DNA from: an uncultured bacterium
GTDB taxonomy: Bacteria > Nitrospirota > Thermodesulfovibrionia > Thermodesulfovibrionales > Dissulfurispiraceae
Assembly: GCA_937949555.1 (NCBI GenBank)
Contig: CALEDV010000025.1
Coordinates: 1-64,000 of the forward strand
Direction: 5' to 3'
DNA length: 64,000 nucleotides
Positions 1-64,000 of this stretch are shown here, one piece after another; positions within the stretch are counted from its first letter, which is position 1; the number at the start of each line of letters is the position of its first letter. The translations under genes were made by a program, and so were the position numbers. The notes beneath the pieces were generated by a model. That model did no database searches and was not told the origin of the DNA. It saw only the letters and a list, made by a program, of their open reading frames with translations.

Positions 1-147
1 GAGACCTCTGGACCTTCACAGATAATGCCAAACTAATCACCTCTTGGTGACTGAATGACCTATGGCCCTTTTTAATAAACCCTGTGGCAGTATAAAGGCT
101 TTCAGGCATGCCCTCTTACTCCTTACAAGTTTCTATCGGCATTTTGA
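1..147 (+). repeat. Dispersed MITE-like repeat, subfamily 2 (truncated by the window edge)
   Basis: tggaccttcacagataatgcc…cacctcttggtgactgaatgacctatggccctttttaataaaccctgtggcagtataaaggctttcaggcatgccc…ctatcggcatttt closely matches the reverse complement of 27541-27722. Confidence 0.8.
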
Positions 148-194
148 GTCCTAATTTGCCCTCTGCAATATTTTTTACTATAATTTATAACGCT

Positions 195-953
195 ATGAAC
201 AAGTGCAACAGAAATGCCGGCATTATTATAATCGGAGACGAGATACTTTCTGGGATGGTCAAAGACTCAAATTCTTCTTACATAATTGACCACCTGAGGG
301 ATGTAGGTATAGAAATCAAAAAGATTGTGGTAATAGGAGATATTATCGAAGAGATTGGCAGTACGGTCAGGGAGTTTTCTGATGCCTACGATATAGTATT
401 TACCTCTGGCGGCATTGGTCCTACCCACGACGATGTTACCATTGAGGCAATATCCAAGGGCTTTTCAGTAGATATGGTAAAGCATCCTGCGCTCCTTAGA
501 AGACTGCGGCAGATAATTGGCAAGGAGCCCACCGAGGTTCAGCAAAGGATGGCCCTTATCCCTAAGGGTGCGGAGGTTGTAACTGACATTGACCTAGGAC
601 TGCCAATGATAATCTACAGGAATATATACATCCTTCCGGGCATACCCAGTTGTCTGCAACGCAAGGTAGAGGTTATAAAAAAAATACTTGGTTCAGGTAG
701 ACCTCCTTATGTAAAAAAGGTCTATGTGGATGAATATGAAAGCGCTATAGCAAATACCCTCGCAGGTTTAGCCAAGGATGATCCCTCTGTGAAGATAGGC
801 TCCTATCCCTATATGAACGATCCAGAATTCAGGGTTATGGTGTCCTTTACAGGATACAATAAAGATAATCTTGACCGTTCTGTGGAGCGATTTGTAGACT
901 CTCTGCCTTCGCACAAGATAGTCCGAATTGAGACATGGCTTGGAGATGATTGA
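195..953 (+). CDS. CinA/MoaB-like molybdopterin-binding domain protein
   Basis: ORF 108..953; IIIIGDEILSGMVKDSNSSYI…FTSGGIGPTHDDVT motif. Upstream codons lie in repeat DNA, so ATG at 195 is the likelier start. Confidence 0.85.
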   Translation: MNKCNRNAGIIIIGDEILSGMVKDSNSSYIIDHLRDVGIEIKKIVVIGDIIEEIGSTVREFSDAYDIVFTSGGIGPTHDDVTIEAISKGFSVDMVKHPALLRRLRQIIGKEPTEVQQRMALIPKGAEVVTDIDLGLPMIIYRNIYILPGIPSCLQRKVEVIKKILGSGRPPYVKKVYVDEYESAIANTLAGLAKDDPSVKIGSYPYMNDPEFRVMVSFTGYNKDNLDRSVERFVDSLPSHKIVRIETWLGDD

Positions 954-2241
954 CAATACCTATACTCTCTTTGATTTGCTCTCTGAAGTAAGACAATACC
1001 TAAAGGCAGCCTTTGCAGAGGCATACTGGGTGATTGCAGAGATTGCTGAGGCTAAGGAGCACCAGAGGGGACATTGTTACCTTACCCTTGTGGAGCGTAG
1101 GGAGGAGAGGATAGCCGCACAGATCAAGGCAAATATCTGGGCCTATGAATACAGGAGGCTAATACAAAAATTTACCAATGCCACAGGAGAGGGCTTTAAA
1201 CCTGGCATGAAGGTATTGCTGCTTGTTACTATTGACTGCCATGAACTCTATGGCATGAGCTTTAATATCAAGGACATAGAACCCTCCTATACCCTCGGTG
1301 AGATGGCGCTCAAAAGAAGAGAGATCATTGAAAGGCTTACAAGGGAGGGATTGATTGAAAAAAACAGGTCTATACCCCTCCCCTTAGCGCCTCAGCGTAT
1401 AGCGATAATATCCTCATCACAGGCAGCAGGATACGGTGATTTTATGGATCAAATAACAAACAATCCCTACGGTTACCGATTTAAGACAACCCTCTTTCCT
1501 GCCCTGATGCAGGGGGAGGCTGCTGAGGAATCGATAATTAAGGCACTTGATGCAATAGTATCTTCGAAGGAAACCTATGACCTTTTGGTAATAATTAGAG
1601 GCGGAGGCTCTTCTATTGACCTTAGCTGTTTTGATAGCTATGAGATATCAGCAAAGGTCGCAAACTTTCCTATGCCTGTTATTACAGGAATTGGTCATGA
1701 AAAGGACGAGACCATCGTGGACATGGTTGCCCATACCCCCTTGAAAACACCAACTGCAGTGGCTGATTTTCTGCTCTCTGGGCTTAGTTCCTTTGAAGAG
1801 GCAATGATAGGGCTATACCAAAGATTAAAGACTATTGCCTCAAGGTATCTTAAACAACAGGAGCAAAGGTTAAACAGCCTTTCAGCAAGATTTTTTTTGG
1901 GCACAAGGAATTTTACTGTACAGGGCAATAGCAGTTTAGATATGCTTAGTCTTAGGCTTTCCGGGGCATCCCATGCCTTAATTGCAAGGCATCTTGCAGT
2001 CACCGAGCACCTTGAGCAGGCCCTTAGACATCTAAGTCCTGAAAATGTATTAAAACGGGGATATAGCATAACCACTTACAAAGGCAAGGCATTAAAGGAT
2101 ATAGGAGACCTAAAGGATGGAGCAGAGATAGTCACGCAACTAAAAAATTTTTCCTTTATAAGCCTCTATAAAGCAAAAAGAAAGGAGAGCAAAGGGTTTG
2201 GAAAAAGACAAGGTATTGACCTATTCTCAGGCATTGAATGA
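946..2241 (+). CDS. xseA: Exodeoxyribonuclease VII large subunit
   Basis: OB-fold N-terminus (SEVRQYLKAAF…WVIAEIAEAKEHQRGHCYLTL) and RGGGSSIDLSCFD…GIGHEKDETIVD…TPTAVADFL. Confidence 0.95.
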   Translation: MIDNTYTLFDLLSEVRQYLKAAFAEAYWVIAEIAEAKEHQRGHCYLTLVERREERIAAQIKANIWAYEYRRLIQKFTNATGEGFKPGMKVLLLVTIDCHELYGMSFNIKDIEPSYTLGEMALKRREIIERLTREGLIEKNRSIPLPLAPQRIAIISSSQAAGYGDFMDQITNNPYGYRFKTTLFPALMQGEAAEESIIKALDAIVSSKETYDLLVIIRGGGSSIDLSCFDSYEISAKVANFPMPVITGIGHEKDETIVDMVAHTPLKTPTAVADFLLSGLSSFEEAMIGLYQRLKTIASRYLKQQEQRLNSLSARFFLGTRNFTVQGNSSLDMLSLRLSGASHALIARHLAVTEHLEQALRHLSPENVLKRGYSITTYKGKALKDIGDLKDGAEIVTQLKNFSFISLYKAKRKESKGFGKRQGIDLFSGIE

Positions 2242-2416
2242 AACAGAGCAGATTGTAAAGGATATCGAATCCCAGGAGATAGACATAGACCTGCTGACGG
2301 AGAAGGTTAAAAGGGCCTCGGAGTTGATAAACTTCTGTCGCAATAGGCTTCGTCAAACGGAGGAGGAGATAGACAGGGTATTTGAAGAAAAGGAAGCGAA
2401 ACAAGATGTCTCTTGA
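2198..2416 (+). CDS. xseB: Exodeoxyribonuclease VII small subunit
   Basis: 72 aa; SQALNETEQIVKDIESQEIDIDLLTEKVKRASELINFCRNRL; overlaps the end of xseA; TTG start. Confidence 0.85.
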   Translation: MEKDKVLTYSQALNETEQIVKDIESQEIDIDLLTEKVKRASELINFCRNRLRQTEEEIDRVFEEKEAKQDVS

Positions 2417-3470
2417 GGAAATTAGGGCAGCCAAGAGAAGGGCAAATTTAGAAGATACCCCAAGGCTGTTTGATATAAGGGCATTTCACGACATTGGTGC
2501 CCTTGCCAATGAAATTGCAGAGTCAAAAAACGGCAAAGAGGCATATTTTGTCCTTAATAGACATATAAACCCTACAAACCTATGCGTCAACCGCTGTAAG
2601 TTTTGCGCCTTCAGCAGGTCAAAGGGACAGGAGGGCGCCTTTGAACTTACCCTCGAGGAGATAATCCAGAAACTCCATTCTGATACAAATCCCTTCAGCG
2701 AGGTGCATATTGTTGGAGGGCTGCACCCTGATTGGGGGTTTTCTCATTATAGAGACATTATCAGGTCTGTCAGAGATGCCTTTCCAAATATTGCTATTAA
2801 GGCATATTCTGCTGTGGAGATTGATCACATGGCTAAGATCTCTGGCAGACAAATAGAGTACATACTGAGCTCTCTAAAAGAGGCTGGGTTGGATATGCTT
2901 CCCGGTGGGGGGGCTGAGATCTTTGACCCCTCGGTACGAAATAGACTCTGTCCTGAAAAGATAACCGGCGAACAGTGGCTACAGATCATGGAAACAGCCC
3001 ATAGACTTGGTATAAGGTCAAACGCTACGATGTTATATGGGCATTTAGAGTCCCTTGAGCAGAGGGTAGGGCATTTACTCAGCCTTAGGGAGCTTCAGGA
3101 TAGGACCGGCGGATTTCAAGCCTTTATCCCGTTGTCTTATCACCCTGTTAATACTGCGATAGGAGGCAGCTACACTGGAGGAATAGATGACCTCCTGACT
3201 ATAGCTGCAAGCCGTATCGTCTTAGATAATTTCGATCATATCAAGGCGTACTGGATTATGCTTGGAGAAAAGATATCACAGGCAGCGCTGCTCTTTGGCG
3301 CCGACGATTTAGACGGCACTGTTATTGAAGAGAAGATTACCCATTCAGCAGGGGCCCTTTCTAACCAATCTATGACAATAGAGTCCTTGAAATTGTTAAT
3401 TCAGAGGGCTGGGAAGATACCTGTTCAGAGGGACGGTTTTTACAGACCCATTGATGACAGCAAACAATAA
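2406..3470 (+). CDS. mqnE: Aminofutalosine synthase (radical SAM, menaquinone biosynthesis)
   Basis: HINPTNLCVNRCKFCAFSRSKG (CxxxCxxC), HIVGGLHPDW, MLPGGGAEIF, ATMLYGHLE. Confidence 0.88.
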   Translation: MSLEEIRAAKRRANLEDTPRLFDIRAFHDIGALANEIAESKNGKEAYFVLNRHINPTNLCVNRCKFCAFSRSKGQEGAFELTLEEIIQKLHSDTNPFSEVHIVGGLHPDWGFSHYRDIIRSVRDAFPNIAIKAYSAVEIDHMAKISGRQIEYILSSLKEAGLDMLPGGGAEIFDPSVRNRLCPEKITGEQWLQIMETAHRLGIRSNATMLYGHLESLEQRVGHLLSLRELQDRTGGFQAFIPLSYHPVNTAIGGSYTGGIDDLLTIAASRIVLDNFDHIKAYWIMLGEKISQAALLFGADDLDGTVIEEKITHSAGALSNQSMTIESLKLLIQRAGKIPVQRDGFYRPIDDSKQ

Positions 3471-3499
3471 AAAAGGTAAGAGACCACTTAAGATAGGAG

Positions 3500-4127
3500 T
3501 CTTCCCTGTAAGATGAGGGTATGATTGCCCTTAGTTTGATTATCCTATCTCAGATCCTCTGAAATACAGCATTGCCATTGCCGTAATCTATTTATAGGTT
3601 ATTGCCCTCTAATCTAAAATGAGTATTGGCGACATAATCTGTCTTGCTGAGTATCAAAGTGGAACCAACTATCCTGTATTTCTCAACGGTGGTATCTGCC
3701 CTGCCATACCTGTCGGTCTCTGTGGTGACCCAGGTTGCACCCTTGTGCAGGTATCGGTCAATGACCTCTTAATGCTCGTGCTTTTTGAGCCGAATTGGTT
3801 ATCCTCTTTGCCTTTCATGCAGACAACATGACAGGAAGGCCCTTTCATGTCTTGCTGATAGCCATGCCTATTATGCTTCGGGTATATTTCAACTTATTCC
3901 TTGTCTATGGTATGATGTTAATGGTCAAGGCGCCTCACAATGTTGCGGCTCCAGGGGCACTTATAGGGGCAAGTAACTTTTTTGAGTTGGCTGTAGCAGT
4001 GGCAATTACACTCTTTGGCGCAAACTCAGGGGCAGCCCTTGTCTGTGTGGTTGGGGTGCTTGTGATGCTCTCTGTAACGGGCATATGCAATCGCACCAGG
4101 CATTGGTTAGTTGAGAAAACTAAATAG
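3500..4127 (+). pseudogene. Decayed Acr3-type arsenite efflux permease (C-terminal half)
   Basis: Frame 1 has GDPGCTLVQVSVNDLLMLVLFEP; frame 3 has VILFAFHADNMTGRPFHVLLIAMPI…NVAAPGALIGASNFFELAVAVAITLFGANSGAALVCVVGVLV-MLSV…CNRTRHW. Frame change, internal deletion, loss of the usual EVPV, stops upstream. Left limit uncertain. Confidence 0.8.
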
Positions 4128-4138
4128 AAAGGTTCATC

Positions 4139-4354
4139 ATGGACTTAAAAAAAATTTGTTACTGCTTTAATTACACTGAACAGGACATCAAAGAAGATGT
4201 TATTGCCAATAAGGGCAGGTCAACTATTCTTGAAAAGATCATTGCTCAAAAGCGCACAGGCGGATGCAACTGCCAGTGGAATCACCCTGAGGCCAGGTGA
4301 TGCCTTGGCGATGTCCATCAGGTGGTGGACAGGACTAGAAAGGATATAATATGA
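4139..4354 (+). CDS. Candidate selenoprotein: CopZ-N/BFD-like [2Fe-2S] small protein with in-frame TGA (Sec54)
   Basis: Read through TGA 4298-4300: MDLKKICYCFNYTEQDIKEDVIANKGRSTILEKIIAQKRTGGCNCQWNHPEAR-U-CLGDVHQVVDRTRKDII*. Cys spacing CxC…CxC…(U)C fits CopZ-N/BFD-like domains. RBS-like agaaagg upstream; stop overlaps the next ATG (ATGA). Confidence 0.75.
4312..4331 (+). promoter_or_regulatory. Candidate bacterial SECIS hairpin
   Basis: TGTCCA-TCAGGTGG-TGGACA: perfect 6-bp stem, 8-nt loop containing GGU, beginning 11 nt after the in-frame TGA. Confidence 0.6.
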
Positions 4355-5067
4355 AACTTGCAATCTTTGGCGACATTCACGGCAACATTGAGGCTTTAAA
4401 AAGGGCATACGATGAGGCATTGAGGCATAACCCTGACAAGATGTATCATCTCGGTGATTTAGGTGGTTATGCCCCCTTTGTTAATGAGGTAGTGGACTTT
4501 CTGATTGAGCATCATATTGATGGCGTGCAGGGTAACTACGATGAGACTGTGGCAAATGACAGGGAGCATTGTGGTTGTAAGTATGAAGACCCCTTTCAGG
4601 CTGAAAGGGCAAATCAGGGTTTTAACTGGACAAAGGCACATGCTACAGAACGGAGTAAAGACTACATGAGGGCATTGCCCTTTGAGATAAGGTTTGAAGC
4701 AGAGGGCAAAAAGGTCCTTATATTCCATGCAACACCTAAAAAGAACAACTTGTATTGGTATGAGGATCGGGAGGAGAAGTTTTTTAAGGAGATGGCTGAG
4801 AAGGCAGATGCTGATGTCTATATATATGGACACACTCACAAACCCTATAGAAAAGATCTCTATGGCAAGGTTTTTATCAATGCTGGTAGTGTAGGGAAAC
4901 CAAAGGATGGTGATAATAGGACCTGTGTAACGTTGCTCGATATAGAAAAAGAAATAATAAAAAGTGAATTCATCAGGATACCCTATGACATTGAAAAGAC
5001 AGCCTCTGCAATTATTACAAGCGGGCTGCCTCCTTATTTTGCAGAGAAACTAAGGGAGGCTAGGTAG
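4351..5067 (+). CDS. Metallophosphoesterase (YfcE-like phosphodiesterase)
   Basis: FGDIHGN…HLGDLGGY…GNYD…FHATP…YGHTHKPY…NAGSVGKPKDGD. Confidence 0.88.
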   Translation: MKLAIFGDIHGNIEALKRAYDEALRHNPDKMYHLGDLGGYAPFVNEVVDFLIEHHIDGVQGNYDETVANDREHCGCKYEDPFQAERANQGFNWTKAHATERSKDYMRALPFEIRFEAEGKKVLIFHATPKKNNLYWYEDREEKFFKEMAEKADADVYIYGHTHKPYRKDLYGKVFINAGSVGKPKDGDNRTCVTLLDIEKEIIKSEFIRIPYDIEKTASAIITSGLPPYFAEKLREAR

Positions 5068-5181
5068 ACAATTATTCCTGAGGTTATAACTTGCTGAATA
5101 GGAATCTATGGGGGAATTAAAAGAAGGCTAATATCAGCGGCAACAGCAGGATCTAAAGGAGAAGACCTGAGCAAAGGATGG

Positions 5182-5790
5182 TTAAAGTGATTGGGATAAT
5201 CCCTTTATTACCGCATCGAGTTTATTGATTACTTCCTCTGTCTGGCTTCTATCTTTAGAGGCAAATAGGACTATCTCCTTGCCCTCTTCTGTTTGTAGAA
5301 GTGCCCTATGAAACTCTGAGGGCTGACCAAAGCCTGGTATCACTGTAAAGTGTTGTAGGGCAATGCCCTCAACGACCTTGACACCATCGGGGTTTTCAGG
5401 CATCAAGCAGGTATAATCCCTTTTAATGCCCTTTATCTCGTCTCTGTTGAACCTCTGGCTTTTAGTAAATAGATGCCTCCTCTCAGTGAGGGTTACATGA
5501 CCTTTTTTAAGGTCTATAGACAACACAAGTATGGGGTCCCTGAAGACAAGGTATCTATAGGCAACAAACAGCCCTATAAAGGCCAAAAGCAAGACAACCC
5601 AGAAGAGGGCATTTATCTCTATAAAAGGGACAGACAAAAGCCCCATTAAAACCAATGTGGCACCTGCAGCCATGCTCGATGTGAGTTCCCTATTGTAGAT
5701 ACCACTATGTAGCACGCTACCCTTGTCGGTTATAAAGTCACCGGTCTTGAATGTAATCGAGTCCTCCTGTATGTCAAAAGAATAACCCAC
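5182..5790 (-). CDS. Hypothetical membrane protein
   Basis: 202 aa ORF with two central hydrophobic segments; no family recognised. Confidence 0.6.
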   Translation of the reverse strand: MGYSFDIQEDSITFKTGDFITDKGSVLHSGIYNRELTSSMAAGATLVLMGLLSVPFIEINALFWVVLLLAFIGLFVAYRYLVFRDPILVLSIDLKKGHVTLTERRHLFTKSQRFNRDEIKGIKRDYTCLMPENPDGVKVVEGIALQHFTVIPGFGQPSEFHRALLQTEEGKEIVLFASKDRSQTEEVINKLDAVIKGLSQSL

Positions 5791-5802
5791 CCCTCCTCCT
5801 TT

Positions 5803-6948
5803 CTAAAACAGTATCATTGAAAGTATCGCCCCCACAATGGCAAGGGCGAGCACATCGTTTTTGTAGATCAACCACCCAAAGGCAACCACAAAGAATGCGA
5901 GCTTTGTTATATCCCAATGCACAGCAAGGGTAAACTTAATGGATACGAAGATGAGCAGCCCTGCAAAGGCAGCGACCATCCCCTTAGTAACAGCCCTGAA
6001 AGGCCTTGAGGAATCAATCTTATCAACAAAGGTCATTACAATAGAGAGCAACACCGGACCAGGGGCAAAGATAGCAAAGGTTCCAACAAGGGCACCTACT
6101 AATCCGCCGGTTATGTAACCAACAAAGGTTGCGTTTATGAGTATCGGGCCCGGGGTTATCTGTCCAAGGGCAATGCCATCCATAAAGGTCTTGCTGTCCA
6201 TCCATGCCTTTGTCTGCACCACCTCATGATACATCAGAGGTAGGGCTGTATATACGCCCCCAAAGGACATCAGGGCGATCTTGGTCATTATGCAAGAGAA
6301 CTCAAAAAGCCCCCCAAATAAAAGGTATATTAAACAATAACAGGATGCAAAAGACAATGTTATTATCCACCCATCTCTCTTTGATATGGCCATGACTTGC
6401 CCCCTGGATTGTAGGTCAAGGCCCTTTGAATAAAAGAGGGCACCAAGGGCCCCTGTAAGCGCAATAACGAGCAGAGGACTTGATCCTACAAGGAGCAAGG
6501 TCGCAGATACTATGGACAATACAATAGATGAAGGACCTTCCCTTACCCTCTCTAAGAGGAAACGGCCTGCAGCGTTTATTACGATGGCAACAACAACTAC
6601 CTCAAGCCCTATAAACGCTGACTTTATGATGCCAAGGTTCCTGCCCTCTTTGTAAAAGGCAGAAAATACTAACATGATCAAAAAAGAGGGTAGCAGGAAT
6701 GATGCAAAGGCAATCAGTAGCCCTGGTAGACCTCTGATCTGATATCCACAATAGGATGCCAGGTTTACCACAATGGCGCCTGGTATGCCCTGGCATGTGA
6801 CTAAGCCCTTTGTGAAGGCTTCGGGGTCAATCCATCTCTTTGACACTGTCAAGGTATTGCGCAGATACTCCACCATGGCAGGGCCGCCAAAGGATATACA
6901 GCCCAATTTAAGAAAGGTAAATAGTAAATCGACTAAGGATGGGTACAA
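5803..6948 (-). CDS. chrA: Chromate transporter (two-domain ChrA)
   Basis: Duplicated FLKLGCISFGGPAMVEYL / KIALMSFGGVYTALPLMYHEVV and QGIPGAIVVNLASYCGY / GQITPGPILINATFVGY. Confidence 0.9.
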   Translation of the reverse strand: MYPSLVDLLFTFLKLGCISFGGPAMVEYLRNTLTVSKRWIDPEAFTKGLVTCQGIPGAIVVNLASYCGYQIRGLPGLLIAFASFLLPSFLIMLVFSAFYKEGRNLGIIKSAFIGLEVVVVAIVINAAGRFLLERVREGPSSIVLSIVSATLLLVGSSPLLVIALTGALGALFYSKGLDLQSRGQVMAISKRDGWIITLSFASCYCLIYLLFGGLFEFSCIMTKIALMSFGGVYTALPLMYHEVVQTKAWMDSKTFMDGIALGQITPGPILINATFVGYITGGLVGALVGTFAIFAPGPVLLSIVMTFVDKIDSSRPFRAVTKGMVAAFAGLLIFVSIKFTLAVHWDITKLAFFVVAFGWLIYKNDVLALAIVGAILSMILF

Positions 6949-6974
6949 GTTGTCTTTGACATTAACCTAAAGGG

Positions 6975-8744
6975 CTATTTGATCTTCTTTGCAGAACTTG
7001 ACAACAGGCCCAACAGCCCGCCCTCTTTGTTGACAGGCTGATTAAGCAGTTCGTTGAGGGGGTTATCGGCGCCAACGATCATCATCTGCTTGATCTTAAG
7101 CTGTGCCTTGACCTTTAATTCCTGCCTCTGTATGTCCTTGATGGAATCCTCATAGGTCGCCTGTTGCCTGGGGATATCGGTCTCGATGAACCCTGATAGT
7201 TTTAGGGAGAGCCTGGTGCTCAGAATGCCCATTGCCCTGCTTACAGAGGATGCATCTTCTGAAATTCTACTCTTAAGCCTTATCTCGTCAAGTTGAAGCC
7301 TGCCTTTTACTGTAAAGCTTAGTCCGAGGTCTGTGAGCGATGTGCTATTAGCATTGAAAAAATCCCTCAACGATGATTCGAGTTGATTCAACATCGGCTC
7401 ATCCTTTAAGGCCCCAGGCTCGTCTATGGTGCCCTTCTGCTTTTCTATGACATCGGCGGTGATGTTGAAGGAGGAGACAAAGCTTTTTAGATTTGCCTCA
7501 ATACCCATTGGATACACAGAGAGCCTGAAGGTCTTGGGGTCTGTGGAGTACCCTGAATCAGCCTTCTTAAGGTTCAGGGTCAGACCCGGTATAATGTCAG
7601 AGATGTTATTGATGGTTCTTGTATATTCAATGCCATTGAACTTAATAAGGGCATTCTGGGCACTCTGGGTCTGACTCATATTTGTGACACCACCGATGAC
7701 ATTGTTTGAACTATCATAGGTCGCATCAAAGGCAAGCCTACCAAGGCCGGCATTTGCAGTCTCCTCTGGCATGTCCCCAAAGTCGCCATTGTTGTTGACA
7801 TCCACCTTGACAGTTATCTTATTGTCAGCGCCTGTGCTGTTTGAGGTCAACACCAACCTATAGCCTGATATCTCTGCACTATTTTGGGCAGTGGTAGAGG
7901 CGTTGTTTTGTATTGTCACTGCTGTGGTGTCAAAACCGAGCATCTGCCTCGCCGTAGAGTCTGGGTCATCCCAGGCCAACTCCATCTCACTACCAGTAGA
8001 GTTGGTGATGGTGAATCTGTTATTGTCTGCATCATAGCTTACATTGAACTTGTCTCCTCCCTGATTGTAGGCATTGATCAATGCCAACTTAACTGCTTGG
8101 GCAAGTTGCTCACCTGTGTAATTGCCCTCTGCAATTGAGGCCGTATATGTGGAGCTACCAAGCTTAAATTTTATGGTATTGTTCGAGTTAGTCACATCAA
8201 ACTTAGATATCTCTGCCTGTATGCCTGCATTAGCATTGTTGATCGCTTCCTTTATGCCTTGCAGGGTATTGTTTGAGCTATCTATTGTCAGATCAGTTGG
8301 ACTGCCTGAGCCCACCTGTATCCTCAACCTCTGGGTTGTATAGGTAGATAGGTCAGCCACCTCGCTGTCCTGGCCTGCAAAGATGGCTGATGCAATCCTT
8401 TGAGACTGGGCAATGCTGCCAATCTGGATGTTATAATTCCCTGCCGATGTATAGGATGTGGTAGTGGCCGTGATGTAAGAGCTGTCTGATGAGAGGACGC
8501 TCCTTAGTCCAGAAAGGGATTTCTTGAGCCTATCAACGGCCTCATTCATGATCGAAAGGTTGCTCTGTAGTGTGCTCAGAGAGGTCAACCCTATCTCTGC
8601 ATCGGTCCTTTGATACTGAAGACGCTGATACTGGGCCATATCTTTGGCTGCAAGATACTTGGCCACCATTGCCTTATTCCCCGACTGAAGGGCCTTAAAG
8701 GGGTTTATGGGGTTTGAAAAGGGGTTTATAGGGTTTGTGGCCAT
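6975..8744 (-). CDS. fliD: Flagellar hook-associated protein 2 (FliD cap)
   Basis: Repeated Ser/Thr/Asn-rich hook-associated architecture; NYNIQIGSIAQSQRIAS; C-terminal GIEANLKSFVSSFN…LTDLGLSFTVKGRLQLDE. Confidence 0.85.
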   Translation of the reverse strand: MATNPINPFSNPINPFKALQSGNKAMVAKYLAAKDMAQYQRLQYQRTDAEIGLTSLSTLQSNLSIMNEAVDRLKKSLSGLRSVLSSDSSYITATTTSYTSAGNYNIQIGSIAQSQRIASAIFAGQDSEVADLSTYTTQRLRIQVGSGSPTDLTIDSSNNTLQGIKEAINNANAGIQAEISKFDVTNSNNTIKFKLGSSTYTASIAEGNYTGEQLAQAVKLALINAYNQGGDKFNVSYDADNNRFTITNSTGSEMELAWDDPDSTARQMLGFDTTAVTIQNNASTTAQNSAEISGYRLVLTSNSTGADNKITVKVDVNNNGDFGDMPEETANAGLGRLAFDATYDSSNNVIGGVTNMSQTQSAQNALIKFNGIEYTRTINNISDIIPGLTLNLKKADSGYSTDPKTFRLSVYPMGIEANLKSFVSSFNITADVIEKQKGTIDEPGALKDEPMLNQLESSLRDFFNANSTSLTDLGLSFTVKGRLQLDEIRLKSRISEDASSVSRAMGILSTRLSLKLSGFIETDIPRQQATYEDSIKDIQRQELKVKAQLKIKQMMIVGADNPLNELLNQPVNKEGGLLGLLSSSAKKIK

Positions 8745-8763
8745 TGTATCACCTCATCTGTCA

Positions 8764-8815
8764 GATTTTCAGTTAGACCTATCATTATACTGTATGCTTA
8801 AGCACTCTCAAAGCA
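8764..8815 (-). promoter_or_regulatory. Candidate sigma70-type promoter for fliD with TGCTTAAGCA palindrome
   Basis: Minus strand: TTGAGA-gtgcttaagcatacag-TATAAT (16-nt spacer); TGCTTAAGCA palindrome in the spacer. Confidence 0.45.
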
Positions 8816-8852
8816 CCCTTGAGGGTCACACTTTTATTTTCGTGATAACAGA

Positions 8853-9704
8853 CTAAAGCTTAAGCCCCTCGATTGCCTCACCTAAGCGCCTTAGATGTCC
8901 CTTCTCCTCTTCAATGATCTGTCCCATCAGCTCAATCACTGCCTTGTCTTGAGAGCCCTTTAGTATCTTTGAGTACAGGTCAAGGGAATTTATCTCTATC
9001 TGCATGGCGAGTTCCAAGATATTTATCGCTGGGTTTTTTGCCCTCTTGATAGCAGCTATGGCGTTACTTATGCTCGTGCCGCTTTCCATGAGGTCCTTGT
9101 GCTTTTCTAAGATGTCTTCTCTGAGCCTTGTCTCCCCTCCAGTAATCTTGTTGTAAGCAGACATAAGGGTCTCTTTGTGGCGGGACTCGGCCGTTGCCAG
9201 TTGACTAAAGAGACCAACTACTGCCTTATCTGCCTTATCGATTAGCCCTTCAACCTCTTTATAGAAGCGCCCAGTGCCGTCTTCCAATGCCCATCCAATA
9301 GTAACGAGCTCCTCTAAGGTAGTAGCATCTTGCAACAGGAAAAGTCCTGCATCGTAAGCCCCTTGGGCCTCAAGCCCTTCCCATGCATTGATGCCCCCAC
9401 TCATGGAATAGACCTCTTGAAAGCCCACACCCTTTAAGAAAGAGGCAGCAGAGTAGCTCCTCTGTCCAGACCTACAGTATGAGATAATTGGCAGGTCGGT
9501 GCTCAACTCTGAGACCCTGTCAGGGAGTTCTGGCAGGGGAATAAGCACGGCACCTGGTATGTGTGCCTCTTCATACTCCTTTGGTTGTCTGACATCGAGT
9601 AAGGTATAAGACTCAATAGGATTGTTCTGAAAATAAAGCTCTGCCTCATCAGGAGAGAGTATCTTAACTGCATTAAAGGCATCGTTGATGTTCATGTTAT
9701 TCAA
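8853..9704 (-). CDS. Rhodanese domain fused to rubrerythrin/ferritin-like domain
   Basis: N-term YTLLDVRQPKEYEEAHIPGA…IISYCRSGQRS; C-term ferritin-like ESRHKETL…EIEINSLDLY…EEEKGHLRRL. Confidence 0.85.
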   Translation of the reverse strand: MNNMNINDAFNAVKILSPDEAELYFQNNPIESYTLLDVRQPKEYEEAHIPGAVLIPLPELPDRVSELSTDLPIISYCRSGQRSYSAASFLKGVGFQEVYSMSGGINAWEGLEAQGAYDAGLFLLQDATTLEELVTIGWALEDGTGRFYKEVEGLIDKADKAVVGLFSQLATAESRHKETLMSAYNKITGGETRLREDILEKHKDLMESGTSISNAIAAIKRAKNPAINILELAMQIEINSLDLYSKILKGSQDKAVIELMGQIIEEEKGHLRRLGEAIEGLKL

Positions 9705-9755
9705 ATCCTTTGATCAACCCTTAAGGCCACTAATCAGAGCTATAACAGAGTTGTA

Positions 9756-9796
9756 ACAAAAAAACAGAGGAAACATACCGTCTCCCCTGTTTTTTT
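9756..9796 (-). terminator. Rho-independent terminator downstream of SOD gene
   Basis: Minus strand AACAGGGGAGACGGTATGTTTCCTCTGTTTTTTT: stem followed by a T-run. Confidence 0.65.
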
Positions 9797-9856
9797 ATAA
9801 GTCATTTCTGTGGTGATTAATGGCATTAATGGGGCTGAAAGAGGATGCATATGGAG

Positions 9857-10432
9857 TTACTTAAGCCTTGCCTCCACTGCATCACTGTTAATATTTTTAA
9901 AGAAGGCCTCAATATAGTCAGGTCGCTTAAGCCCATAGTCAATCATAAAGGCATGTTCAAAGACATCCAAGATCAATATGGGATTACATCCTGCAGGATG
10001 GGCCACATCGTGCTCGTTTATCCAGCAATTAAATAGCTTGCCACTGCTTGTGTCTTGATACAGCACTGCCCAACCTATACCCCTCATGGCGCCTGTGGCC
10101 CTGAAGTCCTTCTCCCACTCATCATAGCTGCCAAAGGCCTCGGCCAATTTCTTTGCGAGCTTGCCCTCTTTGTGCATGCCCTTGCCCCCGAGATTTTCAA
10201 AGTAATACTCATGGAGCCTCATACCGTTAAACTCCCAACCAAATCTCCTCTTCAGCTCAGCGTACTCTGGTGTAGATGCCTTTCCATCCTTTAGCATCTG
10301 GGTTAGGGTATCCATCACCTTGTTAGTGTTTGTGACATAGCCCTGATAGAGGGTAAAGTGATTCTTCAGAAGGGTCTCACTAAAGCCCTCCATGCCAATT
10401 AGCTTCGAATAGTCCTTTGCCGTGTAAGACAT
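9857..10432 (-). CDS. sodB: Superoxide dismutase, Fe/Mn family
   Basis: NHFTLYQGYVTNTNK; EYYFENLGG; GIGWAVLYQD; DVFEHAFMIDYGLKRPDYIEAFFKNIN. Confidence 0.92.
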   Translation of the reverse strand: MSYTAKDYSKLIGMEGFSETLLKNHFTLYQGYVTNTNKVMDTLTQMLKDGKASTPEYAELKRRFGWEFNGMRLHEYYFENLGGKGMHKEGKLAKKLAEAFGSYDEWEKDFRATGAMRGIGWAVLYQDTSSGKLFNCWINEHDVAHPAGCNPILILDVFEHAFMIDYGLKRPDYIEAFFKNINSDAVEARLK

Positions 10433-10524
10433 AGAAACCTCCTTGTGTCATGATTAGTAATGCAATTATAGCCTATAAACTGGGATTTTTGCCAAAAACC
10501 TTGCCCCATGTTAGTATAATTGCC

Positions 10525-11307
10525 ATGCTCAGCTATCCAAATATAGACCCTGAGATAGTCAGGTTAGGTCCCCTTGCCATCAGATGGTATGGGATTATGT
10601 ATCTACTGGGTTTTGCATCTGCCTATCTACTCATCCGCTATCAGATAAGAGAAAAGAGGATGTCCGTTGGTAAAGACTTTATAGAATCACTATTTTCATA
10701 CCTTATACTTGGTTTGTTGATCGGTGCAAGGATGGGTTATGTGGTCTTCTACAATCTTTCTTATTACCTACAACATCCCCTCGATATCTTTGCCCTTTGG
10801 CATGGGGGGATGTCCTTTCACGGGGGGCTTATAGGATCTATACTCGCTGGCTATCTCTTTTGCAAGAAATATAAGGCCAACTTCTGGCAGATGGCAGACA
10901 TGGTGATCGTTACTGCCCCTATCGGCTTAGGCCTTGGGAGGCTTGGCAACTTTATCAATGCAGAGCTCTACGGTAGGGTCACCGACTTGCCCATAGCTAT
11001 GATATTCCCCACAGACCCCCAGAGACTCCCCCGCCATCCCTCACAGCTCTATGAGTTTGTGTTCGAGGGCCTGGCGCTATTTCTTATCCTCTGGAATCTT
11101 CGCAATAGAGGACTCAGGCCGGGACTGCTAACAGCGCTCTTTATTGGGCTCTATGGTGTCTTTAGGTTTATATTGGAATTCTTCAGAGAGCCCGATAGCC
11201 ATATTGGATACTTCTTTGGCCTTCTAACCCTCGGCCAATTACTGTGTTTGGCTATGATTATTACAGCCCTGTTTGTATATTACCTTAAAAAGGATAAAGT
11301 CACTTGA
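10525..11307 (+). CDS. lgt: Prolipoprotein diacylglyceryl transferase
   Basis: IRWYGIMYLLGF; WHGGMSFHGGLIG; GLGLGRLGNFINAELYGR; RHPSQLYE. Confidence 0.95.
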   Translation: MLSYPNIDPEIVRLGPLAIRWYGIMYLLGFASAYLLIRYQIREKRMSVGKDFIESLFSYLILGLLIGARMGYVVFYNLSYYLQHPLDIFALWHGGMSFHGGLIGSILAGYLFCKKYKANFWQMADMVIVTAPIGLGLGRLGNFINAELYGRVTDLPIAMIFPTDPQRLPRHPSQLYEFVFEGLALFLILWNLRNRGLRPGLLTALFIGLYGVFRFILEFFREPDSHIGYFFGLLTLGQLLCLAMIITALFVYYLKKDKVT

Positions 11308-11540
11308 CCACCTACTTTGCTTGCACAGGTAATGTATGTTGATACTCTGAAGGAGGCCTCTTTACATGCAGAAATGAGGGAAAAGGTGGGTAAACTTTAC
11401 AGTTCCTTACAAAAGTAGCCCTAAAAAACGGCAAGACCCTTTAACAGGCCTTGCCCTTTGCTTTGATAGTCTTAATATCCTACTGAGACTACTTAAACCG
11501 ACTGAGCAGATTATGTGCCCAGTTTATCCCCTAAAACCTA

Positions 11541-11903
11541 TTACTTTACCAACCCCAATACTTTAGCCATGAACTCAAGGGCATTTTGGTTTAAAAATAT
11601 TACTGTGAAAAACAGAATGATAAACATGATGGTAAACTTGCGGTCAAGCTCTATCTTGATAGTCTGCATCTCTTGACGAATAGTGTCTATTCTGCCTTCA
11701 AGCCTTGCGATATCTGCCTTTGAGGCAAGCTCCTTTGTAAGCTCGTCCTTTAACTCTAATTTCTTTTGAAGGGCAACAGCCTCAGCCTTTTTCTCAATAA
11801 TCTCAAGCCCTATCTCTATTGCCTGAGCAATCTTACGCCCCTCTTCTCTTCCGAGCTTGTCCTCAAGTATCTGCAATATGTCCATTGTTATCGCCTGTGC
11901 CAT
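11541..11903 (-). CDS. Hypothetical coiled-coil protein with C-terminal TM helix
   Basis: Charged coiled-coil (ELASKADIARLEGRIDTIRQEMQTIKIELDRK) then TM IMFIILFFTVIFL. Confidence 0.6.
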   Translation of the reverse strand: MAQAITMDILQILEDKLGREEGRKIAQAIEIGLEIIEKKAEAVALQKKLELKDELTKELASKADIARLEGRIDTIRQEMQTIKIELDRKFTIMFIILFFTVIFLNQNALEFMAKVLGLVK

Positions 11904-11958
11904 GACGCCTAAAAATTACATAAAGTCAATTGTTTTGTCAAGACCCCAAATTGCCCCT

Positions 11959-12158
11959 TAAATTGCCGATAGGAGTAAGAGGGTGTGCCGAAAAGGCCCT
12001 TTTGCGACACCGCCTTGTAAGACCTCTTACACCCTAAAGACAGGGATTAGGAAAATCCAGGAAAACAAAAGTCCGGCAAAGGGATTGGAGCCCTCGACCT
12101 AAATATTCTGCTTCGCTATCGAATCCTCGATTAACGAGGAGGCGATAGGGGCAATTCA
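11959..12158 (+). repeat. Dispersed MITE-like repeat, variant sharing only the left module
   Basis: aattgccgatagg…gtgccgaaaaggcccttttgcgacaccgccttgtaagacctcttacaccctaaagaca matches the left halves of 15331-15545 and 62031-62240(rc); right end gcgataggggcaatt. Confidence 0.7.
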
Positions 12159-12176
12159 CATTTAAGGAAAAAGTGG

Positions 12177-14846
12177 TCATTTCTGAAGGCCGCAACACTT
12201 CTTGTACTTCTTGCCGCTGCCACAGGGACAGGGGTCATTCCTACCTACTTTTTTATCCCGTTGGACAGGCCCCTGTGATGACTCTGGTGGTCTATTAAAT
12301 ACAAGCCTCTGCTGTGTCCTTGCCCTCACCTCAGCCTCAGACTCTACCTTGACCTGTATCTTAAAGAGCCTTGATAAAACCTCAGAGGCTATCCTGTCAG
12401 ACAGTCCTGAAAAAAGATTGAAGGCCTCTTTTTTGTACTCCACTAAAGGGTCTCTCTGGGCATAGCCCCTTAATCCGATACCCTCTTTAATATGGTCTAT
12501 TGCAAGCAGATGGTTTTTCCATTGGGTATCGATAACTTGGAGAAAAACCATCTTTTCAATATATCGCATAAACTCTACGCCCGCCTCCTGCTCCTTCTTC
12601 TCATAAGCATTTCTTAGGGCGGACATTATTGAGTCCTGAAGTTCCTCTAAGGATTTGAAATCAGGAGGCACTGTTATCTCCACCCCAAAGACACCAAATA
12701 TGGAATCCTTCAGACCCTCAAGGTCCCATTCTGTATGGTGCTGCTCCTCGGGGCAATAGACATCTATAAATTCTTCTATTTGTCCGGCTGCCATCTCAAA
12801 CAACCTCTCCTTCATAGAGGGGTTTAGCAGTGCTTCCTTCCTAAAGGAGTATATCTCCAGGCGCTGTTTGTTCATCACATCATCATATTCAAGCAGGTGT
12901 TTTCTGATGTCAAAGTTGTGCGCCTCAACCCTCTTCTGTGAGTTCTCAATGGCCCTGCTGACCATCTTGTTTTCAATAGGTATGCTCTCGTCCATCTTAA
13001 GGGCATTCATCAGGCTGTTGATCTTGTCAGAACCAAAGATACGCATCAGGTCGTCTTCTAAGGATAGATAAAACCTCGATGACCCGGGGTCTCCCTGTCT
13101 GCCTGAGCGCCCCCTTAACTGGTTGTCAATCCTGCGGGCCTCATGCCTCTCGGTGCCTATAATATGCAGCCCACCAGCAGCCAGCACCAGTTCCTTTTCT
13201 TTGGCACACTGCTCTGTTGCCTTTTGTAAGGCCTCTTCATAGTCCTGTTCTGTGTATGAATCCAAAGAAGAGAGCATCTCCCTGGCAATGCCCTCAGGGT
13301 TGCCACCAAGCACTATATCTGTGCCTCTGCCAGCCATGTTTGTGGCTATTGTGACAGCACCGTATCTACCTGCCTGGGCCACTATCTCGGCCTCTCGCTC
13401 GTGATACTTTGCATTGAGCACCGAGTGCCTCAGGCCCCTCTTCTTCAACATATGGCTCAACATCTCAGACTTCTCAATAGATGTGGTGCCCACCAGTATG
13501 GGTTGCCCCTTTTTGTTGAGCTCCTGGATCTCATTGATGATGGCCTCATACTTTGCCCTCTCAGTCTTATAAACCACATCTGGGAAGTCTTTTCTGATCA
13601 TAGGCTTGTTTGTAGGTATTACGAGCACCTCAAGGTTGTATATCTGAGCAAATTCCTGCGCCTCTGTATCTGCAGTGCCTGTCATGCCTGCAAGCTTCTT
13701 GTACATCCTGAAATAGTTTTGGAAGGTAATAGTGGCAAGGGTCTGGTTTTCGCTCTCGATCTTGACATTCTCCTTTGCCTCGATTGCTTGATGCAACCCA
13801 TCACTCCACCGCCTGCCGGGCATAAGCCTGCCTGTGAATTCATCTACTATTATCACCTCTCCGTCCTTGACCATATAGTCAACATCCTTCTTAAAGAGGT
13901 AATGGGCACGAAGGGCCTGCAGCACATGATGCACAAGCTCTATGTTTGAGGGATCATAGAGATTGGTGACCGCAAGCAGACGCTCTACCTTTGCGCTACC
14001 TGATTCAGTGAGTATCACATTCTTGAGCTTCTCATCGACCTTGAAGTCCGTCTCGTTTTTCAGATAGGGGATAATTTTATTGATTCGGTAATACTTGTCT
14101 GTAGAGTCTTCAGAGGGACCAGATATAATCAGTGGTGTCCTCGCCTCATCGATCAGGATGCTGTCAACCTCATCAACAATGGCGTAGTTGAGCTCACGCT
14201 GGGCAAACTCAGAGAGGTCATACTTCATGTTGTCCCTGAGGTAATCAAAGCCAAACTCGTTGTTTGTCCCGTATGTCACATCGGCATGGTAGGCGTCCCT
14301 CTTGGTGCAAGGTCGTAGGTGATTGAATCGCTTGTCTTGAGACTTATAGGTGGCATCATAGATAAAGGAGTTGTCGTGCTGGATGACCCCAACCTTCAGG
14401 CCCATAAAGTCATACAGGGGCCCCATCCATTGGGCATCCCTCTTTGCAAGATAGTCGTTTACCGTTACCACGTGTACACCCTTGCCCTCAAGGGCATTGA
14501 GGTATACAGCGAGGGTCGCCACAAGGGTCTTGCCCTCGCCTGTCTTCATCTCTGCTATCTTGCCCTCGTGAAGGGCTATTCCTCCAATGAGCTGGGCGTC
14601 AAAGTGACGCATGTTGAGCCTTCGCCTCGATGCCTCACGAATGGTTGCAAAGGCCTCAGGTAGGATGTCATCGAGCGTTCTACCATTGGCTAATCGTTCT
14701 TTAAACTCAATAGTCTTGTGTTGAAGCTGTTCATCCGATAAGGCCGCGATAGAAGGCTCAAGGGCATTTATCTCATCAACCCTTGTCACAAGCCTCTTTA
14801 GCTCCCTCTCGTTCTTTGTGCCAAAGAGCTTATTGATAAAACCCAT
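12177..14846 (-). CDS. secA: Preprotein translocase subunit SecA
   Basis: [64 protein letters not shown]-terminal [20 protein letters not shown] at 14846 (MGFINK) favoured. Confidence 0.97.
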
Positions 14847-14884
14847 TATTGCCATTTAATTGAATTAACCCATCCTTTCAATCG

Positions 14885-15190
14885 TTATCTTTTAAACACA
14901 CCAAAGAGCTTATCAAGCCCCCCTTTTTCGAGCCTTGAGACGGCATCGAGTTCACCAGCATCAAGCCAGATACCTTCGCAGGCTGAGCACTTGTCAACCT
15001 TTATGTTCTTGTAATCTATCTCTATCAAGTCCATGCCACATTTAGGGCACTTCATGTAGTGCAGTTCCTTGAGCCTCTTCTTTTCGACATCGGCTATCTG
15101 TTTCTGTTTTTCCTCCTCGATCTTTTTCTGCTTCTCATACTCAAGGCGTGCAAAATACTCCTCTTCCTGTTCACTTGGCTTCTTACTCAT
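14885..15190 (-). CDS. zf-TFIIB domain protein
   Basis: MKCPKCGMDLIEIDYKNIKVDKCSACEGIWLDAGELDAV. Confidence 0.85.
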   Translation of the reverse strand: MSKKPSEQEEEYFARLEYEKQKKIEEEKQKQIADVEKKRLKELHYMKCPKCGMDLIEIDYKNIKVDKCSACEGIWLDAGELDAVSRLEKGGLDKLFGVFKR

Positions 15191-15330
15191 CTTGAAAGAC
15201 CTCCTTTTTATTGATTACATGAATATGCCGGTTTGCCTGGCATAGTTATATTGCATTGTAATAAGGAGAAGCATTGTATATGTAACAGCTAATATATAAA
15301 CACATAATGCTAAAGAGGGGCAAGACTTCC

Positions 15331-15545
15331 CAAAATTGCCGATAAAAAAAGGGGGGTATGCCGAAAAGGCTTTATTGCGACACCTATTTGTAAGACCTCT
15401 TACGCTCTAAAAACAATGCAAATGTATTCACCCAAGGGCAACCTTAAAATTAGGGTGGCTCTCTTTAGATAGTCTTGTCGCGGTATAAAGGCTTTGAGGC
15501 ATGCCCCCCTTTATTTGTTATCAATTCCTAAGGGCAATCTTGGGA
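15331..15545 (+). repeat. Dispersed MITE-like repeat, subfamily 1, full-length
   Basis: Aligns end to end with the reverse complement of 62031-62240: attgccgata…gtatgccgaaaaggctttattgcgacacctatttgtaagacctcttac…ttcacccaagggcaacc…tataaaggctttgaggcatgcccc…aattcctaagggcaat. Confidence 0.9.
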
Positions 15546-15557
15546 TGTAGGACGTCC

Positions 15558-17612
15558 TTATACTTGTCTGGACAAGCCTTTATCTTTTGCCAGTTTATAG
15601 ATAACCTCCATAAGTCTATCTGCCTTGATAGGTTTGCTGATATGCTCATCCATGCCTGCTTCAAGGCATCTTTGCATGTCTTCTTTGAGGGCAAAGGCAG
15701 TGACGGCAATAATGGGTATATCGGGGTCAAAGGGCCCTGATTTAGAGGCCCTAATACGTCTGGTTGCCTCAAGGCCGTCCATATCTGGCATCTGTACATC
15801 CATGAGGATTATGTCAAAGTGCTCCCTCTGAAGCCTTGCAAGGACCTCGTGGCCATTTTCTGCAATGGCAAAATCAAAGCCCCTCTTTTTCAAGATAAGG
15901 GAGATTATGTTTTGGTTCATCTTGTCATCCTCCGCAACGAGGACACTTATCCCTGTGGCCTGTCCCTCAGGTCCTATGGCCCCTTGGGTTTCATTTAATC
16001 CAACAGGGGATTTATCTTTGTGGCATTCCCTTGAACTATAGCCAATTACTCCGTGACTTATCTCTTGGGTTGCTTGGTCATGATAGAGCTCAAAAAGGGC
16101 GGTAAAATAAAAGGAGCTGCCTATGTTCGGCTCACTCTCGACCCATATGGTACCATCCATCAACTTCACTATCTCCTTGCATATAGTAAGTCCAAGCCCT
16201 GTGCCTCCATATCTCCTTGTAATAGAATCATCAGCCTGGGTAAAGGAATCAAATACCTTCTCCTGCAAGGCATAGGGTATGCCAATACCTGTGTCTTTTA
16301 CACAAAACAGCAACATGACCTTGTCCTTCAAGGGGTCCTTGAGGGTCACGAAGGAGGTGCCCTCTTTGCTGACCTGTCCAGACCTGACCTTTCTCACTAT
16401 GACCTTGATCTCCCCTTTATGGGTAAACTTTATGGCATTGCCGATAAGGTTATAAAAGACCTGCTTTAATCTAAGTGGGTCACCCTTGAGAGATACAGGC
16501 ACATCTTGCTCTATATCCTTAGTGAGGGCAATCCCCTTTTTGAGGGCCTGACTGTAAAAGAGCGAAAGGTTTTCGTCAACTAACCCATCGAGATAAAAGT
16601 GTACCTTTTCAAGCTCTATCTTGCCTGACTCAATCTTTGAGAGGTCTAATATGTCATTTATGATGCGCAAAAGGGACTCTGCCGCACCCCTGATGGTATT
16701 TAGATATCCCTTTTGTTCAGCCGTAAGATCTGTCTCCATAATGATGTCTGTCATGCCCAGAATGGCGTTCATAGGGGTCCTTATCTCGTGGCTCATATTT
16801 GCAAGGAACAGGCTTTTAGCAACAGTGGCTGCCTCTGCCTTTTCTTTTGCCTCTCTTAGTTCGGTCTCCACGGTCTTTAATCTCGTAACATCAATCAGTA
16901 AGACCATATGGGCAGCGGTCTTCTGCCAATTTATAGATATACAGCGCATCTCAATCATCACAGGTAGAGAGCCCTGCACATCTATCCGAAACTCCTTTAT
17001 TATCCCAGGTGTAATTGTATAGGCGAAGTCCTTGCTCTGGAGGTCCTCAAACCTGACCCCCAATATCTTGAGGGCAGCAGTATTGGCAAAGAGCACCTTC
17101 TTGGTGTCTTGACTTACAATGATGACACCTATGGAGATACTATCAACAATGGATATCTTTTCATTAACATACTCGTGTATAACCTTCCTCTGCATTTCCC
17201 TTACAGTCCCTAACATGGTATTGAATTTTTCGGACAATAGGGCTATCTCGTCACTACCTTTAACAGGCACCAAGGCATCAAGATTGCCCCCTTCAATCTC
17301 TTCGATAGTCTTTATGAGCCCATTTAGGGGATTCTTTATGAGCCTATGGAAAAACAACATTACAACCCCCACAGAGATAACTATCGAGCTGAGGGTAGAC
17401 AGGATAAAGAGCAGCCTATTGTTTGAAATGGTCTTTTTTATGCTTTCAGCGTAGTAAAAATGGATCTCATCGGAACCCTTTAAAATACTGAGGATGTTGT
17501 CCTCAACCATACTAAAGCTCAGATGAAATAGCAGACTAAGCACTATAAAAAGCCCTATAGAGGTTAAGAGGGCCATCTTTAAGCCGACCCCCATCTTTTG
17601 TCTTATCACCAT
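15558..17612 (-). CDS. Hybrid sensor histidine kinase (TM-HAMP-PAS-HisKA-HATPase-REC)
   Basis: MSHEIRTPMNAILGMTD, NLIGNAIKFTHKG, DTGIGIP, GGTGLGLTI, REC DIILMDVQMPDMDG. Confidence 0.93.
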   Translation of the reverse strand: MVIRQKMGVGLKMALLTSIGLFIVLSLLFHLSFSMVEDNILSILKGSDEIHFYYAESIKKTISNNRLLFILSTLSSIVISVGVVMLFFHRLIKNPLNGLIKTIEEIEGGNLDALVPVKGSDEIALLSEKFNTMLGTVREMQRKVIHEYVNEKISIVDSISIGVIIVSQDTKKVLFANTAALKILGVRFEDLQSKDFAYTITPGIIKEFRIDVQGSLPVMIEMRCISINWQKTAAHMVLLIDVTRLKTVETELREAKEKAEAATVAKSLFLANMSHEIRTPMNAILGMTDIIMETDLTAEQKGYLNTIRGAAESLLRIINDILDLSKIESGKIELEKVHFYLDGLVDENLSLFYSQALKKGIALTKDIEQDVPVSLKGDPLRLKQVFYNLIGNAIKFTHKGEIKVIVRKVRSGQVSKEGTSFVTLKDPLKDKVMLLFCVKDTGIGIPYALQEKVFDSFTQADDSITRRYGGTGLGLTICKEIVKLMDGTIWVESEPNIGSSFYFTALFELYHDQATQEISHGVIGYSSRECHKDKSPVGLNETQGAIGPEGQATGISVLVAEDDKMNQNIISLILKKRGFDFAIAENGHEVLARLQREHFDIILMDVQMPDMDGLEATRRIRASKSGPFDPDIPIIAVTAFALKEDMQRCLEAGMDEHISKPIKADRLMEVIYKLAKDKGLSRQV

Positions 17613-17664
17613 ATCTCTAACCTTTCTACAAATATGGGAAACTATAGGCCTTCTGGTACACCCT

Positions 17665-20322
17665 TTATTTAGGGGCAGTTAAATGCCCAGTTGGAGGTCC
17701 GACATAAAAACCTTGCCCATAATTTACACCTGCGACCTTTGCCTTCTGTAGTATGCCTTCATCCTCCACAGATTTGGCTATTGTCTTGATCCCTAAGTCA
17801 CTGCATAGAGAGGCCATAGACCTTACAAAGGCAAGGTCCTTATTATCCTCTGATGCCAACCCCATGATGAAGGACTTATCAATCTTGATAAAGTCTATGG
17901 GGAAGATGCTTACCAAGTACCTGAATGTGGAGTAGCTACCCCCAAAATCATCAATACCGAACCTAAAGCCTTGCATATACAGTTCAGCGACAAACTTCTC
18001 AAGGAGCGACAGGTTCTTTGTAATGTCCTTCTCTTTGATCTCAAAGACTATCCGGTTGTGTCCTATTGCATATTGAGATGCAAACCTCACGACCACAGCA
18101 ATAAACTCCTTCATGATAAGGGACTTTGGTGAGAGGTTTACAAATATCTTGCCGCTGTAAGTCGTCTCTGCCAGGATCTGAAAGACCCTCTCCATGAGGT
18201 TGTGGTCAAGCTGGGTCACCATGCCTGTCTTTTCAGCAATATCTATGAAATCAGAGGCATTGAACATCTCTTCGCCATATCTTATCCTGCTTAATACCTC
18301 ATAGGAGTCAATCTGACCAGTTGAGAGATCAGCAATAGGCTGGAAAAAGGGTATCACCATCTTTTCCTCGATGGCCTTAATCACCATGAGGGTCATCTCA
18401 GAGGTCTTCTTGAATACCTCTATTACATCATCGGCCGTTGGGGCAAGCACTGTGTTTTTGCCCTGTTGTTTTGCCCTGTACATCATGCTATCGGCAAATA
18501 AGAACAGGTCATTGGCCTGAGAGGCATGGGTAGGAAAGACAGCAAGCCCAATAGATGCAGTGACCTTTACCTTGCCACCATCAGGGGCATCAAGGGTCAG
18601 ACGATCTATACTGTCCCTAATCCTCATAGCTACAGTGAAGCCTTGCTCCTCATCGGCCTCTGGCAGCACCACCGCATACTCATCACCGCCATATCTACCT
18701 AATATGTCGCCCTGTCTGAGGGCGTTGTGTATGGCATCTGCAGCGCTCCTGAGATACTTGTCTCCGAAGGCATGTCCATAGGAGTCGTTTATGTTTTTGA
18801 AATTGTCAAGGTCTATCACGAGCAGCGAGAACTTGTACTTATGTCTCTCGGCCCTGCTTATCTCGTATCCCAGCAGTTCCCAGAAGATCCGTTGGTTGTA
18901 GAGGTTTGTGAGGGGGTCTCTGGTGGCATAGTATTCCAGATCCCTAGTGTACTTATAGATAGCCTTTATTGAGCCGACTACATTGATTAAGGTAGTTAAT
19001 ACACCATCAATGACAAGCGACTGTATGGCATCTTTAGAGGTCTCTGCATGTACACCAATACCAACAACCCCACCTATTTGGGGCGAGTCAAGTATAAGGG
19101 ATTTGGTCTGAAACTCTATCTCCCTTTCATCAATGGCTACTGCCTGATGATCTGGGTGTACTATATTATGGCTGATCTTTATGTTGGCGCTACGGAAGAT
19201 CTGCTGCCTTGCCCTTACCTTCTCCTTTACTACCTTTTCTAACCTCTCCTTTGTCTCCTCAGAGGGGTTGTTATACCAGAATATCTCGAGGTCATAGACC
19301 TCCTCGTCTATCTGAAAGATAGAAAAGAGTGTATGGGCAGTCAAGACCTTGTTTATCTCCACGAGGAGGTTAGAGACATGCTCCTTCCAATCCTTCACCA
19401 CCTCGGAGGTTATGATGAATTTCTCCAGTATCCTGATCTCAAACTCAAGGATCTCCCTGTCAACGGCAACGGACTTGATCCTTTTTGAAAACCTATTGAG
19501 CTCTTCAGCAATTGCCGTAAGCTCATGAAAGCCTATGTCCTTGGAGTCTATCTGAAGGGCGGTAAGGTCCTTGACAGAATTGATGTTGTCGATCTTTGCC
19601 TTAAAGTTGTTCAGGGCAAGAGAAAGCTTTGAGTTTAACAGCAACAAAGAGGCTATTATGAGAGACAATGGTATAGGGAGCAACAAAAAGAACCATATAG
19701 CTATCTTTCGCTCAGCCACGGAGACAATGGGATTTAGATCAAAGGAAAGGGTCAAAACACCTAAGAGCTCATTGGGCCTTGCCTCTCTGTGACAGGCCAT
19801 ACACCTTGCCTCTGCCTTGAGGGGGTAGAATTCTCGTATTATGTTGCCTTTTATAACAGAACCCTTTACCCCTGCCTGTAATGCCCTTAGGGTTTCAGGG
19901 TCTATAGACTTGTCCTGATTAAGGGTCTCCCACTGAGTAGGCATGATCTCCACAGTAAAGGGGATGCCACTGTCAATAGCGCTTAGTTTCTGGCTAATGA
20001 ATTCCCTTATCTCTTTTTTTGAGACGCCACGATGCATCAGGTCCATCAGATATGCCTTTATGCTCTTTGACTGTGACAATGACATGGAAAAGGCTGCTTC
20101 ATAGATCTGCTTCTTGTATAGGTAGGAGGTAATTAGATAGGCGCTGTTGAAGCTTATGAAGGCAATCACAGCAATAAATGCAAAGACCACAAGCCTTATG
20201 GATATCTCTTTGCTGAAGAACTTCAACAACAAAGGGGAGTCAGAGATGATACCCAGTATGGATGATTCTAAGGATTGATATGCCTTTACAACTAAACCCT
20301 TTATTGAGATTAAGGCAGACAC
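17665..20322 (-). CDS. GGDEF-EAL protein with N-terminal sensor containing a CxxCH heme-c motif
   Basis: Sensor EARCMACHREARPNELLGVLTLSFDL between TM helices; RQGDILGRYGGDEYAVVLPEA; PFFQPIADLSTGQIDSYEVLSRI; FGIDDFGGSYS. Confidence 0.92.
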   Translation of the reverse strand: MSALISIKGLVVKAYQSLESSILGIISDSPLLLKFFSKEISIRLVVFAFIAVIAFISFNSAYLITSYLYKKQIYEAAFSMSLSQSKSIKAYLMDLMHRGVSKKEIREFISQKLSAIDSGIPFTVEIMPTQWETLNQDKSIDPETLRALQAGVKGSVIKGNIIREFYPLKAEARCMACHREARPNELLGVLTLSFDLNPIVSVAERKIAIWFFLLLPIPLSLIIASLLLLNSKLSLALNNFKAKIDNINSVKDLTALQIDSKDIGFHELTAIAEELNRFSKRIKSVAVDREILEFEIRILEKFIITSEVVKDWKEHVSNLLVEINKVLTAHTLFSIFQIDEEVYDLEIFWYNNPSEETKERLEKVVKEKVRARQQIFRSANIKISHNIVHPDHQAVAIDEREIEFQTKSLILDSPQIGGVVGIGVHAETSKDAIQSLVIDGVLTTLINVVGSIKAIYKYTRDLEYYATRDPLTNLYNQRIFWELLGYEISRAERHKYKFSLLVIDLDNFKNINDSYGHAFGDKYLRSAADAIHNALRQGDILGRYGGDEYAVVLPEADEEQGFTVAMRIRDSIDRLTLDAPDGGKVKVTASIGLAVFPTHASQANDLFLFADSMMYRAKQQGKNTVLAPTADDVIEVFKKTSEMTLMVIKAIEEKMVIPFFQPIADLSTGQIDSYEVLSRIRYGEEMFNASDFIDIAEKTGMVTQLDHNLMERVFQILAETTYSGKIFVNLSPKSLIMKEFIAVVVRFASQYAIGHNRIVFEIKEKDITKNLSLLEKFVAELYMQGFRFGIDDFGGSYSTFRYLVSIFPIDFIKIDKSFIMGLASEDNKDLAFVRSMASLCSDLGIKTIAKSVEDEGILQKAKVAGVNYGQGFYVGPPTGHLTAPK

Positions 20323-20545
20323 CTTTACTAAAGCCCCTCCATTAAAAAGTGTTTACAGCCTTAATAAGGGACAAGATAACCACAGGATAGTCAAAGGGCT
20401 TCTACGCCTTACACTATCCTAAATAAAAGCGGCATATAACAAACACTCCTTGCATTGGCACCCTAAACTGTCTCCCCAAAAGCCTGATAACATCTTATTT
20501 TTTTTGTTGCTAATATAAACAATTGCAACCCTTAAAAGCAATCAC

Positions 20546-21526
20546 CTAAAGGGTTAAAGGGCCAATGCATTCCATTACCCTTTCCAATACAGCCTCTTGT
20601 AATGACACTGTATCAATCCATCTTATGTCACCCTCTGCCCTAAACCATGTAAACTGCCTCTTTGCATAGTTCCTCGTCCTCTGTTTGATTAGGGCAATGG
20701 CAGTATCCTTATCCAGTTCACCATAGAAGTAACGGGCGAGTTCCTTATAACCAATAGCCTGCATAGAGGTAAATGACAGTATATGGCCCAATTCATCAAC
20801 CCCATAGGGCAACGGCCTGTTCTTCAATATCATATCAATGACATCCTTAGCCTCTTCAATCAGTCCCCTGTCAATCATGCTATCTACCCTTTTGTTAATG
20901 AGGCTGTAGAGCCTGTCTCGCGAACAGGTCAATCCAATCTTGATATATTGATAATCCAGGGGCATGGTGTTTGTCTGCTGCAATTCAGACATAGTTGAAT
21001 CAGTATTTAAACAGACCTCAAGGGCCCGAAGTAGCCTGCGATGGTCCTTCGGGTTTACCCTTGAGGCAACTATAGGGTCAAGCTCACAAAGCCTCTTATG
21101 TAGGTATCCCTCTTCTATTTGCTCCTGCTGAAGCAGTTCCCCTCTAAGCTTAAAATCCGCTGGCGGTGATGGAAACAGACCCTTTGTGATCGCCCGCATA
21201 TAGAGACCAGTGCCACCAGTAATGATTGGCACCTTGCCCCGAGCGTGGAGCGATTCGATAATGCCCGAGACCTTTTCTAAATACTGCCCAGCGCTGAAAT
21301 ACTCCCAGGGCTCTACAATGTCTATCATGTGGTGGGGCACCATTGATAGTTCTTCTAAGGAGGGCTTGGCAGTGCCTATATCCATGTGCCTGTAGACCTG
21401 CATGGAATCAGCACTTACAATCTCTGTCTGCAATAGGGATGCTAATCTTATTGCCACAGAGGTCTTGCCAACCGCTGTGGGACCAACAATAAATAATACC
21501 TTGCCCTTTGACCTATCGCTGACCAT
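20546..21526 (-). CDS. miaA: tRNA dimethylallyltransferase
   Basis: IVGPTAVGKTSVAIRLA; SADSMQVYRHMDIGTAKPS; HHMIDIVEP; GGTGLYMRA; RNYAKRQFTWFR. Confidence 0.96.
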   Translation of the reverse strand: MVSDRSKGKVLFIVGPTAVGKTSVAIRLASLLQTEIVSADSMQVYRHMDIGTAKPSLEELSMVPHHMIDIVEPWEYFSAGQYLEKVSGIIESLHARGKVPIITGGTGLYMRAITKGLFPSPPADFKLRGELLQQEQIEEGYLHKRLCELDPIVASRVNPKDHRRLLRALEVCLNTDSTMSELQQTNTMPLDYQYIKIGLTCSRDRLYSLINKRVDSMIDRGLIEEAKDVIDMILKNRPLPYGVDELGHILSFTSMQAIGYKELARYFYGELDKDTAIALIKQRTRNYAKRQFTWFRAEGDIRWIDTVSLQEAVLERVMECIGPLTL

Positions 21527-21647
21527 TGGTTGTCCTTCTAAGCCATTATTATACGTGGGTGCTCAACCTTAAAGGTTTTGTGCCCTTTTTGGAGATATTA
21601 TCGCTTCTGGCTAAAAGAGATATTTTAAAAAAGTGGCCTTAACTTAA

Positions 21648-23066
21648 TTATAAGATTTTATGAAGCCTTATAATGTTTGCCTTTCCGAGGAAGGGAGAGC
21701 TTGCGGCGAATACGATATTATCGCCCTTTTGTATGAAGCCATCTTTTATGAGCATCCTTTCAACGGTTTTCATGAAGACCTCATCAAGTATGCTTACATC
21801 AGGTGTCTCAAGCGCCCTGCCGTAGATGCCCCAGTAAAGAGACATAGCCTTTAGGGTCCTTTGATTTGGCGTAAAGGCTATGACAGGGACTTCAGGTTTG
21901 AGTTTTGAAAGCAGCAATGCGGTAAAGCCAGAATGAGAAAACACTACTATTGCCTTTGCGTTTGTGTCCTTTGCCGACTCTTTAGCCCCGTCTGCAATTG
22001 CGCCAGGAAAACTTCCGCCGACATTATAAAACCTGCCGATTCTGTTGAAGAGCATTTTTTCCGTGTGCTTTATTATGGTATCCATCATAGAGACCGATTC
22101 AACAGGAAACTTTCCTGCAGCGGTCTCCGCTGACAGCATCAGTGCATCCGTTCCGTCGAGCACCGCATTTGCAACATCGGTAGCCTCTGCCCTGGTAGGT
22201 CTGGAGTGCTCCTTCATAGACTCGAGCATTTGGGTCGCTGTAATAACCAACTTCCCCTTTTTATTTGCCTCTTCTATGAGCATCTTCTGCATTACAGGCA
22301 CTTTTTCAGTAGGGAGCTCAACGCCAAGGTCTCCCCTTGCCACCATTATCCCGTCTACAGCATCAAGTATGCCTTGTATGTTATCAATCGCCTCAGGCTT
22401 TTCGATCTTGGCAATGAGAGGAGGCAGGTTGAGATTTCTCTTTTTAGCCCACTGCCTTATAATCTCTATATCCTTAGCGCTTCTGACGAAGGATACGGCA
22501 ACATAATCAACCCCAATATCTATTCCAAATAGTAAATCCTTCCTGTCCTTTTCTGTGAAGGCAGGGAGGGTTGTTTCAGAAGAAGGAAAGTTGACGCCCT
22601 TTTTGGAGCGCAATACCCCTCCTTCCAATATCTCAGCCTCAATATGGGATGTTTTTAGAGCAACTGCCCGAAGCCTTATCAATCCGTCATCTATAAGGAC
22701 AAAATCACCCTTTTTAACATCCTTCAAGAGGGCAGGATAGGATATATAGATGTTTTCGCTGCTGCTGTCTTTTTCTCCTGGCAAAAGATTTACCCTTGAA
22801 CCCGTTTTCAAGGGCACTGAGCCCCCATGCACCATACCTACCCTTATCTTTATACCCTGAAGGTCCTGAAGCAAGGCAGTATTTTTGCCTAATTTAAATG
22901 CCTCCTGTCTCACAGTCTGTGCAACAGCCCTGTGGTCTTCATGGGAACCATGGGAGAAATTCAATCTCGCCACATCCATACCGCTTTTAATAAGTGACCT
23001 AATTACCTTTCTATCCCCTGAAGATGGGCCAAGGGTACATACTATTTTTGTCTTTCTTAAATCCAT
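21648..23066 (-). CDS. pyk: Pyruvate kinase
   Basis: KIVCTLGPSS; RLNFSHGSHEDH; IAKIEKPEAIDNI; VARGDLGVELP; TATQMLESM; LSAETAAGKFPVE. Confidence 0.96.
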   Translation of the reverse strand: MDLRKTKIVCTLGPSSGDRKVIRSLIKSGMDVARLNFSHGSHEDHRAVAQTVRQEAFKLGKNTALLQDLQGIKIRVGMVHGGSVPLKTGSRVNLLPGEKDSSSENIYISYPALLKDVKKGDFVLIDDGLIRLRAVALKTSHIEAEILEGGVLRSKKGVNFPSSETTLPAFTEKDRKDLLFGIDIGVDYVAVSFVRSAKDIEIIRQWAKKRNLNLPPLIAKIEKPEAIDNIQGILDAVDGIMVARGDLGVELPTEKVPVMQKMLIEEANKKGKLVITATQMLESMKEHSRPTRAEATDVANAVLDGTDALMLSAETAAGKFPVESVSMMDTIIKHTEKMLFNRIGRFYNVGGSFPGAIADGAKESAKDTNAKAIVVFSHSGFTALLLSKLKPEVPVIAFTPNQRTLKAMSLYWGIYGRALETPDVSILDEVFMKTVERMLIKDGFIQKGDNIVFAASSPFLGKANIIRLHKIL

Positions 23067-24622
23067 ATAATAAACATCCCTCCATCACTATTTTTGACCG
23101 CTGTGTGTCGCTTCCAGTCAGTGCCCCTTGATTTGTAATCAGACCTGTAGTGTCCCCCAAGGCTACCCTTCCTGTAGAGGGCGCTTTCTACAATAAGGCT
23201 GCTAACCATGAGCATGTTCTTGAATTCTATACAGGCCCTGTTTGTGCATCTACATTGCTCAACATCCATAAACTGGGCCAGTGCAGCCTTTGCCTCACTG
23301 AGAGATTTATCACATCTGATGATGCCAGCCTTCTCCCACATGACCCTTTTTAAAGAGGCAATGCACTCTTTGATCTGGTCTTCGCTACGGGATTTGGCAA
23401 TCTCATAGGCCCCTGTCTGTAAGGGTGCTGGAGGGCTGATATGAGCATGTGCAGCGCTTATTGCTGCCCTGCATCCAAAGACAAGTCCTTCTAATAGGCT
23501 GTTGCTTGCAAGCCTGTTGGCCCCATGAACACCAGTGCATGCTGCCTCACCGGCTGCATATAGCCCTCTGACATCGGTGGCACCATTGATATCGGTCTTT
23601 ATGCCACCCATTATGTAATGGGCTGCTGGAGAGACAGGTATCAGGTCTCTCGTAATGTCTACGCCGTATCTCATACAGGTTTCGTAGATGCGAGGGAAAC
23701 GCCCCTTCACAAAGGCACTTTCAAGATGGCTGAGGTCAAGGTATACATGACTGGCCCCGGTCTTTACCGTTTGAGATATTATTGCCCTAGACACCACATC
23801 CCTTGGTGCCAATTCAGCCTTTGGGTGATAATCAGCCATGAAGGGGTATTTGTTGATGTCCCTTAGCACCGCACCCTCTCCACGCATTGCCTCACTTAGC
23901 AAAAACTGAGGCGCTGAGGGGGCATAAAGCACTGTAGGATGAAACTGGACAAATTCCATATCCATCAGGGTAGCCCCTGCCCGATAGGCCATTGCAATGC
24001 CATCGCCTGTGGCTACCTCTGGATTTGTGGTCCTTAGATATACCTGACCTGCACCGCCTGTGGATATGATGGTAGCCCTACCGTAAATGTATATTAACCC
24101 TTCCTTGCTCGCTGCGATAAGCCCCCTGCACTGTCCCTCTTCTACAATCAGGTCAAGGGCTATACAAAAGGGTATCTTGGTGATGTTGTCCCTTGACTTG
24201 GCCCTGTCAATAAGTACCCTCATTATCTCTCTGCCCGTGGAATCCCCCTTTGCGTGAAGTATGCGCCGCCTTGAGTGGGCAGCCTCTAAGGTAAAGGATA
24301 GCTCTGAGTCCTTTCTGTCAAACTCCGCCCCCCATTGGATTAGTTCAATTATCCTGTCAGGCCCCTCCTTGACCAGCACACGCACTGCTTCTTCATTGCA
24401 AAGTCCGTCCCCTGCCTTTATGGTGTCTTCAAAGTGTATTCCCACCTCATCTTCATCGCTAAGGGCTACTGCAACGCCACCCTGGGCGTATTCGCTGCTA
24501 CTTTCAGTGGGGGTGTCTTTGGTGATTACATGCACCTTGCCGTATTTTGAAAGCTCTATAGCAGCCCTAAGACCAGCTATGCCGCTGCCTACTACGATGT
24601 AATCTGTTTTTATATCCTGCAT
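23057..24622 (-). CDS. nadB: L-aspartate oxidase
   Basis: DYIVVGSGIAGLRAAIELS; SSEYAQGGVAVAL; MDMEFVQFHPTVLY; GEAACTGVHGANRLASNSLLEGLVF. Confidence 0.94.
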   Translation of the reverse strand: MQDIKTDYIVVGSGIAGLRAAIELSKYGKVHVITKDTPTESSSEYAQGGVAVALSDEDEVGIHFEDTIKAGDGLCNEEAVRVLVKEGPDRIIELIQWGAEFDRKDSELSFTLEAAHSRRRILHAKGDSTGREIMRVLIDRAKSRDNITKIPFCIALDLIVEEGQCRGLIAASKEGLIYIYGRATIISTGGAGQVYLRTTNPEVATGDGIAMAYRAGATLMDMEFVQFHPTVLYAPSAPQFLLSEAMRGEGAVLRDINKYPFMADYHPKAELAPRDVVSRAIISQTVKTGASHVYLDLSHLESAFVKGRFPRIYETCMRYGVDITRDLIPVSPAAHYIMGGIKTDINGATDVRGLYAAGEAACTGVHGANRLASNSLLEGLVFGCRAAISAAHAHISPPAPLQTGAYEIAKSRSEDQIKECIASLKRVMWEKAGIIRCDKSLSEAKAALAQFMDVEQCRCTNRACIEFKNMLMVSSLIVESALYRKGSLGGHYRSDYKSRGTDWKRHTAVKNSDGGMFIIWI

Positions 24623-26247
24623 AGTATTTTCCCTAATCGTTCGGTCAGTTTTCTGTTGGCTGCATAATCCACAGGGCATTCCACTATTGAGGGAACCCTC
24701 TGAACAGAGGCATTCTTCAATGCAATATTTAGCTCCTCTGCGGTCTCAGCCCTGTATCCCTTGCACCCAAAGGATTCGGCAAATCTAAGGAAATCAGGAT
24801 TAGAAAGTTCCACAAAGAAGTCCCTGTTGTATCGGTTTAGTTGTTTCCACTTTATTAAGCCGTAACCATTGTCGTTGAATATAACTATTGTAAAGGCAAG
24901 CTTTAAGCGGACGGCTGTCTCAAGTTCACAGGCAGACATCAAAAACCCTCCGTCTCCTACCGCTGCAATTACCCTTCTGTCAGGGTATAGCAACTTTGCG
25001 GCAATTGCTGAGGGAAGGGCAAAGCCCATAGAGGCAAAACCGTTTGAGATTATAACTGTATTTGGCTCATAGGCAGGATAGCTCCTCCCAATCCATATCT
25101 TATGCGCCCCTACATCGCTTATCAGGATGTCTTTTCTGTCAAGGGCAGCCCTTATGCAGTTTAGTATAGTCATGGGGCTTAGCCTTGTGGTTGAGTTCAT
25201 AAGCGCCTCAGAGGACCAATCGGACTGCACATCATCTTTAAGTCTTGCAAAATAACCCCAATCCTTCTTTCCCTGTATCAATGCTGTAATCATGTTTAGA
25301 TTTTTTGAAAGGTCTCCTATTATCTCAAGGGCACAATAATTGGCATCTACCTCAGCAGGATTTGCATCAATATGCAGGATCTTTTTCTGACTGTCCCACC
25401 ATTTTGGGCTAAATTCTACTGGGTCATATCCGACAGTGATAATAAGGTCTGCCTTATCAATGCCGCATTGTATATAATCCTTAGACTGAAGTCCTATATT
25501 GGAGACGAAGAGTTCATGATCAGCAGGTATAGCGCCCATACCCATGAAGGTTGTAACTACAGCGATTCCAGCTTGTTCAGCGAACCTGATCAACGCCTCT
25601 GAGGCACCGCTTCGTATGACCCCATGTCCTGCTATTATTACAGGCAGCTTGGAATTGGCGATAACCCTCACTGCCTCCCTTATCTTGTGCTCCTCAGAAA
25701 CCGGATAGTTGAAATCGGTAGCGCAGATTGGCAGCCCTTCAATTTTATGATGAGCTACATCTTCAGGCAGTTCTATCTGTGTAGGCCCAGGCTTTTCCAT
25801 TGTTGCTATCCTAAAAGCCTTCCTGACAGCCTCGGGTATAATCTCTGCCCTGTCTATAGATACATTCCACTTTGTTATAGCCCTAAACATGGAGAGGGTG
25901 TCTATGTATTGGTGCGACTCCTTGTGCTGCCTCAAGGAAGATGCCTGGGCAGTTACTGCTACCAAAGGGGCAAAATCCAGTTGGGCATCGGCAACGCCGG
26001 TCACGAGATTTGTTGCGCCAGGACCAAGTGTAGAAAAACACACCCCTGGTTTGCCTGTGAATCTCCCGTAGGCATTTGCCATGAAGGATGCTCCCCTTTC
26101 ATCTCTGGCAATGACTGTTTTTATATCCGAACCTGTGAGGGCATTCAAGAGTTCAAGGTTTTCCTCCCCTGGCAGTCCAAAGAGGTATTGAACCCCTTCT
26201 GCCTTAAGACATCTGATAATCAGTTCAGCAGCGTTCATTGTAATCAC
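24610..26247 (-). CDS. Acetolactate synthase-like TPP-dependent enzyme
   Basis: FGLPGEENLELL; CFSTLGPGATNLVTGVADA; GHGVIRSGA; GFALPSAIAAKLLYPDRRVIAAVGDGGFLMSACELETAV. Confidence 0.88.
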   Translation of the reverse strand: MITMNAAELIIRCLKAEGVQYLFGLPGEENLELLNALTGSDIKTVIARDERGASFMANAYGRFTGKPGVCFSTLGPGATNLVTGVADAQLDFAPLVAVTAQASSLRQHKESHQYIDTLSMFRAITKWNVSIDRAEIIPEAVRKAFRIATMEKPGPTQIELPEDVAHHKIEGLPICATDFNYPVSEEHKIREAVRVIANSKLPVIIAGHGVIRSGASEALIRFAEQAGIAVVTTFMGMGAIPADHELFVSNIGLQSKDYIQCGIDKADLIITVGYDPVEFSPKWWDSQKKILHIDANPAEVDANYCALEIIGDLSKNLNMITALIQGKKDWGYFARLKDDVQSDWSSEALMNSTTRLSPMTILNCIRAALDRKDILISDVGAHKIWIGRSYPAYEPNTVIISNGFASMGFALPSAIAAKLLYPDRRVIAAVGDGGFLMSACELETAVRLKLAFTIVIFNDNGYGLIKWKQLNRYNRDFFVELSNPDFLRFAESFGCKGYRAETAEELNIALKNASVQRVPSIVECPVDYAANRKLTERLGKILCRI

Positions 26248-27318
26248 CTATTTAGTAAACCACTGGTTTACTTCAGGCTCTGGTTTGCCTAAGAAATACC
26301 CCTGGGCCAGATCAACGCCAAGGGACTTGATGGTCTCAAATTCCATGTTATGCTCAATACCCTCTGCCAATGTCATGACCCCCTTGTCTCTTGCAATGGA
26401 GACTATGGCCTTTATTACCGATTGCTTAAAGTCGCTCTCATGGATATCCCTAATAAAATGCATGTCGATCTTTACATAGTCAGGCGAGAGCTCATCAAGC
26501 ATCTTTAAAGAGGAATAACCACTGCCAAAGTCATCAAGGGCAGACTGAAAGCCCTTTGCTCTATAAAACTCCAGTATACCTCTTAAATGGGCAATGTCTT
26601 GGACCTTTTCTGATTCAACTACCTCAAAGACAATATTGGCGGGGATTAAGCCATGTCTCTGAGCGGTCTTTATAGTGGTTTGCAGGCAGTCCTGCGGATT
26701 GTATATGGCCGTAGGTAGGAAGTTGATAAATAGCTTAGGACCCTTGATGCCCAAGGCAGCAGCCCTGTCAATAGCAGTCTCACGAGACAGTTTATCAAGG
26801 GCAAAGTGTAGATCCAATATCTTTGCCTTTTGAAATAGCACCTTAGGGGCAATGATCCCATCGCCTGCTGCTAAACCACGAATGAGACACTCAAAGGCAA
26901 AGAGTTCTTTGCTTTTGGTGTTAACTATAGGTTGAAAATAGGTATTGACTCTCCTGTGTTGGATGATATCAATTAGGTCCTGGGCGTCTAAGAGCTCATG
27001 CCATGCCGATAGGGTCTTAAATGAAAAGAGGTGTTGGGGCTTAAAGTGCTCACCAACAAGGAGTGGAAACATCTGTACCTGACCTTTTTCCACCTCTGAT
27101 AGGCCCTTTTGCCCATACAAAAGCTCAACGACCTCAGTGAATGATGTATTATCTACACAAAGGACATCATTGTGGTCAGTAAATGGTACATTATTGAGCC
27201 CCAATGTCTCTCTGACCTTGTGGAGGAGGTAACCTTCTGATGCAGATATGTAAACATTGCATATTTGCCCCTTGATCCTCTCTAATATCGAACACCTTGT
27301 GCAATCTTGCATACTCAA
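26248..27318 (-). CDS. EAL-domain c-di-GMP phosphodiesterase
   Basis: TYFQPIVNTKSKELFAFECLIRG; FEVVESEKV; SALDDFGSGYSSLKML; DYVKIDMHFI; TLAEGIEHNMEF; LAQGYFLGKPEP. Confidence 0.88.
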   Translation of the reverse strand: MSMQDCTRCSILERIKGQICNVYISASEGYLLHKVRETLGLNNVPFTDHNDVLCVDNTSFTEVVELLYGQKGLSEVEKGQVQMFPLLVGEHFKPQHLFSFKTLSAWHELLDAQDLIDIIQHRRVNTYFQPIVNTKSKELFAFECLIRGLAAGDGIIAPKVLFQKAKILDLHFALDKLSRETAIDRAAALGIKGPKLFINFLPTAIYNPQDCLQTTIKTAQRHGLIPANIVFEVVESEKVQDIAHLRGILEFYRAKGFQSALDDFGSGYSSLKMLDELSPDYVKIDMHFIRDIHESDFKQSVIKAIVSIARDKGVMTLAEGIEHNMEFETIKSLGVDLAQGYFLGKPEPEVNQWFTK

Positions 27319-27467
27319 CCTCCATGTAGTGTTTTTTCAGTTATGCAATTATACAGATTAAGCCGAGACCTGTCCAAGTCCTCAAACTGACCATTAGTAA
27401 TAGCATGGCACGACTTAAAGTAAAGTTTGAACCTTGTTTAAATACCTTTCAAGTTCTCATAGTTTTG

Positions 27468-27516
27468 TCGTCTCATAAAGGCTTTGAGGCATAACACTCA
27501 CTAATTACTAACGCTT
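27468..27516 (+). repeat. Fragment of dispersed repeat (right module)
   Basis: gtcgtctcataaaggctttgaggcataacac resembles gtcgcggtataaaggctttgaggcatgcccc at 15480. Confidence 0.5.
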
Positions 27517-27540
27517 AAGGCAAAAGGCGGTAAGGGCCCA

Positions 27541-27722
27541 AAATTGCCATAGGGCATGTCTCAAGGCCTTTATACTGCCACAGGCTTTATTAAAGGGCCA
27601 TAGCTCATTCAGTCACTAGGAGGTGATTTTAATTGGCATTATTTCTGAAAGTCCAAAGGCCTTTTAAAAAGGTATGGCAATAAGGCCCTTTCAGCATGCC
27701 CTCTTAACCCTATCGGCAAATT
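27541..27722 (-). repeat. Dispersed MITE-like repeat, subfamily 2, full-length
   Basis: aaaattgccatagggcatgtctcaaggcctttatactgccacagg…ggtatggcaataaggccctttcagcatgccc…ccctatcggcaaattt: imperfect inverted ends; matches 1-147 in reverse complement. Confidence 0.85.
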
Positions 27723-27781
27723 TAAGGACGGGTTTGTAAATTGCCTATTTGCATGTCCATTTGATAAGATAAAAAGCCTTA

Positions 27782-27863
27782 GCGAGAGTGGCGGAACTGG
27801 CAGACGCACCAGACTTAGGATCTGGCGGGTAACTCCGTAGGGGTTCAACTCCCCTCTCTCGCA
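27782..27863 (+). tRNA. tRNA-Leu (anticodon TAG)
   Basis: Acceptor GCGAGAG/CTCTCGC, anticodon arm CCAGA-CTTAGGA-TCTGG, long variable arm, TΨC GGGGTTCAACTCCCC; CCA not encoded. Confidence 0.95.
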
Positions 27864-27884
27864 CTTACATCAAGGGTCTTTTCT

Positions 27885-28868
27885 TTAGGCAATCCCCTGT
27901 TTGAGTATATCATGGAGGTGGATTATTCCCTTTACGCAGTAATTACTATCTGGCACCACAAGGGTAGTGATTGAGTTTTGCTCCATTAACCCTAAGGCTT
28001 TAACTGCAAGTTCCTCTTCGGATATAGTCTTTGGAGTCCTCGTCATTATCTCACCAACATTCATCTCAAAAAAATCCTTGCCCCATTTTTCAATGCCCCG
28101 TCTAACATCTCCGTCGGTGATTATTCCGAGTATTTTCCATGAATCATCGGTGATGACTGCAATGCCAAGACGTTTGGAAGATATCTCAACTACCGCTTGA
28201 GTGATTGTACTGTTTGGAGATACTATTGGGATTGCGTCTCCCCTGTGCATCAGATCAGCCACCTTTATGAAAAGCCTTTTGCCTATAGCCCCGCCAGGAT
28301 GTAGAAAGGCAAAATCCCTTTCCTGAAATCCCCTTTTTGACAACAGAGCCACAGCAAGGGCGTCACCCATAGCCATTGTAGCGGTTGTGGATGCTGTGGG
28401 TATCATATTTATATGACATGCCTCCTCCTTGACTGAAACATCAAGGCTTATATCCGATGCCTTGGCAAGGGTGGAGTTTGGGTTGCCTGTCAGGGAGATA
28501 AGGGTAAGGTTGAATCGTTTCAAGAAGGGTATTAATTCAATTATCTCCTTTGTCTCTCCACTGTTAGACAGAGCAATTATTATATCCTTTGATGTAACCA
28601 TGCCCAAATCACCATGGCTTGCCTCAGCAGGATGGAGAAAGAATGCAGGAGTGCCTGTAGATGCTAAGGTAGCGGCTATTTTCTTTGCTACAAGACCAGA
28701 CTTGCCCATACCTGTAACAACCACTCTCCCTTTGCTTTCGTATATCGTTTGAACGGCCCTTAGAAAACTCTCGTCAAGCCTGTCCCTTAAAGCGAGCACT
28801 GCTTCTGCCTCAGTCTGCAGCACCCTCTTGGCTGTATCAATTAAGTCTTTTTCTTTATCCAGTTCCAT
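27885..28868 (-). CDS. kdsD: D-arabinose-5-phosphate isomerase (KpsF/GutQ family, SIS + CBS)
   Basis: VVVTGMGKSGLVAKKIAATLASTGTPAFFLHPAEASHGDLGM; two CBS segments. Confidence 0.93.
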   Translation of the reverse strand: MELDKEKDLIDTAKRVLQTEAEAVLALRDRLDESFLRAVQTIYESKGRVVVTGMGKSGLVAKKIAATLASTGTPAFFLHPAEASHGDLGMVTSKDIIIALSNSGETKEIIELIPFLKRFNLTLISLTGNPNSTLAKASDISLDVSVKEEACHINMIPTASTTATMAMGDALAVALLSKRGFQERDFAFLHPGGAIGKRLFIKVADLMHRGDAIPIVSPNSTITQAVVEISSKRLGIAVITDDSWKILGIITDGDVRRGIEKWGKDFFEMNVGEIMTRTPKTISEEELAVKALGLMEQNSITTLVVPDSNYCVKGIIHLHDILKQGIA

Positions 28869-29015
28869 TGGGCGACTCCTCTTAAAAAATTAAAGCTTAT
28901 TTTTGCTGATAACTACATTGCATCAAGGTAATAAGGTTAGGGAGCATTCCATTCTGTTTTATGCCCCTGTTACAACATTATGAGTTTAGCAAAGAAATTA
29001 TAAAAAGTCATTCCA

Positions 29016-29045
29016 TTGACACCTTAAATTTGCTTTAGTTAAAAT
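29016..29045 (+). promoter_or_regulatory. Sigma70-like promoter upstream of the riboswitch
   Basis: TTGACA (29016-29021), 18-nt spacer, TAAAAT (29040-29045); expected start point near the aptamer 5' end. Confidence 0.65.
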
Positions 29046-29050
29046 ACCTT

Positions 29051-29150
29051 AGTAAAGGGGAGTAGCAATGGGGCGGTAATCGTCAGTACGTCTCTTATGG
29101 AAAAGGGGCCGGTTCCGCCAATTAGAAATCTAATATGCAAGACCTTTACC
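29051..29150 (+). ncRNA. yybP-ykoY-type manganese riboswitch aptamer
   Basis: Hallmarks AGTAAAGGGGAGTAGC…CGTCAGTACG…ATGCAAGACCTTTACC; P1 GTAAAGG(29052-29058)/CCTTTAC(29143-29149); GGCGG/CCGCC; ATTAG-AAAT-CTAAT hairpin. Confidence 0.88.
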
Positions 29151-29187
29151 GCGAGGATATTCTAAATGTTCGTGGTAGAGGTTTTTT
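29143..29187 (+). terminator. Riboswitch-controlled intrinsic terminator
   Basis: CCTTTACCGCGA / TCGTGGTAGAGG can form 12 contiguous pairs (with G-U), followed by TTTTTT; 5' arm overlaps the P1 3' strand. Confidence 0.85.
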
Positions 29188-29238
29188 AGTCTAAGGGGTT
29201 GCGGTAATTTCGTAGACTGAAAAAAAGGAGGTATAACT

Positions 29239-30090
29239 ATGAATGGTTTAAAGACAATGGTCTTGATGGTCACTTTAACATTGATGCTTGTAGGGTTTGG
29301 GGCAATACTCGGAGGGAAGTCAGGCATGACCATAGCCCTCATAATGGCCTTTGTCATGAACTTTATAACCTATTGGTTCAGCGACAAGATAGTGTTAAGG
29401 ATGTATGGGGCAAAGGAGGTCAGTGAGGCCGAGGCACCTCAACTCTACAGCATGGTGAGAAGGCTCTCGCAGCGGGCTGGATTACCTATGCCAAGGGTCT
29501 GCATTATGGAGGAGGACCAGCCCAATGCCTTTGCAACAGGCAGAAATCCAGAGCATGGCACAGTAGCAGTTACCACTGGCATTATGAGGATACTCTCAAA
29601 GGAAGAACTGGAGGGTGTCGTTGCCCATGAGCTGGCACATATAAAGAACAGGGATATCCTTGTAAGCACCATTGCTGCCACAATAGCAGGCGCTATAAGC
29701 TATCTCGCCCAGATGGCCCAATGGGCTGCTATCTTTGGCGGTAGAAGCAATGATGATGAGGGAGGCAGCAATCCTATTGCAGCCATTGTTATGATGATAG
29801 TGGGACCCATTGCTGCTATGCTTGTTCAGATGGCAATATCGAGGGCAAGGGAGTATGGAGCTGACGAGGGAGGAGCTCAGATATGCGGCAATCCAATGTA
29901 TCTTGCAAATGCATTAAAGAAGCTCCACATGGCTTCACAGCAGATTCCCCTGCAGGCAAACCCTGCCACATCGCACATGTTTATTGTTAACCCCTTAACA
30001 GGCGGAGGCATATTAAAGCTATTCAGCACCCATCCACCTATTGAGGAGAGGATCCACAGGCTTCAGGAGATGAGGATGGGTTATAGATAG
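29239..30090 (+). CDS. htpX: Membrane M48 protease HtpX
   Basis: [54 protein letters not shown] (HExxH); [13 protein letters not shown]. Confidence 0.95.
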
Positions 30091-30318
30091 TTCAATGGAT
30101 ACATTTTTGGGCAAGACAGTAGGTCACAAATTATTATTGTAAGAGGGGGAGTGTTTCTCCTCTCATTCTAAGGGGAGGTTCAGAGGGATTAGCTGGGGGC
30201 GCTATAGTCAATTGGTCAGGTTAAATTGGCAGGTAAACCTATTTAAAAAACTTTTAAGGATGGTTTTTAGCTTGTCAGCTTTTGACAAGGGGGCTAATAA
30301 TAGTAAGGAGGAGAAAAA

Positions 30319-30816
30319 ATGGAAAAGGCGCAGGTATTGATTCTTATGGGTAGTGACAGTGACCTGCCTGTTATGGAGAAGGCTGCAGAGGTGTTGCGGG
30401 ATATGGGAGTAAGCTATCACATGGATATATGCTCTGCCCATAGGCTTCCTGATAAGACTGCCGATTTAGCAAGGTCTGCAAGAGACAGGGGAATAGAGGT
30501 TGTTATTGCTGGTGCAGGCATGGCGGCCCATCTTGCTGGCGTTATTGCTGCTAATACTACACTGCCTGTTATAGGTGTTCCTTTGAAATCAGGCGCCTTA
30601 AAGGGAGTAGATGCCCTCTATAGCACTGTTCAGATGCCTCCAGGAATCCCTGTTGCAACGGTGGCTATTGATGGAGCAAAGAACGCAGCATATCTTGCCT
30701 GTTCAATATTGTCAATAAAATATCCATCTATGGTTGAGAAGCTTGATAATTTTAGGTCTGAGACAAGAGATGCCCTTCTTAGAAGATCTGAAGAGCTCAG
30801 GAAAAACAATCCTTGA
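30319..30816 (+). CDS. purE: N5-carboxyaminoimidazole ribonucleotide mutase
   Basis: LMGSDSDLPVMEKA; SAHRLPDKT; VIIAGAGMAAHLAGVIAANTTLPVIGVPL. Confidence 0.95.
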   Translation: MEKAQVLILMGSDSDLPVMEKAAEVLRDMGVSYHMDICSAHRLPDKTADLARSARDRGIEVVIAGAGMAAHLAGVIAANTTLPVIGVPLKSGALKGVDALYSTVQMPPGIPVATVAIDGAKNAAYLACSILSIKYPSMVEKLDNFRSETRDALLRRSEELRKNNP

Positions 30817-32066
30817 TACACATCATCGGCATTGGCTATAAACCCCTACAGCCAAAGGCAAAGGGGCTTTTGCAGGATGCTAAGTACATCGTCACATCAC
30901 CAAGGCTCAAAGATGTCTTTGACTCCTATGACATAGCCCAAGATGTTCAACACAGGCTCGCCGTGATAGTCTCTGTTGATGAAACCATCGCATTTGTAAA
31001 GTCCCATCTTGATGAAGACATCGCCTTGCTCGCCTCAGGTGACCCCTTGTTTCACGGGATTGCAAGGAGGGTTATAAAAGAGTGCGGCGCAGGCAATGTG
31101 GAGATATACCCAGAGATATCATGTTTGCAGGCCGCCTTTTGCAAGATCAAAGAGCCCTGGGATGATGCCTTTCTAATAAGTCTCCATGGCGGTCTTGTTA
31201 ACTCCAAACACAGAAGTTACACCCCTGAAGACCTTCCTGCTCTCATCTTAAAACATCCAAAGATTGGGATCCTAACAGATCCAAAGAATAACCCCTCTGT
31301 TATAGCGAAGGCTTTGACAGGATACTCCTTTTCTGATTGCCTTACTATTCATGTATGCCAGAGGATTGGCTATGATGATGAGGAAATACTATCAGGCGCT
31401 CCTGTAAAAATGGCTAACAGACAATTCAAAGACCCAAATGTCGTGATTGTTGTTAGAAAAGGGGACAATTGCATCCCTGAGGGCAACAGAAGATCAGCCT
31501 GTTTATTAGGTCTTCAGGAGCCCGATATTGTCCACAAAGAGGGTCTCATTACAAAGGATGAGGTAAGGGCAGTGATTATGCATAAACTAAGGGTGCCAGA
31601 GACAGGGATTATGTGGGATATCGGGGCAGGCTCCGGCGCTGTATCCTTAGAGGTCGCCAACATGAGCAAAGGGCTCAGGGTCTATGCTGTTGAAAGGGAC
31701 ATCAATCAGTGCAGCATAATAAGGGAAAATATAGACCTGTTTAATCTCCACAACATTACCCTTATTGAAGGCACAGCCCCAGAGGCATTAGAAAGCTTGC
31801 CTTGTCCTGATAGGGTATTTATCGGTGGTAGCAATGGAAAATTAGAGAAAATAATGGATAGGGTAATGCAGAAGGCAGGAGATAAAATCGTCATAATCCT
31901 TTCGGCATCAATGGTAGAGACCCTTCATGAAGCCCTTAGGGTCTTCTCTATATACAAGTTGGCAATTGATTGCTCTCAAATAGCCGTATCAAGGCTGACT
32001 GCCCTGCCCAGGGGCAACTACTTCAAGTCCTTAAACCCTATTTTCATAGTAAGGGCAGAGAGATGA
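30813..32066 (+). CDS. cbiET: Precorrin-6Y methyltransferase/decarboxylase (CbiE-CbiT fusion)
   Basis: CbiE LASGDPLFHGIARRV; CbiT MWDIGAGSGAVSLEVANM. TTG start overlapping the purE stop. Confidence 0.9.
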   Translation: MIHIIGIGYKPLQPKAKGLLQDAKYIVTSPRLKDVFDSYDIAQDVQHRLAVIVSVDETIAFVKSHLDEDIALLASGDPLFHGIARRVIKECGAGNVEIYPEISCLQAAFCKIKEPWDDAFLISLHGGLVNSKHRSYTPEDLPALILKHPKIGILTDPKNNPSVIAKALTGYSFSDCLTIHVCQRIGYDDEEILSGAPVKMANRQFKDPNVVIVVRKGDNCIPEGNRRSACLLGLQEPDIVHKEGLITKDEVRAVIMHKLRVPETGIMWDIGAGSGAVSLEVANMSKGLRVYAVERDINQCSIIRENIDLFNLHNITLIEGTAPEALESLPCPDRVFIGGSNGKLEKIMDRVMQKAGDKIVIILSASMVETLHEALRVFSIYKLAIDCSQIAVSRLTALPRGNYFKSLNPIFIVRAER

Positions 32067-32785
32067 GCAGTTATATTTTACACGCAATTGGCATTGGTCC
32101 AGGAGACCCAGAATTACTCACCCTGAAAGCAGTAAGACTACTAAAGGAGGCAAGGTGTGTTATAGTGCCAAAGGGCAAAGAGGAGGGCACAAGCCTTGCG
32201 CTTTCTATAGCAAGCGGCGCTGTAGATTTATCGGACAAAGAGATAGTAGAGGCGCACTTTCCAATGGTGAAGACCAGAGAAGAAGGTTTTATTGGAGAAT
32301 TAGATTCAAAGTGGGATCTTGCCGCTGATTCAATAGTAAGGGCTGTTAAAAGGTTTCATAATGTCGTATTTATTACCCTCGGTGACCCGTCCATTTATAG
32401 CACCTTTTATTATGTTTATGACAGAATCCTCAAGGAATTGCCTGAAATTAAGGTGTCCTTTGTGCCAGGCATTTCCTCAGTAAACACCGCTGCCTGTTCA
32501 GCCTCTGTGGCGTTGACTCTTGGTAGGGATAAGATGGCGCTTTTGCCTGCAACTTACACAAACGAGGAACTGTCTAAGATTATCAATCATTTTGACACCC
32601 TTGTTTTGATGAAAACCCACCGTGTGTTTGACCGAATAAGACAGTTCCTTGAGCAACACCATCTAATTGACAAGGCGATATATGTCTCCCATGCAGGCAT
32701 GGAGGATGAAAAGATATTCAGAGATATAAGACAGGTTAAGGAATCGGACCTGAATTATTTCTCGATTATTATCGTCAAACTTTGA
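32063..32785 (+). CDS. cbiL: Precorrin-2 C20-methyltransferase
   Basis: LHAIGIGPGDPELLTLKAVRLL; FITLGDPSIYSTFYYVYDRI; FVPGISSVNTAAC. Confidence 0.92.
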   Translation: MSSYILHAIGIGPGDPELLTLKAVRLLKEARCVIVPKGKEEGTSLALSIASGAVDLSDKEIVEAHFPMVKTREEGFIGELDSKWDLAADSIVRAVKRFHNVVFITLGDPSIYSTFYYVYDRILKELPEIKVSFVPGISSVNTAACSASVALTLGRDKMALLPATYTNEELSKIINHFDTLVLMKTHRVFDRIRQFLEQHHLIDKAIYVSHAGMEDEKIFRDIRQVKESDLNYFSIIIVKL

Positions 32786-32789
32786 GTTA

Positions 32790-33563
32790 ATGGATAAGAC
32801 AAGATATATAAGGTGGTTCAATGCCTTTTGTGAAGGGTATTATGAACAACAGCAGGAGCATGACAGAAATTACAGGCTCAAACAGGAGCATACTTATCGG
32901 GTTTGTGATAATGTCTCAAGAATAACCTTATCCGAAAATGCCCCCAGTGATCTGAGCGAACTTGCTTGGCTTTGCGGGCTCTTTCACGACCTGGGAAGGT
33001 TCCCACAATACAGGCATTACAGGACCTTTAAAGACAGTTTATCTATCAATCATGGAGTTTTGTCCTCTCAGATAATCAGGGATTCTGCTATTGCAAAGGA
33101 TCTTGATAGCGCCCAGCTAAATATTGTTTCAGAGGCGGTCAAGTTTCACAATGCCTACAGGGTGCCCGATGAGTTAAGTGACCATGATACCCTCTTTTGT
33201 CTCCGTGCCCTTAGAGATGCCGATAAGATAGATATCTGGAAGGTGTTTATAGAATATTATGGGGCAGAGGCTATCGATAAGCCCTCTGCAGTAGGGTTAG
33301 GGCTATCAGAAGACCCCTTCTGCTCAGAGGAGGCAATAAGGGCTGTTTTACAGGAGAGACTCTTAAGTCTATCGGATGTAAAGACCCTCAATGATTTTAA
33401 ATTATTGCAGTTGTCCTGGGTCTTTGACCTGAATTTTAAAGAGTCCTACCGTATATTAAAGGAGAGGGATTACCTTAAGATGTATGGCAATTCCCTGCCT
33501 TCAGGGAATGATATTGTCAGTATGTTGAATTTCTTAGAGTCCTATGTTTCAAAACGAAGCTGA
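32790..33563 (+). CDS. HD-domain phosphohydrolase-like protein
   Basis: LAWLCGLFHDLGRFPQYRHYRTFKDSLSINHGVLSSQII; LRDADKIDIW. Confidence 0.85.
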   Translation: MDKTRYIRWFNAFCEGYYEQQQEHDRNYRLKQEHTYRVCDNVSRITLSENAPSDLSELAWLCGLFHDLGRFPQYRHYRTFKDSLSINHGVLSSQIIRDSAIAKDLDSAQLNIVSEAVKFHNAYRVPDELSDHDTLFCLRALRDADKIDIWKVFIEYYGAEAIDKPSAVGLGLSEDPFCSEEAIRAVLQERLLSLSDVKTLNDFKLLQLSWVFDLNFKESYRILKERDYLKMYGNSLPSGNDIVSMLNFLESYVSKRS

Positions 33564-33623
33564 TTCCTAACATATAACAGCTAATTTGACGCCTCTGTAA
33601 TCTTTTAGTAATATTTAACAGCT

Positions 33624-35324
33624 ATGAATGATAGTTGCATAATGAAAGCCCTCATAATCGATGATAGTCCTTTTGATCTAACCCTGATAACCAATTTAGT
33701 TAGGCAGACCTCTGAACTTGAGGTGATAGCATTTAGTTCTTCTTCTGATGCCCTCAGATGGTGCAGGTCAAAGGAGGTGGATTTAGTCATTGTTGACTGT
33801 CTAATGCCCTCTCCAAGTGGTATTGAATTTGTTTACCTTTTTAGGAAGATAAGAGGCAAGTCAGAGATACCCATCATCATGGTGACCGCCTCTGAGGAGA
33901 AGGAGATTAAGTATCAGGCGCTGGATATAGGGGTAAATTTTTTTGTCAAAAAGCCAATAGATACCATTGAGTTTTTTGTAATAATTAACAATGCTATATC
34001 TATGAGGATCAATCAAAGAAGGATTAAGGAGAGGGAGGCGCAATTAGCCGAATCCGAGGAAAAGTTTAGGGTCCTTGCAGAAAAGTTGCCAAATATAATA
34101 ATCCTTGTCAGGGATGGACAAATTATATATGCCAATGAGATCTGCGAAAAGACCATTGGGATTAAGAGAGAGGACCTATACGCTTGTCGATTGAGTGAAC
34201 TATCAAGGAGATACATCGCCCCAGAATCCTTAGAGGCTGTCAGGCATATAATACAATCACTGGAGACATCAAGGGAGATACCACCCCAAGAGATATCGCT
34301 ACACCTATCAGAGGGTAGAGAATTAATCGTTTTAATCTCATCGGCTCGACTTTACTACGGCGGCAAGCATGCTACTATATTTATTTGCACTGACATAACC
34401 CACCAGAAGGAGATTGAAAATGACCTCCGCGAGAGCAGGAGGAAGCTTACCACCCTTATCAACAACCTGCCTGGTATTGCCTTTCGACGGAAAAACGATA
34501 AGAACTGGAGTATGCAATACATGAGTGAAGGTTGTGTTGATATTTTAGGATACAAGCCAGAGGAGATTATAAATAATAACAATCTTGCTTACAACGACTT
34601 AATAGTCGAAACTGACAGAGAGTCGGTTTGGGAGCAGGTGCAGAAATCATTAAATGATCGCACCCACTATGTTATTGAGTACAAGGTCATAGACAAAAAG
34701 GGCAATGTAAAATGGCTTTGGGAAAAGGGTATCGGGGTCTATAGCGCTGACAACTCACTGATTGCCATAGAGGGGTTTATAATGGACATCACTGAGAGGA
34801 AGGAGTCAGAGAGGCGACTGCAACATCTTGCGCACTTTGACGCCCTTACAGGGCTTGCAAACCGAACCCTTTTCTTTGATCGTCTCCATCAGGCAATCCG
34901 TATGGCAAAAAGGGGTTCCTATCTCATTGCGCTTTTGTTTCTTGACCTTGATGGGTTTAAGGTTATTAATGACACCTATGGACATTATGCAGGCGATGCA
35001 ATATTGCAGGAAACCGCTAAGCGATTAATGGAAAATGTTAGAGAATCAGATACTATAGCGAGGATTGGTGGTGATGAATTTACAGTAATCCTCTCAAAAA
35101 TAGAAAACAAAAAAAGCGCCTCTGTTGTAGCCAGAAAAATTATAGATACCATTGCGCGCCCATATACAATAAATAATGTAACCTGTAGTATGAGTGTAAG
35201 CATTGGCATTAGTGTATACTGCCCTGACGGAGAAGATGTTGATACGCTTATTAAAAAAGCCGATATTGCAATGTACAGGGCAAAACAATTAGGGAAAAAC
35301 TGTTTTGAATTTTATAATAGATAA
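33624..35324 (+). CDS. Response regulator REC-PAS-PAS-GGDEF diguanylate cyclase
   Basis: REC VDLVIVDCLMPSPSGIEF; PAS; RESDTIARIGGDEFTVIL (GGDEF with RxxD I-site). Confidence 0.93.
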   Translation: MNDSCIMKALIIDDSPFDLTLITNLVRQTSELEVIAFSSSSDALRWCRSKEVDLVIVDCLMPSPSGIEFVYLFRKIRGKSEIPIIMVTASEEKEIKYQALDIGVNFFVKKPIDTIEFFVIINNAISMRINQRRIKEREAQLAESEEKFRVLAEKLPNIIILVRDGQIIYANEICEKTIGIKREDLYACRLSELSRRYIAPESLEAVRHIIQSLETSREIPPQEISLHLSEGRELIVLISSARLYYGGKHATIFICTDITHQKEIENDLRESRRKLTTLINNLPGIAFRRKNDKNWSMQYMSEGCVDILGYKPEEIINNNNLAYNDLIVETDRESVWEQVQKSLNDRTHYVIEYKVIDKKGNVKWLWEKGIGVYSADNSLIAIEGFIMDITERKESERRLQHLAHFDALTGLANRTLFFDRLHQAIRMAKRGSYLIALLFLDLDGFKVINDTYGHYAGDAILQETAKRLMENVRESDTIARIGGDEFTVILSKIENKKSASVVARKIIDTIARPYTINNVTCSMSVSIGISVYCPDGEDVDTLIKKADIAMYRAKQLGKNCFEFYNR

Positions 35325-35337
35325 CAGGAGGAATTTA

Positions 35338-35994
35338 ATGAAGTTTTTAGCCCTTACCCTATTAGTCTGTTTGTTAATCTTACCCCTAAAGGCATCAGAG
35401 GTCTTTGGGACAACCTCAGAAGAATTAGTAAAAAAACTTGAGTTAGAAAACTGGGAGGATCTATTTTACAAAAGGGGAGAATTGAAAAGATACAAGGAGG
35501 GCGACAGGTTTCGTACCCTTGTGGAGGTTGTTGAAAATAAAGGATTAGACTGGCATATAAGAATAAAAGGGATCCGTTTGTTGAGCAACACTCATAATGT
35601 TGCTGCTCCAGATATCTTGATTGGCATGCTCTATGATCCCTTTTTCAATCATGAATGCCCTGCCATAAAGTCTTCTGTGGCTGAGGCGTTAGGCAATTTT
35701 AAAAGGGACCACAGGGTGGTAGATGCCCTGCTTCATTCAATGAATGACGAGGAGATCCATGTTCGAGAGGCCTCTGTGGACTCCCTTGGCAAGATTGGCA
35801 ATAAGAAGGCTGTTCCTGCCCTTTTAAAGGTATTAAATGACAAGAGCGTAGCTATGAGGATAGCCGCTATAAGGGCACTTGGCAGGATAGGCGACCCCTC
35901 TGCAGTTGCCTCAATCCAGAGGATAGCAGTAAAAGATGTCAGTGAAGAAGTCAGGTCTGTTGCAGCAGATGTCATACATAGGTTGGGCAAATAG
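35338..35994 (+). CDS. Secreted HEAT-repeat protein
   Basis: Signal peptide MKFLALTLLVCLLILPLKA; repeats IHVREASVDSLGKIGNKKAVPALLKVL / VAMRIAAIRALGRIGDPSAV. Confidence 0.85.
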   Translation: MKFLALTLLVCLLILPLKASEVFGTTSEELVKKLELENWEDLFYKRGELKRYKEGDRFRTLVEVVENKGLDWHIRIKGIRLLSNTHNVAAPDILIGMLYDPFFNHECPAIKSSVAEALGNFKRDHRVVDALLHSMNDEEIHVREASVDSLGKIGNKKAVPALLKVLNDKSVAMRIAAIRALGRIGDPSAVASIQRIAVKDVSEEVRSVAADVIHRLGK

Positions 35995-36121
35995 GGCATA
36001 AAAAATACAACGGTGCATCCTGATAGGTGGTAAAAATTTTTTTAATATGCTACTATACTGCAACTTTAATTCGTAACATATTGAAGGGGTTAAATAATTT
36101 TATCCCAAATCAAGGCGGATT

Positions 36122-37909
36122 ATGAAAATTCAAATATACACAGGGGGGCTGATTATGATAAATTGGCAGAAAAGGTCTCTAATATTTTTTGCGTTTTTGT
36201 GTTTTCTTTTGCTGCCTGTATTTAAGGTTTATTCTGGTGATATCACTGTTAATCCAGGCAAATTTGACAGGTTTATAATTACACTTCCCGATAGGATTCA
36301 AGCAGGGCAAGAGGTTCAGATAAACATACAGGCTGCTGATAATCTGGGAAACCTTATAAAGAATTTCAATTCCTATGACAAAGAATTTGTTGTTTCTGTT
36401 GCCGGCTCTGCCACAGTAAACAGGAAGTCCATAAAGGCCTCCTCTTTCTCTAATGGAGTAGCTACAATAATCTTTTCAAGCACCGTAGCAGAAAAATCTA
36501 TCCTCTCCATTAGAGAGTCTAATAACCTCATCCCCCTTATAACAAAGGAGATTGTAGTTTCCCCAGGCGCCTTAAAGTCTTTTGCCTTAAGGACTCCAAA
36601 GACCTCAAGGGCAGGGGAACAGTTTGATGTCTATATAACAGCTAAGGATTCCTTTGGCAATACTTACACTGAGACCATTTTGGGTAAGAATCTGAACTTT
36701 GCATTTAAGGGAGAAGCAGATGTCAAATTAGACATGCCTGTTGTGCCTGATATTGTAAATGGTTTTTCTAAGGTATCCTTCATGTCCATGAAGACCGGTT
36801 CAGTGGTTATTGAAGTCAAGGATGTGTTGTCAGGGAGCATTGGTGTGAGCGATACAGTGGAGATAATAAACGGAAACGTAAATTCATTCAAGATCATGGC
36901 GCCTAAAGAGGCCGTGGCTGGTGAACCCTTTGAGGTCTCCATAGCTGCAATAGATCGTTTTGGAAATTTTGTAGTTGACTACTCCTCAAATGGTAAAGGG
37001 ATAAACATCAAGTCTACGGGCAAGACCATTCCCTTCCCTTCTACAGTGCCTTCTTACGAGTTTAATAGGGGACAAGCAAGACTGACCCTTAGATACGATA
37101 TTGCCGAGACAGTAGTCTTTAATGTGTCTGAGATTGGTGGCACCCAAACGGGCTCCACTGAGCCTATCACTGTCACCCTGCCAAAACCAGAACGTTTTGA
37201 GATTGTGACCCCAGAGACTGTAGTGGCTGGGCAGAAATTCAAGATAAAGATAACCGTTTATAACCAAAACAACAGGGTCATAAAGAATTACAATCTCATA
37301 GGCGCCGATGTGGTTCTAAAGACCACTGGCACTGGCGTTCTTATGCCTGACCGAATACCCCCATCAGAGTTTGTAAATGGCACGGCTGTGGTGGAGGTGC
37401 AATACAACAAGGCAGAGTCCTTCTCAATAACAGCTGATGTTGCGGAGTCGACACCGAAGGCATCTACGGAGACACCGAAGAAAGAAACCACTGCCATTGC
37501 CTCAACAAAGCCCCCAAAGAGGCAACCACAGCAGCTTTCAACTGCAGAGCATCAGCCCACTAAGAAGGGCCCCTCAAAGGCATATGAGGTTTCTAACATC
37601 TCAGTAGTTGAGAGCAAGCAGACCTCTACAATAACAGCCCACATCACTGGTATGAACGATGCTATAAGCTATAGCCTCCTGTCTGAAAAGGGTCAGGAGG
37701 GCAAAAAGTATATAGTCCTAAAGATAAAGAATGCCATCTCAAAGGTTGAGAAAGACCTGACCCTTGAGTCCAAATTCTTTAAGGGCATATCAGTTCACGA
37801 GGAGGGAAAGAAAGAAGGCGCAGTGTTAATAAAGATAGAACAGATAAGATCAACACCCTTCAAAGTCACAAAGGGCAAAGGCACTATATCTGTGATTTTC
37901 AGCAAATAA
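36122..37909 (+). CDS. Secreted protein with four tandem Ig-like repeats and AMIN-like C-terminal domain
   Basis: Four repeats of the form F.I..P....AG..F.V.I.A.D.FGN; C-terminal KYIVLKIKNAISKVEKDLTLESKFFKGISVHEE…TISVIFSK. Confidence 0.7.
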   Translation: MKIQIYTGGLIMINWQKRSLIFFAFLCFLLLPVFKVYSGDITVNPGKFDRFIITLPDRIQAGQEVQINIQAADNLGNLIKNFNSYDKEFVVSVAGSATVNRKSIKASSFSNGVATIIFSSTVAEKSILSIRESNNLIPLITKEIVVSPGALKSFALRTPKTSRAGEQFDVYITAKDSFGNTYTETILGKNLNFAFKGEADVKLDMPVVPDIVNGFSKVSFMSMKTGSVVIEVKDVLSGSIGVSDTVEIINGNVNSFKIMAPKEAVAGEPFEVSIAAIDRFGNFVVDYSSNGKGINIKSTGKTIPFPSTVPSYEFNRGQARLTLRYDIAETVVFNVSEIGGTQTGSTEPITVTLPKPERFEIVTPETVVAGQKFKIKITVYNQNNRVIKNYNLIGADVVLKTTGTGVLMPDRIPPSEFVNGTAVVEVQYNKAESFSITADVAESTPKASTETPKKETTAIASTKPPKRQPQQLSTAEHQPTKKGPSKAYEVSNISVVESKQTSTITAHITGMNDAISYSLLSEKGQEGKKYIVLKIKNAISKVEKDLTLESKFFKGISVHEEGKKEGAVLIKIEQIRSTPFKVTKGKGTISVIFSK

Positions 37910-37993
37910 AACGGGCCTTAGATGTTTTCTAAGGCCTCCTCACAGGCCTTTCTCTAAGATGCATAAACATATCTTCAATAAGGGGCTTACCAA

Positions 37994-38899
37994 ATGGGCT
38001 TTTTTGAGAAACTAAAGGCAGGCATATCCAAAACCAAAAAAAACATTATTGAAAGGGTTGACACGGTCTTTCAACAAAAAAGGATCGATGAAAACTCTGT
38101 CGATGACATTGAGGAGATCCTCATATCCTCTGATTTCGGGGCTCAGGCGTCCAATGATATTGCCAATCTACTTAGACAGCGCATAAGAGACGGTCAAATC
38201 AAGACCCTCAATGAGCTCAAGGCATCCCTGAAGTCTGAGATGGCCGCCATGCTTGGTAGGTCTCAACCCATTGTCTTCTTTGGTGAAAAACCCTTTGTAA
38301 TCCTTACTATAGGCGTAAACGGTGCAGGTAAGACAACCACCATCGGCAAGCTGGCCTCAAGGTTTGTATCTGATGGGTTTACAGTAATGCTTGGTGCGGC
38401 AGACACATTCAGGGCCGCTGCCATTGAACAATTAGAGACATGGGCATCAAGGGCTGGCGCTGACATAATCAAACACCAGAGCGGCTCGGACCCAGCGGCA
38501 GTGGCCTTTGACACCGTTGAGGCGGCAAGACACAGGGGCACTGATGTGGTAATTATCGACACAGCAGGGAGGTTACAGACAAAGACCTCTCTGATGGAGG
38601 AGTTGAAGAAGATCAACAGGGTCATAAAAAAGTCCATGCCTGATGCACCTCAGGAGGTCCTCCTCATCCTTGATGCCACTACAGGACAAAATGGCTTAAG
38701 CCAGGTCAGGCTCTTCAATGAGGCCATTGGCGTAACGGGTATAGCCCTTACAAAGCTCGATGGCACAGCAAAGGGTGGTATTGTATTCGCCATCAAGAGG
38801 GAGATTGGCATACCTGTAAGACTGATAGGCATAGGTGAATCCATAGATGACCTTCGAGACTTTGACACCAATGATTTTATCAACGCCCTCTTTGACTAA
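37994..38899 (+). CDS. ftsY: Signal recognition particle receptor FtsY
   Basis: LTIGVNGAGKTTTIGKLA; GAADTFRAAAIEQLETWA; IIDTAGRLQTKTSLMEEL; TKLDGTAKGG. Confidence 0.96.
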   Translation: MGFFEKLKAGISKTKKNIIERVDTVFQQKRIDENSVDDIEEILISSDFGAQASNDIANLLRQRIRDGQIKTLNELKASLKSEMAAMLGRSQPIVFFGEKPFVILTIGVNGAGKTTTIGKLASRFVSDGFTVMLGAADTFRAAAIEQLETWASRAGADIIKHQSGSDPAAVAFDTVEAARHRGTDVVIIDTAGRLQTKTSLMEELKKINRVIKKSMPDAPQEVLLILDATTGQNGLSQVRLFNEAIGVTGIALTKLDGTAKGGIVFAIKREIGIPVRLIGIGESIDDLRDFDTNDFINALFD

Positions 38900-38958
38900 T
38901 AAGGCTATAAACGCCTTCAGTAGTCCATAAAAATACCTTAAAAAGGAGCATTAAAACT

Positions 38959-40161
38959 ATGACAATCTCATCGTTGATCCAGAAAAACCCCTCAAAGATA
39001 GTGCTTGTGGTGCTTGATGGTGTTGGGGGGCTCCCAAAGGATGGAAAGACCGAGCTTGAATATGCACACACCCCGAATTTAGATGGACTAGCCAAGGTCT
39101 CTGCCTGTGGGTTACACACCCCTGTAGGTTACGGTATAACCCCAGGTAGTGGCCCAGGTCACTTAAGCCTATTTGGATATGACCCCCTGGAGTTTCAGAT
39201 CGGGCGGGGCATCTTAGAGGCCCTTGGACTGGGGGTAGAGGTCACAAAATCAGACATTACAATGCGTTGTAACTACGCCACTATAAAAGACGGCCTTATC
39301 ACAGACCGTAGGGCAGGGAGGATACCCACTGAACAGAGCAAGAGGATCACAGAGAGGCTCCAATCTTCGATCAAGAGGATTGATGACATCGAGGTGCTCT
39401 TTGCCCCTGGCATGGAACACAGATTTGCCATCAGATTGAGATTTCCCCATCCCCTTGACACCAAGGCATCCCTTATAGAAGATACAGACCCTCAGAAGGA
39501 AGGCAAGGCACCACTGAGGCCTAATCCTCTAACAAAAGAGGCAGAGGCAGTAGCAAAGGTCTTAGAAAGGCTAATATCTCTCGTTGCTGAACAAATAAAG
39601 GCAGAACAAAAGGCTAATTTTATATTGCTTAGGGGGATCTCATCCCTCCCTGACATACCTGCCTTTGAAGATCGTTACGGCCTTAGGGCACTTGCAATTG
39701 CCAACTATCCTATGTACCGTGGACTCGCCAAACTGGTTCATATGAATACACCAGCACTGGAAGGCACGGTGCAGGACGAGGTCGACTTCCTGAAGGCCAA
39801 CTTCAAAGACTACGACTTCTTCTTTGTGCATGTAAAAAAGGTAGATTCCTATGGCGAAGATGGTAACTTTACTGAAAAGGCCGCAAGGATCGCTGAATTT
39901 GATGCCCTATTGCCCCAGATATTGGAACTCAAGCCCGATGTGCTCATAATCACTGGAGACCACTCTACACCAGCAGTTATGAAGGCCCATAGCTGGCATC
40001 CCGTGCCAGTACTGATCCATTCCCCCTATGTGCTTGGAGGGCTCTGTAGCGCCTTTTCAGAGAGGGAGTGCTGCAGGGGTGAACTGGGCATATTTCACAC
40101 CACCCATCTCATGCCCCTTGCCCTTGCAAACGCATTGAGGCTGAAGAAGTTTGGTGCATGA
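38959..40161 (+). CDS. apgM: 2,3-bisphosphoglycerate-independent phosphoglycerate mutase (archaeal-type)
   Basis: VVLDGVGGLP…LEYAHTPNLDGLAKVS…GYGITPGSGPGHLSLFGYDP; LIITGDHSTPAVMKAHSWHPVPVLI. Confidence 0.93.
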   Translation: MTISSLIQKNPSKIVLVVLDGVGGLPKDGKTELEYAHTPNLDGLAKVSACGLHTPVGYGITPGSGPGHLSLFGYDPLEFQIGRGILEALGLGVEVTKSDITMRCNYATIKDGLITDRRAGRIPTEQSKRITERLQSSIKRIDDIEVLFAPGMEHRFAIRLRFPHPLDTKASLIEDTDPQKEGKAPLRPNPLTKEAEAVAKVLERLISLVAEQIKAEQKANFILLRGISSLPDIPAFEDRYGLRALAIANYPMYRGLAKLVHMNTPALEGTVQDEVDFLKANFKDYDFFFVHVKKVDSYGEDGNFTEKAARIAEFDALLPQILELKPDVLIITGDHSTPAVMKAHSWHPVPVLIHSPYVLGGLCSAFSERECCRGELGIFHTTHLMPLALANALRLKKFGA

Positions 40162-41522
40162 TCGACACACACTGCCATCTTGACATGTCTCCCTTTGAAG
40201 CAGATCGAGGGGATGTGCTGTCAAGGGCCTTTAAATCTGACATAGAGCATATCATAACCGTAGGGGCAGACCCGCAGTCGATGCTTACGGCTGTGGGTAT
40301 TGCCACCACCTATCCACAGGTATTTGCTGCTGTGGGTATACATCCCCACGAGGCAAGGCTTGCAAACCCTATGCTATTGGAGTTGCTTGAGTCCCTGATT
40401 AGGGATAAACAGGGCAATAAGATAGTGGCCCTTGGCGAGATAGGGCTTGATTATCACTACAATCACTCCCTGCCGGCAGTCCAGCGTGAGGTATTTGAAA
40501 AGATGCTATCCATGGCCCTTCAATACCACATGCCAGTGATCATACATAATCGGCAGGCAGATGAGGACACAAAGGCTATAGTCAAGGCATCGGGGATGAA
40601 GGATGTCCTTTTTCACTGCTTTTCCTCTGATGATGCCATGGCTAAATGGGCAATTGACAAGGGTTTTTATGTCTCCTTTGCTGGCAATGTGACCTTTAAA
40701 AAGGCACAGTCCCTCAGAGATATTGCCTCATGGATACCAGATGAACTCCTTATGATTGAGACAGACGCCCCCTTTCTTGCCCCTGAGCCTATGAGGGGCA
40801 AGAGGAATGAACCTTCATACCTTCAGCACACGGCAAGGGTTATTGCAGAGGCAAGGGGTGTCACCTATGAGGACATCAATAGGATCACCTCAGTAAACGC
40901 AAAGATATTCTTTGGCATTGGAGACCTACCACCCTCAGAGATTGTATATAAGATAAGGGATAACCTATACATAAACCTTACCTCAAGGTGTACAAACGCC
41001 TGTGAGTTCTGTGTGAAGTTTGACTCAGATTTTGTGAAGGGACATAACCTCAGGTTAGACAGAGAGCCCTCAGAGGAGGAGATCATACAGGCTATTGGTG
41101 ACCCAAAGGCCTACAGCGAGGTGGTCTTCTGCGGCCTTGGTGAACCGACGCTACGCCTTGAGGCCATTAAGAGGGTTGCTCAATGGGTCAAGTCACAGGG
41201 CGGAAGGGTAAGGCTTAATACAAACGGCCTTGGAAATGTCATCAATGAGAGGGACATTGTCCCTGAGCTTGTAGGGCTTGTAGATGCCCTTTCAATTAGC
41301 CTAAACGCACAGGATGCAGAGACCTACAATAGGCTTTGCAACCCTAACTTTAAGGACGCCTTTGAAGAGGTGTTGGATTTTATAAAAAAGGCAGTGCAAA
41401 CTATCGGTGATGTTACCCTTACAGTGGTAGAAACAGAGGGTGTTGATATTGCAAAGTGCAGAGATATTGCAAATCGTTACAAAGCAGGATTTAGGGTTAG
41501 GAAGTTAGACAGCGTGGGTTAG
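40158..41522 (+). CDS. TatD-family nuclease fused to TatD-associated radical SAM domain
   Basis: TatD MIDTHCHLDM…GEIGLDYHYN…ETDAPFLAPEP; radical SAM LTSRCTNACEFCVKF; VVFCGLGEPTLR. Confidence 0.9.
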   Translation: MIDTHCHLDMSPFEADRGDVLSRAFKSDIEHIITVGADPQSMLTAVGIATTYPQVFAAVGIHPHEARLANPMLLELLESLIRDKQGNKIVALGEIGLDYHYNHSLPAVQREVFEKMLSMALQYHMPVIIHNRQADEDTKAIVKASGMKDVLFHCFSSDDAMAKWAIDKGFYVSFAGNVTFKKAQSLRDIASWIPDELLMIETDAPFLAPEPMRGKRNEPSYLQHTARVIAEARGVTYEDINRITSVNAKIFFGIGDLPPSEIVYKIRDNLYINLTSRCTNACEFCVKFDSDFVKGHNLRLDREPSEEEIIQAIGDPKAYSEVVFCGLGEPTLRLEAIKRVAQWVKSQGGRVRLNTNGLGNVINERDIVPELVGLVDALSISLNAQDAETYNRLCNPNFKDAFEEVLDFIKKAVQTIGDVTLTVVETEGVDIAKCRDIANRYKAGFRVRKLDSVG

Positions 41523-41532
41523 AAGTAGTTGT

Positions 41533-41928
41533 TTAAACCTTCTTGTTCACAATATCGGGTATTTTATTAGAGTCTTCCTCTGCTGCTTTTTCCTTCATCC
41601 TTAGATATTCCTCAGGAGGCACCTGAAGCACTGTATTGCCTTTAGAGTCGAGAAATTTCACTATGGGCACCCCGCTTTTATCATAGGAAACCGATACAGT
41701 TCTCACATCCTTTAGGAGCGGCTCCTTTATCTCCTGTTCTTGCCCCTTCTCAACAGGCCTTTTCTCTCCCCTCTGGATATTACTGGTATCAACCGAGAGT
41801 ATTACAGCCTTCTGCTCAAAATCATTGTTCTGTTTAAACTGGGTATTGTTCTCAGCCTTTAAGGGCAAGTCTTGAGGGTTGTTAAAGGGTGTTGTAGTCT
41901 TGGCGGCTATAGATGTAATGTCCGACAT
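41533..41928 (-). CDS. FlaG-like/hypothetical protein
   Basis: C-terminal VSVSYDKSGVPIVKFLDSKGNTVLQVPPEEYLRMKE resembles FlaG C-termini. Confidence 0.45.
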   Translation of the reverse strand: MSDITSIAAKTTTPFNNPQDLPLKAENNTQFKQNNDFEQKAVILSVDTSNIQRGEKRPVEKGQEQEIKEPLLKDVRTVSVSYDKSGVPIVKFLDSKGNTVLQVPPEEYLRMKEKAAEEDSNKIPDIVNKKV

Positions 41929-42112
41929 AGCGACCTCCGTAGTTTGGCGTTTGATTGTTTATATTATCGGGTATGCTGCAATATACTTAAGCAATAGGAG
42001 AAATAGTTAGTTTTTTATTGCATAGTGTTATATTTTAGTGTCTTATGCTAAATCTGAGACCACATAGGCAATGTGATTTCAAGGGGCCTCTTAGGCATCA
42101 CTCTGTTGACTT

Positions 42113-42862
42113 TTAACTTCCCTTTAAAAGGTCAAGATTAAAGGGTATGAGGTGTTTCCATTTGTCAATAAATTTGGTCCTGTTTTCCCGCATTGCCTGT
42201 CCCCTGGTAATCTCCCTGCCAAAATAGTTGATTACTCGTTCATCGTTTGCCTGTGACATGCCCCATTGGTGTTCAAATCCTTGCACAGGGACGGCGTAAA
42301 GACACAATCCCGCCTGCATTATTTGAAGTCCCATGTCCCACTCCTCAAAGAAACAGGGACTGTACCTTGTATCAAAGACAAAACGATGGCTTAAGAACAA
42401 TTCTGCGTTGATTGCAAAAAGGAATCCTGAGACATCATGGGTCCTTATGGGCCTGTCAAAGGTGCCCTTCTGGAAGTATCTAATCACCGAGAGTCTTCTG
42501 AGGTCCAGATGGGAGCCCTGAGGACCTACAATAACTGCCTTGTTTAATGTAAAGAGAAATCTCTCTAATTCCTCAACACAGCCTTTGGTAATATGCAGGT
42601 CTGCATTCATTATAAATATTGCCTTCCCCTCAGCAATATTTATCCCTATATTCCAGGATCTGCTAACCCCTGCATTGGTCTTATTATGACAGTATTTATC
42701 AATGCGAGGGTGATCGCCCAGTTGCTGGAAGGTGTCCTCTGAATTGAAGATGCAGATGACCTCCCCCTCTATTGTATTGAGGTCCTCAAGCAAGGTAAGG
42801 ATGTTGTAGGGACTATGGGGTGACATGTCCAACACAGGGATGATAAAACTCCTGTCTATCAA
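42113..42862 (-). CDS. Glycosyltransferase family 2-like
   Basis: SFIIPVLDMSPHSPYNILTLLEDL…NKTNAGVSRSWNIGINIAEGKAIFIMNADLHI; TTG start overlapping the upstream TGA favoured. Confidence 0.82.
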   Translation of the reverse strand: MIDRSFIIPVLDMSPHSPYNILTLLEDLNTIEGEVICIFNSEDTFQQLGDHPRIDKYCHNKTNAGVSRSWNIGINIAEGKAIFIMNADLHITKGCVEELERFLFTLNKAVIVGPQGSHLDLRRLSVIRYFQKGTFDRPIRTHDVSGFLFAINAELFLSHRFVFDTRYSPCFFEEWDMGLQIMQAGLCLYAVPVQGFEHQWGMSQANDERVINYFGREITRGQAMRENRTKFIDKWKHLIPFNLDLLKGS

Positions 42863-44430
42863 TTGAGAATCCTTCCTGGTAGTTCCTCTGTGAAGCTGCC
42901 TTCTCTGTAAACAGGCACTCCGTTTATGAATACCCACTCAACGCCTATGGGTTTTTGAAAGGGATTTTTAAAATCAGCCCTATCCATGATTGTGTTAGGG
43001 TCAAAGAGGGTTAGGTCAGCAAAGTATCCCTCCCTCAGGAGTCCCCTTTTGTTTAAACCGAAGGTCTCTGCAGGCAGCGATGTGACCCTTCTAATGCCCT
43101 CTGGAAGGCTCATCAACCCCTTGTCTCTCACATAGAGTCCCAAAAACCTCGGGAACGAGCCAAAACCTCTTGGATGGGGTTTGCCCTTGCAAGTAATGCC
43201 CTGAAAGCATCTCACGGCGCTGTCAGAGCCTATCATCATAAAGGGTAATCTCAGAAATCTACTTAGGTTGTCCTCATTCATGCTGAAGAATATAGCGCCA
43301 GTTCTTGCACGGTCAGCAATAATTATATCAATAGCCGCATCAATAGGGCTTTTCCCCACAAGTCCTGCAATCTCTGAAAGGCTCTTCCCCTCTGTCCATC
43401 TTAATTCCTCTGTATGTGTGGAGGAGATAAATACTTCATCCCATAGGTCTTGAGGCTCCCTTGCTATCTCAGCCCTTATCTCTTTTAATGTTGCAGGGGT
43501 CTTTAGTCTTTTTATCTCCTCCTGAACGCCGCCTTCATAAACCCACTTAGGAAGTATAGTGTCAAGGTCAGTGCTTGAGGCAACATAGGGGTATCTGTCG
43601 CAGGTTATCCGCAATCCCCTTGAGCGGGCCTCTAATATCATCTCTATTGCACTGTCAATCTTATGCCAATTAGCCCTTCCCCCTGTCTTTAGGTGTGATA
43701 TATGCAGGTTTATCCCCGATTCAGAGGCGATTTGGATGCTCTCCTGGATAGCCTCTAAGAGGTACTCTGTCTCGCTCCTCATATGTGGGACATAGAGTCC
43801 GGAGGGTTTGATAGTAGCAAGGTATTGGCAGAGTTCAATGAGTTCATTAGTATCGGTAAAAACACCAGGAGGATATATGAGACCAGCGGACAGTCCCTTT
43901 ACTCCACAATCAATTGCAATTTGTAGATGTTGCTGCATCCTTTGCATCTCCTGTGCCTTTGCCCTGCCCTTTGCATACCCCATCACAGAGGCTCGTATGT
44001 TGCCTTGACCACAAAGGGTTGCATAGTTGATGGCAAATCCTCGTTGAGAGAGCAGTCTGTAGTAGCCTCTAAAATCATGCCATCTTTCCTTTATATGGTA
44101 TTCCTCAAAGTCAGGGGTTCTCTGTGAAAGCGCCTCCCCAAGAATAGGACCCGCTGATAGTCCGCAGTTGCCGTTTATCTCAGTGGTTATCCCCTGTGCA
44201 ATTTTACCCTGTGCCCTGCCGTCAGCAACAAGGGTAAATTCAGAATGGGCATGGGTATCAATGAATCCAGGGGCAAGTGCAAGTCCTGTGGCATCAATTA
44301 CCTCTGCTGCACTGGGGAATCCAGACCCTAAATAAGCGATAACATCCTTTTTAATAGACAGGTTTGCCCTAAAGGGATCGCCCCCAGAACCATCAATGCA
44401 AAGGGCATTTACAATCAGATATTCATACAT
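42859..44430 (-). CDS. N-acyl-D-amino-acid deacylase family amidohydrolase
   Basis: LAPGFIDTHAHSEF; GITTEINGNCGLSAGPI; LSAGLIYPPGVFTDTNEL; PHMRSE; MIGSDS…HPRGFGSFPRFLG. Confidence 0.92.
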   Translation of the reverse strand: MYEYLIVNALCIDGSGGDPFRANLSIKKDVIAYLGSGFPSAAEVIDATGLALAPGFIDTHAHSEFTLVADGRAQGKIAQGITTEINGNCGLSAGPILGEALSQRTPDFEEYHIKERWHDFRGYYRLLSQRGFAINYATLCGQGNIRASVMGYAKGRAKAQEMQRMQQHLQIAIDCGVKGLSAGLIYPPGVFTDTNELIELCQYLATIKPSGLYVPHMRSETEYLLEAIQESIQIASESGINLHISHLKTGGRANWHKIDSAIEMILEARSRGLRITCDRYPYVASSTDLDTILPKWVYEGGVQEEIKRLKTPATLKEIRAEIAREPQDLWDEVFISSTHTEELRWTEGKSLSEIAGLVGKSPIDAAIDIIIADRARTGAIFFSMNEDNLSRFLRLPFMMIGSDSAVRCFQGITCKGKPHPRGFGSFPRFLGLYVRDKGLMSLPEGIRRVTSLPAETFGLNKRGLLREGYFADLTLFDPNTIMDRADFKNPFQKPIGVEWVFINGVPVYREGSFTEELPGRILN

Positions 44431-44441
44431 TGTTAAAGGGG

Positions 44442-45791
44442 TTAGACCCTTTTGGCAGGAGATTTCCTGATGATCTTCTTTGGGTTTTTCTTTGTGTTTG
44501 CAAGAGGAGTCTTTTTGTTTTCATATTTTGCCACCTCTGCCTTGATGACCTTTTTCTCAGGTAGGACTGGCTTGCTGTATCTTGCAACCCTCTCGGCGGG
44601 CAGATTCATAAAGTATCCGTTAATGCCCTCTGCAAGAGAGTAGGCGAGCCTATTGCGGAAATCCTCAGAGGACAGGAGCTTCTCCTCCTCTTTGTTGCTT
44701 ATAAAGGCAACCTCAGCAAGGATGGAGGGCATCTTGGCACCCACAAGGACATAAAAAAGAGCCTGTTTTACCCCAAGATTTGGCACCTCAGGATAATCTG
44801 TAGTAATAGAGGCAGCAAGGGCGTTTTGCACATATCCTGCTGCCTTAACAGATTCGTCCCTTTTGCTCTCCCGTTCTAAGGAGGTGAGGATTATGCCTAC
44901 TTCGTTCTTCATCTCCCTCATTTGCTTAATGGATATAGCGTTCTCTCTGGCTGCTACCCTTAAGGCCTCTTCATCATCGGTCCAGTTTAACAGATAGGTC
45001 TCAATGCCCCTTGCAAGCCTATTTGTGGAGGCATTTGCATGGACAGAGACGAAGAGGTCTGCATTTAGGCTGTTTGCAATCTGTGCCCTTTTATCAAGGG
45101 GTATAAAGACATCCCTTTCACGGGTTAGATGCACCTCATATTGGGGGTGTCTCTTTGCAAGATGCTCCTTTGTTTTCAGTGCTATGTCAAGCACCACATC
45201 CTTTTCGTACAAACCACTGGGACCTACCGCTCCAGGGTCATGGCCACCGTGTCCTGCATCTATCACAATCTTCTTTTTTATAAGCCTTGCCTCGGTTCTT
45301 GCCCCTGCAGGTGGTTCCTTATCCTGTTCCTTTGGCTTTTCCTGTACAGTCCCTCCTCCCCCTGATTTGGTAGTAAAATCCACCACCAGACGCATGGGGT
45401 CTTCAAGCATAAAGGCTTTGTAATCGTAATCAGACCTTTCCATGTCAAAGACTATGCGTACAGTGTTTGAATTAAACTGCCCCAAACGAATCATTTTAAG
45501 GAGACCGTCCCCGATGTTGTAATTTAGTTGGATGCCCCTTTGCAGCCTGCTGCCTTTTATGTCAAAAAACAGCCTCTCTGGATTTGACAGCCTTCCTTTG
45601 GTGAATTCTATAGAGGAGGAGAGGTCAATCACGATTCTTATGGTATCGCCTGTGGACCAGTGCCTTAAAGCCCTCACCTCTGATAACTCTTCAGCTTTAG
45701 CGGGTATGGTTAAAAAAACTGACAGCAACAAAAGACAATGAAAGGTCAGGGAGATATGTTTTATATGCTTTTGTAACGTCCTCTTTGCCAT
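44442..45791 (-). CDS. amiC: N-acetylmuramoyl-L-alanine amidase (AMIN + Amidase_3)
   Basis: AMIN domain; KKIVIDAGHGGHDPGAVGPSGLYEKDVVLDIALK; SVHANAS; ILAEVAFISNKEEE. Confidence 0.92.
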   Translation of the reverse strand: MAKRTLQKHIKHISLTFHCLLLLSVFLTIPAKAEELSEVRALRHWSTGDTIRIVIDLSSSIEFTKGRLSNPERLFFDIKGSRLQRGIQLNYNIGDGLLKMIRLGQFNSNTVRIVFDMERSDYDYKAFMLEDPMRLVVDFTTKSGGGGTVQEKPKEQDKEPPAGARTEARLIKKKIVIDAGHGGHDPGAVGPSGLYEKDVVLDIALKTKEHLAKRHPQYEVHLTRERDVFIPLDKRAQIANSLNADLFVSVHANASTNRLARGIETYLLNWTDDEEALRVAARENAISIKQMREMKNEVGIILTSLERESKRDESVKAAGYVQNALAASITTDYPEVPNLGVKQALFYVLVGAKMPSILAEVAFISNKEEEKLLSSEDFRNRLAYSLAEGINGYFMNLPAERVARYSKPVLPEKKVIKAEVAKYENKKTPLANTKKNPKKIIRKSPAKRV

Positions 45792-45805
45792 TGGTTTAAT
45801 AAATC

Positions 45806-46030
45806 TTATTTTGCCTGTACTGACTTTATGGCAGGAATCTCCTTTTTTAATGTGGTTTCCACATAATTTTTAAGGGTCAGTGTTGACATTGGACAGCTTC
45901 CACAGGCCCCTTTAAGCTTAACATATACAATATCGTCTTTTATCTCAATAAGTTCAATGTCTCCTCCCTCTGTTTTTAGTCCCACCCTTATCTTTTTTAA
46001 GACCTCTTCAACGGCTTCGTTAGTTACCAT
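45806..46030 (-). CDS. NifU C-terminal-like Fe-S scaffold
   Basis: GGDIELIEIKDDIVYVKLKGACGSCPMSTLTLKNYVE (CxxC). Confidence 0.92.
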   Translation of the reverse strand: MVTNEAVEEVLKKIRVGLKTEGGDIELIEIKDDIVYVKLKGACGSCPMSTLTLKNYVETTLKKEIPAIKSVQAK

Positions 46031-46104
46031 ATAATGCCTCCTTTAGGAATCTTATCAATAATATACAAAAATGTTCAGCAAATCAAGAGCTTTTGCAAAT
46101 AGCA

Positions 46105-46686
46105 CTATTTTGACTTCAGCACTTCTCTAATATCCTGAAGCATTGCAGCCCTTGCAGCGTTATCTACAAAAGGCACTGCGCCGTAAAATCTATGGGCAAT
46201 TACCTCTATACCGCAGAATTCAAATATGCCTGTGTCAGAGGTAAGAAGCATTGCCTTTTTCATTCCGCTCTGTTCGTAGATATCCTCTGGGGTACCCATG
46301 GTGTTAAATATAATCGCTTTTTTGCCCTTTAATAATTGCTGTATATTGTGGTTTTCATCAATGGCATAGGCAAACCCGTGAGAGAATACCCTGTCAAAAT
46401 AACCCTTCAATAGGGCTGGTTGTCCTGTCCACCAGATTGGGTATATAAATGTAAAGACCTCAGCCTCTTTTAGATAACTCTGCTCTTGCTTGATATCCGA
46501 TGGGATAGAACCTGCGTGAAGGGCTTCAAGATCGCTGCCCTTTAACACAGGGTCAAAACCAATGCCATAAAGGTCCCTAACCGTTACTTTATCGCCCTTA
46601 GAGATGAACTCAGAATATACGGCTTCCTTTATGGCGTTGCAGAAACTCTTGGGATTTGGGTGTGCATAGACAATTAATCGGTGCAT
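46105..46686 (-). CDS. NAD(P)H dehydrogenase (quinone), flavodoxin-like fold
   Basis: LIVYAHPNPKSFCNAI; FIYPIWWTGQPALLKGYFDRVFSHGFAY. Confidence 0.9.
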   Translation of the reverse strand: MHRLIVYAHPNPKSFCNAIKEAVYSEFISKGDKVTVRDLYGIGFDPVLKGSDLEALHAGSIPSDIKQEQSYLKEAEVFTFIYPIWWTGQPALLKGYFDRVFSHGFAYAIDENHNIQQLLKGKKAIIFNTMGTPEDIYEQSGMKKAMLLTSDTGIFEFCGIEVIAHRFYGAVPFVDNAARAAMLQDIREVLKSK

Positions 46687-46920
46687 GTTGACCTCCTCAG
46701 CATTTTGGTTTTGTAAGATGGTATATTATAACCTAAGTTGGTAGGTAACAAAGGGAGTTTTTTAAAGCCAAAGGGGTTTGTGCTTTTGCAAGATAGTTGA
46801 AATAATCCCTTTGTCCACCAAAGCAGTCTATATAATTGGGCAAGTTATTATTGATGGCTTAATTTGGCGCAGCTAATCTGTTGCTCTAAGTAAAATGTTT
46901 ATCTATCAAAGGAGGTTGCG

Positions 46921-48648
46921 ATGTCAAGGGTTATAAGGGTGGCTCTTGGACAAATAAATCCCTGTCTCGGTGACCTGAGGGGCAACATAAAGAAGATCAT
47001 AAGCTACACCAAGTCCGCGGAACAAGCGGGGGCTGATATAGTTGCTTTCCCAGAGCTTGCAATAACCGGATATCCGCCAGAAGACCTGCTGCTAAAGCAA
47101 AGGTTTATTGAAGACAACATCGCAGCGCTTGCGGAGGTTTGCTGCAATACAGGAGATGTCATTGCCGTTGTAGGTTTTGTTGACAGGACCGAAGATATAT
47201 ATAACGCAGCAGCGGTAATTCACAGGGGCAAGATAGTCCATATTTATCATAAGATATTCCTTCCTACCTACAGCGTATTTGATGAAGACCGCTATTTTAA
47301 GGCCGGTAACCTTTGTCCTGTTTTCAAGGCTAAGGATTTCTCCTTTGGTGTCAATATATGCGAGGACATTTGGTATCCAGAGGGACCTTCATACATACAG
47401 GCGCTTGCTGGGGCAGAACTCATCATAAACATTAACGCCTCTCCCTTTTATTATGGGAAGGCAGAATTTAGAAAAAAGATGCTCTGCACTAGGGCGCATG
47501 ATTGCTCAGCAGCAATTGCCTATGTAAACATCTGGGGGGGGCAGGATGAATTGGTCTTTGACGGGGCGAGTATGATCGTTGACGCCTATGGCTTGACACT
47601 TAATGAGGCGCCCCGTTTTCAGGATCATCTGCTGATAACCGATGTGGATTTAGATGAAAGCTATAAGAAGAGGCTTCATGACCCAAGGGGAAGAAAGAGG
47701 AATGCTCAGAATCAGGAACGACCTTTATTTATTGTTGATTTGGACTGTAAGACAGGGAAGACCAAGCATACATTGCAGCCAAGTAAGGTATGCCCAGATA
47801 TGGTTGTTGAAGAAGAGATATATTGTGCCCTTGTTACAGGAACAGGAGATTATATCAAGAAGAACCGATTTAAGAGTGTTTGCTTGGGGCTAAGTGGTGG
47901 TGTGGATTCCTCCCTTGTTGCAAAGATAGCCGTTGATGCGATAGGAAAGGACAATGTGTTAGGCGTGTTTATGCCTTCACAATATACATCTATTGAAAGC
48001 AGACAGGACGCTTATGCCCTTGCCCATAATCTTGGTATAAATATTGTGGAAATTCCGATTATGGAGATTTACGATGCCTATACAGGGACGCTTCAACCCC
48101 TGTTTGACAAACTCAAGCCAGATCTTACTGAAGAAAATCTTCAGGCACGAATAAGAGGGACTTTGCTTATGGCACTTTCCAATAAGTTTGGGTATCTCCT
48201 GTTGACTACGGGCAATAAATCAGAAATGAGCGTTGGTTATGCTACCCTTTATGGCGATATGGCAGGAGGGTTTGCGGTTATTAAGGATGTGTCTAAGACA
48301 ATGGTGTACCGTATCTGTCAGTGGATTAATAGGGTAGAGGGAAGGTTCGTTATTCCTGAGAGGGTGCTCACAAAGGCTCCTACAGCAGAACTCAGGGAAA
48401 ACCAGAAAGACAGCGACTCTCTGCCTCCCTATGAAGAGCTTGATATGCTTATTGAGGCATATATTGAACAAGACAGGGATGTATCGGAGATTGGGGACAT
48501 TAAAATAGAGAATATCAAGAGGGTCATTTCTCTGATAGACCGCAGCGAATACAAAAGGCGGCAGTCGCCCCCTGGTGTGAAGATAACCCAACGTGCCTTT
48601 GGCAGAGATAGACGATATCCCATAACAAACGGTTATAATAGAGATTGA
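46921..48648 (+). CDS. nadE: NAD+ synthase, glutamine-hydrolysing
   Basis: Nitrilase domain FPELAITGYPPEDL…INASPFYYGK; synthase CLGLSGGVDSSLVAKIA; TTGNKSEMSVGYATLYGDMAGGFAVIKD. Confidence 0.96.
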   Translation: MSRVIRVALGQINPCLGDLRGNIKKIISYTKSAEQAGADIVAFPELAITGYPPEDLLLKQRFIEDNIAALAEVCCNTGDVIAVVGFVDRTEDIYNAAAVIHRGKIVHIYHKIFLPTYSVFDEDRYFKAGNLCPVFKAKDFSFGVNICEDIWYPEGPSYIQALAGAELIININASPFYYGKAEFRKKMLCTRAHDCSAAIAYVNIWGGQDELVFDGASMIVDAYGLTLNEAPRFQDHLLITDVDLDESYKKRLHDPRGRKRNAQNQERPLFIVDLDCKTGKTKHTLQPSKVCPDMVVEEEIYCALVTGTGDYIKKNRFKSVCLGLSGGVDSSLVAKIAVDAIGKDNVLGVFMPSQYTSIESRQDAYALAHNLGINIVEIPIMEIYDAYTGTLQPLFDKLKPDLTEENLQARIRGTLLMALSNKFGYLLLTTGNKSEMSVGYATLYGDMAGGFAVIKDVSKTMVYRICQWINRVEGRFVIPERVLTKAPTAELRENQKDSDSLPPYEELDMLIEAYIEQDRDVSEIGDIKIENIKRVISLIDRSEYKRRQSPPGVKITQRAFGRDRRYPITNGYNRD

Positions 48649-48926
48649 TGAGACTAATCGCCCTTTACATATCCCTTGTTCTTCTTGTCCTGTCACTGTC
48701 ATATGTAGTGTTTGCACAGGATAAGAAACCTGCCCCTGTGCAGGGATTTCAATTTGGGAAGGACCCACAGGTGCAGCAGGTAAAACCCAAAAGACCCTTG
48801 AGGATAAAGGTTCACAGGACGGCAAAGGGCGAATACACATGGGATATTACGGGCGATAACATAGACGATATTGTAAGAGCTGATTCACGATTGAGGAAGC
48901 TATTAAAAGTAGATCAGGAGAAATAA
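48648..48926 (+). CDS. Hypothetical secreted protein
   Basis: Signal-peptide-like N-terminus MRLIALYISLVLLVLSLSYVVFA; overlaps the nadE stop. Confidence 0.65.
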   Translation: MRLIALYISLVLLVLSLSYVVFAQDKKPAPVQGFQFGKDPQVQQVKPKRPLRIKVHRTAKGEYTWDITGDNIDDIVRADSRLRKLLKVDQEK

Positions 48927-48943
48927 TAAAACAGGAGGTTGTT

Positions 48944-49429
48944 ATGAGCAAGAGTTTTACTATCAGGGAGGTTCTGGAACAGGCTATACAAACCGAAAGG
49001 CTTGGATACCAGTTTTATTCATCCATGGCAGAGAGGTTTAAAGAGAGTTCGGAACTGAACAGTCTTTTCTCAGTGCTTGCCCAAAAAGAGACTCAACACG
49101 AGAGGACCTTTACGGAGCTCATGGGCATGGTTGGAGACAGGACCGAAGAAGGATGGGATGAGGTATCCCTTTATCTGAGGGCAATGGTGGAATCGGAGTT
49201 TTTTTTGGGTAAAAACAAATCCCTTCCATCGATGGACGGCATTAAGGATATTGAGCAGGCAGTGCTCTTTGCCATAGGCTTTGAGAAAGAGACACTGCTA
49301 TATTTCTACGGCATCAGGGATGCGGTTAAGGAGAAGGATATCTTAGATGAGATAATCAATGAAGAGAAGAGCCATATAAGGTGGCTTGTGGTTTTTAAAA
49401 ACAGCCTTCAAACTATATCAAGGGGTTAG
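48944..49429 (+). CDS. Ferritin-like/rubrerythrin-domain protein
   Basis: EQAIQTERLGYQFYSSMAERFK…ETQHERTF…EKETLLYFYGIRD…EEKSHIRWL. Confidence 0.87.
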   Translation: MSKSFTIREVLEQAIQTERLGYQFYSSMAERFKESSELNSLFSVLAQKETQHERTFTELMGMVGDRTEEGWDEVSLYLRAMVESEFFLGKNKSLPSMDGIKDIEQAVLFAIGFEKETLLYFYGIRDAVKEKDILDEIINEEKSHIRWLVVFKNSLQTISRG

Positions 49430-49432
49430 AAA

Positions 49433-50557
49433 ATGCAAAAAGACCTTATTATAACGCCACAGGAATTTAAAAGAAGGCTTGACTCTGATGAGGTAAGGTT
49501 TGTCTTTGATTTAAGAAATGAGGATGATTTCAAAGATGGCAAGATTGAGGGCAGATATGAGTTCCAAACCCTCAACATCCCACAGGAGGACTTCGTAGGT
49601 GAGGAGGAGAGGCATTTATCAAAGTTTCCAAAGGATAAGCCCATCATTACTATCTGTGCCCACGGAGATTCATCAAGATACACCGCAGAGATGCTTAGAG
49701 AGAAAGGCTTTGATGCCCAGTCCCTTGAGGGAGGTATTGACCTATGGACAGAGTTTTATGAGACCCATAAGGTGGCTGACCGTCCTTTAATATTTCAGAT
49801 ATATAGGGTTGCAAGGGGGTGCATATCTTACATAATAGCTTCAGAGGGTGAGGCAGCCATTGTGGATGCTGTAAGGCATACAAATGTAATTATGGACAAG
49901 GTGAAGGAGCTTGGCTTAAGGGTTAAGTATGTATTTGATACCCACCTGCAGGCAGATCATATATCAGGAGGGCGAGAGATAGCAGGGATCACAGGGGCTT
50001 CGTACTTTATACACCCCTCTGATGCTGCTAATGCTGCCTATAAATATAACATCCTAAAAGAAGGCGACAAGCTGCCCCTTGGCAGCAGCACCATTGAGAT
50101 TGTTTATTCTCCAGGACATACCCCTGGAAGCACATCTCTGTTGCTTGATAACAGGTATCTCTTTACAGGTGATTTGATAATGAAGACAAGCATAGGCAGA
50201 CCAGACCTCGGAGGTGCCTCTGAAGAATGGACAAGACTTCTGTATGATACCCTTTTTGAACGTTATAAAAGGCTAAGTGATGATACGGTTATACTGCCTA
50301 CCCATGCTGCCTCTATCAAGGAACAGGTCAATGGAATAGTTATGCTGACCCTTGGAGATGCCCGCAGGGAAAGCGATTTGTACAAGATAAGGGATTTCGG
50401 AAAGTTCTTTGAATTTGTAAGCTCAAGTCTTCCTGCAAATCCAGAGAGGTATCAGGATATAAGAAAGGTTAATCTGGGCTTGTTGCAGCCTGATGAGAAG
50501 AAGACAAAGGAGCTTGAAATAGGCAAAAACCTCTGTGGCATGACTAAAAAGACATAA
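49433..50557 (+). CDS. Rhodanese-MBL fold fusion (persulfide dioxygenase-like)
   Basis: Rhodanese FVFDLRNEDDFKDG…ITICAHGDSSRYTAEMLREKGF; MBL FDTHLQADHISGGREIA…SPGHTPGSTSLLL…FTGDLIM. Confidence 0.9.
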   Translation: MQKDLIITPQEFKRRLDSDEVRFVFDLRNEDDFKDGKIEGRYEFQTLNIPQEDFVGEEERHLSKFPKDKPIITICAHGDSSRYTAEMLREKGFDAQSLEGGIDLWTEFYETHKVADRPLIFQIYRVARGCISYIIASEGEAAIVDAVRHTNVIMDKVKELGLRVKYVFDTHLQADHISGGREIAGITGASYFIHPSDAANAAYKYNILKEGDKLPLGSSTIEIVYSPGHTPGSTSLLLDNRYLFTGDLIMKTSIGRPDLGGASEEWTRLLYDTLFERYKRLSDDTVILPTHAASIKEQVNGIVMLTLGDARRESDLYKIRDFGKFFEFVSSSLPANPERYQDIRKVNLGLLQPDEKKTKELEIGKNLCGMTKKT

Positions 50558-51405
50558 TGTCCTCTGGAACGCTCTATATCGTCTCAACGCCTATTGGCAA
50601 TTTAGAGGATATAACCCTAAGGGCTTTGAGGGTTTTAAGGGAGGTGGACTTTATAGCTGCTGAGGACACAAGGCATTCCATGAAACTGTTAGCCCATTTT
50701 CAGATCAGCAAGCCTATGTTAAGCTGCTGGTCTCAGAAAGAGAGGGTAGTTTCAAGGGACATAATTGAACGAATTAGGGGCGGCAAGGATTGCGCCCTTA
50801 TTACCGATGCGGGCACACCAGGCATATCTGACCCTGGTTCTCATACTATAAGGGAGGCGCTTAAGGAAGGGCTAAGGGTTGTGCCTGTTCCGGGATGCTC
50901 TGCGCTTACTGCTGCACTCTCTGTGAGCGGTCTTAATACAGAGTGTTTTATGTTTCTTGGTTTTTTGCCCCTCAAGAGAGGAGAAAGGATAAGAAGCCTT
51001 CAGGAGGTATCCTCCTACAAGGGAACCCTGGTTTTTTACGAGGCGCCTCACAGAATCGTAGAATCCCTCAAAGACATGTTAGAAACCCTTGGTGACCGAA
51101 AGGCAGCATTGGCAAGGGAGATTACAAAATTCCATGAACAGATGCACAGAGGAGCCCTCAGCGAGGTCATAGCCCTTGTTGAAGGGGGTGTAATTGCTGG
51201 AGAATATGTTATTGTGCTTGAAGGCAGCGCTCAGGAACAGCGGGATGTCAAAGATGCCCTTAAAGAGACTTTGCGGTTGATAGGAGAGGGAATGTCCAGG
51301 AAAGAAGCGGCAAAGAAAGCAGGCAATATTTATGGGGTAAAAAGCAAAGACCTATACGATATGAGCATAGGAGGAAAGTGTGAACCCGATAAAACTAAGG
51401 TATGA
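50557..51405 (+). CDS. rsmI: 16S rRNA (cytidine1402-2'-O)-methyltransferase
   Basis: LYIVSTPIGNLEDITLRALRVLREVDFIAAEDTRHSMKLL; ITDAGTPGISDPG; VPGCSALTAAL. Confidence 0.96.
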   Translation: MSSGTLYIVSTPIGNLEDITLRALRVLREVDFIAAEDTRHSMKLLAHFQISKPMLSCWSQKERVVSRDIIERIRGGKDCALITDAGTPGISDPGSHTIREALKEGLRVVPVPGCSALTAALSVSGLNTECFMFLGFLPLKRGERIRSLQEVSSYKGTLVFYEAPHRIVESLKDMLETLGDRKAALAREITKFHEQMHRGALSEVIALVEGGVIAGEYVIVLEGSAQEQRDVKDALKETLRLIGEGMSRKEAAKKAGNIYGVKSKDLYDMSIGGKCEPDKTKV

Positions 51406-52213
51406 AATAGAGAATATCTACAACCTGCCCACAATCCCCTCTATGTTGAGGAAGTTGCTGCTTCTCATAGAAGACCCATCTATATCTATGCCTGATCTGG
51501 GCAATTTCATACTTAAGGACCCTGCCCTTGCATCGAGGATAATGAAGGCCGCTAACTCCCCTATCTATGGGTTTCAGCACCGTATCAAGAACATAAGTCA
51601 GGCATTGATGATGTTAGGATCGAACTCTGTGAAAGGATTACTGCTTGGCATATCTGTTTTTGACATTATGGAGAGGACTATGGCAGGCTTATGGCAGCAT
51701 TCAGCGGGCTGTGCCGCAGCAGCAAAGGTAATAGCCGAGCAGACAGGACATAAGGGTATTGCAGAAGATGTAGCTGTGGCAGCGCTGCTTCACGATATAG
51801 GCAAGGTAATATTTGGACTGAGATACTCTGAGGAGTATCAGCATATTTTGGCTGTAGTTAGGGAGAAGAACTCTACACTCTTTCAGGAGGAGAAGGAACA
51901 TTTCGGGGTCACCCATGCAGATGTAGGAAGCTGGCTCGCCTATAAATGGAACTTCCCACAGATCTTGGTTGAAACTATCAAGTATCATCATTCCCCTTCG
52001 CTTTCAAGGACAGCGCCAATTCACACCTCAATCGTCAATCTTGCAGATATAATTGTTAAGACGCTGGGTTTTGGTTTTTCTGGTGACGATCTAACCCCTA
52101 TGCTCTATCCACAGGTGTTGCAAGTTCTGGCTATAGATAAAGAACTGCTCAAGTCTTTAGTGTTTAAGATAGACAGCGAGTTGGGTGAACCTGCTGATTT
52201 TGAGATAGATTAG
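51380..52213 (+). CDS. HDOD domain protein
   Basis: NLPTIPSMLRKLLLLIEDPSISMPDLGNFILKDPALASRIMKAANSPIYG; AALLHDIGKVIFG; ETIKYHHSPS. Confidence 0.92.
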   Translation: MNPIKLRYEIENIYNLPTIPSMLRKLLLLIEDPSISMPDLGNFILKDPALASRIMKAANSPIYGFQHRIKNISQALMMLGSNSVKGLLLGISVFDIMERTMAGLWQHSAGCAAAAKVIAEQTGHKGIAEDVAVAALLHDIGKVIFGLRYSEEYQHILAVVREKNSTLFQEEKEHFGVTHADVGSWLAYKWNFPQILVETIKYHHSPSLSRTAPIHTSIVNLADIIVKTLGFGFSGDDLTPMLYPQVLQVLAIDKELLKSLVFKIDSELGEPADFEID

Positions 52214-52378
52214 AACTATCAACGAGTAAAAATAACTCAGGCTGTTGTGTATGATTTACTCATATATGAAATATTGCAGGGTTGTCTCAATATAGCATTC
52301 CCCCCTTTCCCATAGTTTTTACTTGATAAATCACCGCAAGTTAATGAGGGCATTAAAATTGCAGTATATTTTTTCTGT

Positions 52379-52783
52379 ATGGTCTCTTTTGACACTGATA
52401 TCCTTCTTTGCAGTCAAGATCAACTTTTTGTTAAATCCATATATGGGCCCCTGAGAGATTGCGGATATATTGTGGATATAACGGAGCATCCCTCAGAGGC
52501 AGTCCGATGTGTAATGAGCAAGAGGTATCTTTCAGTCATATTGGACTCCAGAGATTTTGGCATAAGTGTTGTTGATGCTGTGGATATAATGAAAAGTATT
52601 CAACCGGATATTCGTGCAATCTTTGTGGGTTTAAAAAAGAGCGACTTTGACCTGGAGACCTTTGACAGTCTTGAGGCAGTTGATTACCTGAAGGACCTTT
52701 TTAAGGGTCTGATGTCTGATAAAACAATAAAAAGGAGGGTTTTGCGTAATGACACCGAGGGAAATAATCATCAAGGCTTTTGA
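52379..52783 (+). CDS. Degenerate receiver-like protein
   Basis: DILLCSQDQLFVKSIYGPLRDCGYIVDITEHPSEAVRCVMSKRYLSVILDSRDFG; short REC-like fold. Confidence 0.5.
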   Translation: MVSFDTDILLCSQDQLFVKSIYGPLRDCGYIVDITEHPSEAVRCVMSKRYLSVILDSRDFGISVVDAVDIMKSIQPDIRAIFVGLKKSDFDLETFDSLEAVDYLKDLFKGLMSDKTIKRRVLRNDTEGNNHQGF

Positions 52784-53786
52784 GTTAGGCAAGCCGGAGA
52801 GGGTGCCTGTAACCTTATTTGGGGGTGGTATGTGGAGCATTAAAGACTATGGCACCACCTTTGAGGAGCTTGCTAAAAATGTGGACAAGAATGTGGATAT
52901 GTGTGTGACCGAGGCTGAAAAGATAAGGAGTGATGTTGTATATGTAGGTTCAGGGTTTAATAACTTCCACGCCTATGCGCTGACCAAGAAGTATGGTGTT
53001 AATATGAAGTACAGAGAGATTGGGGCGCCTGACCTTACGGACCATGTGGTGCATACAGAAGAGGATATTGCAAAGTTAGACATTAACGATATATTGAAAG
53101 AGCCTGTAGTACAGGGTATCATGGATGCCACAAGAAGGGTGAAGGAGAAGATTGGCAATAAGTATCTTGTAACAATGACCTGCTGGGGGCCCTACACATT
53201 AGCGGCAAGGTTCGTTGGCGAGGAGCCCTTCATGAAACAAAACTTCAAGAAGCCTGCCTTCGTGGAGAAGATGGTTGATTTCTGCGCAGACCTTTTAATA
53301 AAACTTTATGAGCCCCTTGTAAATGATGGTATTGAGGCATTAAGCATCGCCGACCCTACTGCATCGGGAGATCTCATCAATCCTAAACAGATGGAGAGAT
53401 TTGCAGTCCCTGCACTTAAAAAGATGAGTGACTGGGCAAAATCAAAGGGCGTCTACACGATCTTGCATATATGCGGTGATACGAGCGACAGGCTTGATAT
53501 GTTCTTAAAGACTGGATGCACAGTCATATTCTTCGATCAGAAGGTCAACATTGCAAAGGCGAAGGAAGTGCTTGGCGGCAAGATGTGTTTTGGAGGGAAT
53601 GTGGCTCCTGTGCATGTGCTTCTAAATAAGAGCGCCGCTGAGGTTGAGCAGGCATGTAAAGAGGTTATTGAGATAGCAGGAAAGGATGGAGGATTTGTGC
53701 TGGTGCCTGGTTGTGATATACCTCCCACAATCTCCTACGAGAATCTCAAGACTTTCCATGATGTGGCTTTAAACTGGAGGTACTAA
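52749..53786 (+). CDS. Uroporphyrinogen decarboxylase-family (MtaA/CmuA-like) methyltransferase
   Basis: PERVPVTLFGGGMW; LHICGDTSDRL (HxCG); GGNVAPVHVLLN; LVPGCDIPPTISYENL; Shine-Dalgarno AGGAGG. Confidence 0.88.
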   Translation: MTPREIIIKAFELGKPERVPVTLFGGGMWSIKDYGTTFEELAKNVDKNVDMCVTEAEKIRSDVVYVGSGFNNFHAYALTKKYGVNMKYREIGAPDLTDHVVHTEEDIAKLDINDILKEPVVQGIMDATRRVKEKIGNKYLVTMTCWGPYTLAARFVGEEPFMKQNFKKPAFVEKMVDFCADLLIKLYEPLVNDGIEALSIADPTASGDLINPKQMERFAVPALKKMSDWAKSKGVYTILHICGDTSDRLDMFLKTGCTVIFFDQKVNIAKAKEVLGGKMCFGGNVAPVHVLLNKSAAEVEQACKEVIEIAGKDGGFVLVPGCDIPPTISYENLKTFHDVALNWRY

Positions 53787-53891
53787 ATCACCAACTGTGC
53801 CCTGAGGGGAGGTGATAAATAATAAGGGGTCTTCCTCTAAAAATGGGGAAGCAGTAGGGCAGGACGCAATAGCGAAAACGGACTTAGTCCG
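53787..53891 (+). ncRNA. Candidate structured leader RNA in the methyltransferase operon
   Basis: Helices ATCACC/GGTGAT, TGCCCT/AGGGCA, CTTCCTC-TAAAAAT-GGGGAAG, CGGAC-TTA-GTCCG, immediately before the 53920 CDS. Confidence 0.3.
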
Positions 53892-53919
53892 CAATAAACT
53901 TTTAAGGAGGAGAGAAATT

Positions 53920-54357
53920 ATGTCTAAAATGACAACCGAAGAAGTCAATGCGTACATGAAGGAGAAATGTGGTTTTGTGCCAAGGATGTTCCAGATAATT
54001 AACACTGTAACTACAGAGCCTGGAAGAACCTTTGCAGATTTCTATGCAAGCATATTCGCTGATGGAGCTCTCTCAAAAAAGGTGAAGGAGCTTATGTTTA
54101 TGTCAGGTGGAGTTGCATACTGCTCGCCTCGCTGCATTATCCATGCAATACCAGCAGTTGTAGCAGGCGCAACCCAGGATGAGGTCTTTGAGGCAGCAGC
54201 AGTTGGCATGATACTGGCTGGTTTTGTGCCTGGCGGCCCTGGCATCCCCTATGCGTTTGAGTATGCCCTTAAGTGCATTGATATTGCTGATAAATTTAGA
54301 AAGGGTGAGAAGTGGGAGTACCTGCCTCCTCCAAGATTTGACCACGGCGTATTCTAA
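53920..54357 (+). CDS. Carboxymuconolactone decarboxylase (AhpD-like) family protein
   Basis: ATG at 53920 with AGGAGG; KVKELMFMSGGVAYCSPRCIIHAIPAVVAGATQDEVFEAAAVGMILAG. Confidence 0.75.
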   Translation: MSKMTTEEVNAYMKEKCGFVPRMFQIINTVTTEPGRTFADFYASIFADGALSKKVKELMFMSGGVAYCSPRCIIHAIPAVVAGATQDEVFEAAAVGMILAGFVPGGPGIPYAFEYALKCIDIADKFRKGEKWEYLPPPRFDHGVF

Positions 54358-54365
54358 ATTGAGGT

Positions 54366-54417
54366 GTATTAACCACAGAGTGCACAGAGGTGGTAGCTGT
54401 GCCTCTGTGGTTTAATA
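54366..54417 (+). repeat. Long extragenic hairpin (accacagag-type inverted repeat)
   Basis: TATTAACCACAGAG-TGCACAGAGGTGGTAGCTGTGC-CTCTGTGGTTTAATA: nested stems ACCACAGAG/CTCTGTGGT and GCACAG/CTGTGC. Confidence 0.7.
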
Positions 54418-54483
54418 GGCGCTACATTTTGATAATTACAGACAGGACTTTTTGTCTGGGTCTGATGACACCATAAAGGAGGG

Positions 54484-55443
54484 ATGATGTTTACCTTTGA
54501 TAAGGCTCAAAGAGTATTTAATATTGGAGGGATAAAGATAGGTGGTCAGCCTGGTGAAAATGCACCTGTTATGATTACCTCTATGTTTCACAACAAGGAC
54601 AGGATAGTGCAGGATAGGAAGGGTAATTTTGACAGGGTTAAAGCAAAGGAGATTATCAAAAAACAGGAAGAGATGTCCTCTATTACAGGTATCCCCAGCA
54701 TGGTAGCCATGGTTGCCAACTCTCCAGAGGAGGCAAAGATATACATCGACTTTTATCTTGAAACCACAAATATGCCCTTTGGTATTGATATGTGGGTGGC
54801 AGAGCAGCGAGCAAAGGCTACCGAATACATTTCCAAGCTTGGTGTACAGGACAAGTTCCTTTACAACAGCATCACCCCATGGGACAAGGATATCAAGGGA
54901 CAGGTGCAAAGACTGAAGGACCTCGGCATCAAACATATAGTTATCCAGGCGTACGATGATCAGGATCAAACCCCTGCAGGCAGGGTAAAATCCTTGGAGG
55001 CTATTATGGCTCAGGGTGCAGACAGCTTTGAAACAGTAATAGTTGACACCTCAGTTATGAATATGCCTGCTACTGCGTTGTCATTAGTCGCAAACAGACT
55101 TATTAAGGAGAAACATGGTCTGCCCTGTGGAGGCGCCTATTCAAATGGCACTCATATGTGGAAGGATATAAAAGAGAAGTGGGGACTTGATGGCTTTAAG
55201 GCTATGGATGCGGTAGTTCAGGGTATGTCCTCAGCGCTGTGGAGCGACTTTAACTTTTCTGGCCCTGCGGCTCTTTCTACAAGGGTTTTCCCTGCGGTAG
55301 CGAGCGCCCACATGCTTCTGAGCACCCTCGTATTCACAGAAACAGGAAGCATTCCGGAAAACCCCGAACTCCCACTGCGTAAGTACTATGCCGAATTTAT
55401 TCAGAAACTGCTTGAGGGCGGTTCCAGAAAAAAGGGCAAATAA
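54484..55443 (+). CDS. MtrH-family methyltransferase (corrinoid:tetrahydropterin)
   Basis: FNIGGIKIGGQPGENAPVMITSMFHNKDRIVQDRKGNFDRVKAKEII; AMVANSPEEAKIYIDFYLE; HIVIQAYDDQDQTPAGR; GLPCGGAYSNGTHMW. Confidence 0.88.
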   Translation: MMFTFDKAQRVFNIGGIKIGGQPGENAPVMITSMFHNKDRIVQDRKGNFDRVKAKEIIKKQEEMSSITGIPSMVAMVANSPEEAKIYIDFYLETTNMPFGIDMWVAEQRAKATEYISKLGVQDKFLYNSITPWDKDIKGQVQRLKDLGIKHIVIQAYDDQDQTPAGRVKSLEAIMAQGADSFETVIVDTSVMNMPATALSLVANRLIKEKHGLPCGGAYSNGTHMWKDIKEKWGLDGFKAMDAVVQGMSSALWSDFNFSGPAALSTRVFPAVASAHMLLSTLVFTETGSIPENPELPLRKYYAEFIQKLLEGGSRKKGK

Positions 55444-55462
55444 AATAAAGAAAGGTGATACA

Positions 55463-56488
55463 ATGAACTCAAAAGAGAGAGTGATAAGGCTGTTTAAAAA
55501 AGAACCTATTGACAGGGTGCCTTGTTTCAGCGGCATGGGTAATGTTACAGAAGAGGGCATAAATAGACTTGGATACAAGTTTGCAGGCATTCACCTCAAT
55601 GCAAAGCAAATGGCAGATACAGCGGCATCTACATCAAAGCTTTTTGGGTATGAATGTGCTGTTGTGCCCGTAGATCTGTGTCTTGAGGCAGAGGCAATGG
55701 GCTGTGTAATCAATGTTTATCCCCATGCGGAGGGCATCCTTTATCCAACGATCAAGGAAAAGCTTATCCACAACGAAGAAGAGATGGAGATCAGTATTGC
55801 AGTGGATGTAGCAAAAAGAGGAAGGATACCCCTTGTGAAAGAGGCAATTGGCCTTCTTAAGGCTGATATAGGCAACGATACTGCTATAGGCACCTATGTG
55901 CTCGGCCCTTTCACACTGGCAGGACAGGTCATGGAGCTCAATGATCTGCTGAAGTTGTCCTTTAAGAAACCGGCCAAGGTTGCAGCGCTGCTTGACAAAT
56001 TGGCAGATGTGATTATTGCTACTGCAAAGGAACTTGAATCTGCCGGTCCTGATTACATAACCGTCAGGGAGATGGGAGCCACATCAGATGTGCTCAGTCC
56101 AAGGGTGTTTAAGAGTTTAATACTTCCACCGTTACAGAAGATCATAAAGGAGATCAAGATTCCTACGGTGCTTCATATTTGTGGTAAGACTAACGACATA
56201 GTGCCCTTTATGATGGAGGCAAACCCAACGGCAATAAGCGTGGAGCAGAAAAATGATGTGGCTGAGACAAGAAAGAAACTCGGTCCTGATGCGCTTATAT
56301 TTGGTAATTTTGATCCTTACAATGTATTAGTTGCAGGGTCTGAGGAACTGGTCAGAGAAACGATGCGAAAGTGTATTGACAATGGAGTAAGCGCAGTATG
56401 GCCTGGTTGCGATATATGGCCTACAGTGCCGCCTGTGAATTTCAACGCCATGATGGATGAAATAAAAAAATACGGAGGAAAGAAATAA
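55463..56488 (+). CDS. Second UroD/MtaA-type methyltransferase
   Basis: MNSKERVIRLFKKEPIDRVPCFSGMGN; VLGPFTLAGQVMELNDLL; VLHICGKTNDIV; GNFDPYNVL; WPGCDIWPTVP. Confidence 0.9.
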   Translation: MNSKERVIRLFKKEPIDRVPCFSGMGNVTEEGINRLGYKFAGIHLNAKQMADTAASTSKLFGYECAVVPVDLCLEAEAMGCVINVYPHAEGILYPTIKEKLIHNEEEMEISIAVDVAKRGRIPLVKEAIGLLKADIGNDTAIGTYVLGPFTLAGQVMELNDLLKLSFKKPAKVAALLDKLADVIIATAKELESAGPDYITVREMGATSDVLSPRVFKSLILPPLQKIIKEIKIPTVLHICGKTNDIVPFMMEANPTAISVEQKNDVAETRKKLGPDALIFGNFDPYNVLVAGSEELVRETMRKCIDNGVSAVWPGCDIWPTVPPVNFNAMMDEIKKYGGKK

Positions 56489-57171
56489 TGCCAACAAAAG
56501 AGGAAGTGCTTGAAAAATTAAAGAATGGAGTTATCCAGTATGACGAAGACGCATGTAAGGAAGGCGCTAATGAGGCCATAGCCATTGGAATGGATGGTAA
56601 TGAGGCTATCTTTGAAGGTCTTGTTGCAGGGATGGAAGAGGTAGGGAGGCTCTTTGAGGCTCAGGAGTATTTTGTGCCAGAGATACTAATGTGTGCCGAT
56701 GCATTGTATGCCGGCTTGGATATATTGAAGCCCCATTGCAAGCAGATGGACCTCGGAGTGAAGGGCGCAGTGGTCATAGGTACGGTAGAAGGCGATGTTC
56801 ATGATATAGGCAAGAATCTGGTTAAGATGATGTTCGATGTGGCTGGGTTCACGGTGTATGACTTGGGTAGAGATGTGCCCCTCGATCAGTTTGTTGAGGA
56901 ACAGCTTCGCACAGATTCAGAGTTGGTCTGTCTATCGGCAATGATGACCACCTCCATGATCGGAATGCCCAAGGTTATTGAAAAGATAAAGGCAAGGAAT
57001 CCTAATGTCATGATTATGATTGGCGGCGCGCCAACATCTAAGGAGCTTGCCGATAAATGGGGAGCTGATGGTTATGCAGAAGACGCAAGCAATGCCCTCA
57101 AAGAGGCTATAAAGATGGTGTCATTCCTTAAGAATCTTAGGGCGGAAAAGGAAGCTGAGAAGAAGGGCTGA
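56488..57171 (+). CDS. Corrinoid (B12-binding) methyl-carrier protein
   Basis: B12-binding GTVEGDVHDIGKNLVKMMFDVAGFTVYDLGRDVPLDQFVE (DxHxxG); helical cap VAGMEEVGRLFEAQEYFVPEILMCADAL. Confidence 0.95.
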   Translation: MPTKEEVLEKLKNGVIQYDEDACKEGANEAIAIGMDGNEAIFEGLVAGMEEVGRLFEAQEYFVPEILMCADALYAGLDILKPHCKQMDLGVKGAVVIGTVEGDVHDIGKNLVKMMFDVAGFTVYDLGRDVPLDQFVEEQLRTDSELVCLSAMMTTSMIGMPKVIEKIKARNPNVMIMIGGAPTSKELADKWGADGYAEDASNALKEAIKMVSFLKNLRAEKEAEKKG

Positions 57172-57186
57172 TATAAAAAGGGGATA

Positions 57187-57831
57187 TTGGAAACCGATAG
57201 CCTGAAATGTCTATTGCTTTTGCAGGGAGCAACTCTTGTTGGGGTGGGCGATGTAACACAGGCATTGACCAGTGAGATCATCCATCTCAACAGAGCTATT
57301 GCAATAGCTATGAACAGGGGTTTAGGAGAAGACACATCCTCAAAACTCATTAGGCTGCAGTCAGTCGCAGAAGGATGGCTTAAAGAAAGGGGTTTCCGGT
57401 ATCTCTCTATACCCCCAGATTCTGATAGGAGAAAGGGTAAATTTATAAGCCGTCTTTATAAGCTCTTTCCCCATAAGACTGCTGCCACTTGTTCAGGATT
57501 GGGATGGGTAGGGAAAAATGGTCTTGTAATAAATAGGGATTACGGATCAAAGCTATCGTGGGCAACAGTGCTCACCAATGCCCCCCTTGTTGCAGATCTT
57601 CCAACGGAAAAATCCCAGTGTGGAAATTGCAACCTTTGTGTCATACATTGTCCCTCTGGGGCGGTGACAGGCAGAGAGTGGTCAATTAATGAACCCTATA
57701 GGGAGATAGTAAAATACGAAAAATGCAGTACCATGAAAAAGTCCAGAAGACTGTTAGAGGACAGGCCAAATTGCGGATTGTGCATCAACATATGCCCCTA
57801 TTCGAGAAATGGCAAAACCGTAAAGACTTAA
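57187..57831 (+). CDS. QueG/RdhA-like double 4Fe-4S protein
   Basis: CSGLGWVGKNGLVINRDYGSKLSWATVLTNAPL; CGNCNLCVIHCPSGAV; CGLCINICPYSR. Confidence 0.8.
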   Translation: METDSLKCLLLLQGATLVGVGDVTQALTSEIIHLNRAIAIAMNRGLGEDTSSKLIRLQSVAEGWLKERGFRYLSIPPDSDRRKGKFISRLYKLFPHKTAATCSGLGWVGKNGLVINRDYGSKLSWATVLTNAPLVADLPTEKSQCGNCNLCVIHCPSGAVTGREWSINEPYREIVKYEKCSTMKKSRRLLEDRPNCGLCINICPYSRNGKTVKT

Positions 57832-57951
57832 AGATAACCTTTGAATCAACTTATGTATTCTGTGCCCTTAAGAACAATTTATTGCAGAGGGAAAGCGAAT
57901 ATAAGGGATAATCGGTTTTTTAAAAATTGATACCAAGGAGGAATAGATTAG

Positions 57952-59946
57952 ATGGCTAATAAATTTAAGGTAATTTTTCAACCCGCAGGCCGCAGGGGCG
58001 AGGTAGAGGAGGGCAAGACCATACTTGAGGCTGCTCAGATGTTAGGTGTTGACCTTGAGGCGCTCTGCGGAAATAAGAAGGTATGCGGTAAGTGTAAGGT
58101 GAGGATTGAGGAGGGTTATTTTGAAAAGGATAACCTTGAATCGGGCATGAAACACATAACACCCCTTGCTCCTACTGAGGATGAGTTAAAGCACATCAAG
58201 CCTGAAGACGGGCCAGGTATCAGGCTTGCATGTGCCTGTGAGATACACGGTGATTTAAAAATATTTGTGCCCGAAAGGTCAAGGGCAGGAAAACAGGTTG
58301 TTAGAAAGGCAGCAAAGGAACTGTCCATTGCGCTAGATCCTGCAGTAAAGAAATACACCCTAAAGTTTACCCCGCCCACACTACATGACATGACTACCGG
58401 CGACTACGAGAGGGTCATAAAGGCGCTGGAAGAGCAGTACGGCTTAAAGGGCCTCCAGTTCGATTATATGACCCTAAAGAGACTTCAGCCAGCCCTCAGA
58501 GAGGGAGGTTGGATGGCGACATTCACCGTCTGGATGGATAAAGAGATTATCAAGGTTGAGCCTGGCTCAGTGGATGTATGCTATGGGCTTGCCGTTGACA
58601 TAGGAACTACTACCTGCGTGGGATACCTATGCGACCTATCAACGGGCAAGGTTATAAATACTGAATCAATGATGAATCCTCAGGTGCCCTATGGAGAGGA
58701 TGTTATGTCACGGATAACCTATGCTATGACAAATCCTGAGGGGCTTGAAACTATGCAGAAGGCAATCATCGCAGGGTTAAATGAGATTATTGAAAAGGTG
58801 GTTGCTGAGATCCAAAATGAAAAATGCCCTAAACCTGGATGCACTATCGATGACCTGACCATAGTCTTTAATACGGCTATGCACCACATCTTCCTTGGAT
58901 TTGACCCTGAGTACATTGGAAAATCCCCCTTTATACCTGCGGTGCAGCAGTCCCTAAACATTAAGGCAAGAGATTTAGGTATCAAGATAAACCCTGCTGC
59001 TTACATACATGTGCTGCCTATTGAGGCAGGCTTTGTAGGAGCCGACAATGTAGGTGTTCTCATTGCCCAAGAGCAGTATTACCAAGATGATATGGTGCTT
59101 GTAATAGATGTTGGGACAAACGGGGAGTTGTTGTTAGGGAACAAAAATCGGGTGTGTTCCACCTCCTGCGCAACAGGTCCAGCCTTTGAGGGGGCACAGA
59201 TTAAGTTTGGAATGAGGGCAGCTCCAGGCGCTATTGAGAAGGTAAAGATTGATCCAGAGACAAAGGAGCCCCAATACAAAGTTATAGGCAAGGCTGACTG
59301 GCATACCCATATTGATGGTAAGATAAACGCTAAGGGTATATGCGGCTCAGGCATCATTGATGTAATTGCAGAGATGTATAAGGCAGGCATTATTGATAAA
59401 ACAGGCAAGTTTGTTATGAATTTAGGGACAAACAGGGTCCGTCAGGATATAGATGGCAAGCCTGAATACGTGCTTGCATGGGCCGAGGAGACCTCAATCA
59501 ACACTGATATAACTGTAACCCAAGCTGATGTAAGGGCGCTGCAACTTGCAAAGGGAGCCCTATACACAGGCGCAAAGCTTATGATGAAGAAAATGGGCGT
59601 TACCAACTTAGATAGGGTAGAACTTGCAGGGGCTTTTGGTAGCCACATAGACAGAGAGGCATCTTTGGCGCTTGGTATGTTCCCCGATGTGCCCATAGAA
59701 AAGGTTGTAGTTGTTGGCAATGCGGCGGGAGATGGCGCAAGAATGGCATTATTAAACAAGAACAAGAGAACCGAGGCAGAGGAGAGGGCACGCTGGGTAG
59801 AGTTTGTTGAGATTGCAACGGACCCATCCTTTGAGAAAGAGTTTATGCAGGCGATGCACATACCTCATATGAAGGATAAGTTCCCTAATCTGAAGAAAAA
59901 TCTTGAGGAGCAGGGTGCGCCTATTGCATCATCAATCAAGGGATAG
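57952..59946 (+). CDS. RACo-type ASKHA corrinoid activation/reduction protein (2Fe-2S + ASKHA)
   Basis: N-term LEALCGNKKVCGKCKVRIEEG; VDIGTTTCVGYLCDLSTGKV; VLVIDVGTNGELLLGNKNRVCSTSCATGPAFEGAQIKFGMRAAPGAIEKV; ELAGAFGSHID. Confidence 0.93.
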   Translation: MANKFKVIFQPAGRRGEVEEGKTILEAAQMLGVDLEALCGNKKVCGKCKVRIEEGYFEKDNLESGMKHITPLAPTEDELKHIKPEDGPGIRLACACEIHGDLKIFVPERSRAGKQVVRKAAKELSIALDPAVKKYTLKFTPPTLHDMTTGDYERVIKALEEQYGLKGLQFDYMTLKRLQPALREGGWMATFTVWMDKEIIKVEPGSVDVCYGLAVDIGTTTCVGYLCDLSTGKVINTESMMNPQVPYGEDVMSRITYAMTNPEGLETMQKAIIAGLNEIIEKVVAEIQNEKCPKPGCTIDDLTIVFNTAMHHIFLGFDPEYIGKSPFIPAVQQSLNIKARDLGIKINPAAYIHVLPIEAGFVGADNVGVLIAQEQYYQDDMVLVIDVGTNGELLLGNKNRVCSTSCATGPAFEGAQIKFGMRAAPGAIEKVKIDPETKEPQYKVIGKADWHTHIDGKINAKGICGSGIIDVIAEMYKAGIIDKTGKFVMNLGTNRVRQDIDGKPEYVLAWAEETSINTDITVTQADVRALQLAKGALYTGAKLMMKKMGVTNLDRVELAGAFGSHIDREASLALGMFPDVPIEKVVVVGNAAGDGARMALLNKNKRTEAEERARWVEFVEIATDPSFEKEFMQAMHIPHMKDKFPNLKKNLEEQGAPIASSIKG

Positions 59947-59953
59947 TTGATAG

Positions 59954-60280
59954 ATGACAAAGGTTACTATCAATCCTGGCGCCTGCGGATTCATTGCCTC
60001 TGTGGAGGTGCAGAAAGAGGAGGACAGTAGTTTTTCTGTAAAGATGGTCTCCGATTGCCAGATGGTTCAAAAGATGTCTGGTGAGATAGGCAGCCTGACA
60101 ATGATGGATGCCTTTAAAAGGCAGCCTGAGAACAGGGTTTTTAAAAAGGCAGCGGCATGTCTAAAACATGCCGCTTGTCCAATACCTCCAGGTATCTTAA
60201 AGGCCCTTGAGGTGGAGGCAGGGCTTAACTTGCCGAGGGATTGTTCCATCACTTTTGACACAAAGAAGGATCAAAAATAG
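59954..60280 (+). CDS. DUF6951-like small protein
   Basis: KVTINPGACGFIASVEVQKEEDSSFSVKMVSDCQMVQKM…AACLKHAACPIPPGILKALEVEAGLNLPRDCSITF; conserved Cys; follows the RACo gene. Confidence 0.6.
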   Translation: MTKVTINPGACGFIASVEVQKEEDSSFSVKMVSDCQMVQKMSGEIGSLTMMDAFKRQPENRVFKKAAACLKHAACPIPPGILKALEVEAGLNLPRDCSITFDTKKDQK

Positions 60281-60334
60281 AAGTCATGGGATAGGTTGTC
60301 TTTAGTTTTAAAAGTTACCCCTCTGATCCCTATT

Positions 60335-61933
60335 TTATCGTCCAGCAGGCTTCTTTTTATTCTGGCTCTTTGCTGGTATTCTTGCCTCCTCTTGCTCCCT
60401 TTCTTTTGCCTTTTCTATCCTTACCTTTCTACCGCTCATTATCATCTTATCCACCGAACGAATTACCTTGTCTGCTAATTCCTCGGGCACCTCAATAAAT
60501 GTAAATTTATCCAAGACATCAATCTTACCAATCTTTCCATAGGGGATATTTGCCTCTGAGGCGATAGACTTAAGGATATCTGCCACCTGGATCTTGTCTT
60601 TTCTGCCAATAGTAAGAAAGAGTCTTACATATTCGGGCTTGTCATGGGACTCAATATCCTGTATGTCCCCATAGGCTGCAAATAGGGCAGCCGCAGCAAG
60701 TTCATGACCTCCGCATGATTCAGAGAGCTGTTTAATCAAGGGCATATAAAGATTGTGTCTGCCAGAGTCAACTATTTCTGCAATGTCTTTAGCGATGCTC
60801 TTTGACCTCGCAGCAAATACATCCCTATCGCTGGGGAGAGCCTTCTTGTCTATTCTGGTCTTTGCTGTCTTCTCGATCAGCCTCAAGGTGCGATATTCCA
60901 TGGGTCTGACAAGGGTAATGGCAATGCCGGACTTGCCTGCCCTTGCAGTCCTTCCTATTCTATGGATATAGCTTTCGGGGTTTTGGGGTATGCTGTAATT
61001 GATTACATGGGTAACATTCTGGATATCGAGCCCCCGTGCTGCCACATCAGTGGCTACTAACACATCAAGCTTGCCCTTTCTAAATTTGTTCATCACCTCA
61101 TCCCGATGGGCTTGGGTAAAGTCTCCATGTAGTGGGGCTGCATTGAATCCTGTCTCCTGAAGCTGCATTGAGACCTCGTCAACCTCCTTTTTGGTATGGC
61201 AAAAAACTATTGCCAGCTCAGGATTCTCCACATCCAAGAGTCTCTTAAGGGCATTTATCTTCTCTGATTCCCTGACCTCATAAAAGACCTGCGATATTTT
61301 TGGCACTACCACATCCTTAGTATTGACCTTGACCTTTTCAGGTGAGCGCATATGACTTTTGGCAATATCTATTACTGGTTGAGGCATGGTGGCTGAGAAG
61401 AGCATAGTCTGTCTGTTTAGAGGCGTTTTTTTGATTATGCTCTCCACATCCTCTATAAAACCCATATTCAACATCTCATCAGCCTCATCTATCACCACAA
61501 AGGAGATGGTGTCTAGCAAAAGGGTTCCCCTGTCAAGGTGGTCTATAACCCTTCCTGGAGTGCCTACAATAATATCAACGCCCTGATTTATAGCCCGTAT
61601 CTGCATCTCTATGGACTTGCCGCCATAGATGGGTAAGGCGTGCACCTTACGATACTTGCCTATCCTGTTTATCTCCTGAGATACCTGCATGGCAAGTTCT
61701 CTGGTAGGCTCAAGCACTAAGGCTATCGGTTTGATCTTCTTTGAGCACCGTTCAATTATAGGAATACCAAAGGCTGCTGTTTTCCCTGTGCCAGTTAGAG
61801 CCTGTCCAATAATATCGTGCCCATTCATAATCTTTGGGATTACCTGAGCCTGAATTGGGGTGGGCTCTTCAAAACCCATTTCAGACAATGCCCTTAGAGT
61901 CTCCTTAGTAAGGCTGAAGTCTTCAAAATTCAT
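60335..61933 (-). CDS. deaD: DEAD-box RNA helicase with C-terminal DbpA-type RNA-binding domain
   Basis: PTPIQAQVIPKIMNGHDIIGQALTGTGKTAAFGIP; VIDEADEMLNMGF; SATMP; HRIGRTARAGKSG; C-term EANIPYGKIGKIDVLDKFTFIEVPE. Confidence 0.95.
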   Translation of the reverse strand: MNFEDFSLTKETLRALSEMGFEEPTPIQAQVIPKIMNGHDIIGQALTGTGKTAAFGIPIIERCSKKIKPIALVLEPTRELAMQVSQEINRIGKYRKVHALPIYGGKSIEMQIRAINQGVDIIVGTPGRVIDHLDRGTLLLDTISFVVIDEADEMLNMGFIEDVESIIKKTPLNRQTMLFSATMPQPVIDIAKSHMRSPEKVKVNTKDVVVPKISQVFYEVRESEKINALKRLLDVENPELAIVFCHTKKEVDEVSMQLQETGFNAAPLHGDFTQAHRDEVMNKFRKGKLDVLVATDVAARGLDIQNVTHVINYSIPQNPESYIHRIGRTARAGKSGIAITLVRPMEYRTLRLIEKTAKTRIDKKALPSDRDVFAARSKSIAKDIAEIVDSGRHNLYMPLIKQLSESCGGHELAAAALFAAYGDIQDIESHDKPEYVRLFLTIGRKDKIQVADILKSIASEANIPYGKIGKIDVLDKFTFIEVPEELADKVIRSVDKMIMSGRKVRIEKAKEREQEEARIPAKSQNKKKPAGR

Positions 61934-62030
61934 ATTATCTATACCCTCTCAAAAAGTTTTATGTAGATAGTTTACTTGAAATGCAATATTTTTTTATTTT
62001 TTAAAATTTTAAAGTCCTATTAACAGGATT

Positions 62031-62240
62031 CCCAACATTGCCCTTAGGAATTTATAACAAAGGGGAGTATGCCTCAAGGCCTTTATACTGCCACAGGATT
62101 ATCTAAAAAGGGCCTTGGCCTTAGGTTGCCCTTGGGTGAATGCCTTCGCATTGTCTTTAGGGTGTAAGAGGTCTTACAAATAGGTGTCGCAATAAAGCCT
62201 TTTTCGGCATACCCCACCTTTTTTCTATCGGCAATTTTTG
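62031..62240 (-). repeat. Dispersed MITE-like repeat, subfamily 1, full-length (inverted)
   Basis: Reverse complement aligns over ~210 nt with 15331-15545. Confidence 0.9.
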
Positions 62241-62365
62241 GGGATTGTTTAGTCTTGAGATTTTTGGTTTTTAGTTGTTAGTATATACGGATTTTTTGCC
62301 TTCCCTTGCTCTGAAACATACAGTATTGTATTTTATAAAACAAATAATGAACTGGAGGTATTACA

Positions 62366-62716
62366 ATGACTGCCACGATGTTTAATATTATCACCGATGC
62401 CTTTGCCATGGGGCCAGCGCCTCAGGGAGGCCAGGGAGGGACATCGCAGCTTATAGCGAGTCTTTTGCCCTTAGTGCTTATCTTTGTGGTCTTTTATTTT
62501 CTTCTGATAAGACCTCAGCAGAAAAAGGCAAAAGAGCACCAGAATATGCTCAATAACCTCAAGAAGGGGGATAAGGTAATAACCGCTGGCGGTGAATATG
62601 GAGTTGTGGAGAGCGTTGGGACAAACACCATTACAATAAAGATTGCAGAGAATGTTAAGGTGAAATACGGCAAGCCCTATATTGCAGCGCTAAGGTCCTC
62701 CGCTGATGAAGAATAA
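62366..62716 (+). CDS. yajC: Preprotein translocase subunit YajC
   Basis: LLPLVLIFVVFYFLLIRPQQKKAKEHQNMLNNLKKGDKVITAGGEYGVVESV. Confidence 0.95.
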   Translation: MTATMFNIITDAFAMGPAPQGGQGGTSQLIASLLPLVLIFVVFYFLLIRPQQKKAKEHQNMLNNLKKGDKVITAGGEYGVVESVGTNTITIKIAENVKVKYGKPYIAALRSSADEE

Positions 62717-62747
62717 TGCAAAGGGTAACAGGGAGGATTTCGTATAA

Positions 62748-64000
62748 ATGAAAAAGGGCATTTTCTGGAGGCTTGGCCTCATTATTTTTACAGTATTGGT
62801 ATCAATTGTTTTCTTCCTGCCTAACACCCCTATATTTAAATCCATGCCCGAGTTTTGGCAGAAGACAATGCCAAACAAGGGACTTGTGCTTGGATTAGAC
62901 CTGCAGGGAGGACTGCACATTGTATTTGAGGTAGAAGGCGACAAGGCTGTGGATATTGCCACAGAAAGGATTGCCTCTACCTTGAAGGGCATACTTGAGA
63001 AAAAGAAAATAGATGGGACGATTAAAAGCGAGGGTAAAACAATCATTGTCTCTCCTGGATCTCCCGAGGTCAGGAAGGAGATAGAGAAGGAATATCCTAT
63101 ATTGGCGCCCTCTGAAGGACAGGGCTTTGTGAGATATGTCTTGATTGATAAGGAGGCGCAAAGGATAAAGGATGCATCAACAGATCAGGTGCTTGAGATT
63201 ATAAGAAACAGGATTGACCAGTTTGGTGTGGCTGAGCCTACCATACACAGACAGGGTGAAAACGAAATAGTAGTGCAACTGCCTGGTATTAAAGACCCCA
63301 AAAGGGCGGTGGATGTGATTGGCAAGACAGCCCTACTTGAATTTAAGATTGTTGATGATGATTCGCCTCTTGCAGCGGAATTGCCTCAGGTAATAATGAC
63401 TGGAGAGGAAGATGCCCTGTTGCAGAAGTTTAGGCAGAGGCTTTCAGAGGAGCAAGAGATCCTCTTTCAAAGGATTGTCAACAAAGAGACAGGGGTAGTT
63501 ACCAAACGTCCCTATCTTATGAAAAGGGAGACCCTGCTTACAGGAGACCTGCTTGATGAGGCAAGGGTAAGCATAGATCAACGATTCAATGAGCCCTATG
63601 TATCTCTGAACTTCAACCCTGCTGGGGCAAAGATATTTGAGGAAATCACAGGTAAGAATGTCAAAAAGAGATTGGCTATAATATTGGATGGAAATGTGTA
63701 TTCTGCGCCGGTGATACAAGAAAAGATTGCTGGAGGAAATGCACAGATTACCGGCAACTTCACCCTTGAGGAATCTAAAGACCTCGCAATTGTCCTTAGG
63801 GCTGGCTCATTGCCTGCGCCGGTAAAGATCCTTCAGAATGTGACCGTTGGCCCTTCTTTAGGAAGAGACTCTATTGAGGCTGGGGCGTTGGCAGGAATAA
63901 TTGCCACTGTGCTTGTGGTAGTGTTTATGATTTTTTACTACAAACTCTCTGGGGTGATAGCCGATTTTGCCCTGGTGCTCAATATACTGCTGCTTTTAGG
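62748..64000 (+). CDS. secD: Protein translocase subunit SecD (partial, runs off window)
   Basis: ATG at 62748: [26 protein letters not shown]…[24 protein letters not shown]; open to the window end; follows yajC. Confidence 0.93.

Follow-up and report, generated by a model that had tools for sequence, protein, structure and literature searches.

In the literature searched, yybP-ykoY riboswitches act on genes for transporters and for metal proteins of the TerC type. A first-pass annotation of the DNA analysed here, a stretch of 64,000 nucleotides from an uncultured Nitrospirota bacterium (the window), placed an element of this class in front of htpX, the gene for a membrane protease. This raises the questions of whether the leader carries a manganese riboswitch, how such a switch would act and why a protease should be its target.

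The htpX gene and its leader

The gene behind the leader spans positions 29239-30090 on the forward strand, starts with an ATG at 29239 and is preceded by a Shine-Dalgarno sequence, AGGAGG, at 29226-29231 (+). Its product, an M48 zinc metalloprotease of the membrane with a HELAH motif, scored 417.4 bits with the NCBIfam equivalog model NF002826 (cut-off 369) and 133.5 bits with Pfam PF01435. By family model and catalytic motif together, the predicted protein is HtpX, an M48B metalloprotease, and its nearest relatives belong to Thermodesulfovibrionia-type Nitrospirota. The gene lies between a kpsF-like gene (27885-28868, reverse strand) on one side and a purE-like gene (30319-30816, forward strand) on the other.

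The annotation had described a TTGACA-N18-TAAAAT promoter ahead of the aptamer and htpX directly after it, and both are where it said. The promoter, of the sigma-70 type, occupies 29016-29045 (+) and agrees with the consensus at 11 of 12 positions, the -35 box TTGACA (29016-29021) and the -10 box TAAAAT (29040-29045) being separated by a spacer of 18. A TTGACA or TTGACT box recurs 41-44 nt upstream of GGGGAGTA in 10 of 12 htpX leaders. The RNA is predicted to start about 7 bases past the -10 box, and GTAAAGGGGAGTAGC, with which it would open, makes up the 5' half of a yybP-ykoY aptamer.

Detection of the aptamer by covariance models

The annotation had named a search with the Rfam model RF00080 as a check on its proposal, and this search came out below threshold: there was no match in the window, either at the gathering cut-off or at E ≤ 10, and none at 29052-29149 when the whole genome was searched. 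The result does not overturn the proposal, since the verified Mn switch of E. coli mntP (NC_000913 1905461-1905557; L138:962-1058) also misses the gathering cut-off, with 41.6 bits against 45. We therefore put the miss at the htpX leader down to the Rfam model, and the RF00080 test is insensitive, not negative. In the RF00080 alignments the P1 strands are modelled as unpaired and a GUCAACAUACUUGG core is favoured. A large branch of the Mn riboswitches is poorly detected by this model, and surveys based on Rfam miss such targets as a result.

Two models were built here, and both match two loci, L082 and L048, that RF00080 also detects. R1, built from ten htpX leaders, identified 46 sites in 35 of 198 Nitrospirota genomes, as well as sites in 54 of the 113 genomes from the order of a Peptococcaceae bacterium (Bacillota). 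R2 was derived from 40 R1 sites that precede Mn-exporter-type genes only (P-type ATPase, TerC or GDT1) and includes no htpX leader. With R2, the alignment of which was guided by R1 and hence is mildly circular, the aptamer in the window scored 72.7 bits (E 3.1e-17). In the genome-wide search it obtained an E value of 1.2e-15, the next best match having 0.58, and the match is far beyond chance. R2 also recognised E. coli mntP (36.8 bits), and the two scores together indicate that the htpX-leader aptamer shares ancestry or structure with accepted members of the class. A second, weak R2 match at window position 62057 (18 bits) has P1-like ends only and lacks the core; it was taken as chance, as were matches of the leader to the Rfam families CRISPR-DR19 and snoR111, both below cut-off.

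Anatomy of the aptamer

The R2 model, covariation and the fold of the 98-nt segment delimit a complete Mn2+ (yybP-ykoY) aptamer at 29052-29149 (+), in a variant without the P2 hairpin. The 5' strand of the switch helix P1.1, GTAAAGG, lies at 29052-29058 (+), overlapping GGGGAGTA with loop L1 at 29057-29064 (+), which is present in 10/10 leaders of our alignment A2. This alignment holds ten htpX leaders; L048 and L010, which MAFFT misaligned, were left out. The P3/L3 core, CGTCAGTACG, is found at 29081-29090 (+), and the 3' strand of P1.1, CCTTTAC, at 29143-29149 (+), where the aptamer ends with GCAAGACCTTTAC. Both conserved loops are thus present at 29052-29149, namely L1 (GGGGAGUA) and L3 (GUCA with the Mn-binding adenosine). 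CGTCA is found in L3 of all ten leaders in A2, and GTCA in that of 38 of the 40 exporter leaders used for R2.

Compared with dinucleotide shuffles, the fold of the leader is better by 4.9 sd, and the minimum-energy fold of the 98-nt aptamer alone (-28.7 kcal/mol) contains the aptamer helices. Across the ten htpX leaders, 95.5% of the cells in P1.1, P1.2, P3 with its extension and P4 are paired. Two-sided changes affect 12 of the 29 pairs in these leaders, with none of 500 shuffles reaching any of five measures, and 26 of the 29 pairs among the 40 exporter leaders. Only 4 nt separate P1.2 from P3 at 29052-29149, leaving no P2 hairpin. Loss of P2 as a speciality of htpX leaders was ruled out, as 39 of the 40 exporter leaders likewise have 4-8 nt in its place; P2 therefore varies within the class and was not treated as defining.

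The hairpins could in principle be an ordinary htpX leader or attenuator that resembles yybP-ykoY by chance or is a decayed sequence, as the absence of an RF00080 match might suggest. RF00080 misses the cut-off on mntP too, however, and the alternative would leave unexplained the score of 72.7 bits from a model that never saw htpX leaders, the covariation and the intact core residues. At the level of sequence we consider it already refuted and give it next to no weight. R2, the covariation and the Mn-binding residues instead bear out the claim that the conserved yybP-ykoY elements are present.

Manganese as the probable ligand

The crystal structures show Mn bound by phosphates of L1 and L3 and, through its N7, by an invariant adenosine that is A41 in L. 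lactis; A10 of L1 makes the cross-helix contact (PMC6754395). In the htpX leader A29085 corresponds to A41 and A29061 to A10. The same aptamer precedes GDT1/UPF0016, TerC, Mn/Ca-type P-type ATPase and Na/Ca-exchanger-type genes in Nitrospirota and in other phyla, and Mn would be the simplest ligand for the aptamer in front of htpX. The central proposal of the annotation, a Mn riboswitch of the yybP-ykoY class ahead of htpX, thus draws support from covariation, an independent model, the Mn-binding residues, the use of the same aptamer by exporter genes and the conservation of the pair described below.

The fold might instead sense another divalent ion or a broader set (e.g. Co, Cd, Ni or Zn), with htpX answering that metal. 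HtpX and beta-carbonic anhydrase, another gene found behind such aptamers, are usually zinc enzymes, which would suit this idea. It would also suit the expectation, expressed in a review, that yybP variants of altered specificity explain unusual target genes (PMC7266159). The Mn-coordinating adenosine and both loops nevertheless fit the Mn-sensing consensus, and they also agree with the aptamers that other Nitrospirota have upstream of GDT1, TerC and P-type ATPases, so that we consider a different metal improbable.

A terminator that competes with the switch helix

The annotation was silent on a terminator that overlaps P1.1 and is the source of the switching mechanism. This intrinsic terminator, AGACCTTTACCGCGA ... 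TCGTGGTAGAGGTTTTTT, was identified by folding at 29139-29187 (+) and uses the 3' strand of P1.1, which is common to the aptamer and the terminator, so that the expression platform is coupled to P1. When the aptamer is folded with the next 39 nt, the terminator takes this strand (-47.2 kcal/mol for the whole, -24.8 kcal/mol for the terminator), and it also beats P1.1 when the full leader is folded. A simple terminator scan reported none, since its limits on stem pairs, loop and tail were too tight for a stem of this length that is interrupted by an internal loop. A terminator overlapping P1.1, with a U-rich tail, was found in 30/30 parsed htpX leaders (30 of 32 were parsable by the script). In the minimum-energy fold the terminator U-tract also pairs with an A-tract directly 5' of the Shine-Dalgarno sequence, giving an AU-rich hairpin at 29182-29224 (+).

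In L. lactis and X. oryzae, the same arrangement of terminator and P1.1 has been read as Mn stabilising P1.1 and turning expression ON by anti-termination (PMC6754395, PMC11087558). By the overlap in 30/30 parsed leaders, high Mn should likewise turn htpX ON. RNA polymerase would start at or near 29052. At low Mn, CCTTTAC would be captured by the terminator and transcription would stop ahead of htpX. At high Mn, L1 and L3 would dock around the ion, with A29085 in the role of A41, and the docked loops would hold P1.1, block the terminator and allow htpX to be transcribed. The computations establish the sequence, the structure, the class membership and the conservation of the pair, and the anatomy shows two competing folds, with ON and OFF judged from unconstrained folds; that the RNA binds Mn and that Mn turns the switch ON we infer from homology and anatomy. 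That a yybP-ykoY (Mn2+) riboswitch controls htpX by switching its transcription ON is, on this evidence, very probable.

The htpX leader shares with L. lactis yoaB and X. oryzae yybP-ykoY the switch helix P1.1, the L1 sequence GGGGAGUA, P3 with GUCA in L3, the P3 extension, the P4 hairpin and GCAAGACC, as well as the competition between terminator and P1.1 and, by our reading, anti-termination (PMC6754395, PMC11087558). It differs from them in having 4 nt where P2 creates a four-way junction, which would yield a three-way junction, and in that its target is a protease and not a transporter. E. coli mntP resembles it in matching R2 and in having the same L1 and P1/P4 elements, but was published as a translational switch and its target is a Mn exporter.

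Conservation of the riboswitch-htpX pair

As the annotation had proposed, we examined whether the pair is conserved in related genomes, and it is. The aptamer stands 5' of htpX in at least 13 Nitrospirota genomes, the source genome included (13 of the 35 with matches), and in 9 of the 54 Bacillota genomes with matches, where the core is mostly of the GTCAACAGTACGG kind. Several more named Nitrospirota records contain the pair. When the 80 htpX loci closest to this one were taken from named genomes, a dozen had the aptamer upstream, with a distance from GGGGAGTA to the htpX start codon of mostly 149-250 nt. One genome (G223) has two htpX genes with an aptamer each, and one of these aptamers may have a P2 hairpin.

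In a quick tree of HtpX sequences, nearly all members of one Nitrospirota clade have the leader, which is also found in a second set from Nitrospirota and in sets from Bacillota, that is, in separate HtpX clades. The regular expression used to label the tree missed the aptamers of L174 and L177, both of which are found by R2; the number of changes on the tree was 8, also with corrected labels, and is given little weight. L002, whose HtpX is the closest relative (89%), lacks the aptamer at htpX and has no match in the rest of its genome, which indicates that the leader can be lost and that the control is dispensable in some species. The htpX leader at L010:1118-1213 has kept P1, P4 and the terminator and lost the GTCA of L3 and the -35 box; it is perhaps decaying or altered in ligand.

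The riboswitch may have been acquired or kept by proximity, in which case HtpX would be a general membrane stress protein that is merely induced and has no special role in Mn stress. Its nature as a general quality-control protease would be compatible with this, as would the absence of the aptamer from some close relatives (L002 and L021). We consider it rather unlikely, given that the pair is kept in most of one Nitrospirota HtpX clade and reappears in other Nitrospirota and Bacillota clades, where the aptamers have diverged while the architecture is the same.

A possible link to membrane proteolysis

Conservation of the pair in two phyla suggests that some bacteria meet Mn excess by making a membrane protease. 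In B. subtilis, HtpX and FtsH co-purify with the TerC proteins, one of which is under a yybP-ykoY riboswitch, and cells that lack the TerC proteins cannot do without FtsH (PMC10550928). In the same species, Mn excess causes YqgP, together with FtsH, to cleave the Mg importer MgtE, and the cells are thereby protected (PMC7231995; reviewed in PMC9334652). Because of these two findings we propose a role for HtpX in clearing proteins at high Mn. During Mn excess, extra HtpX would remove membrane proteins that are mismetallated, stalled or leaking metal, or else an importer that leaks Mn; that this is the purpose of the switch we put at about an even chance. The role in Mn stress or in the quality control of mismetallated membrane proteins that the annotation suggested for HtpX is plausible and fits the published links between Mn and membrane proteolysis. 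As in our proposal, Mn excess raises membrane proteolysis in B. subtilis and cells are protected, although YqgP is a rhomboid protease activated post-translationally (PMC7231995), whereas HtpX would be controlled by a riboswitch.

In its broader form, our proposal is that Mn2+ riboswitches exert direct control over membrane proteolysis in Nitrospirota and Bacillota. HtpX would be a dedicated arm of the response to Mn excess beside exporters and, in some genomes, beta-carbonic anhydrase, removing Mn-damaged membrane proteins or a Mn-leaking importer and thereby taking the role of YqgP/FtsH in B. subtilis. We see this as evenly balanced between right and wrong. A conserved membrane protease target would connect the sensing of Mn directly with the quality control of membrane proteins, and the pair makes the action of HtpX under metal stress testable.

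In the source genome, the assembly of which is 88.9% complete, the R2 search found no other credible Mn aptamer, and the MntP, TerC and GDT1 families were not found. Two P-type ATPases that are 44-47% identical to the riboswitch-linked one are present without an aptamer, and only one of the four M48-family genes, the htpX at 29239-30090, has an aptamer leader.

The RNA itself belongs to the known yybP-ykoY class. Its conserved protease target, by contrast, seems not to have been reported in the 5.39 million open-access papers searched, where htpX and yybP-ykoY were found together only in the TerC paper (PMC10550928), in two versions, and the gene tables of the founding papers of 2015 and 2004 may mention htpX. 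A link between the riboswitch and htpX is not described in the accessible part of the TerC paper.

Manganese-type aptamers ahead of other genes

In six Nitrospirota loci, a Mn-type aptamer lies directly 5' of a gene for beta-carbonic anhydrase (Pro_CA, PF00484), at L123:6526-6618, L124:6624-6716, L125:6698-6803, L126:5546-5650, L108:988-1092 and L135:2793-2867. The aptamer is located 5-6 kb downstream of a copy of htpX in four of the six, and no paper in the literature searched joined Mn-type aptamers with beta-carbonic anhydrase. Mn-type aptamers also precede genes for a CitMHS/ArsB-like permease and for UPF0182 membrane proteins (L117:1304-1410 and L121; L135:1911-2005 and L137). Seven Bacillota loci (L212, L213, L215, L217, L218, L220 and L222) have Mn-type aptamers upstream of Na/Ca-exchanger-family genes, apparently with a P2 hairpin (CCCGG...CGGG). 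At L187 (G275 C8:25851-26208 and 28863-28974), two tandem Mn-type aptamers stand within 360 bases 5' of a gene for a large membrane protein, and a third on the same contig precedes a P-type ATPase gene.
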